From NCBI GenBank assembly GCA_016869515.1, contig VGDZ01000016.1, forward strand, positions 1-49,935: 49,935 bases of DNA. Reading direction: 5' to 3'. This DNA is from Alphaproteobacteria bacterium. Lineage in GTDB: Bacteria; Pseudomonadota; Alphaproteobacteria; VGDZ01. Below the pieces are notes generated by a model. The model searched no databases. It was not told the origin of the DNA and worked only from the letters and a program-made list of their open reading frames with translations. The first letter of the stretch is position 1. Every line of letters begins with the position of its first letter. The translations under genes were made by a program, and so were the position numbers. Below, one piece after another: positions 1 through 49,935 of the stretch.

Positions 1-1
1 T

Positions 2-289
2 CGGCCGAAGGATCTCAAGCCCTTCGACTTCAAGAAATTCACCGCCGAGGCCTCGAGCCGGCTGAACATGGCGACCACCGACGGCAAGCACATCTCGGCC
101 CGTCCGCCCGAGAAATTCGCCGCCGGCGAGGAGCGCAGGCCCTACGAGACCACGCCCTCGGGCAATCGCGTCGTGCTCGAGGAACAGATGCTCAAGGTCG
201 GCGAGACCACGCACGACTATCAGGCCTCGGCCAACCTCTACACCAAGCACCTGACCATGATCAAAACCGCGCTGGGTCGCGGCGGCTGA
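2..289 (+). CDS. flgB: Flagellar basal-body rod protein FlgB, 3' part
   Basis: This is the C-terminal part (95 codons) of the proximal rod protein FlgB; the 5' end lies outside the window. The open frame runs from base 2 to a TGA at 287-289. Its end carries the FlgB-type tail, with a VVLEEQ segment, a DYQASANLY segment and a final IKTALG, which forms the C-terminal helix of rod proteins. FlgB assembles with FlgC, FlgF and FlgG into the periplasmic rod after export through the flagellar type III apparatus. It leads the flgB-flgC-fliE-fliQ-fliR-flhB order, with flgC 11 nt downstream. An internal ATG at 68 is not considered the start, because clear FlgB-like sequence continues upstream of it. 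Confidence 0.9.
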   Translation, partial: RPKDLKPFDFKKFTAEASSRLNMATTDGKHISARPPEKFAAGEERRPYETTPSGNRVVLEEQMLKVGETTHDYQASANLYTKHLTMIKTALGRGG

Positions 290-300
290 GCGAGGATGCC

Positions 301-714
301 ATGTCCGAGCTGATGAAGACCGTCAAGATATCGTCCTCGGGCCTGCGCGCGCAGTCCGAGCGCATGCGCGTCCTGTCCGAGAACATCGCCAATGCCAGCT
401 CGGCGCCGATCTCGCCCAATGCCGATCCCTATCGGCGCAAGACCATCACCTTCGCCAACGTGCTGGACAAGACGATCGACGCCCGCACCGTGCGGGTCAA
501 GCGCATCGGCAGCGATCAGGGCGATTTCCCGCGGCGTTTCGAGCCCGGCCATCCCGCCGCCGATGCCGCCGGCTACGTCAAATACCCCAACGTCAACTCG
601 CTGATCGAGGCGATGGACCTGCGCGAGGCGACGCGCAGCTACGAGGCCAATCTGGCGGTGATCGAGAATGCCAAGGCGATGATGAACCGCACCATCGACA
701 TGCTGCGCAACTGA
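301..714 (+). CDS. flgC: Flagellar basal-body rod protein FlgC
   Basis: The 137-residue product is the usual size for FlgC, a proximal rod subunit. The N-terminus has the flagellar rod signature (SSSGLRAQSERMRVLSENIAN), and the C-terminus has the expected YEANLAVIENAK and NRTIDMLR helix. The ATG at 301 is preceded by a GAGGA ribosome-binding site. The protein has no cleaved signal, as expected for type III export. It sits between flgB and fliE in one operon, and FliE is thought to link the FlgB/FlgC rod to the MS ring. Nothing is unusual. Confidence 0.95.
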   Translation: MSELMKTVKISSSGLRAQSERMRVLSENIANASSAPISPNADPYRRKTITFANVLDKTIDARTVRVKRIGSDQGDFPRRFEPGHPAADAAGYVKYPNVNSLIEAMDLREATRSYEANLAVIENAKAMMNRTIDMLRN

Positions 715-736
715 GACGCGGCGGGGAGAGAGAACC

Positions 737-1048
737 ATGGCCGACATGCGGATCGGAACCGGCCTGGCGCTGAGCCGGCCGGCACAGGTCGCGGGCGGGG
801 CGGCGGCGGGCGCGGCCGGGGCCGCCGGCGGCAAGGGCTTTCTCGACGCCTTGGCCGAGACCGCGCAGCAGGCCATCCAGCGTTCCAAGGCGGGCGAGAC
901 CGCGGCGATGAACGGCGTCGCCAAGACCGCCGACCTGTCCGAAGTGGTGGCGGCGGTGACCGCGGCCGAAGTCACGCTGCAAACCGCGGTCACGCTGCGC
1001 GACCGCATGATCCAGGCCTATCAGGACATCATCCGCATGCCGATCTGA
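737..1048 (+). CDS. fliE: Flagellar hook-basal body complex protein FliE
   Basis: The 103-residue product matches FliE, the small protein at the MS-ring/rod junction that is exported early. The N-terminal 35 residues are low-complexity Ala/Gly. The conserved part is the C-terminal half, with FLDALAETAQQAI followed by the characteristic AVTAAEVTLQTAVTLRDRMIQAYQDIIRMPI-type ending (residues about 72-103). A GGGGAGAG ribosome-binding site precedes the ATG. It lies 22 nt after flgC and 24 nt before fliQ, as usual in alphaproteobacterial flagellar operons. Confidence 0.95.
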   Translation: MADMRIGTGLALSRPAQVAGGAAAGAAGAAGGKGFLDALAETAQQAIQRSKAGETAAMNGVAKTADLSEVVAAVTAAEVTLQTAVTLRDRMIQAYQDIIRMPI

Positions 1049-1072
1049 CGGCGTTCGGGGCCGGAGGCGGCG

Positions 1073-1339
1073 ATGACTCCCGAGATGGTGGTCGATGTGG
1101 TGCGCGACGGGCTGTTGACGCTCTTGATCGTGGCCGGGCCGCTTCTGCTGGTGGCGATGGCGATCGGTCTCTTGATCTCGATCGTCCAGGCCCTGACCCA
1201 GATCCAGGAAATGACCCTGACCTTCGTGCCCAAGATCGTCGCCATGTTCGGCGCCTTGCTGTTGTTCCTGCCGTTCATGATCGCCACCCTGACCGATTTC
1301 ATGAATCGCATCGCCGATCAGATCGTCGGCTTGCCCTGA
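1073..1339 (+). CDS. fliQ: Flagellar export apparatus protein FliQ
   Basis: The 88-residue protein has two hydrophobic segments (about residues 14-38 and 53-75), as in FliQ of the type III export gate. The central ALTQIQEMTLTFVPKIVA motif is diagnostic of the FliQ/SctS family. It is an inner-membrane protein that assembles with FliP, FliR and FlhB. A GGAGG ribosome-binding site precedes the ATG. Start and stop fit neatly between fliE and fliR. Confidence 0.96.
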   Translation: MTPEMVVDVVRDGLLTLLIVAGPLLLVAMAIGLLISIVQALTQIQEMTLTFVPKIVAMFGALLLFLPFMIATLTDFMNRIADQIVGLP

Positions 1340-1353
1340 GGCGGGCGCCGGCC

Positions 1354-2127
1354 GTGATCGCGCTGCTGCTCGAACTCTTGCCGGGGACGGTGTTCGCCTA
1401 TCTGATCGCGTTTGCCCGCATCGGCGCGGTGATCATGCTGCTGCCGGGCGTCGGCGAGGACTACATCCCCGCCCGCATCCGCCTCGCGCTGGCGCTGATG
1501 GTGGCGGCGGTGATCGCGCCGACCGTGGGCGCCGCCTTGCCGCCGCTTCCGGCCAAGCCGGTCGAGCTGGCGCTGTCGCTCGGTGCCGAGATCGCGGTCG
1601 GGCTGGGGATCGGTCTGGCGACGCGCTTTCTGCTTTCGGCCATGCAGACCGCCGGCACCATCGTCTCCAACATGTCGGGCCTGGCGATCGGCTCGTCGTT
1701 CGACCCGACCTCGGGCACGCAGGGCACCGAGATCGGGGTGATGATGAACCTGGCGGCGGTGGCGGTGGTGTTCGCCACCGACACCCATCACCTGCTGCTG
1801 CGGGCGGCGGCCGACAGCTACCTGGTCTTTCCGCCTACCGGCCTGCCGCCGACCGGCGATTTCGCCGATCTGGTGACGCGGTTGATGTCCTATGCCTTCG
1901 TGCTGGCGATCCAGATCTCGGCGCCGTTCCTGGTCTATGGCGTGGTCATCAACACGGCGATGGGCCTGGTCAACCGCATGATGCCCAGCATGCAGGTGTT
2001 CTTCGTGCTGACGCCGGTGCAGACGCTGCTGGCGATCGCCGCGCTGATGGCGGCGATGCCGGCGATGCTGGCCTGGTTCGCGGCCAGCTTCGAGGCGCGC
2101 ATGGCCGAATTCATGATGCCGCGCTGA
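1354..2127 (+). CDS. fliR: Flagellar export apparatus protein FliR
   Basis: This 257-residue polytopic membrane protein is FliR (SctT family), part of the flagellar export gate. The N-terminus has the typical FARIGAVIMLLPG segment, and the middle carries the conserved SGLAIGSSFDPTSG region. The C-terminal half contains the NRMMPSMQVFFVLTPVQ motif typical of FliR. The start is a GTG at 1354, placed 14 nt after fliQ. The next gene, flhB, begins 9 nt after its stop, so translation of the two is probably coupled. Confidence 0.95.
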   Translation: MIALLLELLPGTVFAYLIAFARIGAVIMLLPGVGEDYIPARIRLALALMVAAVIAPTVGAALPPLPAKPVELALSLGAEIAVGLGIGLATRFLLSAMQTAGTIVSNMSGLAIGSSFDPTSGTQGTEIGVMMNLAAVAVVFATDTHHLLLRAAADSYLVFPPTGLPPTGDFADLVTRLMSYAFVLAIQISAPFLVYGVVINTAMGLVNRMMPSMQVFFVLTPVQTLLAIAALMAAMPAMLAWFAASFEARMAEFMMPR

Positions 2128-2136
2128 GCCCGGGCC

Positions 2137-3225
2137 ATGGCCGACGACCAAGACCAAGACTCCAAAACCGAAGAACCCACCGGCAAACGGGTCTCGGAGG
2201 CGGAGGACAAGGGCCAAGTCGCGCAATCCCAGGAAATCTCGACCTGGATCATGCTCGGCACCTTCGCCCTCACCCTGGTGACGTTCGGCGGCTTTGCCGC
2301 CAGCGGGCTGGCGCGGCACATGGCCTCATATCTCGACGGCGCGGTGCGCATCGAGGGTCGCATCGGCGACATCGTCACCGGGTTGGGCGAACTGTTCGGC
2401 TGGAGCGCCCTGTTCGTGCTGCCGATCTTCGTGGCATTGGCGGTGGCGGCGGTGCTCTCGCACGTGCTGCAGCACCCGATCACGCTCTCGACCGAAAAGC
2501 TCGCGCCCGACATCGCCCGGTTGTCGCCCATGGCCGGCTTCAAGCGGCTGTTCTCGCTGCACACGCTGACCGAGTTCGTCAAGAACCTGATCAAGCTGGT
2601 GGTGGTCGGCGTGGTGATGTTCGTGGTGCTGCGGCCCGAGGTGATCAAGCTCTCGACCGCGGTCGGCATCGAACCGATCCAAGTGCTGGAGCTGATCCGC
2701 AAACTGGTGATGAAGGCGCTGATCGCGGTGTTGGCGATCCTGTTCATCATCGCCCTGGCCGATTTCGTCTACCAGAAATGGGAATACATGCGATCGCTGC
2801 GCATGACCAAGCAGGAGATCAAGGACGAGCACAAGGAGACCGAGGGCAGCCCCGAGATCAAGGGGCGCCTGCGGTCCTTGCGCATGCAGCGCGCCCGCGC
2901 CCGCATGATGGCCGCCGTGCCCAAGGCCGACGTGGTGGTGACCAACCCGACCCACTTCGCGGTCGCGCTGGCCTACGAGCCCGATGCGATGGCGGCGCCG
3001 AAATGCATCGCCAAGGGCGCCGATCTGCTGGCGGTGCGCATCCGCCAGATCGCGCAGGAAAACGACGTGCCGGTGATCGAGAACCCGCCGCTGGCGCGCG
3101 CGCTGCATGCCGGCGTCGAGGTCGACGAGGAGATCCGGCCGGAGCACTATCAGGCCGTGGCCGAAATCATCACCTTCGTCTTCCAGCTCAAGGGCAAGGC
3201 GCTGCCGCAGCGCCCGACTGGCTGA
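2137..3225 (+). CDS. flhB: Flagellar export switch protein FlhB
   Basis: The 362-residue FlhB has a charged N-terminal tail (DSKTEEPTGKRVSEAEDKGQ), four membrane segments between about residues 30 and 215, and a cytoplasmic autoprotease domain. The cleavage motif NPTH is intact at residues 270-273. FlhB is known to cleave itself between Asn and Pro, which switches export from rod/hook to filament substrates. It closes the visible flagellar gene string. A kinase gene starts about 10 nt downstream, probably in the same transcript. Confidence 0.97.
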   Translation: MADDQDQDSKTEEPTGKRVSEAEDKGQVAQSQEISTWIMLGTFALTLVTFGGFAASGLARHMASYLDGAVRIEGRIGDIVTGLGELFGWSALFVLPIFVALAVAAVLSHVLQHPITLSTEKLAPDIARLSPMAGFKRLFSLHTLTEFVKNLIKLVVVGVVMFVVLRPEVIKLSTAVGIEPIQVLELIRKLVMKALIAVLAILFIIALADFVYQKWEYMRSLRMTKQEIKDEHKETEGSPEIKGRLRSLRMQRARARMMAAVPKADVVVTNPTHFAVALAYEPDAMAAPKCIAKGADLLAVRIRQIAQENDVPVIENPPLARALHAGVEVDEEIRPEHYQAVAEIITFVFQLKGKALPQRPTG

Positions 3226-3235
3226 GGCGCGCGCG

Positions 3236-5197
3236 GTGGAGACGCTCGAGCTTGGGCTGATCGGGCTGGGCCTGGTGGCGCTGGGCGCGGCGTTGGGTGC
3301 GCTGCTGGCCGGCAGGCGCGCGCCGGCCAAGCCCGATTTCGACCTGTTCGAGGCCACCGGCGAAGCCTGGCTGTTGGCCAGCCCCAAGGGGGCCGTATTC
3401 CGGCAGGGCGGGCGCTGGCGCGAGCTGGTGGGCGAGGGGCTGACGGCGCTGGCCGCGGGCGATGCGGCGTTGCAAGCGCGGCTCGAAGCCTTGGCCCAGG
3501 ACGCCGCCTTGGGTCGGTCCGGCAGCCTCGAGGTCGCGCGCAGCCGCGGCGGCATCGAAGGCCGGCTGCAGGTTGCGGTCGCGCCGGCAGGCGGGCGGCC
3601 GCCGCGCCTGCTGTGGCGCGCGGTCGACGTCACCGAGCGGCGTCTGGCCGAGGACGCGCTGCAAGGTCGCGCGGCGCGGCTGACCGAATTGCTCGATGCC
3701 ATGCCGATCGGCGTCGCCGAATTGGACGAGGCCGATCGGATCGTCGGCGCCAATCGGGCGCTCGAGTCGTGGCTGGGAACGAGCCGCGCCGAGCTGGCGC
3801 TGCGCGGAGTTGCCTGGGCGGATGTGGCCGCGGCCGCCGGCGAAGACGATGCCGATCCCGACTCCGCCAGCCGGACCGTGTCCTTCCGCCGCGCCGACGG
3901 CGAGCGCTTTCCGGCCCTGGTCACGTTTCCTTCTCTTCGCGGCGAGTTCGCGCGGCGCTTGGCGCTGATCTCCGATCTTTCGGCCGAACGCGCCTGGGAA
4001 TCGGTGCTGTCCGAGCGGGTCGAGGGTGGCGGGGAGGCCGCGCACGAGACGACGATGCTGGCGCTTGGCCGCATGGCCGGCGGCATCGCCCATGACTTCA
4101 ACAATCTGTTGGCGGCGATCGTCGGCCATTGCGATCTGCTGCGCGCGGGGCGGGGCGCCGGCGCCGCTGGCGGCGCGGAAATCGACCAGATCCGGAGCGC
4201 GGCCGAGCGGATGGCCGGACTGGTGCGGCAATTGCTGGCGTTCGCCGGGCTGCAGACGGCCAAACCCAAGCTGGTTTCGCCCGCGGCCTGCATCGACCGC
4301 ATGTCGCAAGCCTTGCGTTCGGCGCTGGGCGAGAGGGCCGAATTGGCGCTGGAGCTGGGCCAGGAAAGCGGGCTGGCGCGGATCGACCCCGACCAGTTCG
4401 AGCAGGTCATGATCGGCCTCGCGCGCAATGCCGGCGAGGCCATGCCGGCGGGCGGACGGGTCGAATTGAAAGTCGAGCGCCGCCAGGTCGAGAGCGAGCG
4501 CGACTTGTCGCCTGGCGTGCTGCCGGCCGGCGACTATGTCGCGGTGGCGCTGACCGACCATGGCCGCGGCGTCGATCCCGACCATCGCGCCCGGCTGTTC
4601 GAGCCCTTCTTCACCACCAAGCCGGTCGGCACCGGCAGTGGGCTCGGCCTGGCGGTCGCGCACGGCATCGTCCGCCAGGGCGGCGGCTGGATCGGGGTCG
4701 AAAGCCGCTTGGGCCAGGGCACGACCATGACGATCTATTGGCCGCGGGTCGGACCGACGGCGGCGGGCGAGACCGAGGCGGCCGCCGCGCCCGAAGCGCC
4801 GCCGCCGCCGATCCATGCCCGCATTTTGTTGGCCGAGGACGAGACGCCGGTGCGAAGCTTCGCCGCGCGCGCCTTGCGCGGAGCCGGCCACGACGTGATC
4901 GAATGCGAGGACGGCGAGGCCGCCAGCCTGGTGATCGACGACCGGGCGCAGGCGATCGATCTGTTGCTGACCGATGCCCGCATGCCGATCGTCGATGGCG
5001 CCGAGCTGGTTCGCCGTACCTTGCGCCATCGCCCGGGGGTGAAGGTGATCGTGATGTCGGGCTTGGCCGAAGATTCGATTCGGGCCGAACTCGGCCAGGG
5101 CGCGGAGGTGCATTTTCTGGCCAAGCCATTTGCCCTGAAGGCCCTGGTCGCCCGGGTCGACGAGGTCCTGAGGGGGGCTTATACCAATCCGCGTTGA
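3236..5197 (+). CDS. CckA-like hybrid sensor histidine kinase/response regulator
   Basis: The 653-residue protein starts at a GTG 10 nt after flhB. A longer frame reaching into flhB exists but has no family support. In order it has one N-terminal membrane segment (about residues 5-26), a weak PAS-like region, a clear PAS region (about 145-255), a HisKA domain with His286 in a GIAHDFNNLL motif, an HATPase domain (GSGLGLAVAHGIVRQGG near residue 465), and a C-terminal receiver domain with phospho-acceptor Asp580 in LLTDARMPIVDG. The AHDFNN box and the HCDLL sequence following it resemble CckA, which controls CtrA and often motility in alphaproteobacteria. The linkage to flagellar genes fits this but does not prove orthology. 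Its last codons and stop lie inside a palindromic repeat. Confidence 0.85.
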   Translation: METLELGLIGLGLVALGAALGALLAGRRAPAKPDFDLFEATGEAWLLASPKGAVFRQGGRWRELVGEGLTALAAGDAALQARLEALAQDAALGRSGSLEVARSRGGIEGRLQVAVAPAGGRPPRLLWRAVDVTERRLAEDALQGRAARLTELLDAMPIGVAELDEADRIVGANRALESWLGTSRAELALRGVAWADVAAAAGEDDADPDSASRTVSFRRADGERFPALVTFPSLRGEFARRLALISDLSAERAWESVLSERVEGGGEAAHETTMLALGRMAGGIAHDFNNLLAAIVGHCDLLRAGRGAGAAGGAEIDQIRSAAERMAGLVRQLLAFAGLQTAKPKLVSPAACIDRMSQALRSALGERAELALELGQESGLARIDPDQFEQVMIGLARNAGEAMPAGGRVELKVERRQVESERDLSPGVLPAGDYVAVALTDHGRGVDPDHRARLFEPFFTTKPVGTGSGLGLAVAHGIVRQGGGWIGVESRLGQGTTMTIYWPRVGPTAAGETEAAAAPEAPPPPIHARILLAEDETPVRSFAARALRGAGHDVIECEDGEAASLVIDDRAQAIDLLLTDARMPIVDGAELVRRTLRHRPGVKVIVMSGLAEDSIRAELGQGAEVHFLAKPFALKALVARVDEVLRGAYTNPR

Positions 5198-5326
5198 CCG
5201 TGACCAGTCAACGCACCCTCAGGCGCCGGGCGGGCGCATCCGCGCCCTTGGCTCACGCGCCGAAAGGCGCGCGGCCTCAATGGCCGTTCCAAGCTGCGAT
5301 GAGTCACGCTCATCGCAGCTTGGTAT
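5180..5326. repeat. Palindromic MITE-like repeat (family B) between the kinase and recA
   Basis: The block is bounded by ATACCAA (5181-5187) and its reverse complement TTGGTAT (5320-5326). It contains an 8 bp stem at 5191-5198/5207-5214, a GAAA-capped 6 bp stem at 5256-5261/5266-5271, and a perfect 15 bp stem at 5289-5303/5309-5323 with loop TCACG. The two outer stems share a similar layout. The kinase stop codon (5195-5197) is inside the left arm. Similar blocks are, from memory, common in Rhodospirillales genomes and often yield spurious open frames. It probably also works as a terminator for the kinase operon. Confidence 0.75.
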
Positions 5327-5413
5327 TGGCACCCTGAACGGAGGGGGCTTAAACTAGAACCCCATGTGATAATTGTCTAATTTGTTCCTAAAAATCTTAG
5401 CAAAAACAAACAC

Positions 5414-5441
5414 TTGACGAACCTTTGCCAGGGATTACACT
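5414..5441 (+). promoter_or_regulatory. Candidate sigma-70 promoter of recA
   Basis: A TTGACG -35 hexamer (5414-5419) is followed after 16 nt by TACACT (5436-5441), 45 nt before the recA start. It lies in an unusually AT-rich stretch (5345-5440) within otherwise GC-rich DNA. No canonical alphaproteobacterial LexA box (GTTC-N7-GTTC or GAAC-N7-GAAC) was found here, although single GTTC and GAAC half-sites occur at 5384 and 5419. Confidence 0.55.
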
Positions 5442-5486
5442 AGGCCCGTTGCGATGGCATTGGCGCCATGAAATAAGGAGGCAACG

Positions 5487-6545
<1,059 letters not shown>

Positions 6546-6587
6546 TCGGCCGCCGGCCGGGTCGGGAGAACTCGGCGTCCCGTCTCG

Positions 6588-6723
6588 CTAGGGCATGATC
6601 GATCTGTCTTGAACCATAGGGTTCAAGACAGATCGCGGATCATGCCTTCGCATCCCGCTCTGGACCGCGATCCGCGGTTTGCATGGAATAGAGTCTCTGA
6701 TTCCATGCAAACCGATCGCGGTC
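6588..6723. repeat. Double-hairpin repeat family A, copy 1 (recA-alaS)
   Basis: The element starts at CTAG (6588-6591) and ends at GATCGCGGTC. Hairpin 1 is a perfect 15 bp stem (6601-6615/6620-6634, loop ATAG), itself enclosed by GGCATGATC/GATCATGCC. Hairpin 2 pairs 6663-6689 with 6700-6723 through 24 bp, interrupted only by a 3 nt bulge. No open frame within it is credible. It lies 40 nt after the recA stop and 99 nt before alaS, so it may terminate recA transcription. Confidence 0.85.
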
Positions 6724-6822
6724 GAGCCGTTTCGGATCGGCCCGCCGGCGCTTTACAGCACCGGGCCGCGGCCGCTAAAACCCGTGCTCCGCCAAGGCTT
6801 TGGCGGCAAGGGAGTATCCGCG

Positions 6823-9468
6823 ATGCAGTCCGGCAGCGCCATTCGCAAGGCCTTTCTCGACTTTTTCGCCCGTCATGGCCACGCCGTGATCGCGTCCTCG
6901 CCCTTGGTGCCGCACAACGATCCGACGCTCTTGTTCACCAATGCCGGCATGGTGCAGTTCAAGAACGTCTTCACCGGCCAGGAAAAGCGCGACTATGTCC
7001 GTGCCGCCACCTCGCAGAAATGCGTCCGCGCCGGCGGCAAGCACAACGATCTCGACAATGTCGGCTATACCGCGCGCCACCACACCTTCTTCGAGATGCT
7101 GGGCAATTTCTCCTTCGGCGATTATTTCAAGGAGCGCGCGGTCGAGCTGGCCTGGAACTTGGTGACGCGCGAATACGGCCTGCCCAAGCAGCGCCTGACC
7201 GCCACCGTCTACGCCGAGGACGACGAGGCCTTCGGGCTGTGGAAGCGCATCGCCGGCCTGCCCGACAGCCGCATCGTCCGCATTCCGACCTCGGACAATT
7301 TCTGGCAGATGGGCGATACCGGCCCGTGCGGCCCGTGCTCCGAGATCTTCTTCGACCACGGCGACAAGATCGCCGGCGGCCCGCCCGGCTCGGCCGAGGC
7401 CGACGGCGACCGCTTCGTCGAGGTCTGGAACCTGGTGTTCATGCAGTTCGAGCAGTTGCGGCCCGGCGAGCGCGTGCCGCTGCCGCGGCCCTCGATCGAC
7501 ACCGGCATGGGCCTGGAACGCATCGCCGCCGTGCTGCAGGGCAAGCAAGACAATTACGACACCGACCTGCTGCGATCGCTGATCGAGGCTTCGGCCCATG
7601 CCTCCTCGACCGAAGCCGACGGTCCGCACAAGATCAGCCATCGCGTCATCGCCGACCATCTGCGCGCCGCGTGCTTCCTGATCGCCGACGGCGTGCTGCC
7701 CTCGAACGAGGGGCGCGGTTACGTGCTTCGCCGCATCATGCGCCGCGCCATGCGGCACGCCCACATGATCGGCACCAAGGAACCGCATCTGCACCGCCTG
7801 GTCGGCAAGCTGGTCGAGGTGATGGGCGCCACCTTCGGCGAACTCGGCCGCGCCCAAGCGCTGATCGCGGAGACCCTGAAGCTGGAAGAGGAGCGCTTCC
7901 GCGTCACCCTCGAGCGCGGCTTGCGGCTCTTGGACGACGAACTGGCGCGGCTTCCGGGCGGCGCGGCGCTGCCGGGCGAGGTCGCGTTCAAGCTCTACGA
8001 CACCTATGGCTTCCCGCTCGACCTGACCCAGGACGCGCTCAAGGCCAAGCGCATCGCCGTCGACAGCGAGGGCTTCAACCGGGCGATGGCGCGCCAGCGC
8101 GCCGAGGCGCGCAAGGCCTGGGCCGGATCGGGCGAGCAGGCCACCGAGGCCGAATGGTTCGCGGTGCGCGACAAGGCCGGCGCGACCGAATTCCTCGGCT
8201 ATTCGGTCGAACAGGCCGAGGCGCGGATCGAGGCCCTGCTGGTCGACGGCAAGCCGGCCGAGAGGGCCGCCGCCGGCGCCAAGGTCCAGATCGTCCTCAA
8301 TCAGACCCCGGCCTATGGCGAGTCCGGCGGCCAGATGGGCGATAGCGGCCGGATGGCCGCCGCCGGCGGCGGCCGCGTCGCCTTCGCCGACACCCGCAAG
8401 CTGCTGGGCGATCTGCATGTCCATGTCGGCACGGTCGAGACCGGCAGCATCGCGGTCGGCGAGGCGGTGGCGGTGGCGGTCGACGACGCCCGCCGTTCGG
8501 CGCTTCGGGCCAATCATTCGGCGACGCATCTCTTGCACGCCGCGCTGCGGCGGCGGCTGGGCGAGCATGTCACCCAGAAGGGCTCGCTGGTGGCGCCCGA
8601 TCGGCTGCGTTTCGACATCAGCCACAACAAGCCGCTGGGCGACGACGAGCGTGCCGCGATCGAGGCCGAGGTCAACGCCATGATCCGCCAGAACGCCGAG
8701 ACCGCGACGCATCTGATGACGCCCGAGGCCGCGGTCAAGGCCGGCGCCATGGCGCTGTTCGGCGAGAAATACGGCGACGAGGTGCGGGTGGTGTCGATGG
8801 GCGAGGGCGAGGCCGGGGTCTACTCGACCGAGCTTTGCGGCGGCACCCATGTCCGGCGCACCGGCGACATCGGCCTGTTCGCCATCGTTTCCGAGGGCGC
8901 GGTCTCGGCCGGCGTGCGGCGCATCGAGGCGCTGACCGGCGAGGCGGCGCGGGCGCATCTGGTCGGCGAAGGCGCCTTGCTGCGGCGCGCGGCCGATCTG
9001 CTGCGCGCCAATCCGGGGGAACTGCCCGACCGCCTTGCCGCGCTGATCGAGGACCGCAAGCGGTTGGAACGCGAATTGTCCGAGGCCCGCCGCGCGCTGG
9101 TTTCGGGCGGCGCCAAGGACGCCGCCGAAGCCGAGATGGCGGGGTCGATCAAGTTCGTCGGCCGACGGCTCGATGGCGTGCCGGCCAAGGATCTGCGCGG
9201 CATGGTCGACGACCTCAAGAAGAAACTGGGTTCGGGCGTGATCGCGCTGGTGGCGATCAACGACGACAAGGCGGCGCTGGCGACCGGTGTCACCGCCGAT
9301 CTGACGGCCAAGCTGAGCGCGGTCGAATTGGCGCGGGTCGGCGCCGAGGCGCTGGGCGGCAAGGGTGGCGGCGGCCGGCCGGATTTCGCCCAGGCCGGCG
9401 GACCCAATGCCGGCGCCGCCGAACAGGCGCTGGCGGCGATGCGACAAGCCGCCGCACGCGCGACTTGA
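6823..9468 (+). CDS. alaS: Alanine--tRNA ligase
   Basis: The 881-residue class II synthetase is full length. It has the N-terminal aminoacylation core ([45 protein letters not shown]), the editing domain with zinc/editing motif HXXXH at His565/His569 and the CXXXH motif at Cys672/His676, and a C-terminal DHHA1 domain with [14 protein letters not shown]-type glycine-rich sequence. The frame is open further upstream into repeat family A, but the ATG at 6823 has an AAGGGAG ribosome-binding site and matches the usual alphaproteobacterial N-terminus. It charges tRNA-Ala and clears mischarged Ser/Gly. Confidence 0.98.
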
Positions 9469-9504
9469 TCCGACTCCCTTCTTTTCCGCGCCGGCCTTCC
9501 TAGA

Positions 9505-9525
9505 TCATTGCCGACAAGGCAATGA
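9505..9525 (+). promoter_or_regulatory. Hairpin touching the Hsp20 ribosome-binding site
   Basis: TCATTGCC (9505-9512) and GGCAATGA (9518-9525) form a perfect 8 bp stem with a 5 nt loop. Its last base is the first base of the AAGGAGG ribosome-binding site (9525-9531). It could influence translation or mRNA stability of the heat-shock gene, but it does not hide the whole ribosome-binding site as ROSE or fourU thermometers do. The function is inferred only. Confidence 0.4.
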
Positions 9526-9538
9526 AGGAGGGCGCATC

Positions 9539-10045
9539 ATGGATTTCCGCTCGCTGATTCCGTTTGGCCGCGCCGGCGTGCCGGCCGCCAACGATCCCGA
9601 TCCGTTCGGCGCGATGCGGCGCGAGATGGATCGCATGTTCGGAGATTTCGGCCGCGGCTTCGGCGCGCTGCCGTCGGTGTGGGGCGGCAATGGCGCCAAG
9701 GCGACCATCGTCCCGCGGGTCGACGTCAAGGAGACCGACAAGGCCTACGAGGTCGCGGTCGAACTGCCCGGCGTCGACCAGAAGGACGTCACGGTCGAGC
9801 TGAAGGACGACATGCTGATCGTCTCGGGCGAGAAGAAGGTCGAGAAGGAAGAGAAGGGCAAGGACAAGTCCTGGCACGTGGTCGAACGCGCCTATGGCGC
9901 CTTCACCCGCGCCTTCGAAGTGCCGCGCGACATCGATGGAGCCAAGGTCGCGGCCCACTTCGACAAGGGCGTGTTGACGGTCACCCTGCCCAAATCGGCC
10001 GAACAGGTCGCCAAGACCAAGAAGATCGAGATCAAGGCGGCCTGA
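9539..10045 (+). CDS. Small heat-shock protein, Hsp20/alpha-crystallin family
   Basis: The 168-residue chaperone has an N-terminal arm (about residues 1-55) and an alpha-crystallin domain (about 55-155), with VDVKETDKAYEVAVELPGV, LIVSGEKK and the conserved FDKGVLTVTLPK strand. Such proteins bind unfolding proteins and hold them for refolding by DnaK. The ATG at 9539 has a strong AAGGAGG ribosome-binding site. A longer in-frame extension into alaS is rejected. It lies 70 nt after alaS and is probably transcribed separately under heat control, although no convincing RpoH promoter was identified. Confidence 0.93.
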   Translation: MDFRSLIPFGRAGVPAANDPDPFGAMRREMDRMFGDFGRGFGALPSVWGGNGAKATIVPRVDVKETDKAYEVAVELPGVDQKDVTVELKDDMLIVSGEKKVEKEEKGKDKSWHVVERAYGAFTRAFEVPRDIDGAKVAAHFDKGVLTVTLPKSAEQVAKTKKIEIKAA

Positions 10046-10087
10046 GGCCGCCGGATACGGTTCCCTGGGGCGTTGTGGCGCAACCGT

Positions 10088-10117
10088 CCCGTCCTGAGCC
10101 GCAAGGTTCAGGACGGG
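10088..10117 (+). terminator. Stem-loop downstream of hsp20, possible terminator
   Basis: CCCGTCCTGA (10088-10097) pairs perfectly with TCAGGACGGG (10108-10117) over a 10 nt loop. It lies 42 nt after the hsp20 stop, in the gap before the convergent icd gene. No clear run of T follows, so intrinsic termination is only likely. Confidence 0.5.
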
Positions 10118-10150
10118 GGCGGTCGGTCGCTTTGTCTCGGTCTCGGGCCG

Positions 10151-10286
10151 GGGCACGATCAATCTGTCTTGAACCATAGAGTTCAAGACAGATCGCGGAT
10201 CATGCCATCGTATCCTGCTCTGGACCGCGATCCGCGGTTCATGGGGAATCGCGGCCGTGATTCCCTATGAACCGATCGCGGTCTAG
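10151..10286. repeat. Double-hairpin repeat family A, copy 2 (hsp20-icd)
   Basis: The same architecture as copy 1 is present. Hairpin 1 contains TTGAAC-CATA-GAGTTCAA-type arms extended by CTGTC/GACAG. Hairpin 2 has arms GGTTCAT.GGGAATC and GATTCCC.ATGAACC enclosed by GACCGCGATC/GATCGCGGTC. The element ends with GTCTAG at 10286, 14 nt from the icd stop, and fills most of the convergent gap. Confidence 0.85.
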
Positions 10287-10300
10287 GCGGCGGCGCGGCT

Positions 10301-11518
10301 TCAGCCGCCCATCTTCTTGCGCAAGTTCTCGTTAAGCTTGTCGAGGAAGGTGGTGGTGTTCATCCATTTCTGATTGGGCCCGATCAGGATCGCCAGGTCC
10401 TTGGTCATATGGCCGGCCTCGACGGTGTCGACGCAGACCCGCTCGAGCGATTCGGCGAAGGTCTTGAGATCGCCGTTGCCGTCCAGCTTGGCGCGGTGCT
10501 TGAGGCCGCCGGACCAGGCGAAGATCGAGGCGATCGGATTGGTCGAGGTCTCCTTGCCCTTCTGGTGCTCGCGGTAGTGCCGCGTCACCGTGCCGTGAGC
10601 GGCCTCGGCCTCGACCGTCTGGCCGTCGGGCGTCATCAGCACCGAGGTCATCAAGCCGAGCGAGCCGAAGCCTTGCGCTACCTGGTCGGACTGGACGTCG
10701 CCGTCGTAGTTCTTGCACGCCCACACGAACTTGCCGGGCCATTTCAGCGCCGAGGCCACCATGTCGTCGATCAGGCGGTGCTCGTAGACGATGCCGGCGG
10801 CCTTGAACTTGGCAGCGAACTCCTTGTCGAACACCTCCTGGAAGAGATCCCGGAAGCGCCCGTCATAGGCCTTGAGGATGGTGTTCTTGGTCGAGAGATA
10901 GACCGGCCAGCCGCGCGAGAGGCCGTAGTTGAGCGAGGCGCGGGCGAAATCGCGGATCGAATCGTCGAGGTTGTACATCGCCATGGCGACGCCGCCGCCG
11001 GGGAAGTTGAACACCTCGCGGGTAACGGCTTGGCCGCCATCGGCCGGAGTGAAAGTGATGGTCAGCTTGCCCTTGCCGGGAACCACGAAGTCGGTGGCGC
11101 GGTATTGGTCGCCGAAGGCATGGCGGCCGACCACGATCGGATCGGTCCAGCCCGGGATCAGCCGCGGCACGTTCTTGCACACGATCGGCTCGCGGAAGAT
11201 GGTGCCGCCCAGGATGTTGCGGATGGTGCCGTTGGGCGACTTCCACATTTGCTTGAGGTTGAATTCCTTCACCCGGGCTTCGTCGGGGGTGATGGTGGCG
11301 CACTTCACGCCGACGCCGTATTGGCGGATGGCATTGGCGGCGTCGATCGTCACCTGGTCGGAGGTCTGGTCGCGGTACTCGACCCCGAGATCGTAATATT
11401 TCAGTTCGACGTCGAGATAGGGCAGGATCAGCTTGTCCTTGATGAACTTCCAGATGATCCGGGTCATCTCGTCGCCGTCGAGCTCGACCACCGGGTTCTT
11501 GACCTTGATTTTCGCCAT
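10301..11518 (-). CDS. icd: NADP-dependent isocitrate dehydrogenase
   Basis: The 405-residue enzyme is of the eukaryote-like homodimeric type common in alphaproteobacteria. It has an N-terminal [15 protein letters not shown] motif, the [19 protein letters not shown] substrate-binding region, a [20 protein letters not shown] metal-binding segment and the [31 protein letters not shown] region for NADP. It oxidises isocitrate to 2-oxoglutarate in the TCA cycle. The ATG at 11518 begins a typical [18 protein letters not shown]-terminus. A LOG-family gene lies 30 nt upstream on the same strand, so the two may be cotranscribed. It converges on hsp20. Confidence 0.97.
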
Positions 11519-11548
11519 TGTCGTCCTCTGGGTTGCGGTTTCAGCCTA

Positions 11549-12115
11549 TCACCGCGGCGTGCCCCGCGAAAAGGCGTCGAGCGCGGCTGCGACATCGGGT
11601 ACCACCGTGAACAACTGGGTCAGGGCGTTGTCGGCAAACTCGGTCCGGATAACGTGGCGGATGAGGTCGCGGAACGGGCGCCAATAATCGGCCGTGTCGA
11701 TCACCAGGATCGGCTTGTCGTGCTGGCCGAGCTGGCGCCAGGTGATGACCTCGCACATCTCGTCCAGCGTGCCGATGCCGCCCGGCAGCACGGCGAAGGC
11801 ATCGGACTTGTCGAACATCAGCCGCTTGCGCTGGTGCATGTCGTCGACCACGTGCAGTTCGGTGATGGCGTCGTGCTTGACCTCGCGGGCGTAGAGGTGG
11901 TGCGGAATGATGCCGACCACCTTGCCGCCGGCGGCCAGGGCGGCGTCGGCGCACACCCCCATCAACCCGATGCCGCCCCCGCCATAGACCATGGTGATCC
12001 CGGCCCGCGCCAGGCCGCGGCCCAATTCGACCGCGGCGGCTCGAAAGGCCGGATTCTCGCCCATGCGCGAGCCGCAATATACGCACACGGAACGGATGGG
12101 ATTGGAGGCGCTCAC
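11549..12115 (-). CDS. LOG-family protein (cytokinin riboside 5'-monophosphate phosphoribohydrolase type)
   Basis: The 188-residue Rossmann-fold protein carries the LOG/TIGR00730 signature PGGIGTLDEM together with an N-terminal SVCVYCGSRMG and YGGGGIGLMG. LOG enzymes remove ribose 5-phosphate from nucleoside monophosphates. Bacterial members are often AMP or pyrimidine nucleotide nucleosidases, so the substrate is not fixed here. No ATG precedes the conserved domain at a sensible distance. The GTG at 12115 gives the family's usual length, but its ribosome-binding site is weak and the start is uncertain. It lies upstream of icd and diverges from the cytochrome c' gene over a 108 nt gap. Confidence 0.88.
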   Translation of the reverse strand: MSASNPIRSVCVYCGSRMGENPAFRAAAVELGRGLARAGITMVYGGGGIGLMGVCADAALAAGGKVVGIIPHHLYAREVKHDAITELHVVDDMHQRKRLMFDKSDAFAVLPGGIGTLDEMCEVITWRQLGQHDKPILVIDTADYWRPFRDLIRHVIRTEFADNALTQLFTVVPDVAAALDAFSRGTPR

Positions 12116-12223
12116 GTCGAATTGTCTTGTCGCTGGGTGGTCGACTTTGGAATAATCGGCTGTCGGCGGGTGTTTAGAGTGCGTCAATCGGGTTTGCAAT
12201 CCTTTTGCGGAGGGAACGAAAAC

Positions 12224-12661
12224 ATGACTCTTTTCAAGAAGTTGCTGGTGGCCTCGGCGCTGGTCGCGTTCGGATCCGTGGCGGCCTCGGCCCAGAACAT
12301 CGTCGAGATGCGAGTCGCCAAGATGAAGGAAATCGGCGGTGCCATGGGCGGGTTGTCGAAGATGGCCAAGGGCGAAGATCCCTATGATGCCGGGCGGGCG
12401 ACCCAGCTTGCGACGCTGGTCCGCGGCCACTCGACCCAGATCGTAGGCTGGTTCCCGTCCGGCTCGACCGGCGGGCGCGCCAAGGCCGAGATCTGGACGG
12501 ATTCGGCCAAGTTCAAGGACGCGGCGGGCGCTTTGACCCAGCAGGCCGATGCGCTGGTGCGCGTGGCCGCAACCGGCAAGGACGCCATGGCGGCGCAGTT
12601 CGGCAATGTCGGCCGGTCCTGCGGTGGGTGCCACACCCCGTTCCGTGCCGAAGCCAAGTAG
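12224..12661 (+). CDS. Cytochrome c' (class II cytochrome c)
   Basis: The 145-residue precursor has a Sec signal peptide (about residues 1-23, ending ASAQ) and a four-helix-bundle cytochrome c' domain with the single haem site CGGCH at residues 133-137, close to the C-terminus as usual for class II. Such periplasmic proteins bind NO or CO at a five-coordinate haem and may protect against nitrosative stress; the role here is inferred. A GGAGGG ribosome-binding site precedes the ATG at 12224. The next gene overlaps its 3' end, which indicates cotranscription with the di-haem cytochrome. Confidence 0.93.
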   Translation: MTLFKKLLVASALVAFGSVAASAQNIVEMRVAKMKEIGGAMGGLSKMAKGEDPYDAGRATQLATLVRGHSTQIVGWFPSGSTGGRAKAEIWTDSAKFKDAAGALTQQADALVRVAATGKDAMAAQFGNVGRSCGGCHTPFRAEAK

Positions 12662-13550
12662 TCTCTATCGACTGACGGCGTGGGGCGGCCGCATCGCGGC
12701 CGCCCTGACGCTTTTGATGTCCGGCGGCTGGGCGCTGGCCCAGGACAGCGGCGAGTATCTGTTTCGCGCCGGCGGCTGTTGGGCCTGTCATACCGACATC
12801 AAGGGCGGCGGACCGCCCTTGGCCGGCGGGCGTCCGCTCAAGACCCCGTTCGGAATCTTCTACAGCCCCAACATCACGCCCGACCCCGATACCGGCATCG
12901 GCCGCTGGACGGTCGCCGACTTCAAGCGCGCCATGCGCGAAGGCGTGCGACCCGACGGCGCGCATTATTTCCCGGTCTTCCCCTACACCACCTACAGCCG
13001 CATGACCGACGACGATATCGGGCGGCTCTGGGCCTATCTCAAGTCGCAGCCGGCGGTCAGCCGGCCCAACCGGCTGCATGACGTCGCTTGGCCGTTTTCG
13101 ATGCGGCTTCTCCAGGGCGGTTGGAAGCTGATGTTCTTTTCCTCCGGCGCCTACCGGGCCCAGCCGGCGCGCGGCGCGGAATGGAATCGCGGCGCCTATC
13201 TGGTCGAAGCGCTGACCCATTGCGGCGAATGCCACACCCCCCGCAACGCCATGGGCGGCATGGATATGGGACGCTGGATGGCGGGTACGCGCGACGGACC
13301 GGAAGGCGAGCGCGCGCCCAACATCACCCCCGACAAGGCCACCGGCATCGGCGATTGGAGCGTGGGCGACATCGTCGAACTGCTCAAGACCGGCACCAAG
13401 CCCGATTTCGACAACATCCAGGGCACGATGGAAGAGGCCGTCCAGCACAGCCTCAAATACCTGACCGAGGCCGATCACAAGGCGATCGCGGCCTATTTCA
13501 AGGCGCTGCCCGCGGTCGTCAACAAGGTCCCGAGCGGCACCGCCAAATAG
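12645..13550 (+). CDS. Di-haem cytochrome c, periplasmic
   Basis: The 301-residue protein begins at a GTG that overlaps the end of the cytochrome c' gene by 17 nt. This start preserves a full signal peptide (basic YRLTAWGGR, hydrophobic ALTLLMSGGW, ALA cleavage site); the later ATG at 12717 would cut it. Two CXXCH haem sites occur, CWACH at residues 45-49 and CGECH at 193-197, each in a class I cytochrome c domain with repeated PNITPD segments that usually precede the axial Met. The family resembles the cytochrome subunits of membrane-bound dehydrogenases, but no dehydrogenase is adjacent. It probably relays electrons with cytochrome c'. Confidence 0.88.
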   Translation: MPKPSSLYRLTAWGGRIAAALTLLMSGGWALAQDSGEYLFRAGGCWACHTDIKGGGPPLAGGRPLKTPFGIFYSPNITPDPDTGIGRWTVADFKRAMREGVRPDGAHYFPVFPYTTYSRMTDDDIGRLWAYLKSQPAVSRPNRLHDVAWPFSMRLLQGGWKLMFFSSGAYRAQPARGAEWNRGAYLVEALTHCGECHTPRNAMGGMDMGRWMAGTRDGPEGERAPNITPDKATGIGDWSVGDIVELLKTGTKPDFDNIQGTMEEAVQHSLKYLTEADHKAIAAYFKALPAVVNKVPSGTAK

Positions 13551-13609
13551 CGCGGCTTGCCCACTCGCGGCGAGACGTACTACCCTCCAGCCGTCTGCCC
13601 CGAACCGAA

Positions 13610-14644
13610 TTGGATTGGGCCTTGTTGCGTCATCCGCTGGTGCTGTTCTTGGCCGGGCTGGGAATGCTGTCATTGACCGCGGCGGCGATGATCTATGGCT
13701 GGCGCATCGGCCCGGGCAGCCAGCAGCCGGGCACGTTCAATCCGCGCGCCGCCCCGACCGCTACCGCGCCGGCGACCACCGCGCCCAACAGCGAACGCCA
13801 GGCGGCGACGGTCGAGCGGCCGAGCTTCGATGTCGTCCGGGTCAGCGCGGACGGCAAGGCGGTGCTGGCCGGGCGCGCGCCGCTCAACTCGACCGTCACC
13901 GTCAAGGACGGCGACAAAGTGCTGGGCGAATTGCCGGCCGACCGGCGCGGCGAATGGGTGCTGCTGCCCGAGCGTCCGCTCGATCCCGGAACGCGACAGT
14001 TGTCGCTGGTCGCGCGCCGCGCCGACGGCAGCACGATCCTGTCCGACGGCCATGTCGTCGTCGTGGTGCCGGCGCGCGACGAGACCAAGCCTGAAAGCGA
14101 GCGCGAGCCGGCGATCGCCGTGCTGCTGCCCCAGGACGGCCGGACGGGATCGCGCCTGCTGCAGGCGCCGCCGGCCAAAGGCGATGCATCGGCGGCCAAG
14201 GGGCTGGCGATCGACACCATCGACCACGACGGCCAGGGCAACGTCATGCTGTCCGGCCGCGCCGCCCCCAACGCGCTATTGCGCGGCTATGCCGACAACA
14301 AGGAAATCGCCGTCGGCCAAGCCGATTCTCAAGGTGCTTGGTCGATGCGGCCCAAGGCGCCCTTGGCCGAGGGCCGCGTCATCCTGCGGGTCGATCAACT
14401 GGCGCCCGGCGGCGAGGTCAATGCCCGCATCGAAGTGCCGTTCAGCCGCGCCCTGCCAGGCCAGCAATTCGTGCTCGAGGGCCAGATCGTGGTCCAGCCC
14501 GGCAACAGCCTGTGGCGCATTGCGCGCGCGGTCTACGGCCAGGGCACGACCTACACCTTCATCTATCAGGCCAATCGCGATCAGATCCGCGATCCCGATC
14601 TGATCTATCCCGGCCAGATCTTCGCCTTGCCGAAATCGCGTTAG
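13610..14644 (+). CDS. Membrane-anchored LysM-domain protein
   Basis: The predicted 344-residue protein has one N-terminal membrane segment (HPLVLFLAGLGMLSLTAAAMIYGW), an Ala/Pro/Thr-rich linker, repeated beta-sandwich-like segments (VLAGRAPLNSTVTVKDG and VMLSGRAAPNALLRGYADN) and a C-terminal LysM domain (VVQPGNSLWRIARAVYG...YPGQIFALP). LysM binds peptidoglycan, so it probably acts in the periplasm at the cell wall. Proteins of this layout are widespread in Rhodospirillales and Rhizobiales. No ATG covers the membrane segment. The TTG at 13610 is proposed; the ATG at 13664 would truncate it. Its TAG stop is shared with the edge of repeat A copy 3. Confidence 0.8.
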   Translation: MDWALLRHPLVLFLAGLGMLSLTAAAMIYGWRIGPGSQQPGTFNPRAAPTATAPATTAPNSERQAATVERPSFDVVRVSADGKAVLAGRAPLNSTVTVKDGDKVLGELPADRRGEWVLLPERPLDPGTRQLSLVARRADGSTILSDGHVVVVVPARDETKPESEREPAIAVLLPQDGRTGSRLLQAPPAKGDASAAKGLAIDTIDHDGQGNVMLSGRAAPNALLRGYADNKEIAVGQADSQGAWSMRPKAPLAEGRVILRVDQLAPGGEVNARIEVPFSRALPGQQFVLEGQIVVQPGNSLWRIARAVYGQGTTYTFIYQANRDQIRDPDLIYPGQIFALPKSR

Positions 14645-14776
14645 GGCATGGTCGGTATGTCTTGAACCGTAGGGTTCAAGAGCGATCCCGACGCAAGGCC
14701 TCGCATCCCGCCTTGGACCGCGCTTCGCGGTTCGCATCGAACGGCGTCCGCGGTTCCATGCAAGCCGATCGCGGTC
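14644..14776. repeat. Double-hairpin repeat family A, copy 3 (between two convergent stops)
   Basis: This more diverged copy begins at the TAG stop of the LysM gene (TTAGGGCATGGTC) and ends in GATCGCGGTC at 14776, four bases before the convergent kinase stop codon. It therefore fills the whole intergenic gap. Both hairpins can still be drawn: TTGAACC/GGTTCAA in the first, GGTT.GCAT/ATGCAAGCC in the second. It is a likely bidirectional terminator. Confidence 0.8.
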
Positions 14777-14780
14777 CGGA

Positions 14781-17294
14781 TCAGGAGGCCTTGACGGCCC
14801 GGGCCTCGGACCGGATGGTCCGTTCCGGCGGGAAATGCAGCGTCACTTGCGTGCCGCGCCCGCGTTGGCTTTCGAGCCTGACTTGGCCGCCATGCAGTTC
14901 GATCAGGGCGCGCACCAGCGGCAGGCCGAGACCGGTGCCGTCATGCCGGCGGGTGAGCGAGCTTTCGACCTGGGTGAAGGGTTCGAAGATGCGGGCCTGA
15001 TCCTCCGCATCGATGCCGATCCCGGTATCGCGGACCGACCAGACCAAACCGCCGTCGGCGGCAAGTTCGACCGAGAGGATGACGTCGCCGCCGACCGGCG
15101 TGAACTTGACCGCATTGGCCAGAAGATTGACCAGCATTTGCTGCAGGGCGCGGGAATCGGCCAGGAGTCGCGGCGGGGAAGCCGGAATCCTGGTCTCCAA
15201 CCGAATGCGGCCTTCGGTGGCGCGGCTGCGCAGCAGGCGCGTCGCCGCATCCGCCGCCTCGTCGAGCGAAATCACGGTCTCTTCGAGCTTCATGCGACCC
15301 GCCTCGATCTTGCTGAGATCGAGGATCGAGCCGATGACGTGGCCGAGATGGCGCGCGCTGGCGACGATGTCGTTGGCGTACTCCTTGTAGGCCGGGCTGC
15401 CCAACGGGCCCACGACCTCGCCCTGGATGATCTCGGCAAAGCCGATCACGGCATTGAGCGGCGTGCGCAGTTCGTGGCTCATGTTGGCAAGGAACATCGA
15501 CTTCGAGTGGCTGGCGCTTTCGGCCTGCTCGCGCGCCGAGCGCAGCTCGGACTCGGCCCGCTTGAAATGGGTGACGTCGGTATAGGTGGTGACGAAGCCG
15601 CCGCCGGGCAGCGGCTGGCCGCGGATCTCGAGCACCGTGCCGTCGGGTCGCGTACGCTCAAAGGCATGCGGCTGCATCAGCCGGGCCAGCGCCAAGCGCA
15701 GCGCCACTTGGTGCTCGGAGTCGCCCGGTCCATATTCGCCGCGGGCGGCGTTGAAGCGGAACAAGTCCTCGAGCGGCATGCCGACCTTGAGCAGATCGGT
15801 CGGAAAATCGAGCAAGGCGCGCAGGCGCTCGTTGTAGGCGATGACTTGCAGGTTGCTGTCGATCAGCGAAATGCCGAGATCGATGTTGTCGAGCAGGGCG
15901 CGCTGGATCTTGGATTGGCGCGCGAGTTCGGCCTCACGTTCCACCAACGCGCTGACATCGGTTCCGATCCAGACCATGCCGCCGTCGGGCGTGCGGCGCT
16001 CGTCGATGCGCAGCCAGAGCTTGTTGGCGAAGCGCTCGACGAATTGGCCCCGGCCGGCGCGATGGGCGGCGACGCGCTCGAGGACGAACTGCTCCTCGCG
16101 GCCGTCGGCCTGCGGGTAGATTCCCAGCACGACGGCGTCTCGCAGGATCTCCTCGAAACTGCGCCCTTCGCGGACCGATGCGCCCAGTTCCGGTCCGGCC
16201 ATTTCGCGGAAGCGGCGGTTGAACGTCACCAGGCGATCGCCGGCGTCGTAGAGCGCGAAGGCGTCGTCCAATGTCTCGATCGCCTGTACCAGGCGCTGAT
16301 GGGCGGTTTCGGCCTGCTTGGTCAGGGCAACCAGTTCGGTGACGTCGTGCCCGACGCCGCGATAGCCGCGGAATTCCCCGCTCGGCGAGCGTACCGGGTT
16401 GGCGCTGACCGAGACCATGCGGACCTGGCCGTCGGCGCGAAAATAGCTGTGGACCAGATTGCGGAACGGCCTGTGCGCGGCGAGATCGTCGAGATGGCGC
16501 CGGAACAGCTCGGCTTCCTCGGCGGACTGGGTCTTCCAATGGCGCCGGAGGAATTCTTCCCGCGACTGTCCGATCCGGTCGCGATTGGGGCGCCCCAAAA
16601 TGACCTCGGCGTTGGGGGAAAAGAAAGTGTAGCGATGCTTGGCATCGGTCTCCCACAGCCAGTCCGAGGCAATGTCGGCGAAGGCGCGGAAACGCTGGTC
16701 GCTGGCGGCTATTTCGGCTTCGCGACGCTTGGCCTCGGTGATGTCGGTATAGGTGATGACGGTGCCGCCGTCGGCCAGGCGCCGTTCGGTGATGCGAAGC
16801 CAGCCGCCGCCGACGCGATGGTACTCGAAAGGCGGCCCGGGATTGCGATGAAGCTGCATGCGGCGTTCGATCGCCGCGCGGCGCGACGCATCGTCCTTGT
16901 AACGTGAATCGCCATTGACGATGGTGGTGCACATCTCCCGAAAGGTGATGCCGATCCGCCCGGGCGCGGCGTCGGGATCGAACATCTGGGCGAATTGGCG
17001 ATTGGCGGCCACCAGCTTGTCGTCGGCATCGAACACCAGATAGGCGTCCGAAACCTGGTCCAACGCCGCCACCAAGCGGGCCTCTCCGGTCGTGGCCCGC
17101 GGCGTGCCCTCAAGGCGATGGCTTGCGTAGACAGTCGCGGCCAAGACCGCCAGAGCTAGCGCCAACCAGATCGCCAGCCAAGCTGCGCCCGAAGTCGAGC
17201 CGAGCCATTGCAGAATCGCCAAAACGGCGACCGCCGCCGCCAACGAGTACCCGAAAACGCCGGCTTTTCTTGACATGTCGGACGCTGACCCCAT
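14781..17294 (-). CDS. Multi-PAS sensor histidine kinase, PleC/DivJ-like
   Basis: The 837-residue kinase has two membrane segments near the N-terminus (about residues 12-60), four PAS-type domains (about 70-190, 195-330, 335-460 and 465-590), a HisKA domain with His607 in the [19 protein letters not shown] motif and a C-terminal HATPase domain with DTGIGI and GTGLGLPLV. There is no receiver domain. The [15 protein letters not shown] stretch after the phospho-His is characteristic of the PdhS/PleC-DivJ group, whose known partners are DivK- or PleD-like regulators; none is encoded nearby. A second in-frame start, an ATG at about 17276, is possible. Repeat copy 4 lies 49 nt upstream of the start, so its promoter must be in or beside that repeat. 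Confidence 0.9.
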
Positions 17295-17343
17295 CCGCGG
17301 GCATTATGCACATGCCAGCCGGGAAGCCGCTACTGGGAAACGA

Positions 17344-17482
17344 CTAGACCGCGATCGGTTCATAGGGAATCACGGCCGCGATTCCCTATGAACCGTGAAT
17401 CGCGGCCCAGAGCAGGATACGAGGGCATGATTCACGATCTGTCTTGAACTCTATGGTTCAAGACAGATCGATCATGCCCTAG
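17344..17482. repeat. Double-hairpin repeat family A, copy 4 (inverted, overlaps a gene end)
   Basis: This copy is inverted relative to copies 1-3 and bounded by CTAG on both sides (17344-17347 and 17479-17482). Hairpin 2 has perfect arms GGTTCATAGGGAATC/GATTCCCTATGAACC, and hairpin 1 has TTGAACTCTATGGTTCAA flanked by CTGTC/GACAG. Bases 17432-17482 encode the C-terminus and stop of the CoA-transferase gene. Confidence 0.88.
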
Positions 17483-18628
17483 TCCGAATTCTCGCAGGAT
17501 TGCGGCGCGATTTTGGTCAAGCCCCGGCGCCGGCGGACGGGTCGTGCTGTCCGCGAAAGCCGACAGCTTGATCGGATTTCCCGCCAGCACCAGACCGTGG
17601 GCCGTCGGATCGTCCAGGCTGACCGCCATGTTTCGTGCCTTGACTTGAGGTTCGGCCAGGGCCTGGGCGATGTCGTTGACCCGGGAGCATGGCACGCCGG
17701 CGGCGTCGATCGCGGAAAACCAGGCATCGACCGTGCGGTTGGCGAGGCTGCGTTCGATTTCGACGGTCAGGGCATCGACATGATCGACGCGCAGGGCATT
17801 GGAGGCAAAGCGCGCATCCTTCGTCAACTCGGGTCGACCGATAGCCGACGACAGCCGGCGGAACAGATCGTCATTGCCGGCGGCGATGACGATGTAGCCG
17901 TCGGCGGCGGCGAAGGCCGAGAACGGCGCGATGGTCGGATGCCGCGCGCCCAACGGCCCGGGCACTGTCCCGGTCGCGGCGTAGCGGACGACGGCGTTTT
18001 CAAGCAAAGCGATCTGGCCGTCCAGCATGGCGACGTCGATCATGCTGGCCTGGCCGGTGCGCTCGCGATGGTAAAGCGCGCTCGACAGACCCAGCGCCAT
18101 GAACAGACCCGCGCCGAGATCGCCGATCGGGACCCCGGCCCGCACCGGCGGTCCGCCGGGATGGCCGGTCAGGCTCATCACCCCGCTCATGGCCTGGGCG
18201 ACCATGTCGTAGGCGGCGCGCTGGCGCAGCGGCCCGGTCTGGCCGAATCCCGAAATCGCGGCATAGATCAGGCGCGGGAACCGCGCCTGCAACGAGGGCC
18301 AGCCGTAACCCAGCTTGTCCATCACGCCGGGGCGGAAATTCTCCACCAGCGCGTCGGCGCGCGCCAGCAGGGCATCGAATATGCGGCGATCGTCGGCGGC
18401 CTTGAGATCGAGCGCGATCGATTCCTTGCCGCGATTGAGCGAAACGAAATAGCTCGATTGGCCGCCGACGAAGGGACCGAAAGCGCGCGCATCGTCGCCT
18501 TCGGGCGGCTCGACCTTGATCACCCGCGCCCCGAGTTCGGCCAGCATCAGTGTGCAGAACGGGCCGGCCAAGACCCGTGTCAAGTCGACGATCGCCAGTC
18601 CCGAAAACGGGCCGGTCGGCCGGTTCAC
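17432..18628 (-). CDS. CaiB/BaiF family (class III) CoA-transferase
   Basis: The 398-residue protein is a class III CoA-transferase, moving CoA between carboxylic acids through an enzyme-bound anhydride. The N-terminal FSGLAIVDLTRVLAGPFCT, the VENFRPGVMDKLG motif and catalytic Asp170 in GVPIGDLGAGLF all fit. The natural substrate cannot be read from sequence. The last 16 residues or so (from about GHDRSV on) come from repeat A copy 4; homologues normally end near the LREFGL sequence just before it, so the tail is an acquired extension. It lies downstream of the TAXI receptor gene, separated by repeat copy 5, and may belong with it functionally. Confidence 0.9.
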   Translation of the reverse strand: MNRPTGPFSGLAIVDLTRVLAGPFCTLMLAELGARVIKVEPPEGDDARAFGPFVGGQSSYFVSLNRGKESIALDLKAADDRRIFDALLARADALVENFRPGVMDKLGYGWPSLQARFPRLIYAAISGFGQTGPLRQRAAYDMVAQAMSGVMSLTGHPGGPPVRAGVPIGDLGAGLFMALGLSSALYHRERTGQASMIDVAMLDGQIALLENAVVRYAATGTVPGPLGARHPTIAPFSAFAAADGYIVIAAGNDDLFRRLSSAIGRPELTKDARFASNALRVDHVDALTVEIERSLANRTVDAWFSAIDAAGVPCSRVNDIAQALAEPQVKARNMAVSLDDPTAHGLVLAGNPIKLSAFADSTTRPPAPGLDQNRAAILREFGLGHDRSVLNHRVQDRS

Positions 18629-18663
18629 GTCACCAACCCGCGATTACGAAACCCGGCGCCGGA

Positions 18664-18796
18664 GCGCGATCGACCGGAATGGAAGCGCAGGTCCGATTGC
18701 GTTCAAGACGCGAATCGCACTCCAGAGCCGGGGACCGCGGCATGATTCACGATCTGCCTTGTGCCCTGTGGATCGAGACCGATCGGTCATGCCCCG
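18664..18796. repeat. Double-hairpin repeat family A, copy 5 (degenerate)
   Basis: A worn copy in the same orientation as copy 4. It keeps GGCATGATTCACGATCTG...GATCGGTCATGCC for hairpin 1 and the region around CCAGAGCCGGGGACCGCGG, but hairpin 2 is mostly lost. It fills the 183 nt gap between the TAXI gene stop and the CoA-transferase start. Boundaries are approximate. Confidence 0.6.
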
Positions 18797-18811
18797 GGTG
18801 TCGGGATCGGC

Positions 18812-19786
18812 TCAACCCACCAGGCCCGAAGGGATGTTGAACCCCTTCTCCTTGTAGTAGCGCACGGCACCGGGGTGGAAGGGCAGGAAGGTATTGCGGC
18901 TCCAATTGGCGGCGATGGTTTCGACCGCGGCCGCGTGGCCCTTCACCATGACGGCGTTGTTGTCGAGGATGGTCTTGGTGACCTGGTAGGCCAGATCGGC
19001 GTCGAAATCCTTGTGGCAAATCCCGAAATTGTAGACGCCGATGGTCTTGTGATCGGCCGTCTGGGCCTTGTAGGTGCCCTTGGGAATCAGCGAGTCCGAA
19101 AGCTCGGGCATCGCCTTTTTCAAGGTCGCGATCTCGGCATCGGTGAAGGTGAAGAACCGCGCCGGCCGCTGCGCCTCGATTTCGCTGAAGGCGGCGATCG
19201 GCACGCCGGCGGCGAAGGCGAAGCAGTCGATCAGGCCGTCGCCCAACTGGCTGGCCATGTCCGAGCCCGAGCCGTTGCGGATGGTGACGTCGAGCCCCAG
19301 CGCCTTGAACATCAGCGGGAAATAGGTGCCGGGAGTGCCGGCGCGCGGCCCGACGCCGACCGTCTTCTTGTTGAGCTGGGCAACCGAGGCGATGCCGGTC
19401 TTCTCGGTGGTGATGAAATGGAACGGCGTGTCGTACATCGGAAACAGCGCGCGCACCTCGCGGTACTTGCGGCCCTTGGTCCATTCGCCGTCGCCGTTCC
19501 AGGCCTGCAGGGCGATGCCCATGGTGGTCATGCTCAGCTCGACCCGCTTGTCGCTGACCAGGATCAGGTTCTGGTTGGGGCCCTGGGTCTGCTGGGTCGA
19601 GGTGTTGATCCCCAGCTTCTCGGTCAGCAACGTGGCGACCACGCCGCCATAGATGAAATAGGTGCCGCCGATCGAGGCGGTCCCCAGGGTCAGCGACTTG
19701 GGCTGGGCGTGCGAGGCGCCGAACGTCAACGCGCCGGACGCGGCGGCAAGGCCGGAAAGGGCGGCGCGGCGGGTGATGCGGGTCAT
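18812..19786 (-). CDS. TAXI-family TRAP transporter solute-binding protein
   Basis: The 324-residue periplasmic receptor has a twin-arginine-like signal (MTRITRRAALSGLAAASG, cleavage near SHA-Q) and the TAXI hallmarks: LTLGTASIGGTYFIYGGVVA, AELSMTT-like ligand contacts and GVGPRAGTPGTYFPLM. TAXI receptors feed 4-carbon and other carboxylates, including glutamate or 2-oxoglutarate, to a fused DctQM permease; no such permease is in the window. The start at 19786 overlaps the stop of a small lipoprotein gene (ATGA). An upstream extension of the frame is rejected because it would destroy the signal peptide. Confidence 0.92.
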   Translation of the reverse strand: MTRITRRAALSGLAAASGALTFGASHAQPKSLTLGTASIGGTYFIYGGVVATLLTEKLGINTSTQQTQGPNQNLILVSDKRVELSMTTMGIALQAWNGDGEWTKGRKYREVRALFPMYDTPFHFITTEKTGIASVAQLNKKTVGVGPRAGTPGTYFPLMFKALGLDVTIRNGSGSDMASQLGDGLIDCFAFAAGVPIAAFSEIEAQRPARFFTFTDAEIATLKKAMPELSDSLIPKGTYKAQTADHKTIGVYNFGICHKDFDADLAYQVTKTILDNNAVMVKGHAAAVETIAANWSRNTFLPFHPGAVRYYKEKGFNIPSGLVG

Positions 19787-19956
19787 TGCGATCGCTCCAT
19801 GTCGAGGAATTCCTTGATCGGAGACTCGGTCCACTTGCCGAACTCGTGGAACGCCATGGCAATGGGTCGCCAGGAGGCGGTCAACTGGCTCTCGAAAGTG
19901 CCTTGGGTGCAGCCGACGATCAAAGGCAGGATGGCGACGGCGAGCCAGCGGGACAT
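19783..19956 (-). CDS. Small predicted lipoprotein coupled to the TAXI receptor
   Basis: This is a 57-residue open frame on the minus strand, ATG at 19956, TGA at 19785-19783. Residues 1-15 form a lipoprotein signal (MSRWLAVAILPLIVG) with a LIVGC lipobox, acylated Cys16, and a short mature part with FHEFGKWTESPIKEFLDMERS. Its stop overlaps the TAXI gene start by 4 nt, the pattern of translational coupling. No known family was recognised; short mature lipoproteins upstream of TRAP receptors have not, to my knowledge, been described. The ribosome-binding site (GGA about 10 nt upstream) is weak, so expression needs testing. It diverges from the ABC ATPase gene at 20041. Confidence 0.65.
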   Translation of the reverse strand: MSRWLAVAILPLIVGCTQGTFESQLTASWRPIAMAFHEFGKWTESPIKEFLDMERSQ

Positions 19957-20040
19957 GTCCAATTCCGATCTTTTCTGGAGCCGGCAGCCTAGGGGCTATG
20001 TGGGCGCTTGACAAGGGGACCGCGGCCTCTTGATGATCCC

Positions 20041-20670
20041 ATGGTGCGCGTGGACGGATTGCGGCATGCCTTCGGCAGCCGTCAGGTGCTGGCGATCGAC
20101 CGCTGGCAGGTGGACAGGGGCGAAGCCTGGCTGGTGCGCGGCGCCTCGGGCAGCGGCAAGTCGACCTTGCTGCACGTTCTTGCCGGGCTGTTGCGGCCTT
20201 CGGCCGGTCGGGTCGAGATCGACGGTCAGGACATCGGCGCCTTGAGCGACCGTCAGCGCGACGCGTTGAGAGGCGCCGCCATCGGCATCGTCTTCCAGAA
20301 CCTGCATCTCGTGCCCAGCCTGACCTTGCGCCAGAATCTGTCGTTGGCGCCGCTGATGGCGGGCCTGCCGTCGGCGTCGGCGGCGATCGAGCAACGGCTG
20401 GCTCGGCTGGGCCTCGGTCGGCGCGGCGACGATCGCCCGGCCCAACTCAGCCGGGGCGAGATGCAGCGGGTGGCGCTAGCGCGGGCGCTGATCAACCGGC
20501 CGAAGCTGCTCTTGGCCGACGAGCCGACCGCCAGTCTCGACGACGTCAACACCGACCTGGTCGCCACCATGCTGATCGAACAGGCCGCCGAGGTCGGGGC
20601 GGCGCTGGTGGTGGCCACCCATGACGCGCGCATCGCGCCCCATTTCGCCAAGGCGTTGACGCTGTCATGA
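20041..20670 (+). CDS. ABC transporter ATP-binding protein (LolD/MacB type)
   Basis: The 209-residue ATPase has Walker A GASGSGKST (residues 34-42), the signature LSRGEMQRVALARAL, Walker [13 protein letters not shown] and an H-loop in VVATHDARI. Its size and sequence type match the LolD/FtsE/MacB class that powers FtsX-like permeases. The ATG at 20041 is preferred, though a TTG at 20008 is in frame and neither has a strong ribosome-binding site. Its stop overlaps the permease start (ATGA). With the permease and DUF3299 gene it resembles the zinc-depletion operon PA4064-PA4066 of Pseudomonas aeruginosa (from memory), but no Zur box was seen upstream. Confidence 0.88.
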   Translation: MVRVDGLRHAFGSRQVLAIDRWQVDRGEAWLVRGASGSGKSTLLHVLAGLLRPSAGRVEIDGQDIGALSDRQRDALRGAAIGIVFQNLHLVPSLTLRQNLSLAPLMAGLPSASAAIEQRLARLGLGRRGDDRPAQLSRGEMQRVALARALINRPKLLLADEPTASLDDVNTDLVATMLIEQAAEVGAALVVATHDARIAPHFAKALTLS

Positions 20671-21836
20671 CGCTGTTCGAGGTCGGATACGCCTATTGGC
20701 GGCACAAGCGGTTGGCGGCGGCGCTGACCGTGCTGTTGACCGCGTTGGGCGTGGCGATCGCGACCGCCGCCTTGGGCCTGGCGGAACAGTTGACGGCGCG
20801 CGCGGCGCGCGATGCCCGCGGCATCGATCTGGTGGTCGGCGCCAAGGGCAGTCCGCTGCAGTTGATCCTGTCGGCGGTGTTCCATGCCGACGTGCCGACC
20901 GGGAATATCGCCCTCGGCGAGGCCGAGACCCTGCAGCGCCACGCCTTGGTGCGTTTCGCCATTCCGCTGGCGCTAGGCGATTCCGTCGGCGGCTTTCGCA
21001 TCGTCGGCACCACACCGGACTTGATCGCGCATTACGGCGGGCCCATGGCCTCGGGGCGGATGTTCGGGTCGAGCATGGAGGCCGTGCTCGGCGCCGAGGC
21101 CGCCCGGAAACTGCGGGCCGGTCCCGGCGATCAGTTCATTGGCGCGCACGGCATGGCCGAGGGCGGGCCCGCGCATCACGATCATCCCTACGAGGTCGTG
21201 GGCGTGCTGGCGCCGACCGGGACGGTGTTGGACCGGCTGGCGTTGACGCCGATCGAAAGCGTGTGGGACGTGCATGCGGCGCATCAAGGACCGGCGCCCG
21301 AGCGCGAAATCACGGCGCTTTTGATCGGCTACCGCACCCCGCTGGCGGCGGCCTCTTTGCCGCGCCAGATCAATACCGCCAGCCGCATGCAGGCAGCCTC
21401 GCCGGCGTTCGAGATCGCCCGGCTTGCGGCGCTGATGGGTGGCGGGCTGGACGCGCTGCGCGGATTGGCGGCGGTGCTGCTGGCGGCGGGCGCTCTGGCG
21501 ATGCTGGCGGCGCTGGTGGCGGCGCTGGACGAGCGCAAGACCGACATCGCCGTGATGCGCGCCCTGGGCGCCTCTCCCGGGCGGGTGATGCGGTTGATCC
21601 TGGGCGAGAGTTTCGCCCTGGCCGCGATCGGCGCCGTGCTGGGACTGGCGTTCGGCCACGGCGCGCTGGCGGCGATCGCCTGGCAAGCGCCCGGCGCCGC
21701 GCTCGATCCCTGGATGCCGATCGCCGAAGAGGGGTGGATTGCCGTCTTGGCGATGGCGCTGGGACCGGCCGCGGGGCTGTGGCCGGCTTGGCGAGTCTAT
21801 CGCCAGGACGTGGCGCGGACTCTGTCGGAGGGGTAG
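20667..21836 (+). CDS. FtsX-like ABC transporter permease
   Basis: The 389-residue permease has one N-terminal membrane helix (about residues 18-40), a large periplasmic domain (about 45-270) and three C-terminal helices in an FtsX domain with MRALGASPGRVMRLILGES, the coupling motif of MacB-like transporters. The periplasmic part contains DLVVGAKGSPLQLILSAVFH and a His-rich GPAHHDHPYEVVG stretch, which could touch metal, an inference only. The start overlaps the ATPase stop. Such systems move lipoproteins or extract envelope substrates rather than import small molecules. The downstream DUF3299 gene starts 40 nt later. Confidence 0.88.
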   Translation: MTLFEVGYAYWRHKRLAAALTVLLTALGVAIATAALGLAEQLTARAARDARGIDLVVGAKGSPLQLILSAVFHADVPTGNIALGEAETLQRHALVRFAIPLALGDSVGGFRIVGTTPDLIAHYGGPMASGRMFGSSMEAVLGAEAARKLRAGPGDQFIGAHGMAEGGPAHHDHPYEVVGVLAPTGTVLDRLALTPIESVWDVHAAHQGPAPEREITALLIGYRTPLAAASLPRQINTASRMQAASPAFEIARLAALMGGGLDALRGLAAVLLAAGALAMLAALVAALDERKTDIAVMRALGASPGRVMRLILGESFALAAIGAVLGLAFGHGALAAIAWQAPGAALDPWMPIAEEGWIAVLAMALGPAAGLWPAWRVYRQDVARTLSEG

Positions 21837-21876
21837 GGGCTTGCGCCGACGGTGCCGGAGTCCTAACTCTAGGGCC

Positions 21877-22347
21877 ATGAAATCCGCTCTTGCCGCCATG
21901 GCGCTGCTGGCGTTGGCGCCTTTCGCCATGGCATTCAGCCAGTCGCAGGCGACGCTGCCGGCCTCGGCCGACCGCGTCGTCGAAAAGGCGGGCGCCTTGT
22001 CGTGGAGCGTGCTGGAGGCGGTCGAAGAAGTGCCCACCGAAGGCGATCGCATGGTGCCGAAGTTCAGCGACAAGATCCTGGCGCTGGACGGCAAGGAAGT
22101 CACCCTGTTCGGATTCATGCTGCCGCTCGATCAGTCCGAGCGGCAGCGCCAATTCCTGCTCTCGGCCTATCCCTCGCACTGCCCGTTCTGTCTGCCCGGC
22201 GGCGCCAACCTGATGGTCGAGGTGCTGGCGCCCAAGGGCGTCAAGTTCACCTTCGATCCGGTGACGGTGAAGGGTCGCTTCGCGCTGCTCAAGGACGATC
22301 CCAGCGGCCTGTTCTACCGCCTGGGCGAGGCCGTGTCGCTCCAGTAG
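21877..22347 (+). CDS. DUF3299 periplasmic protein
   Basis: The 156-residue protein has a Sec signal peptide (MKSALAAMALLALAPFAMA) and a DUF3299 domain with DGKEVTLFGFMLPLDQSE and the conserved CPFC of YPSHCPFCLPGGANLMVEV. The function of the family is not established; the Cys pair suggests metal binding or redox chemistry. It follows the ABC ATPase-permease pair, the same order as in Pseudomonas zinc-starvation operons. It converges on the SDR gene with only 3 nt between stops, so there is no room for a terminator. Confidence 0.88.
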   Translation: MKSALAAMALLALAPFAMAFSQSQATLPASADRVVEKAGALSWSVLEAVEEVPTEGDRMVPKFSDKILALDGKEVTLFGFMLPLDQSERQRQFLLSAYPSHCPFCLPGGANLMVEVLAPKGVKFTFDPVTVKGRFALLKDDPSGLFYRLGEAVSLQ

Positions 22348-22350
22348 TTT

Positions 22351-23211
22351 CTATTCCAGCCAATCCAATTTGGTCGCGCCCGGGAAGCCGCGGAAGCGCG
22401 GCGCCGGTTCGTGCTCGGGCACGGGAAAGGTATGGCGGTGGTTGGGCACGCCGCCATCGACCCGCAGCGTCACGCCGGTGACGAAGCCGGCCGCCTCGGA
22501 CAATAGGAACGTCACCGCCGCCGCCACCTCGGATTCGTCGCCGAAGCGCTTGAGCGGCACCGCCTGGCGCAGCGCCTTCATCCGGCCGCGGTTCTCGACC
22601 GGATAGCTTTCCAGGCCCGAGGACTCGATCCAGCCCGGCGCCACGGCGTTGACCCGGATGTTGAACCGCGCCCACTCGCTGGCCGCGGTCTCGGTCAGGT
22701 TGACGACGCCGGCGCGGGCGGCGCCGGAATGGGCCATGCTCGGCATGCCGTTCCAGAAATCGGCGACGATGTTGACGATGGCGCCGCCATGCTCGCCCAT
22801 CCATTGCCGCTGCGCCTCGCGGCTCATCAGAAAGGCGCCGGTCAGGTTGTTGCGCACCACCGCCTCCCAGCCGCGCAGGCTGATGGCCTCCAGCGGCGCC
22901 GCGAACTGGCCGCCGGCATTGTTGACCAGGCAATCGAGCCGGCCGAAAGCCGCGAGCACGGCCTTGACCGCGGCCGCGACTTGGTCCTCCTCGCGGATGT
23001 CGCAGGCGAAGCCCCGCGCCGCGCCGCCGTCGGTTTCGATTTCGGCCGCAACCTTGTCGAGGCGCTCTTGGCGCCGGCCCAACAGCGCCAGTTTGGCGCC
23101 AAGCGCCGCCAGCTCGTGGGCAATGCAGCGGCCGATGCCGCTGCCGCCGCCGGTGACGATGGCGATCCGATCCCGGAACAGGCCGGGCCGAAAGGCGCTG
23201 CGATAGCTCAT
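22351..23211 (-). CDS. SDR-family oxidoreductase (enoyl/dienoyl-CoA reductase-like)
   Basis: The 286-residue short-chain dehydrogenase has the NAD(P)-binding [12 protein letters not shown] motif near residue 20 and the NNAGG motif. The usual catalytic Tyr-X-X-X-Lys is not apparent: the corresponding stretch reads [19 protein letters not shown]. That pattern recalls the 2,4-dienoyl-CoA and trans-2-enoyl-CoA reductase branch, where active-site residues diverge. It probably reduces an acyl-CoA or similar carbonyl. Its start overlaps the tctA stop by 4 nt, making it the last gene of the ten-gene operon. Substrate unknown. Confidence 0.85.
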
Positions 23212-24707
23212 GCTTTGCTCCCGGCGTTGGCTCGCGCCCGACGCCACAGCACCGGGCCGATCAGCAGGGCGAGCGCGATCAGCAACAGGCTTAGCGAGAT
23301 CGGCCGCGTCACGAACACCCACAGATCGCCCTGGGCGATCTGCACGGCGCGGCGGAACTGGACCTCGGCCATGGGGCCGAGGATCATGCCGACGATCACC
23401 GGCGCCAAGGGCACGTCGAGGCGCCGCATGATCAGGCCCAGCACGCCGCAGGCGGTCATCACGCCGACATCGAACAGCGAGCGGTTGACGCCATAGACCC
23501 CCAACGCCGCGAACAGCAGGATGCCGCCGTGCAGCCAGGGCGCGGGGATATAGAGCAACCGCGCCCACAGCCCGGCCAGCGGCAAGTTCAACACCAACAG
23601 CATGGCGTTGCCGATGAACAGGCTGGCGATCAGCCCCCACACCAGATCGGGCCGCGTGCCGAACAGCAGCGGGCCGGGCTGGAGGCCGTATTGCTGGAAC
23701 GCCGCCAGCATGATCGCGGCCGTGGCGGAGGTCGGAATACCCAGGGTCAGCAGCGGCACCAGCACGCCGGCGACGGCGGCGTTGTTGGCGGCCTCGGGTC
23801 CGGCGACGCCCTCGATCGCGCCGTCGCCGAATTCCTCGGGCCGCGGCGAAAGCCGCTTTTCGGTCTGATAGGAGATGAAAGTCGGAAGCTCGGTGCCGCC
23901 GGCGGGAACGGCGCCGAGCGGAAAGCCGATCGCGGTGCCGCGCAGCCACGGCTTCCAGGAGCGCGACCATTCGGCCGCGGTCATGCGCGCCGGCCCGTCG
24001 AGCGGCGTCACGGTCGATCCGCCCGCGCGCGGCAACGTTGCCTGGTAGAGCGCCTCGCCGACCGCAAACAGCCCGACCACGACCACGGTGATGCCGATGC
24101 CATCGAGCAGGTCGAGCTGACCGAAGGCGAAGCGGGCGGCGCCGGTCTGCTGGTCGATGCCGACCAGGCCCAGCGCCAAGCCTATGAACAGCGCCAGCAG
24201 CCCGCGCAACAGCGACGAGCCCAGCAGCGAGGACACGGCGACGAAGGCCACGCACATCAGCGCGAAATAGTCCGCCGGCCCGAACAGCAGCGCCAGCTTG
24301 ACCACTTCGGGCGCGACCAGCGCCAGCATCGCCGTGCCGATCACGCCGGCGACGAAGGAGCCGATGGCAGCCGTGGCGAGGGCGGCGGGCGCGCGGCCCT
24401 TGCGCGCCATGCGATGGCCGTCGATGGTGGTGACCAGCGATCCGGTCTCGCCCGGAGTGTTGACCAGGATGGCGGTGGTCGAGGAGCCGAACATGGCGCC
24501 GTAATAGATGCCGCCGAAGATCACGAACGAGGCCACCGGGTCGAGCTTGTAGGTCACCGGCAGCAACAGCGCGATGGTCAGCGCCGGTCCGATCCCCGGC
24601 AAAATGCCGATCAGCGTGCCGCACAGCACGCCGACGAAGGACCACATCAGATTGACCGGGTTGAGGGCGACGCCGAAGCCGCCGGCGAGGGACTGCAGCG
24701 CCTCCAT
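23208..24707 (-). CDS. tctA: Tripartite tricarboxylate transporter, large permease TctA
   Basis: The 499-residue membrane protein is TctA of the TTT family: the large permease with about 10-12 helices and the signature [24 protein letters not shown], and a second glycine-rich motif [24 protein letters not shown]. With TctB and TctC it imports citrate-like tricarboxylates or other carboxylates using an ion gradient. The ATG at 24707 lies 3 nt after the tctB stop, and its own stop overlaps the SDR start. Which carboxylate is moved cannot be told. Confidence 0.95.
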
Positions 24708-24710
24708 CGA

Positions 24711-25166
24711 TCAGAACGCCGGTCCGGGCAAATTGAGGCCGAGGCCGTAGACGAAGCAGACGAAGACGATTCCCGCGATGACCAAGCCGACGGCCAAATT
24801 GCGCCCCAGGCGCATCGCGCCGAAACCGCGGGCGACAGCCGCGAACAGGACCCCGGCGCCGACCACGAAACCCGCGGTCTCGACCAGCGCGGCAAAAGCC
24901 AACAGCCCCCCCAGGATCCATCCGATGGACCGCAAGGCGTCGGATGCGCGCGGCTCCTCGGCGATTGCGGCGCGACCGCTCAGCGCCGACCACGCCACCA
25001 ACCCGCCAAGCGCGGTCAAGCCAAACATTACCACCAGCGGAAACAGCCTTGGCCCCAGCAACGGGTCGACCACGCGCACCGGGATCGAAAACGCGTGCCA
25101 ACCGAGCAGCGCCCCGGCCAGGCCCAGCGCCGCGGCGAAGGCCGCCAGCTTGCCAGCGGCGCTAAT
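24711..25166 (-). CDS. tctB: Tripartite tricarboxylate transporter, small permease TctB (non-canonical start)
   Basis: The product is a typical TctB of about 151 residues with four membrane segments (LAAFAAALGLAGALLGW; LFPLVVMFGLTALGGLVAW; WILGGLLAFAALVETAGFVVG; LVIAGIVFVCFVYGLGL) and the conserved GPRLFP. In this frame there is no ATG, GTG or TTG between the tctC stop (25189) and the first helix. The next canonical start upstream, at 25322, is deep inside tctC and would add a non-homologous Ser/Arg-rich arm. An ATT at 25166 gives the family's length; a CTG at 25148 is another option. A sequencing error is also possible. Confidence 0.75.
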   Translation of the reverse strand: MSAAGKLAAFAAALGLAGALLGWHAFSIPVRVVDPLLGPRLFPLVVMFGLTALGGLVAWSALSGRAAIAEEPRASDALRSIGWILGGLLAFAALVETAGFVVGAGVLFAAVARGFGAMRLGRNLAVGLVIAGIVFVCFVYGLGLNLPGPAF

Positions 25167-25188
25167 CGCCGCCGCCCCTGCGCCGGCG

Positions 25189-26145
25189 CTACTTGCCGAT
25201 GCCGACCGCGGCCAGGATTTCGCCGACCTGCTTCTGCTCGTCGGCGATGAACTTGGCGAAGGCCGGGCCGGGCAGGTAGTTGTTCTCCCAACCGCGCTCC
25301 TTGAGCTTGGCCTTCCAGGCATCGGACTTGACCATGCGGTCGACCAGCTGGGCGACGGCGTCGCGGTCGGAATCCTTCAGCTTGGGCGCCGCCATGATGG
25401 CGCGCCAATTGCCGATGACGACGTCGAGCCCGGTCTCCTTGAAGGTCGGCGCGTCGATTCCCGGAATGCGCGCGGCGCTGGAGACGCCGATGATGCGAAG
25501 CTTCTTGGCCTCGACCAGCGGCATGAACTCGGAGGCGCTGTTGACGCCGAGGGTGACGTGATTGCCCAGGATCGCCGCCAGCGACTCGCCGCCGCCGGAA
25601 TGGGCGACGTAGTTGATGCGCGCGGCATCGGCGCCCGCCGCCTTGGCCAGCAGCGCCGCGGTGATGTGGTCGGTGCCGCCGGCCGAACCGCCGCCCCAGG
25701 ACACCGCCGCGACGTTGGCGCGCAGCGCCGCCGCCAGATCCTGCATGGTCTTGATCTTGGATTCGGGCGTGACGGCGATGGCCTGCCATTCCGAAGTCAG
25801 GCGCGCGATCGGCGTGACGTCGTTGAGGCCGATCGGCGATTTGTTGGCGATCACCGCGCCGACCATCACCAGCCCCGAGACCATCCATTGCTTGGAATCG
25901 CCCGAACGGCGCACGAACTGGGCGATGCCGCGGGTGCCGCCGGCGCCGGCCACGTTTTCGACCTGGACCGATTTGACGATGCCGGTGGCTTGCAGCACCT
26001 CCTGCATGGCGCGCGCCGTGCCGTCCCAGCCGCCGCCCGGCGCCGCCGGCGCCATGATGGTGAGTTGGTCCTGGGCCAATGCCGCAGGCGCGGCCATTGC
26101 CGCACCCAAAGCCGCCGCCAGCAGCGCGCGCACGATCTTGGTCAT
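25189..26145 (-). CDS. tctC: Tripartite tricarboxylate transporter solute-binding protein TctC
   Basis: The 318-residue Bug/TctC receptor has a Sec signal peptide (about residues 1-24, ALA-QD), the [17 protein letters not shown] phosphate-loop-like ligand motif, [12 protein letters not shown] and the [20 protein letters not shown] region typical of the family. It binds a carboxylate in the periplasm and delivers it to TctA/TctB. A GGAGGAG ribosome-binding site precedes the ATG at 26145. It lies 18 nt after the FAD dehydrogenase gene. Confidence 0.95.
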
Positions 26146-26163
26146 AGGGGAATCTCCTCCGCT

Positions 26164-27540
26164 TCAGCCAGCTTGCCGAATTGCCGCCATGCCCGCAACG
26201 GTCTTGCCGGCGATGCGTCCCAACCCGACCGCGCTCAAAAGGCCATTGCCCGAGAGATAGCCGTCGACCGTCTCGCCCGAAATCCCGGCCGCGGCACCGC
26301 CGCCGGCCAGCAGGTTGGGGAGCGGGCATCCGTCGGCACGCAGCACCCGCGCCTGCGGATCGATCTTGAGGCCGCCCTGGGTGTGGAACAGGGCGCCGGT
26401 GACCTTGACGGCGTGATAGGGCGGCGCCAGCGGCGGCTTGGCGCCGAAGTCGCGGCCAAAGCGATCCTTGCCGCGACAGCCGTCGAGGGTCGCGCGCAAT
26501 TGGGCCTCGGGCAGGTGGGTGAGGCGAGCCAGTTCGGACAAATCGGCGGCGGTTTTGATCGCGCCGGCCTGGATCGCCTTCTGGTAGTCCTCGAATTGCA
26601 GCGCGGCGGCGTGACAGCGCGCGTCGTAGATATTCCATGCCACGCCCTCGGGCTGATTCAGGACATGGACCGACTGCTCGGAATAGCCGCCATGCTCGTT
26701 GGAAAAACGCTCGCCGCGCAGATTGACCTGGATGCCGCCTTCCATCATCAGCGCCCAGGTCACCAGGATGTTGTGCGGCGTGGCGACCGAGCCATGGCCC
26801 TGATAGGCGCCCATGTGCTCGACCGCGGCACCCAGCGCCTCTCCCCAGTGCAGCGCGTCGCCGGTATTGCCGGGATGGCCGAAGTAAAGCGCATCCGCCA
26901 TTTCCGGGATGTAGCGTCGGACCAGTTCGCGATCGCCACCGAAACCGTTGCAGGCCAGGATCAACCAATCGCAGCCGATCCACTCCGCGCTGCCGTCGGG
27001 GCGTTCGATGCACAGGCCTTCGACCCGCCCCGCGCCATCGGCCGCCAATTCGGTGACGCGAGCCGAACACAAGAGTTCGATCCCGGCGCGCGCGGCCGCC
27101 TCGCGCAGCATCGCCATCAGTTCGGCCCCGGTGCGGGCCGGCGGGGCGTGCATGCGCTGGCGGCTGTGGCCGGGATAGCGGAAGCCCTCGACCAGCGTCA
27201 GGGCGACGCCATGGGCATCGGTCAGCCAATCGACCGTCGGGCCGGACTCGGCGCAAATCGCCTCGACCAAGGCGCGGTGGTTGCGGCCCTTGGCCTTGGC
27301 CTGGATGTCGTCGGCCATCATCCCGACCGAGTCGGCGATGCCCGCGGCGCGCTGGGCGCGGGTGCCGCAGGCCGGAATCTGACCCGAGGACAGGGCGGTC
27401 GAGCCCGCCGGCACCGGATCGCGCTCGATCGCCAGTACCTCTATCCCGGCCTCGCGCGCCGTCAGCGCCGCCACCAGCCCGCAAGCGCCGGCGCCGACGA
27501 TGACAAGCGGAAAGGACGAGGCGAAGCGGTCGCGCGCCAT
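26164..27540 (-). CDS. FAD-binding dehydrogenase, fumarate reductase/tricarballylate dehydrogenase type
   Basis: The 458-residue flavoprotein begins with a dinucleotide fold ([20 protein letters not shown] and ERD about 20 residues on) and ends with the FAD_binding_2 motif [26 protein letters not shown]. The [15 protein letters not shown] segment resembles the substrate-capping domain of fumarate reductase flavoproteins. Proximity to a TTT transporter recalls the tricarballylate-utilising TcuA, but KsdD-type dehydrogenases share this fold, so the substrate is open. The ATG at 27540 lies 2 nt after the livF stop; the longer frame upstream is read from livF and is rejected. Confidence 0.82.
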
Positions 27541-27542
27541 GG

Positions 27543-28249
27543 TCACATGCCCAAATAGGCCTTCTTCAGGGCCGGATCGTCGCGCAGGGCCGCGGCCGAA
27601 CCCGAAGCGACGATGGCGCCGTTCTCCATCACATAGGCGCGGGCGGCGATTTCCAGCGACTGCACCACGTTCTGCTCGACCAGGAGAATGGCCAGGCCCT
27701 CGGCGTTGAGGCCGCGGATCAGGCCGAACATCTCTTCCACCAAGAGCGGCGAGAGCCCCAGCGACGGCTCGTCCAAGATCAGAAGCCGCGGCTCGGCCAT
27801 CAGCCCACGGCCGATCGCCAGCATCTGCTGTTCGCCGCCCGACAGCGTTCCGGCCAGTTGCGTCAGGCGCTCGCCCAGGCGGGGAAAGATTCCGACCACG
27901 CGTGCAAGATTGTCCGTGCGCCGGGCCGAGCCGCGGCGATAGCCGCCGAGCCACAGGTTTTCGCGCACCGACAGATTGGGAAACACCCGCCGGCCCTCGG
28001 GCACCTGGATCAGCCCTTCCGCGACCATTTGCGTCGTCGGCGCGCCGGTACGATCCTTGCCCGCGAACCGCATCAGGCCCCCACGCGGCGCCAAGGTGCC
28101 GGCGACGGCATGGTTGAAGGTGGTCTTGCCGGCGCCGTTCGAACCCAGCAGCGAGACGATCTCGCCTTCCGCCACCGCCACCGAGACCGAGCGCAGGATC
28201 TCGGTCTGGCCGTAGCCGGCGACCAGATTCTCGACCTCCAGCAGCGCGT

Positions 28250-28253
<4 letters not shown>
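27543..28253 (-). CDS. livF: Branched-chain amino acid-type ABC transporter ATPase LivF (operon 1)
   Basis: The 236-residue ATPase has Walker A GSNGAGKTT, the signature LSGGEQQMLAIGRGL, Walker B LLILDEPSLGLSP and the LivF-specific VPEGRRVFPNLSV and VEQNV stretches. It works with LivG as a heterodimer on the cytoplasmic side of LivH/LivM. Its start overlaps the livG stop by 4 nt (ATGA), and the FAD dehydrogenase follows after 2 nt. A Thr-Phe pair replaces the usual Thr-Leu after the P-loop, which is conservative. Confidence 0.94.
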
Positions 28254-28979
<726 letters not shown>

Positions 28980-28987
<8 letters not shown>

Positions 28988-29930
28988 GGCCGCGCCAGCG
29001 GCGGATCGCGCCGATCAGCCCCTCGGGCAGGAAGCGCAGCATCAGGATCAGCAGCAGGCCTTGCAGGATCAGGTTCAGCCCCGGCTGCGGCCCCATCGCC
29101 GCCTTGGCCGCCTCGCCCAAGCCGTGCAGCGCGATCGCGCCCAAGAGCGGTCCCAGCATGGTGCCGGCGCCGCCGACGATCGGACCCAGCAGCGCCTCGA
29201 CCGAGATCGCCGGGCCGAAGGCGCTGCCGGCGTCGACGAACAAGAGATACTGGGCGTAGAACACGCCCACCGCTGCCGCCAGCGCCGCCGACAGCACGAT
29301 CGCGCCCAGCTTGATGCGGAACACGTCGATGCCCAGCGCCTTGGCGGCCTCCTCGTTCTCGCGGATCGCCACCAGATAGGCGCCGAAGCGCGAGCGCTCG
29401 ATCATGGCCGAGGCGGCGAGGCCGATCCCGACCAAGGCCAGTGCGGCGTAATAAAACGCGAAGCGGCTTGGGAATTGGAGATTGATCGGACGCTGGTCGA
29501 GCGGAATCAACATGCCGAAACCGGCGCCGGTGAAGGCGAAGGACGACACCAGAATGCGGAACACCTCGGCGAAAGCCAGCGTCACCAGCGCGAAATAGGA
29601 GCCGCGCAGGCCGTAGCGAAAACTGACTCCGCCGATGAACAGCCCGACCAGGGCGCCGAGGCCGATCGCCGCCGGCGCCGCCAGCAGGGCCGGCACGCCC
29701 AACTTGATCTGCAAAACGGCGGTGCCATAGGCGCCGGTGCCGAAGAATACCGCGTGCCCGAAACTCGACTGGCCGCCATAGCCGCCCAGCACGTTCCAGG
29801 CGATGCCCAGCGCCGCGAACATCAGGGTGTTGATCCAGAAATTCAGCCAGGCGTTCGACGCCACCGCATGCGGCAGCGCCAGCGCGACCAGGAGGCCGAC
29901 CGTCCAGAGGACGACGAGGCGCGGATTCAT
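28980..29930 (-). CDS. livM: Branched-chain amino acid-type ABC transporter permease LivM (operon 1)
   Basis: The 316-residue permease has 8-10 membrane helices and the LivM hallmark sequence GGYGGQSSFGHAVFFGTGAYG near the N-terminus, FRYGLRGSYFALVTLAFAEVFRIL, and the EAA-like RENEEAAKALGIDVFRIKLGA loop that contacts the ATPases. The start codon overlaps the livH stop by 4 nt; the longer frame through livH is rejected. It forms the translocation pore with LivH. Confidence 0.94.
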
Positions 29931-30802
29931 GCGCTTTTCCCGCCGAACAGTCCGGTCGGCCGGAACAGCAGGATCAAGATGAAAATGGCGAATATGCCGA
30001 TCTGGCCCAGGCTCTCGCCCAGGAACAGGCCGCACAGCGTCTCGACCACGCCCAGCACCAGCCCGCCGATCAGCGCGCCCTCCATGCTGCCCATGCCGCC
30101 CAGCACCACCGTGGTGAAAGCCACCAGCACGAAGGCATGGCCGACCTGGGGCGTGACGTAGAAGGTCGGCAGCAAGAGACAGGCGGCGACCGCGACGCAG
30201 GCCGTGCCCAGGCCGAAGCACATGGCGTAGACATGGCGGACGTCGATCCCGACCAGTTGCGCACCCAGCCGCTCCTTGGCGACGGCGCGGATGGCGCGGC
30301 CGAGATCGGTGCGGGCGAGGAACAGCCACAGCAGGCCCGCCGCCGCCAGCGCCGCCACGAACGCCACCGCCCGCGGCAGCGGGATCAGCGCCAGCTTGAG
30401 ATCGATCACCGCGAAGGCGTAGGGCAGGTCGACCGTGCGCGTGCTCGAGGTCCACAGCGCCAGCGCCAGGTTGTCGATCACGATCGACAGCCCCAGCGTC
30501 ACCATCAGGATCATCGAATCCTGGCCGTGGCTGGCGGGCCAGATCACGCCGCGCTGCAGGACGTAGCCCAGCGCGAAGAAGGCCGGCCCCAGCACGAACA
30601 CCGCGGCGTAGGGATCGATCCCCCACAGCGTCTTGAGGAAAAAGGCGGCGTAAAGCGCCAGCATCAACAGGCTGCCATGGGCGAAGTTGATGATGTGCAA
30701 GACGCCGTAGATCAGCGTCAGGCCGAGCGCCACCAGGGCGTAGATCGCCCCGGTGGTCAGCCCGGCCAAGACGGCGGGTACGACGATCCCAAGCTCGCCC
30801 AT
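29927..30802 (-). CDS. livH: Branched-chain amino acid-type ABC transporter permease LivH (operon 1)
   Basis: The 291-residue permease matches LivH: GLTTGAIYALVALGLTLIYGVLHIINFAHG at the N-terminus, an AIRAVAKERLGAQLVGIDVRHVY coupling loop, and VVLGGMGSMEGALIGGLVLGVVE near the C-terminus. It has about eight membrane segments. The ATG at 30802 lies 28 nt after the livK stop. Together with LivM it forms the inner-membrane channel of the first Liv-type importer. Confidence 0.95.
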   Translation of the reverse strand: MGELGIVVPAVLAGLTTGAIYALVALGLTLIYGVLHIINFAHGSLLMLALYAAFFLKTLWGIDPYAAVFVLGPAFFALGYVLQRGVIWPASHGQDSMILMVTLGLSIVIDNLALALWTSSTRTVDLPYAFAVIDLKLALIPLPRAVAFVAALAAAGLLWLFLARTDLGRAIRAVAKERLGAQLVGIDVRHVYAMCFGLGTACVAVAACLLLPTFYVTPQVGHAFVLVAFTTVVLGGMGSMEGALIGGLVLGVVETLCGLFLGESLGQIGIFAIFILILLFRPTGLFGGKSA

Positions 30803-30830
30803 GCGCCGCCTGGGCGGCGGATGTCCGCGA

Positions 30831-32051
30831 TCAGCTCTTGGGCGGCACCGGGAACACCGGCTGGGCCGAGGCGAAGGCGCGCGGGAAGATCACCTCGATG
30901 CGCTGACCGACGATCTGGGTGTTGACCGCTTGGGCGCCCTCGTTCTGGCCGTTGACGAACTTGGTCGGGCCGTAGGGCATGATGTGCCGATCGAAGGTCG
31001 AGGCGGCCAAGGCAGCAGTCACCTTGGCGCGGTCGGTCGAACCGGCGCGGTCGATGGCTTCGGCCAGGACGTGCATGCAGGCGTGGTTCAGCATCACCTC
31101 GTAGGTCAGGTCGACGCCCTTGGCCTCGACCGCGCGCTGGAAGGCCTGGGATTGCGGCTTGCGCGGATCGAACCAGTGATTGACGTCCATGATGTGCTGG
31201 GCGTCGGCGTTGTGCTCCTTGACGAACTTGATGTTCGAGGCGCCGCCGCCCAACACGGCGTAGACCGCCTTGGGGTTGACCCGCTGCTGGCGCAGCGTGC
31301 GCGCGAACAGCACGAATTCGTTCAGGTAGTTGGACGGAATCACCAGGTCCGGATTCGCGCTCTTGATCTTGAGCACGATGTTGGTGAAGTCGCGATGCGG
31401 GGTGGGGTGGGCTTCGGTGCCGACCACCTCGAAGCCGCGCTTGGGCAGTTCGGTTGCCATCAGCTTGGCCATGCCGCCGCCGAAGGCGCCGTCCTCGTGG
31501 ACCAGGAACACGGTCTTGGCCGGCTTGCCGGCGGCGTCGTTGATCGCCGCCAGATTGTCCAGCGCGCCGCCGGTGATCTTGCCGAAGCCCGGGCCGAAGC
31601 GGAAGGTGTTGGTCAGGCCGCGCTGCACGATCTGATCGACCACGCCGACATCGACCAGGAAGGGGATGCCGAAGCGCGCCGCTTCCTGCGTGGTCGGCAG
31701 CGCGATGCCGGAAGCGAAGGGACCCTGGATCGCGACCACGCCGGCCTCGTTCAGCTTGGCGACTTCGGCCACGCCGGCCGGACCCGAAGGCGCATCGGCC
31801 AGCACCGGCTCGATCTTGGCGCCGCCCAGGCCCTTGAGGCCGCCGGCGGCGTTGATCTCGTCGATCGCGATCTGGGCGCCGTGGCGCCCCTGGATGCCGC
31901 TATAGGACAGGCCACCGGTGACGGGGTGCAGCACGCCGATCTTGACCGTGCGCGCCTGGGCGCCCAGCAGGGCCGGAAAGCCCATCAAGGCGGCCGCGGC
32001 GGTGCCGGCGGCCAGGACATGACGGCGGGTTGCGAGCGGGCGTTTGGACAT
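30831..32051 (-). CDS. Branched-chain amino acid-type ABC transporter substrate-binding protein (operon 1)
   Basis: The 406-residue periplasmic receptor has a signal of Tat-like form (ATRRHVLAAGTAAAALMG, cleavage near LLGAQA) and a periplasmic-binding fold type I with IGVLHPVTGGLSYSGIQGRHGAQIAIDEINAAGG and VHEDGAFGGGMAKL. The start at 32051 has a GGGGGA ribosome-binding site at a good distance and is preferred over the ATG at 32072. It is the first gene of a ten-gene minus-strand run ending with the SDR. The ligand may be an amino acid, amide or aromatic acid. Confidence 0.92.
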   Translation of the reverse strand: MSKRPLATRRHVLAAGTAAAALMGFPALLGAQARTVKIGVLHPVTGGLSYSGIQGRHGAQIAIDEINAAGGLKGLGGAKIEPVLADAPSGPAGVAEVAKLNEAGVVAIQGPFASGIALPTTQEAARFGIPFLVDVGVVDQIVQRGLTNTFRFGPGFGKITGGALDNLAAINDAAGKPAKTVFLVHEDGAFGGGMAKLMATELPKRGFEVVGTEAHPTPHRDFTNIVLKIKSANPDLVIPSNYLNEFVLFARTLRQQRVNPKAVYAVLGGGASNIKFVKEHNADAQHIMDVNHWFDPRKPQSQAFQRAVEAKGVDLTYEVMLNHACMHVLAEAIDRAGSTDRAKVTAALAASTFDRHIMPYGPTKFVNGQNEGAQAVNTQIVGQRIEVIFPRAFASAQPVFPVPPKS

Positions 32052-32137
32052 GGTTTCCCCCAGGTTTGGCATCGCGCAGGCGCGCGTTGTGATCTAACCT
32101 TAGCCAAGTCGCGTCCGGCGGAAAAGCATTACTCGAC

Positions 32138-33316
32138 ATGGCCGAAAGCTTCGATGTGGTGATCGCCGGCGGGGCGGCGATGGGCAGCTCGGTGGCTTAT
32201 CACCTGGCGGCCGATCCGGCCTTTCGCGGCCGCGTGCTGGTGGTCGAGAAGGACCCGAGCTATCGGTTCTGTGCCTCGGCGCTTTCCGCCAGTTCGATCC
32301 GTCAGCAATTCTCGACCCGGATCAATGTCGCGATTTCGCTTTATGGCATCTCGTTCCTGCGCCGAGCCGACGATCTGCTGGCGGTCGAGGGCCAACGGCC
32401 CTCGCTGGCGCCGCGCGAGGACGGCTATCTGTTCCTGGCCACGTCGGAGGGGCGTTCGGTCCTGGCCGAGAATCATGCGCTGCAGACCGAGATTGGCGCC
32501 GACATCCTGTGGCACGAGCCGGCCGACCTCGGCGCGCGCTTTCCCTGGCTGGCGACAGAGGGAGTCTCGGCCGGCTGCTGGGGCCGGAGCGGCGAGGGCT
32601 GGTTCGATGGTTACGGGCTGATGATGGCCTTCCGCGCCAAGGCACGCGCGCTGGGGGTCGCATATCGCGCGGGCGAGGTGGTCGACGTGGTGCGGGCCGG
32701 GAACCGCGTCGCCGCCGTCGTTTTGGCCGATGGCAGCCGCATCGGCTGCGGGGCTGTGGTCAATTGTGCCGGAACCGGCGGCCGCGCCCTGGCGGCGCGG
32801 GCCGGGATCGAACTGCCGGTCCATGCCAAGAAGCGGATGGTGTTTACCTTCAAGTGCCGCGACGAATTGCTCGGCTTTCCCCTGTTGATCGACCCCAGCG
32901 GCGTTTGGGTGCGTCCCGAAAGCGACGGCTATATCTGCGGCACCGCCCCGCCGCCCGACAACGATCCCGATGCGGTCGATTTCGAAGTCGATCACGGATT
33001 CTTCGACGAGGCGGTGTGGCCGGTTTTGGCGGCGCGAGTACCGGCCTTCGAGGCGATCCGTCCGGGTCGCGCCTGGGCCGGCCATTACGACATGTGCCTG
33101 TTCGACCACAACGCCTTCGTCGGCGGCGCCGGCGAGCCGGCGAATTTCTATCTCGCTAACGGATTTTCGGGGCATGGACTTCAACAGTCGCCGGCGGTGG
33201 GCCGCGGCCTAGCCGAACTCATCGTCCATGGCCGCTATGTCAGTCTCGATTTGTCGCCGCTGGGCTACGAAAGATTGCGCCTCGGTCGACCGCTGATCGA
33301 ACGCAACGTGGTTTAG
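32138..33316 (+). CDS. FAD-dependent oxidoreductase, DAO/sarcosine-oxidase type
   Basis: The 392-residue flavoprotein has an N-terminal FAD fold (VVIAGGAAMGSSVAYHL, with VVEKD downstream), a DAO-type catalytic domain and the C-terminal NGFSGHGLQQSPAVGRGLAELI motif shared with FOXRED1 and glycine/sarcosine oxidases. The substrate is probably an N-substituted or D-amino acid. It diverges from the livK gene across 86 nt, and a shared regulatory region is likely. Its stop is 2 nt from the convergent aspartate dehydrogenase stop. That position, between two amino-acid-type importers, suggests it oxidises something they bring in, an inference. Confidence 0.88.
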   Translation: MAESFDVVIAGGAAMGSSVAYHLAADPAFRGRVLVVEKDPSYRFCASALSASSIRQQFSTRINVAISLYGISFLRRADDLLAVEGQRPSLAPREDGYLFLATSEGRSVLAENHALQTEIGADILWHEPADLGARFPWLATEGVSAGCWGRSGEGWFDGYGLMMAFRAKARALGVAYRAGEVVDVVRAGNRVAAVVLADGSRIGCGAVVNCAGTGGRALAARAGIELPVHAKKRMVFTFKCRDELLGFPLLIDPSGVWVRPESDGYICGTAPPPDNDPDAVDFEVDHGFFDEAVWPVLAARVPAFEAIRPGRAWAGHYDMCLFDHNAFVGGAGEPANFYLANGFSGHGLQQSPAVGRGLAELIVHGRYVSLDLSPLGYERLRLGRPLIERNVV

Positions 33317-33318
33317 GA

Positions 33319-34116
33319 TCAGGCGCCGATCACCAACGGGCTGGCGAGCTGGCGCAGGGTCTTGACCACCGACATGGCGACGTTGCGCCCGGTCTTGGGA
33401 TTCTCGGGCGTCGGCAGCACGTCCTCGCGAAAGCTGAACTTGCCGAAGGCGCCCTGGGCCTCGATTTCGCAGACATGGGCGGTGACGGTCGGATCGGCCA
33501 CCACCACCACCCGCGTGCGGTCGAGGCCGATGCCGGCCAGCGCCGTCGCCGCCGAGATGTTGATGTTCTGGGGGTAGAGCTTGGCGCCCTGGCGCACCGG
33601 CCCGTCGTAGAGCACATGCGGCCGATCCAGCCGATCCAGATCGACCAACGTCTCGCCCGGCGTTCCCTTCCAGGCCAAGGGCGCCTTGCGCACGGTGATG
33701 GTGACGGCATCGAGCCCGCCGACCGCGACCCCGGCCAGGATGTCGAGCGCGCCGATCCCGGCCGATGGCAGGATCAGGCGCTTGCCCGAACGCCGCGCGG
33801 CGGCAAGACAGCGATCCAGCAGCGCATCGTCGGCGAAGGCGCCGACCGAGGTGGCCAGGAAATCGGCGCCGGATTCGAGACAGCGCACGGCATGGTCGCG
33901 CACCGCCTGATGGCCGGCGCCCTCCAGCACCGCCTCGGGCCGCGCGGCGAAAAAGCGCTCGGCATCGGCGGTGATCGGCGGCGGTCCGGCCTCCTCGCGC
34001 GGGCGCTTGACCAGGATCGCCACCAGCTCGATGCCGGGCAGGGCGCCATGGCGGGCGAAATCCAGCACGTATTTGCCGATGCCGCCCAGGCCGATCATGC
34101 CGACGCGCAAAGTCAT
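33319..34116 (-). CDS. nadX: L-aspartate dehydrogenase-like protein (NadX family)
   Basis: The 265-residue NAD(P)-binding protein begins with MIGLGGIGKYVLDFARHG and carries DUF108 hallmarks: LPSAGIGALDIL, KAPLAWKGTP, LYPQNINISAATALAGIGLDRT and a FSFREDVLPTPENPKTGRNVAMSVVKTL ending. This family oxidises L-aspartate to iminoaspartate or oxaloacetate plus ammonia. Here nicotinamide synthesis genes are absent, so amino-acid catabolism is more likely. Its start overlaps the livM2 stop by 4 nt, which makes it the terminal gene of the second Liv operon. Confidence 0.88.
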   Translation of the reverse strand: MTLRVGMIGLGGIGKYVLDFARHGALPGIELVAILVKRPREEAGPPPITADAERFFAARPEAVLEGAGHQAVRDHAVRCLESGADFLATSVGAFADDALLDRCLAAARRSGKRLILPSAGIGALDILAGVAVGGLDAVTITVRKAPLAWKGTPGETLVDLDRLDRPHVLYDGPVRQGAKLYPQNINISAATALAGIGLDRTRVVVVADPTVTAHVCEIEAQGAFGKFSFREDVLPTPENPKTGRNVAMSVVKTLRQLASPLVIGA

Positions 34117-35090
34117 GCCTTGGCCCCTCGCGCCCGCAGGCGTTCTTCGATCAGGCCGACGATGCCGCGCGGCATGAAAATGATGAACAGGATCAGCAGC
34201 ACGCCGTAGATGGTGTTGGCGGCGCCGATCAAGGTGGTGCCGAAAGCGATGCGCAGCGCTTCGGTCAGCACCAGCGTCAGCACCGCGCCCACGGTCGGCC
34301 CGAGCATGGCGTACATGCCGCCGGCGATGGCGGCGAACACGATCTGCAGCGAAATGCCGATGCCGGCATGGGTCTCGGGGTTGAGGTATTGCAGGTATTG
34401 ACCCATGGCGGCGCCGCCGAGCGCGGTCAGCGCCGCCGAGATCAGCGTCACCTCGAGCTTGAGCCGGGTGACGCCGATGCCGATGGCGGCGGCGGCGGTC
34501 TCGTCCTCGGCGATCGCCTCCAGCGCCGGATTGCGCATGCTGCGATCGACCGCCCGCCATGCCCACAGCCCGAACAGCCACAGCCCCAGGCCGATCCAGA
34601 AGAAATAGGCCTTGTCGACGAATTGCAGCGCCCACCAACTGTGGCCGCCCGGCACCGGCTTCGGCGTCATGCCGAGCGATCCGCCGGTGATGTCGCGCGC
34701 GGCGATGATCGACAGACGCGCCACCTCGGTCAGCGCCAGCGTCACCAGCGCGAAGTAATGCCCCACCACTTTGAGCCGGAAACAGGGCCAGCCGATCACC
34801 AACGCCGACAGCACCGCCAGCAGGACGCCGAGCGGGATGCCCAGCCAAGGCGTCACGCCGTAGAGATTCCACAACAGCGCCGGAACGTACATGCCGATGC
34901 CGAGGAAGGCGCCATGGCCCAGCGACACCAGCCCGAAGCGCCCCATGATCGACCAGGCGGTGTAGATGAAGCTCCACAGCAGGATCTGCACCGCCATGTG
35001 CATGACGTAGCTGGGCGGGCCGAACAGCGGCACCAATGCCAGTGCCAGCGCCGCCGCGCCCAGGGGCAGAAACCGGCCGCGATCGCTCAT
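34113..35090 (-). CDS. livM: Branched-chain amino acid-type ABC transporter permease LivM (operon 2)
   Basis: The 325-residue permease has the LivM motif MGRFGLVSLGHGAFLGIGMY, FRLKVVGHYFALVTLALTEVARL and the coupling loop AIAEDETAAAAIGIGVTRLKLE. About nine membrane segments are visible. Start overlaps the livH2 stop by 4 nt, stop overlaps the aspartate dehydrogenase start. It diverges clearly from the operon 1 permease, so the two operons are not recent duplicates. Confidence 0.93.
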   Translation of the reverse strand: MSDRGRFLPLGAAALALALVPLFGPPSYVMHMAVQILLWSFIYTAWSIMGRFGLVSLGHGAFLGIGMYVPALLWNLYGVTPWLGIPLGVLLAVLSALVIGWPCFRLKVVGHYFALVTLALTEVARLSIIAARDITGGSLGMTPKPVPGGHSWWALQFVDKAYFFWIGLGLWLFGLWAWRAVDRSMRNPALEAIAEDETAAAAIGIGVTRLKLEVTLISAALTALGGAAMGQYLQYLNPETHAGIGISLQIVFAAIAGGMYAMLGPTVGAVLTLVLTEALRIAFGTTLIGAANTIYGVLLILFIIFMPRGIVGLIEERLRARGAKA

Positions 35091-35941
35091 TTGCTGAACA
35101 GCCCTTGCGGCTTGACGAACATCAGCACGATGAAAAAGACGAAAGCCAGCACGTAGCTCATCTCGATCGAGAAGAAGAACCCGCCGACCGAAATGATCTG
35201 GGCCATGATGAAGGCGGCGACGAAGCCGCCCAACAGATTGCCCAATCCGCCCAACACGCAGATCATGAAGGTGATCGGGCCGAAGCTGAGGCCGATGTAG
35301 GGGTGGACGTCGTATTGCAGCACCAGAAGGCACGCCGCCAGCCCGGCTAGTCCACCGCCCAGCGCGCTGACGATCAGGTAGACCCGTTTCGGCTCGACGC
35401 CCATCAGGCCCATGATCTGGCGGTCCTGGGCGATGGCGCGGATGGCGGTGCCGGTGAAGGTGCGCGACAGGAACAGCCACAGCAGGATCGCGCCCAGCAC
35501 GGCGACGACGAACGCCATCAGCCGGGCATAGGAGAGGAACATGTCGCCGATCTCGATGATCGGCAGCTTGAGGCCGATGTTGCGGAAATTGGTGCCGAAC
35601 AGAAGCGTCGCCAGGCTTTGCAGGAAGAACAGCAGCCCGCCGGTGGCCAGCAGCTGGTTGATCGGCGCGGTGTCGAGGATCGGCGCGATGATCAGGCGAT
35701 GCACCAGCACGCCGGCCAGGGCCACGCCCAGGATCGCCACCGCGCAGGCCGCCAGCAGCGGCCAGCCGTAGAACACGTGCAGCCAGTAGATCGCGTACAT
35801 GCCGATCATCACCAGCTCGGCATAGGCGATCCACACCACGTCGATCACGCCGAAGATCAAATTGAGCCCCAACGCCAGCAGCGCCAGCACCCCGCCCAGC
35901 AGGATGCCGTTGACGATCGCCTCGAGCAGGAAGATGTCCAT
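35087..35941 (-). CDS. livH: Branched-chain amino acid-type ABC transporter permease LivH (operon 2)
   Basis: The 284-residue permease has the LivH pattern GILLGGVLALLALGLNLIFGVIDVVWIAYAE, the coupling loop AIRAIAQDRQIMGLMGVEPKRVY and VLGGLGNLLGGFVAAF near the end. The VVWIAYAE reading replaces the usual INFAHG-type motif, suggesting a divergent substrate group. The ATG at 35941 is 2 nt from the livF2 stop. Confidence 0.92.
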   Translation of the reverse strand: MDIFLLEAIVNGILLGGVLALLALGLNLIFGVIDVVWIAYAELVMIGMYAIYWLHVFYGWPLLAACAVAILGVALAGVLVHRLIIAPILDTAPINQLLATGGLLFFLQSLATLLFGTNFRNIGLKLPIIEIGDMFLSYARLMAFVVAVLGAILLWLFLSRTFTGTAIRAIAQDRQIMGLMGVEPKRVYLIVSALGGGLAGLAACLLVLQYDVHPYIGLSFGPITFMICVLGGLGNLLGGFVAAFIMAQIISVGGFFFSIEMSYVLAFVFFIVLMFVKPQGLFSK

Positions 35942-35943
35942 CG

Positions 35944-36666
35944 TCACATCCCGAGATAGGCGCGTTGGATGTCGGGATTGGCGCGCAGCTCGGCCGCCGT
36001 GCCCGACATGCGGATGCGACCGACGTCCAACAGATAGGCGCGATCGACCAGCTCCAGCATCTGGCGAACGTTCTGCTCGACGATCAAGACGGTGAAGCCC
36101 TCGGCGCGGATGCGCCGCACCAGCGCGAACACCTGCTCGACCACCACCGGCGCCAGCCCAGCCGAAGGCTCGTCCATCAACAACAGCCGCGGCCCCGACA
36201 TCAGGGCCCGGCCGATGGCGCACATCTGCTGCTCGCCGCCCGACAGCGTGCCGGCCAGCTGATGCTGGCGCTCCTTGAGCCGCGGAAACAGCTCGTAGAC
36301 CCAGGCCAGGCGCTCGGCGTAACGGCCCCGCGCCGCCGGCACGAAGGCGCCCATGCGCAGATTGTCGGCGACGCTCAACGCCGGGAACAGCCGGCGGTTC
36401 TCGGGCACGTGGGCGATGCCGCCGGCGACGATGCGATGCGCCGGCCAGCCGCCGACCTGCTGGCCCTCGAAGGCGATGCGGCCCTGGCGCGGCGGGATCA
36501 GGCCCGAGATCACCCGCATCAGCGTGGTCTTGCCGGCGCCGTTGGGTCCGACCACGCCGATCGCCTCGCCGGGGGCGACCGTCAGCGATACCCCGAACAG
36601 CGCCTGGAAACCGCCATAGGCGGCCGAGACCCCGTCCAGCGCCAACATCGGCTGGGGTTCAGCCAT
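35944..36666 (-). CDS. livF: Branched-chain amino acid-type ABC transporter ATPase LivF (operon 2)
   Basis: The 240-residue ATPase has Walker A GPNGAGKTT, HVPENRRLFPALSV, the canonical signature LSGGEQQMCAIGRAL and Walker B LLLMDEPSAGLAP. The VPEN/VPEG region and the YLLDVGRI ending identify it as LivF rather than LivG. It overlaps the livG2 stop by 8 nt. Confidence 0.93.
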   Translation of the reverse strand: MAEPQPMLALDGVSAAYGGFQALFGVSLTVAPGEAIGVVGPNGAGKTTLMRVISGLIPPRQGRIAFEGQQVGGWPAHRIVAGGIAHVPENRRLFPALSVADNLRMGAFVPAARGRYAERLAWVYELFPRLKERQHQLAGTLSGGEQQMCAIGRALMSGPRLLLMDEPSAGLAPVVVEQVFALVRRIRAEGFTVLIVEQNVRQMLELVDRAYLLDVGRIRMSGTAAELRANPDIQRAYLGM

Positions 36667-37387
36667 GTCCCGCGCTTCCGAGATAGACTTCGATCACGCG
36701 CGGATCGCGCGCCACCTCGGCCGGCTTGCCCTCGGCGATCTTTTCGCCGTGGTCGAGCACGATAACCCGGTCGACCACCTTCATCAGCACGCCCATGATG
36801 TGCTCGACCCAGATGATGGTGATGCCCATCTCGCCGCGAATGCGCCGCAGCAGCTCCGCCGCCTGATCCATCTCGCCGGCATCGAGTCCGCCCAGGCTCT
36901 CGTCGGCCAGCAGCAATTTGGGCTGCGTCGCCAGCGCCCGCGCCAGTTCGAGCTTTTTCAGCCCGGCTGCGCCCAACCCATCGGCCATGGCGTCCTGGTC
37001 GCTCGGCAATCCGACCAGCGCCAATACCCGCCGCGCCTCGGCCCGTGCCTCCTCGCGCGCAATCGCCTGGTTGCGGCCGTAATAGGCCGCGACTGCGACG
37101 TTGTCGCAGAGGCTCAGCTTGCGAAACGGGCGCGGAATCTGGAAGGTGCGGCCGATACCGAGATGGCAGATGCGATCGGCGCCGAGGCCGCCGATGTCAT
37201 GCCCTTCGAACAGGATGCGGCCTTCGCTCGGCGGATAGGTGCCGGCGATCAGGTTGAAGGTGGTGCTCTTGCCCGAGCCGTTGGGACCGATCAGGCCCAG
37301 GATCTCGCCGCGCGCGAGCGCGAAGGAAACCTGGCTGACCGCCAGGAATCCTCCGAAGCTCTTGGAGAGACCGGTGACTTCGAGCAA
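36659..37387 (-). CDS. livG: Branched-chain amino acid-type ABC transporter ATPase LivG (operon 2)
   Basis: The 242-residue ATPase has Walker A GPNGSGKST, a LivG-type GIGRTFQIPRPFRKLSL segment, a degenerate signature GAAGLKKLELARALA, Walker B LLLADESLGGLDAGE and the H-loop VEHIM. The Walker B Asp and Glu are both present. It starts 3 nt after the livK2 stop and overlaps livF2 by 8 nt. Confidence 0.92.
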   Translation of the reverse strand: MLEVTGLSKSFGGFLAVSQVSFALARGEILGLIGPNGSGKSTTFNLIAGTYPPSEGRILFEGHDIGGLGADRICHLGIGRTFQIPRPFRKLSLCDNVAVAAYYGRNQAIAREEARAEARRVLALVGLPSDQDAMADGLGAAGLKKLELARALATQPKLLLADESLGGLDAGEMDQAAELLRRIRGEMGITIIWVEHIMGVLMKVVDRVIVLDHGEKIAEGKPAEVARDPRVIEVYLGSAGHG

Positions 37388-37390
37388 TGC

Positions 37391-38698
37391 CTAGCGCAGC
37401 GCGTAGGGCGAGCTGGCCGGCAGCGGCAGCACCGGGTCGATGGTCTTGATCGCGCTCGGCCAGGCGATCTTGGTCTCGCCGCCGACGTATTGCATCACCA
37501 CCGGCGAGGAGCGCTCGTTCTGCCCCGCCATGGCATGGCCCGAGGGGAAGAACTTGACGCCATAGCCCTGGATGGTGCCGCCGGCCGGAATGTCGATCTC
37601 CAGCGCCGCCTTGCGGATGGCCTCGGCGTCCCAGCCGCCATGTTTGGAGATCGCCAGCGGCAGCACCTTGTCGAGCAGGATCCAGGTATTGTTGAAACCC
37701 ATCGAGGTGTGCGGCGGCACTTCCTTGGCGCCGGTCTTGGCCTTGTAGCGATCGACCATGATCTTGGTCAGGTCGCCCAAGCCCGGCGCCAGCGTCTTGG
37801 CATCCAGCAGCTGCGCCGCCACCGGATCGACGTTGTAGAAGTGATCGACGTCCTTGCCGAAGGCCTCGACCAGCTTGTCGATCTGGCCATAGCCGGCGCC
37901 GTGGCCGATCAGCGCCTTGAAGCGCAGCCCGCCCTCGCGCGACTGGCGCAGGAACAAAGTGATGTCGGGATTGTAGCCGGTATGCAGGATGACGTCGGGC
38001 CGGGCGCGCCTAAGCTTGGTGACCAGCGCCGACAGATCGGGCGCGTTGGCGGCATAACCTTCCTTGAGCACGATTTGCAGGCCGCGGGCCTTGGCGCCGG
38101 ACTCGTTGGAACTGGCGACGCCGGTGCCGTAGGGACCGTCCTCGTAGATGATCGCCACCTTGACGTCCTTGGCATCCATGCCCAGCTTGGCCTTGGCGTT
38201 TTCGGCGATGAAGGTGGTCGAGGCCTCGCCGAACTGGTCGGAATGGACCTGCGGGCGGAAGGTGTATTGCAGGTTGCGGCCCTTGAACACGGCCGAGGCG
38301 ACGGCGATGGTGACCCAGAACACCTTCTTCTGGGCGTCGACCTTGGCCGCCAGCGGCACAGCATGGGCCGAGGAATAGACCCCGAGCAGGAAATCGACGT
38401 TTTCCTGCCCCAGCAGCCGCTCGGCTTCGTTGATGGCGACATCGGCCTTGGATTGGGCATCGGCCGAGACAGCTACGACTCGGTGTTTGCCGGCGACGCC
38501 GCCGCGTTCGTTGATCAGGTCGATGGCGATCTGGGTGCCGATCGAGCCGGGGACCGAGCCTGCGGCCGCGAATGGCCCCGACAGGTCGTAGAGCACGCCG
38601 ATGCGGATCGGCTTGGCCGCTTGGCTCCAGCTGGCGAACGGCGCCAGCGCCAAGCCCGCGGTTGCCCCCTGAATGATGCTGCGTCGCGTGCTGCGCAT
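37391..38698 (-). CDS. Branched-chain amino acid-type ABC transporter substrate-binding protein (operon 2)
   Basis: The 435-residue receptor has a signal peptide with a twin-arginine (MRSTRRSIIQGATAGLALAPFASW) and a type I periplasmic-binding fold with IRIGVLYDLSGPFAAAGS, TQIAIDLINERGGVAGK and YEDGPYGTGVASSNE. The ligand is unknown. It lies only 30 nt after btuD on the same strand, so it could be transcribed with the cobalamin genes. It shares the operon's later genes livG2, F2, H2, M2 and the aspartate dehydrogenase. Confidence 0.92.
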   Translation of the reverse strand: MRSTRRSIIQGATAGLALAPFASWSQAAKPIRIGVLYDLSGPFAAAGSVPGSIGTQIAIDLINERGGVAGKHRVVAVSADAQSKADVAINEAERLLGQENVDFLLGVYSSAHAVPLAAKVDAQKKVFWVTIAVASAVFKGRNLQYTFRPQVHSDQFGEASTTFIAENAKAKLGMDAKDVKVAIIYEDGPYGTGVASSNESGAKARGLQIVLKEGYAANAPDLSALVTKLRRARPDVILHTGYNPDITLFLRQSREGGLRFKALIGHGAGYGQIDKLVEAFGKDVDHFYNVDPVAAQLLDAKTLAPGLGDLTKIMVDRYKAKTGAKEVPPHTSMGFNNTWILLDKVLPLAISKHGGWDAEAIRKAALEIDIPAGGTIQGYGVKFFPSGHAMAGQNERSSPVVMQYVGGETKIAWPSAIKTIDPVLPLPASSPYALR

Positions 38699-38728
38699 GG
38701 CGTCCCCCCGGATCGCGTTGTCGCTACG

Positions 38729-39478
38729 TCAGCGAGCTTCGGCGAGGCCCGGGCCCGAGTCAAGCCGCCGCCAGGGCAGGGCGATCGGTGCCTCGACCGC
38801 AAGGCCGTAGACTTGGGCCAGGTTGTCGCGATTCAGAACGATCTCGGCCGGACCGTCGGCGACGATCCGTCCGCGATCCATCAGCACCAGCCGCGGGCAA
38901 TAGCGCGCCGCCAGCGCCAAGTCGTGCAGCGCCGCCACCGCCGCCGCACCCTGCCGCACTCCTGCCGCCAGCAGCTCCATCGTCGTCATCGCCTGGGCCG
39001 GATCCAGCGCCGCGGTCGGCTCGTCGGCCAGCAGGATCGGCGCCTCGACAGCCAGCGCCCGCGCCAACAACGCGCGCGAGCGCTCGCCGCCCGAAAGCCG
39101 ATCGAAGCGCCGCTCGGCCAGGCCGCCGAGATCGCAGCGCGCCAAGGCGCGTTCGACCGCCGCGGTTCCGTCGTCGCCATGGGGAATGCGGCCAAGCGCG
39201 ACGATGTCACGCACGCGCAAGGGCCAGGCCGCATCGCCGCGCTGCGGCAAGTAGGCGATCAGCCGCGCGCGCTCGGCCGGCGGCGGCAAGGCGCGTCCGT
39301 CCAGGGTGACCGCTCCCGCATCGGGCGCGATCAGGCCGGCCAGCAGTTCCAGCAAGGTCGATTTGCCGGCGCCGTTGGGTCCGATCAGCCCGACCAACTC
39401 GCCCGGGCCGACGGTCAAACTCGCGCTCAGGCCGAACCCGTCGCGCCGAAAACCGAGCTCTTGCGCCGCCAAAATCAT
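38729..39478 (-). CDS. btuD: Vitamin B12 (or iron-chelate) ABC transporter ATPase BtuD
   Basis: The 249-residue FecCD-type ATPase has Walker [10 protein letters not shown], the signature [15 protein letters not shown], Walker [14 protein letters not shown] and H-loop [11 protein letters not shown]. Sequence alone does not separate B12 from iron-siderophore ATPases, but the riboswitch and the btuB and btuF partners upstream indicate cobalamin. Its ATG (39478) overlaps the btuC stop (ATGA). A longer frame through btuC is rejected. Confidence 0.9.
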
Positions 39479-40452
39479 CGCCAGGCCTCGCGCCGCCGCA
39501 GCACCATTAAAAGGAAAAACGGCGCGCCGATCAGCGCCGTCAGCACGCCGATGCGCAGTTCGGGCCCGGGTCCGGTCAGGCGCACGGCGATGTCCGCGGC
39601 CAGCGTCAGCAACGCCCCGCCCAGCGCGCTTGGCAGCAACAGCGCCTCGGGGCGGTGGCCGACCAGCGGCCGCAGCAAATGCGGCACCACCAGGCCGACG
39701 AAGCCGATCGCGCCGGCGACGGCGACGCCGGCTCCGACCGCAAGCGCCGTGCCCAGCACGGCGGCCAGCTTCAGCCGTCCGAGATCGATGCCCAGGCTGC
39801 GGGCGCTGGCCTCGCCCAAGGTCAGCGCCGCGAGGCCGCGCCGCGTCGTCGCCAGCACCGCCCAGCCGATCGCCATCGGCGGCAAGGCCAGCCAGACATG
39901 GCGCCATTCCCGATCCGACAGCGAGCCCATCAGCCAGAACATGATTTCGTAGAGCGCGAAGGGATTGGGCGACAGCGACAGCGCCAGCGCGGTCAGGGCG
40001 CCGGCCAGGCTGTTGACCGCGACGCCGGCCAGGATCAGCGTCACCACCGAGGCCGCGCGCCCCGCCAGCACCAGCACCAGGATCGCCGCCAGCGCCGCGC
40101 CCAGCATCCCCCCCAGCGGCAAGGCCAGCGCGAAGGCCTGCGACCAGCCGCTGTAGAAGGCGATCACCGCGCCCAGCGCGGCCAAGCCCGACACGCCGAC
40201 GATGCCGGGTTCGGCCAGCGGATTGCGCAACAGGCCCTGCAGCACCGCGCCCGCCAGTCCAAGGCCGGCGCCGATCGCCAGCGCCAGGATGGTGCGCGGC
40301 AGCCGCAGTTCGCGGACGATGACCGCCGCCGGCATATCGCCGTCGCCGGTCAGCCCCTGCCAAATCTCGGTCGGCGGAAGGCCGGCGCGGCCGACCAGCA
40401 GCGAGACCAGAGCCAACGCCAGAACCAGCGTCAGCGCGATCACGGTTCTCAT
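39475..40452 (-). CDS. btuC: Vitamin B12 ABC transporter permease BtuC
   Basis: The 325-residue FecCD-family permease has about ten helices, [45 protein letters not shown], and the [18 protein letters not shown] coupling loop followed by [31 protein letters not shown]. These are signatures of BtuC/FhuB/FepD proteins. The ATG at 40452 overlaps the btuF stop (ATGA) and excludes an 18-residue basic extension. It imports the ligand from BtuF. Confidence 0.92.
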
Positions 40453-41246
40453 GACCGGGCTCGCGCCAAGCGCTCGGCCAGATCGACGCTGAACGGCCCG
40501 CCGCAACCGGTCAGCGCCGAAGGCACCTCGATCCGCCTCATTCCCGACAGCGCGCCATGCGCCAGCGCCGCCTCGGCCAGGGAGGGCACGGGGCGCTCGC
40601 CCGCGGTCACGATCAAGGCCGCGGGGCGGTGCTTGATGACGATTTCCAGCGGCAGCTCGCCATACGCGCCCAGCCCCAGCCGCGCGGCCAGGTTGGAATA
40701 GCCCGCGCGCCGCAGCACGTCGTCGAACAGGGTGCCGGGCCCGACCGTGACGCCGCGCGGCTCCAAAACCGCGGCCAGCGGCGGATCGGGCGGCAGGGGC
40801 GGAAGCGCCGCCAGCCGCGCTCTCAAGTCATGGACCAAAGCTTCGGCCGCCGGGAAATTGTCGAGCGCGCGGCCGACGCTTTCGACCGCCGCAAGCGCCT
40901 GGTCGAGACTGGTCGGTATGTCCAGGGCGATGACCCGAAAGCCAAGCCGCGCCAATACGGCCTGCGTCTGCCTCGCGGCGAATCGCCCGGCCAGCACCAG
41001 ATCCGGTCGCAAGGGCAGAACGTCCTCGACCTGGGCATGGTTGATGGCGATTCCGGCCAGTCGGTCATGAACCGGCGACAAAGCGCGGTCTCGTGCCAAC
41101 CATGACACTGAAAGCAACTGGTTGGGATGGGCCAGCAGCACGGCCAACTGATCGGTGCAGAGGTTGATCGATACCACGCGCGCGGGCCTCGCCTCGGCGG
41201 CGAACGACGCCGCTAGGGCAAAGGCGATGCCGGCCAGCCAGCGCAT
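40449..41246 (-). CDS. btuF: Vitamin B12-binding protein BtuF-like
   Basis: The 265-residue protein has a signal peptide ([19 protein letters not shown]) and a helical-backbone receptor fold (PBP III): [41 protein letters not shown] and [24 protein letters not shown]. It should carry cobalamin from the outer membrane receptor to BtuCD. The ATG overlaps the btuB stop by one nucleotide (TGATG). Some siderophore receptors look alike, so the substrate assignment depends on context. Confidence 0.88.
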
Positions 41247-43132
41247 CAGAACTTGGCCCGCGCACCCAGCAAGACGCCGCGCCCCGGCTGCTGCGTTCCG
41301 CTCGGCTCCTCGTAGCGGCGGTCGAGCGCGTTCTCCACCCGACCGTAGAGGTCGAAATCCGGGGTGACGCGATAGCGCGCGGTAGCGAACATGACGGTAT
41401 AGCCCCCGCTATAGACCCGCCCGAAGGTATCGGCATCGCTGTCCGCGCGCTTGCCGTTGTAGATCGCGCCGGCGCCGAACAGCCAGTCGTCGTCCATCTC
41501 CCATTCGCCCGAAACCGCGGCGCGATGCAGCGGCCGGCGCACTTGCAGCTGGCCGTTGGACTTGTCCTCGGTCTCGACGAAGCTGTAGTCGAGACGCAGC
41601 GTCAGGCGTTCGGTCGCCTTGGCCGAGGCGAAGCTTTCGACGCCGAAGGCCTCGGCGCGGGTGACGTTGCGGTTGGTGTTGTTGACCGAGGCGATGAGGT
41701 TCTTGAAGTCGGTCTCGAAATAGCTGGCGCCGAAGGTCAGCCGCCGCTCGAACGCCTTCTGCTCGAAGCCGATTTCCCGGCTTTCGCTTTCCTCGGGCAG
41801 CAGGTCGGGATTGCCGCGGAAGTTGCCGCTGACGCCGAAGAGCTGGTAGAGGGCCGGCGCCTTGAAGCCGGTGCCGTAAAGCGCCTTGAGCTTAGTGTCG
41901 GTGCCGGGCACGAGATAAGCCAGGCTGGCGTTGTGGGTCGAATGCTGACCGAAGCGCTCGTTGTCCTCGCGCCGCACACCCAGCGTCAGGAACCAGCGCT
42001 CGGCCCATTCCATGTGTCCCGAGACATAGGCGCCCAGGGTCGAGTTGCCGGCCTCGTTGTCGGCATTGCCGAAGTTGGACGAGGAGCGGTTGACGAAGCT
42101 CTCGCGCTCGCCTTCCAGGCCGGTGGCCAGGCGCAGGCCGTCGGTCGGATCGATCTCATGGGTCCATTCCAGCTTGCGCCGCCGGCCGTGGTTCTTGGAG
42201 TTGGTGTAGCTGGTCGAGAACTGGTCGGGCCCGTTGAAGCCGCGGCGGCCGATCTCGATCTGCGAAGCCGCCAGCGTCTGCTTCCACGCCCCGTCGAAGG
42301 ACAGCCAGTCGCCCTGCAAGCGGTTGTTGGATTGCCGGGTCTCGATATAGGAGTTGGGGTCCTCGGCCGAGGAATCGTTCTCGCCGCTGGCGGCGACCGT
42401 GCGGAAGAACCAACTCAGCGATACGTCCTCGTTGGGATCGACGCCCAGGCGGCCATTGAGGGTGGTGTTGCGATAGGGATCCTTCTCGGCACCGCGGCCG
42501 GCGCGACGGCGGTTGGGCGTGGCGGTACCGTTGTCGGTATCGAGCCGGGCGGCGGTGAGATTGAAGTTGAGCTTGTCGTGCGAGCCCTGGGTATTGACGC
42601 TTTCGCGGAAGGTGTTGCGCGAGCCGACCTCGCCGCGCAGCGTCGTCGCCGGCGTGCCCTTGCCCTTCTTGGTGACGATGTTGATCACGCCGGCCAGCGC
42701 GTCGGAACCGTAGAGCGTCGACGCCGGGCCGCGCAGCACCTCGATGCGTTCGATGCCGTCGGTGACGAGATGGGCGAAATCGAATGCGCCGGCGGGCTGC
42801 GAAGGATCGTTGGCGCGCTGGCCGTCGATCAGCACCAGCACATGGTTGGAATTGCTGCCGCGCACGAACACCGAAGTCTGCGCGCCGGTGTGGCCGGCGC
42901 GGACCACGGTCAGGCCGGGCACGTCGCGCAGCGCCTCGACGATGTCGCGCTGCTGGCGCCGTTCCATCTGCTCGGCGGTGATGACGGTGACCGAGGCGGA
43001 GACGCGCTCGCTCGGCACGGCGATGCGGTCGGCGGTCACCACCACCTCGGGCGCCTGCGGTACGGGCTGGGCCTGGGCGATAGCGGGAAACAGGCTCGCC
43101 ACGGCGAGCCCGCGCAAGACGGGTTTGAACAT
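41246..43132 (-). CDS. btuB: TonB-dependent outer membrane cobalamin receptor BtuB-like
   Basis: The 628-residue receptor has a signal peptide (cleavage near AIAQA-Q), a TonB-box-like EVVVTA, a plug domain with VPGLTVVRAG, VLVLIDGQRANDPSQP and ERIEVLRGPASTLYGSDALAGVINIVTKKGKG, and a 22-stranded barrel that ends with an aromatic C-terminal Phe (GARAKF). The ATG at 43132 is chosen because it begins the signal peptide; an upstream start at 43228 would add 32 residues and lie inside the leader. A cobalamin riboswitch about 130 nt upstream supports the B12 assignment. Its stop overlaps the btuF start. Confidence 0.93.
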   Translation of the reverse strand: MFKPVLRGLAVASLFPAIAQAQPVPQAPEVVVTADRIAVPSERVSASVTVITAEQMERRQQRDIVEALRDVPGLTVVRAGHTGAQTSVFVRGSNSNHVLVLIDGQRANDPSQPAGAFDFAHLVTDGIERIEVLRGPASTLYGSDALAGVINIVTKKGKGTPATTLRGEVGSRNTFRESVNTQGSHDKLNFNLTAARLDTDNGTATPNRRRAGRGAEKDPYRNTTLNGRLGVDPNEDVSLSWFFRTVAASGENDSSAEDPNSYIETRQSNNRLQGDWLSFDGAWKQTLAASQIEIGRRGFNGPDQFSTSYTNSKNHGRRRKLEWTHEIDPTDGLRLATGLEGERESFVNRSSSNFGNADNEAGNSTLGAYVSGHMEWAERWFLTLGVRREDNERFGQHSTHNASLAYLVPGTDTKLKALYGTGFKAPALYQLFGVSGNFRGNPDLLPEESESREIGFEQKAFERRLTFGASYFETDFKNLIASVNNTNRNVTRAEAFGVESFASAKATERLTLRLDYSFVETEDKSNGQLQVRRPLHRAAVSGEWEMDDDWLFGAGAIYNGKRADSDADTFGRVYSGGYTVMFATARYRVTPDFDLYGRVENALDRRYEEPSGTQQPGRGVLLGARAKF

Positions 43133-43137
43133 GAGGA

Positions 43138-43254
43138 CAGTCCCTGACGCGGACCCCACCGGGTCCTTGACGACTTCACGGGACTGCCTCCGGGCATTGG
43201 CGCCAAGAGACCATGACGTCGCCGGCACACCCCGTCCGACGCGCCCGTGAAGTC
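43138..43254 (-). promoter_or_regulatory. Candidate expression platform of the cobalamin riboswitch
   Basis: In the leader between the aptamer and btuB two mutually exclusive stems can be drawn. An 11 bp stem joins 43244-43254 (GACTTCACGGG in the RNA) to 43172-43182 (CCCGTGAAGTC). A second stem pairs 43180-43186 (CAGTCCC) with 43138-43144 (GGGACTG), which lies just upstream of the ATG, enclosing a GGACCC-GGTG-GGGTCC hairpin at 43151-43166. The two compete for bases 43180-43182. The second would mask the ribosome-binding region, so control is probably translational. Folding was judged by eye. Confidence 0.45.
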
Positions 43255-43261
43255 CACGGTG

Positions 43262-43432
43262 ACGGCAGGTCTCCTGGCTCGCGGGTCGCCGCCTCGCATC
43301 CGGCCTTCCCGGTTTCCCAGTGGCGCATCAAGGACGCTCGGCTCGCCGCTCACAGTTGCGGGGGCAGCTCGGGGTCCGGCACGGCCGGCCCCAATTCCCT
43401 TTTGATCCGCTGTCGCGGAACCGTCGCCACTG
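43262..43432 (-). ncRNA. Cobalamin riboswitch (AdoCbl class) upstream of btuB
   Basis: Read on the minus strand, the order of conserved blocks is right for a cobalamin aptamer: GGTTCC (ends at 43422), AAAAGGGAATT, GAGCTGCCCCCGCAACTGTGAGCGG, GCGCCACTGGGAAACCGGGAAGG and the B12-box GAGCCAGGAGACCTGCC (43264-43280). It begins just after the stop codon of the hypothetical gene at 43440 and ends about 130 nt before btuB. Binding of adenosylcobalamin is known to repress downstream uptake genes. Confidence 0.95.
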
Positions 43433-43439
43433 CCATAGG

Positions 43440-44138
43440 TCAGTTTTCGTGCGCTGTAAAGCGGGGGCGGAAAACGCTCAGCGCCGCGTGCCATCCGGCG
43501 GGCAGGATCGGATCGTCGGGATGCGGCGGCGCCCGGCGGCCGAAGAATTGGGGCAGCAAATGGGTGTGCGGCCCGGGATTGGTGCGGCCCTTGGGCGGCG
43601 GGATCGGCGTATAGACCTCGATCCGTCCGAGGCCGGACTCGAAGACCCGCTGCGGGCTGGCGGCGGCGACGGCGCCCAACAGCGCCATCGCCCGCGGCAC
43701 GAACAGGTCGGTGCCGCAGCCCGCCCGCAGGGCCGCGACCAGCTCGGGATCGGCGCTGCGAATCGCGGCCGCGATCGGCACCGAACCCAGGCCGAGGTCG
43801 AACAGGATCGCATCGCGGTCCTGCGCCCGCGCCGCGGCGCGATCCGGCCCGCGTTCGGTCAGGGCGCGGTGGCGCGGGCCGGCGTCGCTACGATCGGGCA
43901 GGGCGAAGACGATCGAACGCACTCTTTCGAAGGCGCGGCAATCGGCGGTGAGCGCCGCGATCAAGGCGCCCCTCGGGGTGACGATCCTGATGCCGACATC
44001 CGTCGGTTCGACCATGCCTTCATCGGGGTCGCGTTCGAATTCCGCCACCGCGCCCGGCACGCCAATGATGAAGCCATGACCTGGCTCTGCGGCGCATTCC
44101 CTCAAGAGACGGAAAATCGCGGGATCGGCCGGCGGCAT
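43440..44138 (-). CDS. Conserved hypothetical protein (possibly DUF6925)
   Basis: The 232-residue protein has no signal peptide or membrane segment. Visible parts are FIIGVPGAVAEFERDPDE near the N-terminus, GIRIVTPRGALIAAL, ILFDLGLGSVPIAAAIRS and VYTPIPPPKGRTNPGPHTHLLP. The pattern recalls a family now called DUF6925, from memory only; function unknown. The ATG at 44138 is chosen because upstream sequence is low-quality His/Arg-rich frame. Its stop abuts the start of the cobalamin riboswitch, and it diverges from the esterase gene across 36 nt. It might be linked to corrinoid metabolism by position. Confidence 0.7.
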   Translation of the reverse strand: MPPADPAIFRLLRECAAEPGHGFIIGVPGAVAEFERDPDEGMVEPTDVGIRIVTPRGALIAALTADCRAFERVRSIVFALPDRSDAGPRHRALTERGPDRAAARAQDRDAILFDLGLGSVPIAAAIRSADPELVAALRAGCGTDLFVPRAMALLGAVAAASPQRVFESGLGRIEVYTPIPPPKGRTNPGPHTHLLPQFFGRRAPPHPDDPILPAGWHAALSVFRPRFTAHEN

Positions 44139-44174
44139 TCCTGGACTATGATGGCTGGCGAGGAGACTGTCACC

Positions 44175-45080
44175 ATGTGGCGTCTGTCGGTCCTGCTTGC
44201 AGCCATGGCGTTCGGATCGGCGTTGGCCGCCGAGTCGGTCGAGATCCGGCATCTGGGTTATGGCCGCGAATTCCTGGTGCATGTGCCGAAGCGTCTGCCG
44301 ACGCCGGCGCCGTTGGTCCTGCTGTTGCACGGGGCGGGCGGTGGTGCCTCACAGGCGCTGGCCGACTACAAATGGGTCGATCTGGCGGAGGCCGAGGGCA
44401 TCGTCGTGCTGGCGGCCAATGCCTTGGCGGCGCGACCCGACCTGCCGGCCAATGCGGCGTTCAACCCGCGCTTTTGGGGCGATGACGGCGGCGTGACGCA
44501 GAACCCGCGCCCGCCGGCTGACGATGTCGGATTCCTGATCGCGGCGATCGATATGGCCGCGGATCGATGGCCGATCGATCGGCAGCGGGTCTACGCCACC
44601 GGCTTTTCTTCGGGTTCGCGCATGGCCCAGCATTTGGCGCTGGCGCGGGCCGATCGCATCGCCGCCATCGGCGTTTTGGCAGGACGCGCGCCCGAGGACG
44701 GAAAGCCGGCGCGTCCCGTCCCGGTGATCCAGATCGCAGGTGCGATCGATCCGCTGGCGCCGCTTCTAGGCGGCAAGCGGAAGCTGCCCTGGGGGCCCGA
44801 GACCGAAGTGCCGCCGATGGCGGCCGGGCCCGAGCTGTGGGCGCGGCTGAACGGCTGTGCGCCCGCGACCGAGCGGCCGCTGACCGACAAGGTGACGCTG
44901 ACCGAATGGCCGTCCTGCCGCGACGGCGTGGCCGTGCGCTATCTGGTGGTGGCCGATCTCGGCCATCAATGGCCGGGCGGCGTGCCCAGCCGTCTGACCT
45001 TGATCCTCGGCGCCTATTCCGACGCGCTCGACGGCACCAAGGCGATGTGGGATTTTCTCAAGTCTTGGCGCTTGCCGTGA
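44175..45080 (+). CDS. Secreted alpha/beta-hydrolase esterase (LpqC/PHB depolymerase-like)
   Basis: The 301-residue protein has a signal peptide (MWRLSVLLAAMAFGSALAAE) and an alpha/beta-hydrolase fold with VLLLHGAGGG, a GFSSG nucleophile motif (Ser145) and DLGHQWPGG providing the catalytic His. This matches the LpqC/polyhydroxybutyrate depolymerase or feruloyl esterase family. A GAGGAG ribosome-binding site sits about 9 nt before the ATG at 44175. The substrate is not known. A metallo-beta-lactamase-fold gene follows after 10 nt, probably in the same transcript. Confidence 0.88.
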   Translation: MWRLSVLLAAMAFGSALAAESVEIRHLGYGREFLVHVPKRLPTPAPLVLLLHGAGGGASQALADYKWVDLAEAEGIVVLAANALAARPDLPANAAFNPRFWGDDGGVTQNPRPPADDVGFLIAAIDMAADRWPIDRQRVYATGFSSGSRMAQHLALARADRIAAIGVLAGRAPEDGKPARPVPVIQIAGAIDPLAPLLGGKRKLPWGPETEVPPMAAGPELWARLNGCAPATERPLTDKVTLTEWPSCRDGVAVRYLVVADLGHQWPGGVPSRLTLILGAYSDALDGTKAMWDFLKSWRLP

Positions 45081-45090
45081 TGGGGGAGGG

Positions 45091-45987
45091 ATGATGGCGC
45101 GGGTCGCGCAAGTCGGTACGGCCAGCATCTTGCGGGTCGAGGAAAGCGCGGGGCCGCTGTTCACGCCCGACGGATTGTTGCCCGATTTCGCGCCCGAGAT
45201 CGTCGATCGGCACCGCGACTGGCTGGTGCCGGCGCATTTCCATCTCGAGCGCCGGCTGTTGGTGATGAGCATCCACAGCTTCGTCATCCGCACCGGGCGC
45301 CACACCATCCTGGTCGACACCTGCTGCGGCAACCACAAGGACCGGTCCTTCGCGCCCGGCTTCAAGGCCTTCCATCGCCGCCAGACCAATTGGCTGGAAC
45401 GCCTGATCGGCGCCGGCGTGGCGCCGGACGAGGTCGACTGGGTGATGTGCACGCATCTGCACGTCGATCATGTCGGCTGGAACACGCGGCTGCGCGACGG
45501 GCGCTGGGTGCCGACCTTCCCCAAGGCCAAGTACCTGTTCGCGCGGCGCGAGTTCGACTACTGGAATCCCGACAACGGCGCCGAGGAAGCCAAGCGCGAC
45601 GCGCCGATCTTCGAGGATTCGGTAAGGCCGGTGGCCGAGGCCGGGCAGATGGTGCTGGTCGACGACGGCTACCAGCTGGACGACGTCATGACCATCCGCG
45701 AGGCGCCGGGACACACCCCGGGCACGATCTTCGGCCAACTGCGCTCGCAAGGCCAGGCGGCGGTGTTCTCGGGCGACATGATGCACCACCCGCTGCAGAT
45801 CTACCGGCCCGACTGGTCGAGCCGGTTCTGCAGCGATCCCAGGCGCTCGGCCGAAAGCCGGAGCCGGCTGCTGGGTTCGATCTGCGACAGCGACACCATT
45901 TTGCTGCCGGCGCATTTTTCCGCGCCCCATGGCGGCCGCGTGCGCGGCGCCAAAGGGGGCGGGTTCCGCTTCGAGTGGCTGGCTTGA
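45091..45987 (+). CDS. MBL-fold metallo-hydrolase
   Basis: The 298-residue protein has the metal motif THLHVDHVGW (residues 121-130), LVDTCCGN upstream, a His in APGHTPG, the SGDMMHHPLQ segment and LLPAHFS. The layout fits the quorum-quenching lactonase/PNPKat-like branch of the MBL superfamily, but the substrate is unknown. The ATG at 45091 directly follows a GGGAGGG ribosome-binding site; the next codon (45094) is also ATG and is better spaced. It converges on the alpha/beta hydrolase gene with one base between stops. Confidence 0.88.
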   Translation: MMARVAQVGTASILRVEESAGPLFTPDGLLPDFAPEIVDRHRDWLVPAHFHLERRLLVMSIHSFVIRTGRHTILVDTCCGNHKDRSFAPGFKAFHRRQTNWLERLIGAGVAPDEVDWVMCTHLHVDHVGWNTRLRDGRWVPTFPKAKYLFARREFDYWNPDNGAEEAKRDAPIFEDSVRPVAEAGQMVLVDDGYQLDDVMTIREAPGHTPGTIFGQLRSQGQAAVFSGDMMHHPLQIYRPDWSSRFCSDPRRSAESRSRLLGSICDSDTILLPAHFSAPHGGRVRGAKGGGFRFEWLA

Positions 45988-45988
45988 A

Positions 45989-46858
45989 TTAGGCGGCGCG
46001 ATCGGCCAGGGCCGGGCGCTCGCCCAAGCGGACGAAATCGACCACGCGCGCGACCACCGTCGGATCCGACAGGATCCGCTTGTGGCCAAGCCCGGTGCCG
46101 ACATGGACCGCTGCGTCCGGCATGGCATCGACCAGCGCCCGCATATCCGAGATCGGCACCATGCGGTCGTCGCTGGCATGGACCAGCAAGCTGGGCAGGC
46201 GGAAATGCCGCGCCAGGTTGGCGAACCCGACCCACTCGATCGGCAGCCCGGCAAGGCGCGAGATTTCCGCCGTCATCGCCGCCTCGGCCCGCGCGCCCAG
46301 GCCCAAGGCGCGCGCGACCCGCGTCTTGACATCGATCGGGTGCGCCGGGGTGGCGATGAAGGCCGCCCGTCCGACCGCAAGGCCTTCGCCCATCGCCAAG
46401 GCCAAGGCGATGCCGCCCAGCGAATGCGCGATCGCCGCCCGGAACGGCCCGACCTTGCGCTGAAGCGCCTGCATGGCGCGCGCCATGGCGGTGACCGGCG
46501 CCGGGCCGCTGCCGGCCGAGCGGCCATGGCCCGGCCAATCCAGCGCCACCACCCGATAGCCGGCATCGACCAGGGGTGCGACGAAGGCGTTCAGATCCTG
46601 GTGATCGCCTTCCCAGCCATGGGCCAGCAGCACGGCCGGCCCGCTGCCCCAAGCATAGGCCGTCACCGCCTTGGGCGCGGGCAGAACGATGATGTCGGCT
46701 TGGGCGTCGAACAGGGAGGGCAGGGGGCGTCGCCGCGTGGGCGTGACGAAGCGGCGGCCCGCCCAACGGCCCAAGGTCAAGGGCGCCAGACGGCTGGCGA
46801 TGGCGATGACGGTCCGGATGCCGGGGCTGACGATGCGGTCGATGCCGACGACGCTCAT
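45989..46858 (-). CDS. Alpha/beta hydrolase
   Basis: The 289-residue cytoplasmic hydrolase has the oxyanion motif HGWEGD (residues 80-85), the nucleophile elbow AHSLGG (Ser146), and GTGLGHKRIL providing His near the C-terminus. There is no signal peptide. A GAGGAG ribosome-binding site precedes the ATG at 46858. The substrate is unknown. A 26 bp near-perfect palindrome lies 69 nt upstream (46927-46952), so it is probably regulated by a dimeric repressor, perhaps of the TetR class; no regulator gene is adjacent. Confidence 0.87.
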   Translation of the reverse strand: MSVVGIDRIVSPGIRTVIAIASRLAPLTLGRWAGRRFVTPTRRRPLPSLFDAQADIIVLPAPKAVTAYAWGSGPAVLLAHGWEGDHQDLNAFVAPLVDAGYRVVALDWPGHGRSAGSGPAPVTAMARAMQALQRKVGPFRAAIAHSLGGIALALAMGEGLAVGRAAFIATPAHPIDVKTRVARALGLGARAEAAMTAEISRLAGLPIEWVGFANLARHFRLPSLLVHASDDRMVPISDMRALVDAMPDAAVHVGTGLGHKRILSDPTVVARVVDFVRLGERPALADRAA

Positions 46859-46924
46859 GGCGATCTCCTCTTGCAGTCGAGGTTGCGACGCCGCTCAGGA
46901 TGGAGTTTTCGCCTTCCAAAAGAA

Positions 46925-46961
46925 TTCGTATAGTTCGTATACGAGCTATACGTTTTCGTAT
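46925..46961 (-). promoter_or_regulatory. 26 bp palindromic operator-like site upstream of the alpha/beta hydrolase
   Basis: CGTATAG and CTATACG flank a perfect TCGTATACGA core, giving a 26 bp palindrome (46927-46952) with a single mismatched pair. TTCGTAT also recurs at 46925, 46934 and 46955. The site is in AT-rich DNA 69-94 nt before the hydrolase start, where a promoter is expected; TTGAAA and a TATACG with a 19 nt spacer are present on the minus strand. The function is an inference. Confidence 0.6.
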
Positions 46962-46962
46962 T

Positions 46963-47652
46963 TCAAAATCCGATCCGGCCCAGGAACGGCAATTTGATTC
47001 CGGGGGCGTTGAGGTCGACCCCGAAGACCAAACCGAGCAGGTTTATCTCGACCCCTTCCTCGAGCCCCAGCGTGACGCCGGCAAGGCCGAACAGCGAGAG
47101 CTGCAGCCCGGGCCCGCCGACCGGTTTGGCCAAGACCGCGCCCTCGGGCAGGAAGTCCTTTCCGATCGCGGTCGGCGGCAAATCGAGGCCCAGTTCCGGC
47201 ACCTCGCGCCCGACCCAGGCGACGAAGGTGTTGGAATTGGGGCCGGGCCAGGTCTGATAGCGGTCCTTGTAGGGATAGCGCGCCACCGCGTCCTTGATGC
47301 GCGGAATGGCCGCGGCGGCGGCCTCGCCGCGCAGGTCGACCAAAAGCGAAGCCGCGTTTCCGGCCCAGGGCGCGTCCGGGGCGCGATGGCTGATCGACAG
47401 CGCTTCGCCGCCATAGCGCATGCGCCAGCCGATCACCTCGTAGCGGGTGTAGATCGCGGCGTCCTTTTCCTTGACCGCGATCCAAGGATGGGTGGCCAAC
47501 GCGCCGCGCCAGCCCCAGGTGCGGGCGTGATAGACCTGCACCACGGCATCGGCATGGCGGGCAGGATCGGGCGCCAGCGGGGCGTCGCCCCGCGCGCCGC
47601 TTCCCAGCAGGATCGCCAGCGCCACCGCCAGTGCCGCAAGCCGGCGGGTCAT
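46963..47652 (-). CDS. DUF3750 domain protein
   Basis: The 229-residue protein has a signal peptide (MTRRLAALAVALAILLGSGARG) and a DUF3750 domain: HARTWGWRGALATHPWIAVKEK, YTRYEVIGWRMRYGG, and RYPYKDRYQTWPGPNSNTFVAWVGREVPELGLDLPPTAIGKDFL. The His, Trp and Asn residues are strongly conserved in the family, whose function is unknown. It is probably periplasmic. Its ATG overlaps the stop of the upstream MBL-fold gene by 4 nt, so the two are likely translated together. Confidence 0.88.
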   Translation of the reverse strand: MTRRLAALAVALAILLGSGARGDAPLAPDPARHADAVVQVYHARTWGWRGALATHPWIAVKEKDAAIYTRYEVIGWRMRYGGEALSISHRAPDAPWAGNAASLLVDLRGEAAAAAIPRIKDAVARYPYKDRYQTWPGPNSNTFVAWVGREVPELGLDLPPTAIGKDFLPEGAVLAKPVGGPGLQLSLFGLAGVTLGLEEGVEINLLGLVFGVDLNAPGIKLPFLGRIGF

Positions 47653-48440
47653 AGGTCGGGCAGGATCAGCACCTCGGTGGTCGCGGGCAGAGTCGCGCGC
47701 GACAACAAGATGCTGGGACCGGGATGGGTCGCGACCGGATAGCGCCGCCGCATCACTTCGACAAAACGCGCCAAGGTGTATTCGGTGAAATAATGCATCG
47801 GGATCACCAGCCTGGGCTTGATCTGCTCGATGACGTCGGCGATGTCGACCTGGCCCAGGGTGAAGGCGCCGTCGACCGGCGTCAGCACGACGTCGATCTT
47901 GCCGAGTTCGGTCAGGTGAACCTCGGACAGCAAGTGATGCAGGTGACCGAGATGGGCGATGCAGATGTCGGCGCTGTGGAAGACGAAGATCGAATTGCCG
48001 TGGCGGCGGATGCCGCCGGCGAAGTCGCGCACGTTGGTCGGCACGTTGTGGATGTGCAGATCGCCCACCTGCAGATTGTGGCCGGCCATGCCGCCGCGCG
48101 GATTCCAACCGCGCAGCACATGGCGGATGCCGGGGTCGGGATGGTCGGTGTAGTGGGTCGAGTGGGCGTTGTTCATGGTCACCACCGTCGGCGTGCGCGG
48201 CGGACGGTTGTGGCCGCTGTAGTCGGTGACGGCGGTGATGCCTTCGGCGGTCTTGATCAGGAAGCTGGCATGGCCGAGAAAGCTGAGACCGATGTGGTGG
48301 CGCGGCACGTCGCCGTCGACGCCATAGCTGGCGCGCCACAGCGAGGGTTGGCGGCCGGCGACCGGCAGGCAGCCGGCTTCGGCGACCGATTGATGGGCGA
48401 ACGCCGCCAACAGACCCGCCAGCACGATTCCGCGCAGCAT
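47649..48440 (-). CDS. MBL-fold metallo-hydrolase, UlaG-like, secreted
   Basis: The 263-residue protein has a signal peptide (MLRGIVLAGLLAAFAHQSVAEAG) and the UlaG/YtnP-like MBL fold: SFLGHASFLIKTAEGITAVTDYSG, HSTHYTDHPDPGI, FHSADICIAHLGHLHHLL and PRLVIPMHYF. The ATG at 48440 begins the signal peptide; the longer frame to 48518 is rejected. It is paired with DUF3750, its stop overlapping that start by 4 nt. A metal-dependent phosphodiesterase or lactonase activity is possible but untested. Confidence 0.85.
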   Translation of the reverse strand: MLRGIVLAGLLAAFAHQSVAEAGCLPVAGRQPSLWRASYGVDGDVPRHHIGLSFLGHASFLIKTAEGITAVTDYSGHNRPPRTPTVVTMNNAHSTHYTDHPDPGIRHVLRGWNPRGGMAGHNLQVGDLHIHNVPTNVRDFAGGIRRHGNSIFVFHSADICIAHLGHLHHLLSEVHLTELGKIDVVLTPVDGAFTLGQVDIADVIEQIKPRLVIPMHYFTEYTLARFVEVMRRRYPVATHPGPSILLSRATLPATTEVLILPDL

Positions 48441-48478
48441 GCTCGGCCTCCCTGCCCCAAGCGCCAGGATAGCGCCGC

Positions 48479-49252
48479 TCAGGTCTTGCCGTCGAGAACC
48501 CGCTGACGCGGCAAGCACAGCGTCACCGTGGTGCCGCGGCCGGGCCGACTTTCCAGTTCGATGTCGCCGCCGTGCAAGCGCGCCAGCGCGCGGCTGACGG
48601 CGAGTCCCAGCCCGGTACCCTGGCGCGGGGTGCGCGCGGTCAGGGGCTCGCCGGCGCGGAACGGCTCGAACACGGTGGTCATGCGGTCGGCGGGGATACC
48701 GATGCCGGTGTCGGCGACGCGCAGGCCGATGCCGCCGTCGGGGCGGGCGACGACGCCGATCGTCACCTTGCCGTCGGAGCGGGTGAAGCGGATGGCGTTG
48801 TTGAGCAGGTTGAACAGGATCTGCTTGAGGGCGCGGCGCTCGGCGCGCAGGGTGGGGCCAGCGCCGTCGAGATCGTTGCGGATGCGGACATGGCGGGTGC
48901 GCGCTTGTTCGGCCAAGAGGCCGATGGCTTCGTCGACCACGTCTCCCAGGACGATTTCGCTGTCGGCCAGTTCGCGCCGGCCGACGTCGAGCTTGGAGAG
49001 GTCGATGACGTCGTTGAGCAGGGCCAGGAGCTGTTTGCCGCTCTTGGCGATGTCGGCGGCGAAGTCGCGGTACTCGCCGTTGGCCTCGGGTCCCAGCATC
49101 TGTTCGGAGATGATCTCGGCGAAGCCGAGGATGGCGTTCAACGGCGAGCGCAGCTCATGGCTGAGATTGGCCAGATAGGTGGCGCGCGACCATTCCGCCG
49201 CCGCCGCCCGAAGCTGCGCCGCGCGCACCGCGTCGTCTTCGTCCGCGCTCAT
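48479..49252 (-). CDS. Soluble histidine kinase, PleC/DivJ-like
   Basis: The 257-residue kinase consists only of HisKA and HATPase domains. The phospho-acceptor His32 lies in [20 protein letters not shown], followed by [14 protein letters not shown]-binding motifs are [15 protein letters not shown] and [18 protein letters not shown]. It has no sensor or membrane part, so it probably receives its input from a partner. The HisKA sequence resembles the C-terminal part of the kinase at 14781-17294. It diverges from aroQ across 87 nt. No response regulator gene is adjacent. Confidence 0.88.
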
Positions 49253-49339
49253 CCGTCGAATCGCCCCGCACTACCGATAGCATTTGCCGCCGCCGCGGTC
49301 GATTGCGCGCGCGCCTCGCCATGGTGTATAGCCCCGGCC

Positions 49340-49789
49340 ATGGCGAGACTGATCCTGGTCCTCAACGGCCCCAACCTGAATCTGTTGGGTACGCGCGAGC
49401 CGGCGATCTACGGCAGCGAAACGCTGGCCGCGATCGGCAAGCGCCTCAAGGCCGAAGCCAAGGCGCTTGGGCTGACGGTCGACTTCCGTCAGTCCAACCA
49501 CGAAGGCGAATTGATCGACTGGATCCATGCCGCGCGCGGCCGCGTCAGCGGCATCGTCGCCAATCTCGGCGGCTACTCGCACACCTCGGTGGCGCTGGCG
49601 GACGCGCTGGCGGCGGTGGCGTTGCCGGTGATCGAGGTGCATTTGTCCAACATCTTCCGGCGCGAATCCTTCCGCCATCACTCGCACATCAGCCTGGTGG
49701 CCAAGGGCGTGATCTGCGGGCTGGGCGGCGAGGGCTATCTGCTGGCGCTGCGCGCCATGAACGGACTGATCGGCGGAGACGGCCAGTGA
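49340..49789 (+). CDS. aroQ: Type II 3-dehydroquinate dehydratase
   Basis: The 149-residue enzyme dehydrates 3-dehydroquinate to 3-dehydroshikimate in aromatic amino acid synthesis. It has [17 protein letters not shown] with the catalytic Arg and Tyr, [46 protein letters not shown] with the catalytic His, and [11 protein letters not shown]. The ATG at 49340 fits the start of the family. It overlaps accB by 4 nt, the usual aroQ-accB-accC order of alphaproteobacteria. Confidence 0.97.
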
Positions 49790-49935
49790 GCAAGAGCGAC
49801 ATCGACCGAGCCCTGATCCGCGAATTGGCGGCGCTGTTGACCGAGACCGGGCTGACCGAGATCGAGGTCGGCGACAAGGACCGGCGGCTGCGCGTGGTGC
49901 GCGCGCCGGCCGCGGTCGCGGCCATGCCGGTCGCG
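49786..49935 (+). CDS. accB: Acetyl-CoA carboxylase biotin carboxyl carrier protein AccB, 5' part
   Basis: Only the first 50 residues are inside the window. The GTG at 49786 overlaps the aroQ stop (GTGA). The N-terminus [40 protein letters not shown] matches AccB, which carries biotin for acetyl-CoA carboxylase; the biotinyl domain is beyond the end. The sequence after residue 40 is the Ala/Pro-rich linker. Confidence 0.93.

Follow-up and report, generated by a model that had tools for sequence, protein, structure and literature searches.

A TAXI receptor gene overlapped at its start by a putative small lipoprotein gene, with a likely permease encoded elsewhere in the genome

Introduction

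TAXI-type solute-binding proteins serve as receptors of TAXI-TRAP transporters, of which VcGluP/VcGluQM is an example (PMC11574862). A TAXI receptor without an adjoining TRAP permease has been described for the TAXI-GltS system of Bordetella pertussis, in which the receptor itself is a lipoprotein and is translationally coupled to gltS (PMC12344293). A larger share of TAXI than of DctP-type receptors appear to be lipoproteins, and membrane anchoring of TAXI receptors thus has a precedent (PMC12344293).

Here we analyse a TAXI receptor gene that is preceded by a short frame with a lipobox, located in a stretch of 49,935 nucleotides, in the following referred to as the window. The short frame, its distribution among relatives and the whereabouts of a permease for the receptor are described, and the possible roles of its product are compared.

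Results

Structure of the short frame

The short frame (P0002) is located on the minus strand at positions 19783 to 19956 and encodes 57 amino acids; read from 19956 to 19783 it translates as MSRWLAVAILPLIVGCTQGTFESQLTASWRPIAMAFHEFGKWTESPIKEFLDMERSQ, followed by a stop codon. No such frame exists on the plus strand at these positions, where the reading is unrelated. The product is predicted to consist of a signal peptide (residues 1 to 15), a lipidated Cys16 and a mature part of 42 residues, whose profile is moderately amphipathic. The lipoprotein signal is MSRWLAVAILPLIVG followed by the cysteine, with predicted cleavage between IVG and C: R3 lies in the n-region, residues 5 to 15 are hydrophobic, and the lipobox pattern [LVI][ASTVI][GAS]C is present as IVGC (I13-V14-G15-C16, codons at 19909 to 19920, minus strand), with threonine as the +2 residue. 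No match to the product was found in Pfam, NCBIfam or PHROGs. As can be read directly from the sequence, the TGA of the short frame and the start codon ATG of the TAXI gene overlap as ATGA at 19783 to 19786 on the minus strand. The preliminary description had reported a short frame with a lipobox and an ATGA overlap on the TAXI start; both are present and its coordinates are right, and the strand, which it did not give, is the minus strand.

Coding potential of the short frame

All six frames of the 49,935-base window were scanned for frames of 35 to 130 codons that satisfy the lipoprotein-signal rule, and the short frame was the only one to pass, whereas order-3 random windows contain on average 0.2 such frames each. 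Its codon score is +21.9 bits, which corresponds to the 25th percentile of real in-frame pieces of 57 codons. Since 7.6% of stop-free off-frame pieces reach the same score, codon usage favours a coding function without settling it. The GC content by codon position is 0.50/0.48/0.83. The ribosome-binding site of the short frame is weak, with -3.7 kcal/mol compared to -5.6 kcal/mol for that of the TAXI gene. We regard the short frame as probably a real gene. The earlier proposal of a genuine short lipoprotein gene, of a kind that is readily overlooked and that is coupled to the TAXI gene, finds support at the sequence level.

The TAXI receptor and its neighbourhood

The receptor gene (18812 to 19786, minus strand) encodes a TAXI-family solute-binding protein of 324 amino acids with the signal peptide MTRITRRAALSGLAAASGALTFGASHA. 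Its assignment to the TAXI family follows from the match to NCBIfam TIGR02122, which scores 201 bits over residues 7 to 315 with a cut-off of 84.35; in addition, it matches Pfam NMT1_3 (PF16868) with 257 bits as well as seven solved TAXI-type chains. An approximate Shine-Dalgarno-like GGAG of the TAXI gene (-5.6 kcal/mol, as given above) is located at 19791 to 19798 on the minus strand. Because this GGAG lies within the short frame, translation of the receptor is probably coupled to that of the short frame.

A CoA-transferase family III gene is located downstream of the TAXI gene (17432 to 18628, minus strand), and a similar gene was found near only four of 80 TAXI relatives. Genes for a TctA-TctB-TctC tripartite tricarboxylate transporter are encoded on the minus strand at 23208 to 26145, approximately 3.4 kb from the TAXI gene. 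A divergent cluster on the plus strand (20044 to 22347) encodes an ABC ATPase, an FtsX/MacB-like permease and a DUF3299 protein, and resembles zinc-regulated clusters. A connection of the small lipoprotein with this cluster was considered and rejected, since no lipoprotein of this kind was found upstream of the relatives of the cluster.

Distribution of the short frame

Homologues of the small lipoprotein were searched for in genomes that all lie outside the order of the source organism. None was detected in 385 genomes of Alphaproteobacteria, in 394 genomes of Pseudomonadota (a set that overlaps with the 385), in 42 genomes bearing the closest TAXI genes, or in plasmids and viral contigs. The best non-self match among the 385 Alphaproteobacteria had an E value of 0.003, occurred in one genome and was interrupted by a stop. 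Weak matches (E 0.003 to 1 per genome) that were inspected were interrupted by stops, located inside long unrelated frames or without a matching lipobox and context, and were rejected as chance matches.

The regions upstream of TAXI genes were scanned in two partly overlapping sets of 80 and 24 relatives (about 100 in total, 40 to 78% identical to the receptor), with the window itself as positive control for the second set, and no lipoprotein frame was found upstream of any of these TAXI genes. A conserved small lipoprotein gene upstream of TAXI genes in related genomes, for which the preliminary description had proposed a search, is thus absent beside about 100 relatives, and the homologue searches were likewise empty. 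The small lipoprotein most likely represents a lineage-restricted gene whose translation is coupled to that of the receptor gene in a split TAXI-TRAP transporter. It is no general component of this transporter, and its only demonstrable tie to the receptor consists of its position and probable co-expression.

A permease for the receptor

The preliminary description had noted that no DctQM permease is encoded near the TAXI gene, and indeed no fused TRAP permease was found on the contig of the window (C16). The genome contains five fused TRAP permeases above the curated cut-off, on contigs C2, C6, C7, C9 and C59, as well as six TAXI genes above the curated cut-off. C2, C7, C9 and C59 each bear a fused permease together with a TAXI gene. 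The permease on C6 (7417 to 9195; locus L117) has 657 amino acids and is encoded on a contig without a TAXI gene, with response-regulator and Hpt-like frames upstream. Another TAXI gene (C11, 29412 to 30386; locus L154; 236 bits), located on a contig without a match to a fused permease, may likewise encode an unlinked receptor.

In the relatives, the situation is different from that in the window: a fused TRAP permease is encoded directly downstream of the TAXI gene in 72 of 80 cases, and at the 36 loci in which the permease could be aligned over more than 500 residues, the permease match begins 10 to 226 nucleotides after the TAXI match. In the remaining eight, the contig ends just after the TAXI gene (L017, L030) or the relatives are more distant members (40 to 54% identity). 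For all 72 partner permeases, the best match among the five permeases of this genome was the one on C6, which led by 107 bits or more wherever a second permease matched. Across the relatives, the identity to the TAXI receptor of the window and the identity to the C6 permease are correlated (Spearman 0.73, n=36), which in part reflects shared phylogeny.

The simplest reading of these matches is an apparently conserved pair of TAXI receptor and C6 permease, with the two genes having become separated in this lineage. The receptor, described as an orphan before, is probably not one, with a likely cognate permease in the same genome. It is possible that the separation is an assembly fault, since the genome is a MAG in 166 contigs; however, both the TAXI gene and the permease gene are located well inside their contigs.

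Discussion

The short frame could also be a non-gene, that is, a reading frame that is open by chance within the TAXI leader and whose resemblance to a lipoprotein is accidental. The empty homologue searches and the weak ribosome-binding site would be in line with this, and among random leaders matched in composition, 9% contain an open frame of 50 or more codons that ends near the TAXI start. However, frames with a lipobox, counted from 30 codons upwards, end there in only 0.2% of such leaders, and the sole lipoprotein-like frame of the window with its gene-like codon usage is unlikely to be a chance product. Alternatively, the frame might mainly act as a leader: its translation would determine how strongly the receptor is expressed, and the peptide itself would have no role. 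The location of the TAXI ribosome-binding site inside the frame and the overlap of its stop with the TAXI start would suit such a leader, but a bare leader requires neither a lipobox nor gene-like codon usage, which makes this explanation quite unlikely.

A further explanation gives the small lipoprotein a function alongside the receptor, as a membrane tether or as a factor that passes the receptor on to a permease. The ATGA overlap and the lipobox are the only features of the locus that speak for this, together with the precedent for anchored TAXI receptors (PMC12344293). On the other hand, TAXI relatives with 60 to 78% identity are found without the small lipoprotein, and since the likely cognate permease is encoded on C6 of the same genome, neither a tether nor a foreign permease is needed. 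By the sorting rule of E. coli, the +2 threonine found here would suggest an outer-membrane location, away from the permease. We thus consider a partner function very unlikely, and the earlier suggestion that the lipoprotein anchors the receptor or feeds another permease is not borne out: no sequence evidence for a tether and none for an alternative permease was found, and about 100 relatives have the receptor without the lipoprotein. We also regard it as highly improbable that the receptor, once cut off from its permease gene, has gained a newly arisen lipoprotein of 42 residues that anchors it or alters substrate delivery.

Our preferred reading, which we hold with moderate confidence as a whole, is that of a real, lineage-restricted lipoprotein gene coupled to the TAXI gene of a split TAXI-TRAP transporter. 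The small lipoprotein would be exported and receive a lipid at Cys16, and cleavage would leave approximately 42 residues. Its gene precedes the TAXI gene and contains the ribosome-binding site of the latter, and translation of the two would be coupled via the ATGA overlap. The receptor would belong to an ordinary TAXI-TRAP transporter, with the fused permease encoded on C6 and both genes kept adjacent in relatives. Since the receptors of relatives occur without the lipoprotein and a likely transporter partner is encoded elsewhere in the same genome, the locus looks ordinary.

Neither the distant permease nor the short lipoprotein alters current understanding. A TAXI receptor that looks like an orphan may have its permease encoded far away in the genome, a pair that annotation by genome context would miss, and the short lipoprotein adds to the lineage-restricted small genes that may escape gene callers.

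The small lipoprotein resembles other small bacterial lipoproteins without a known family in its Sec signal, its lipobox and the shortness of its mature part, and it matches nothing in Pfam, NCBIfam or PHROGs. With TAXI-GltS of B. pertussis (PMC12344293), the locus shares a TAXI receptor without adjoining TRAP permease and, probably, translational coupling within the locus; here, however, the lipoprotein is a separate short protein encoded ahead of the receptor, and the permease that comes closest is of the fused TRAP type and encoded elsewhere in the genome. The similarity to TAXI-TRAP transporters such as VcGluP/VcGluQM (PMC11574862) consists of a TAXI receptor, as identified by profile, and the right kind of fused permease in the genome, the difference being that receptor and permease are encoded at separate loci here, whereas their genes are adjacent in relatives.
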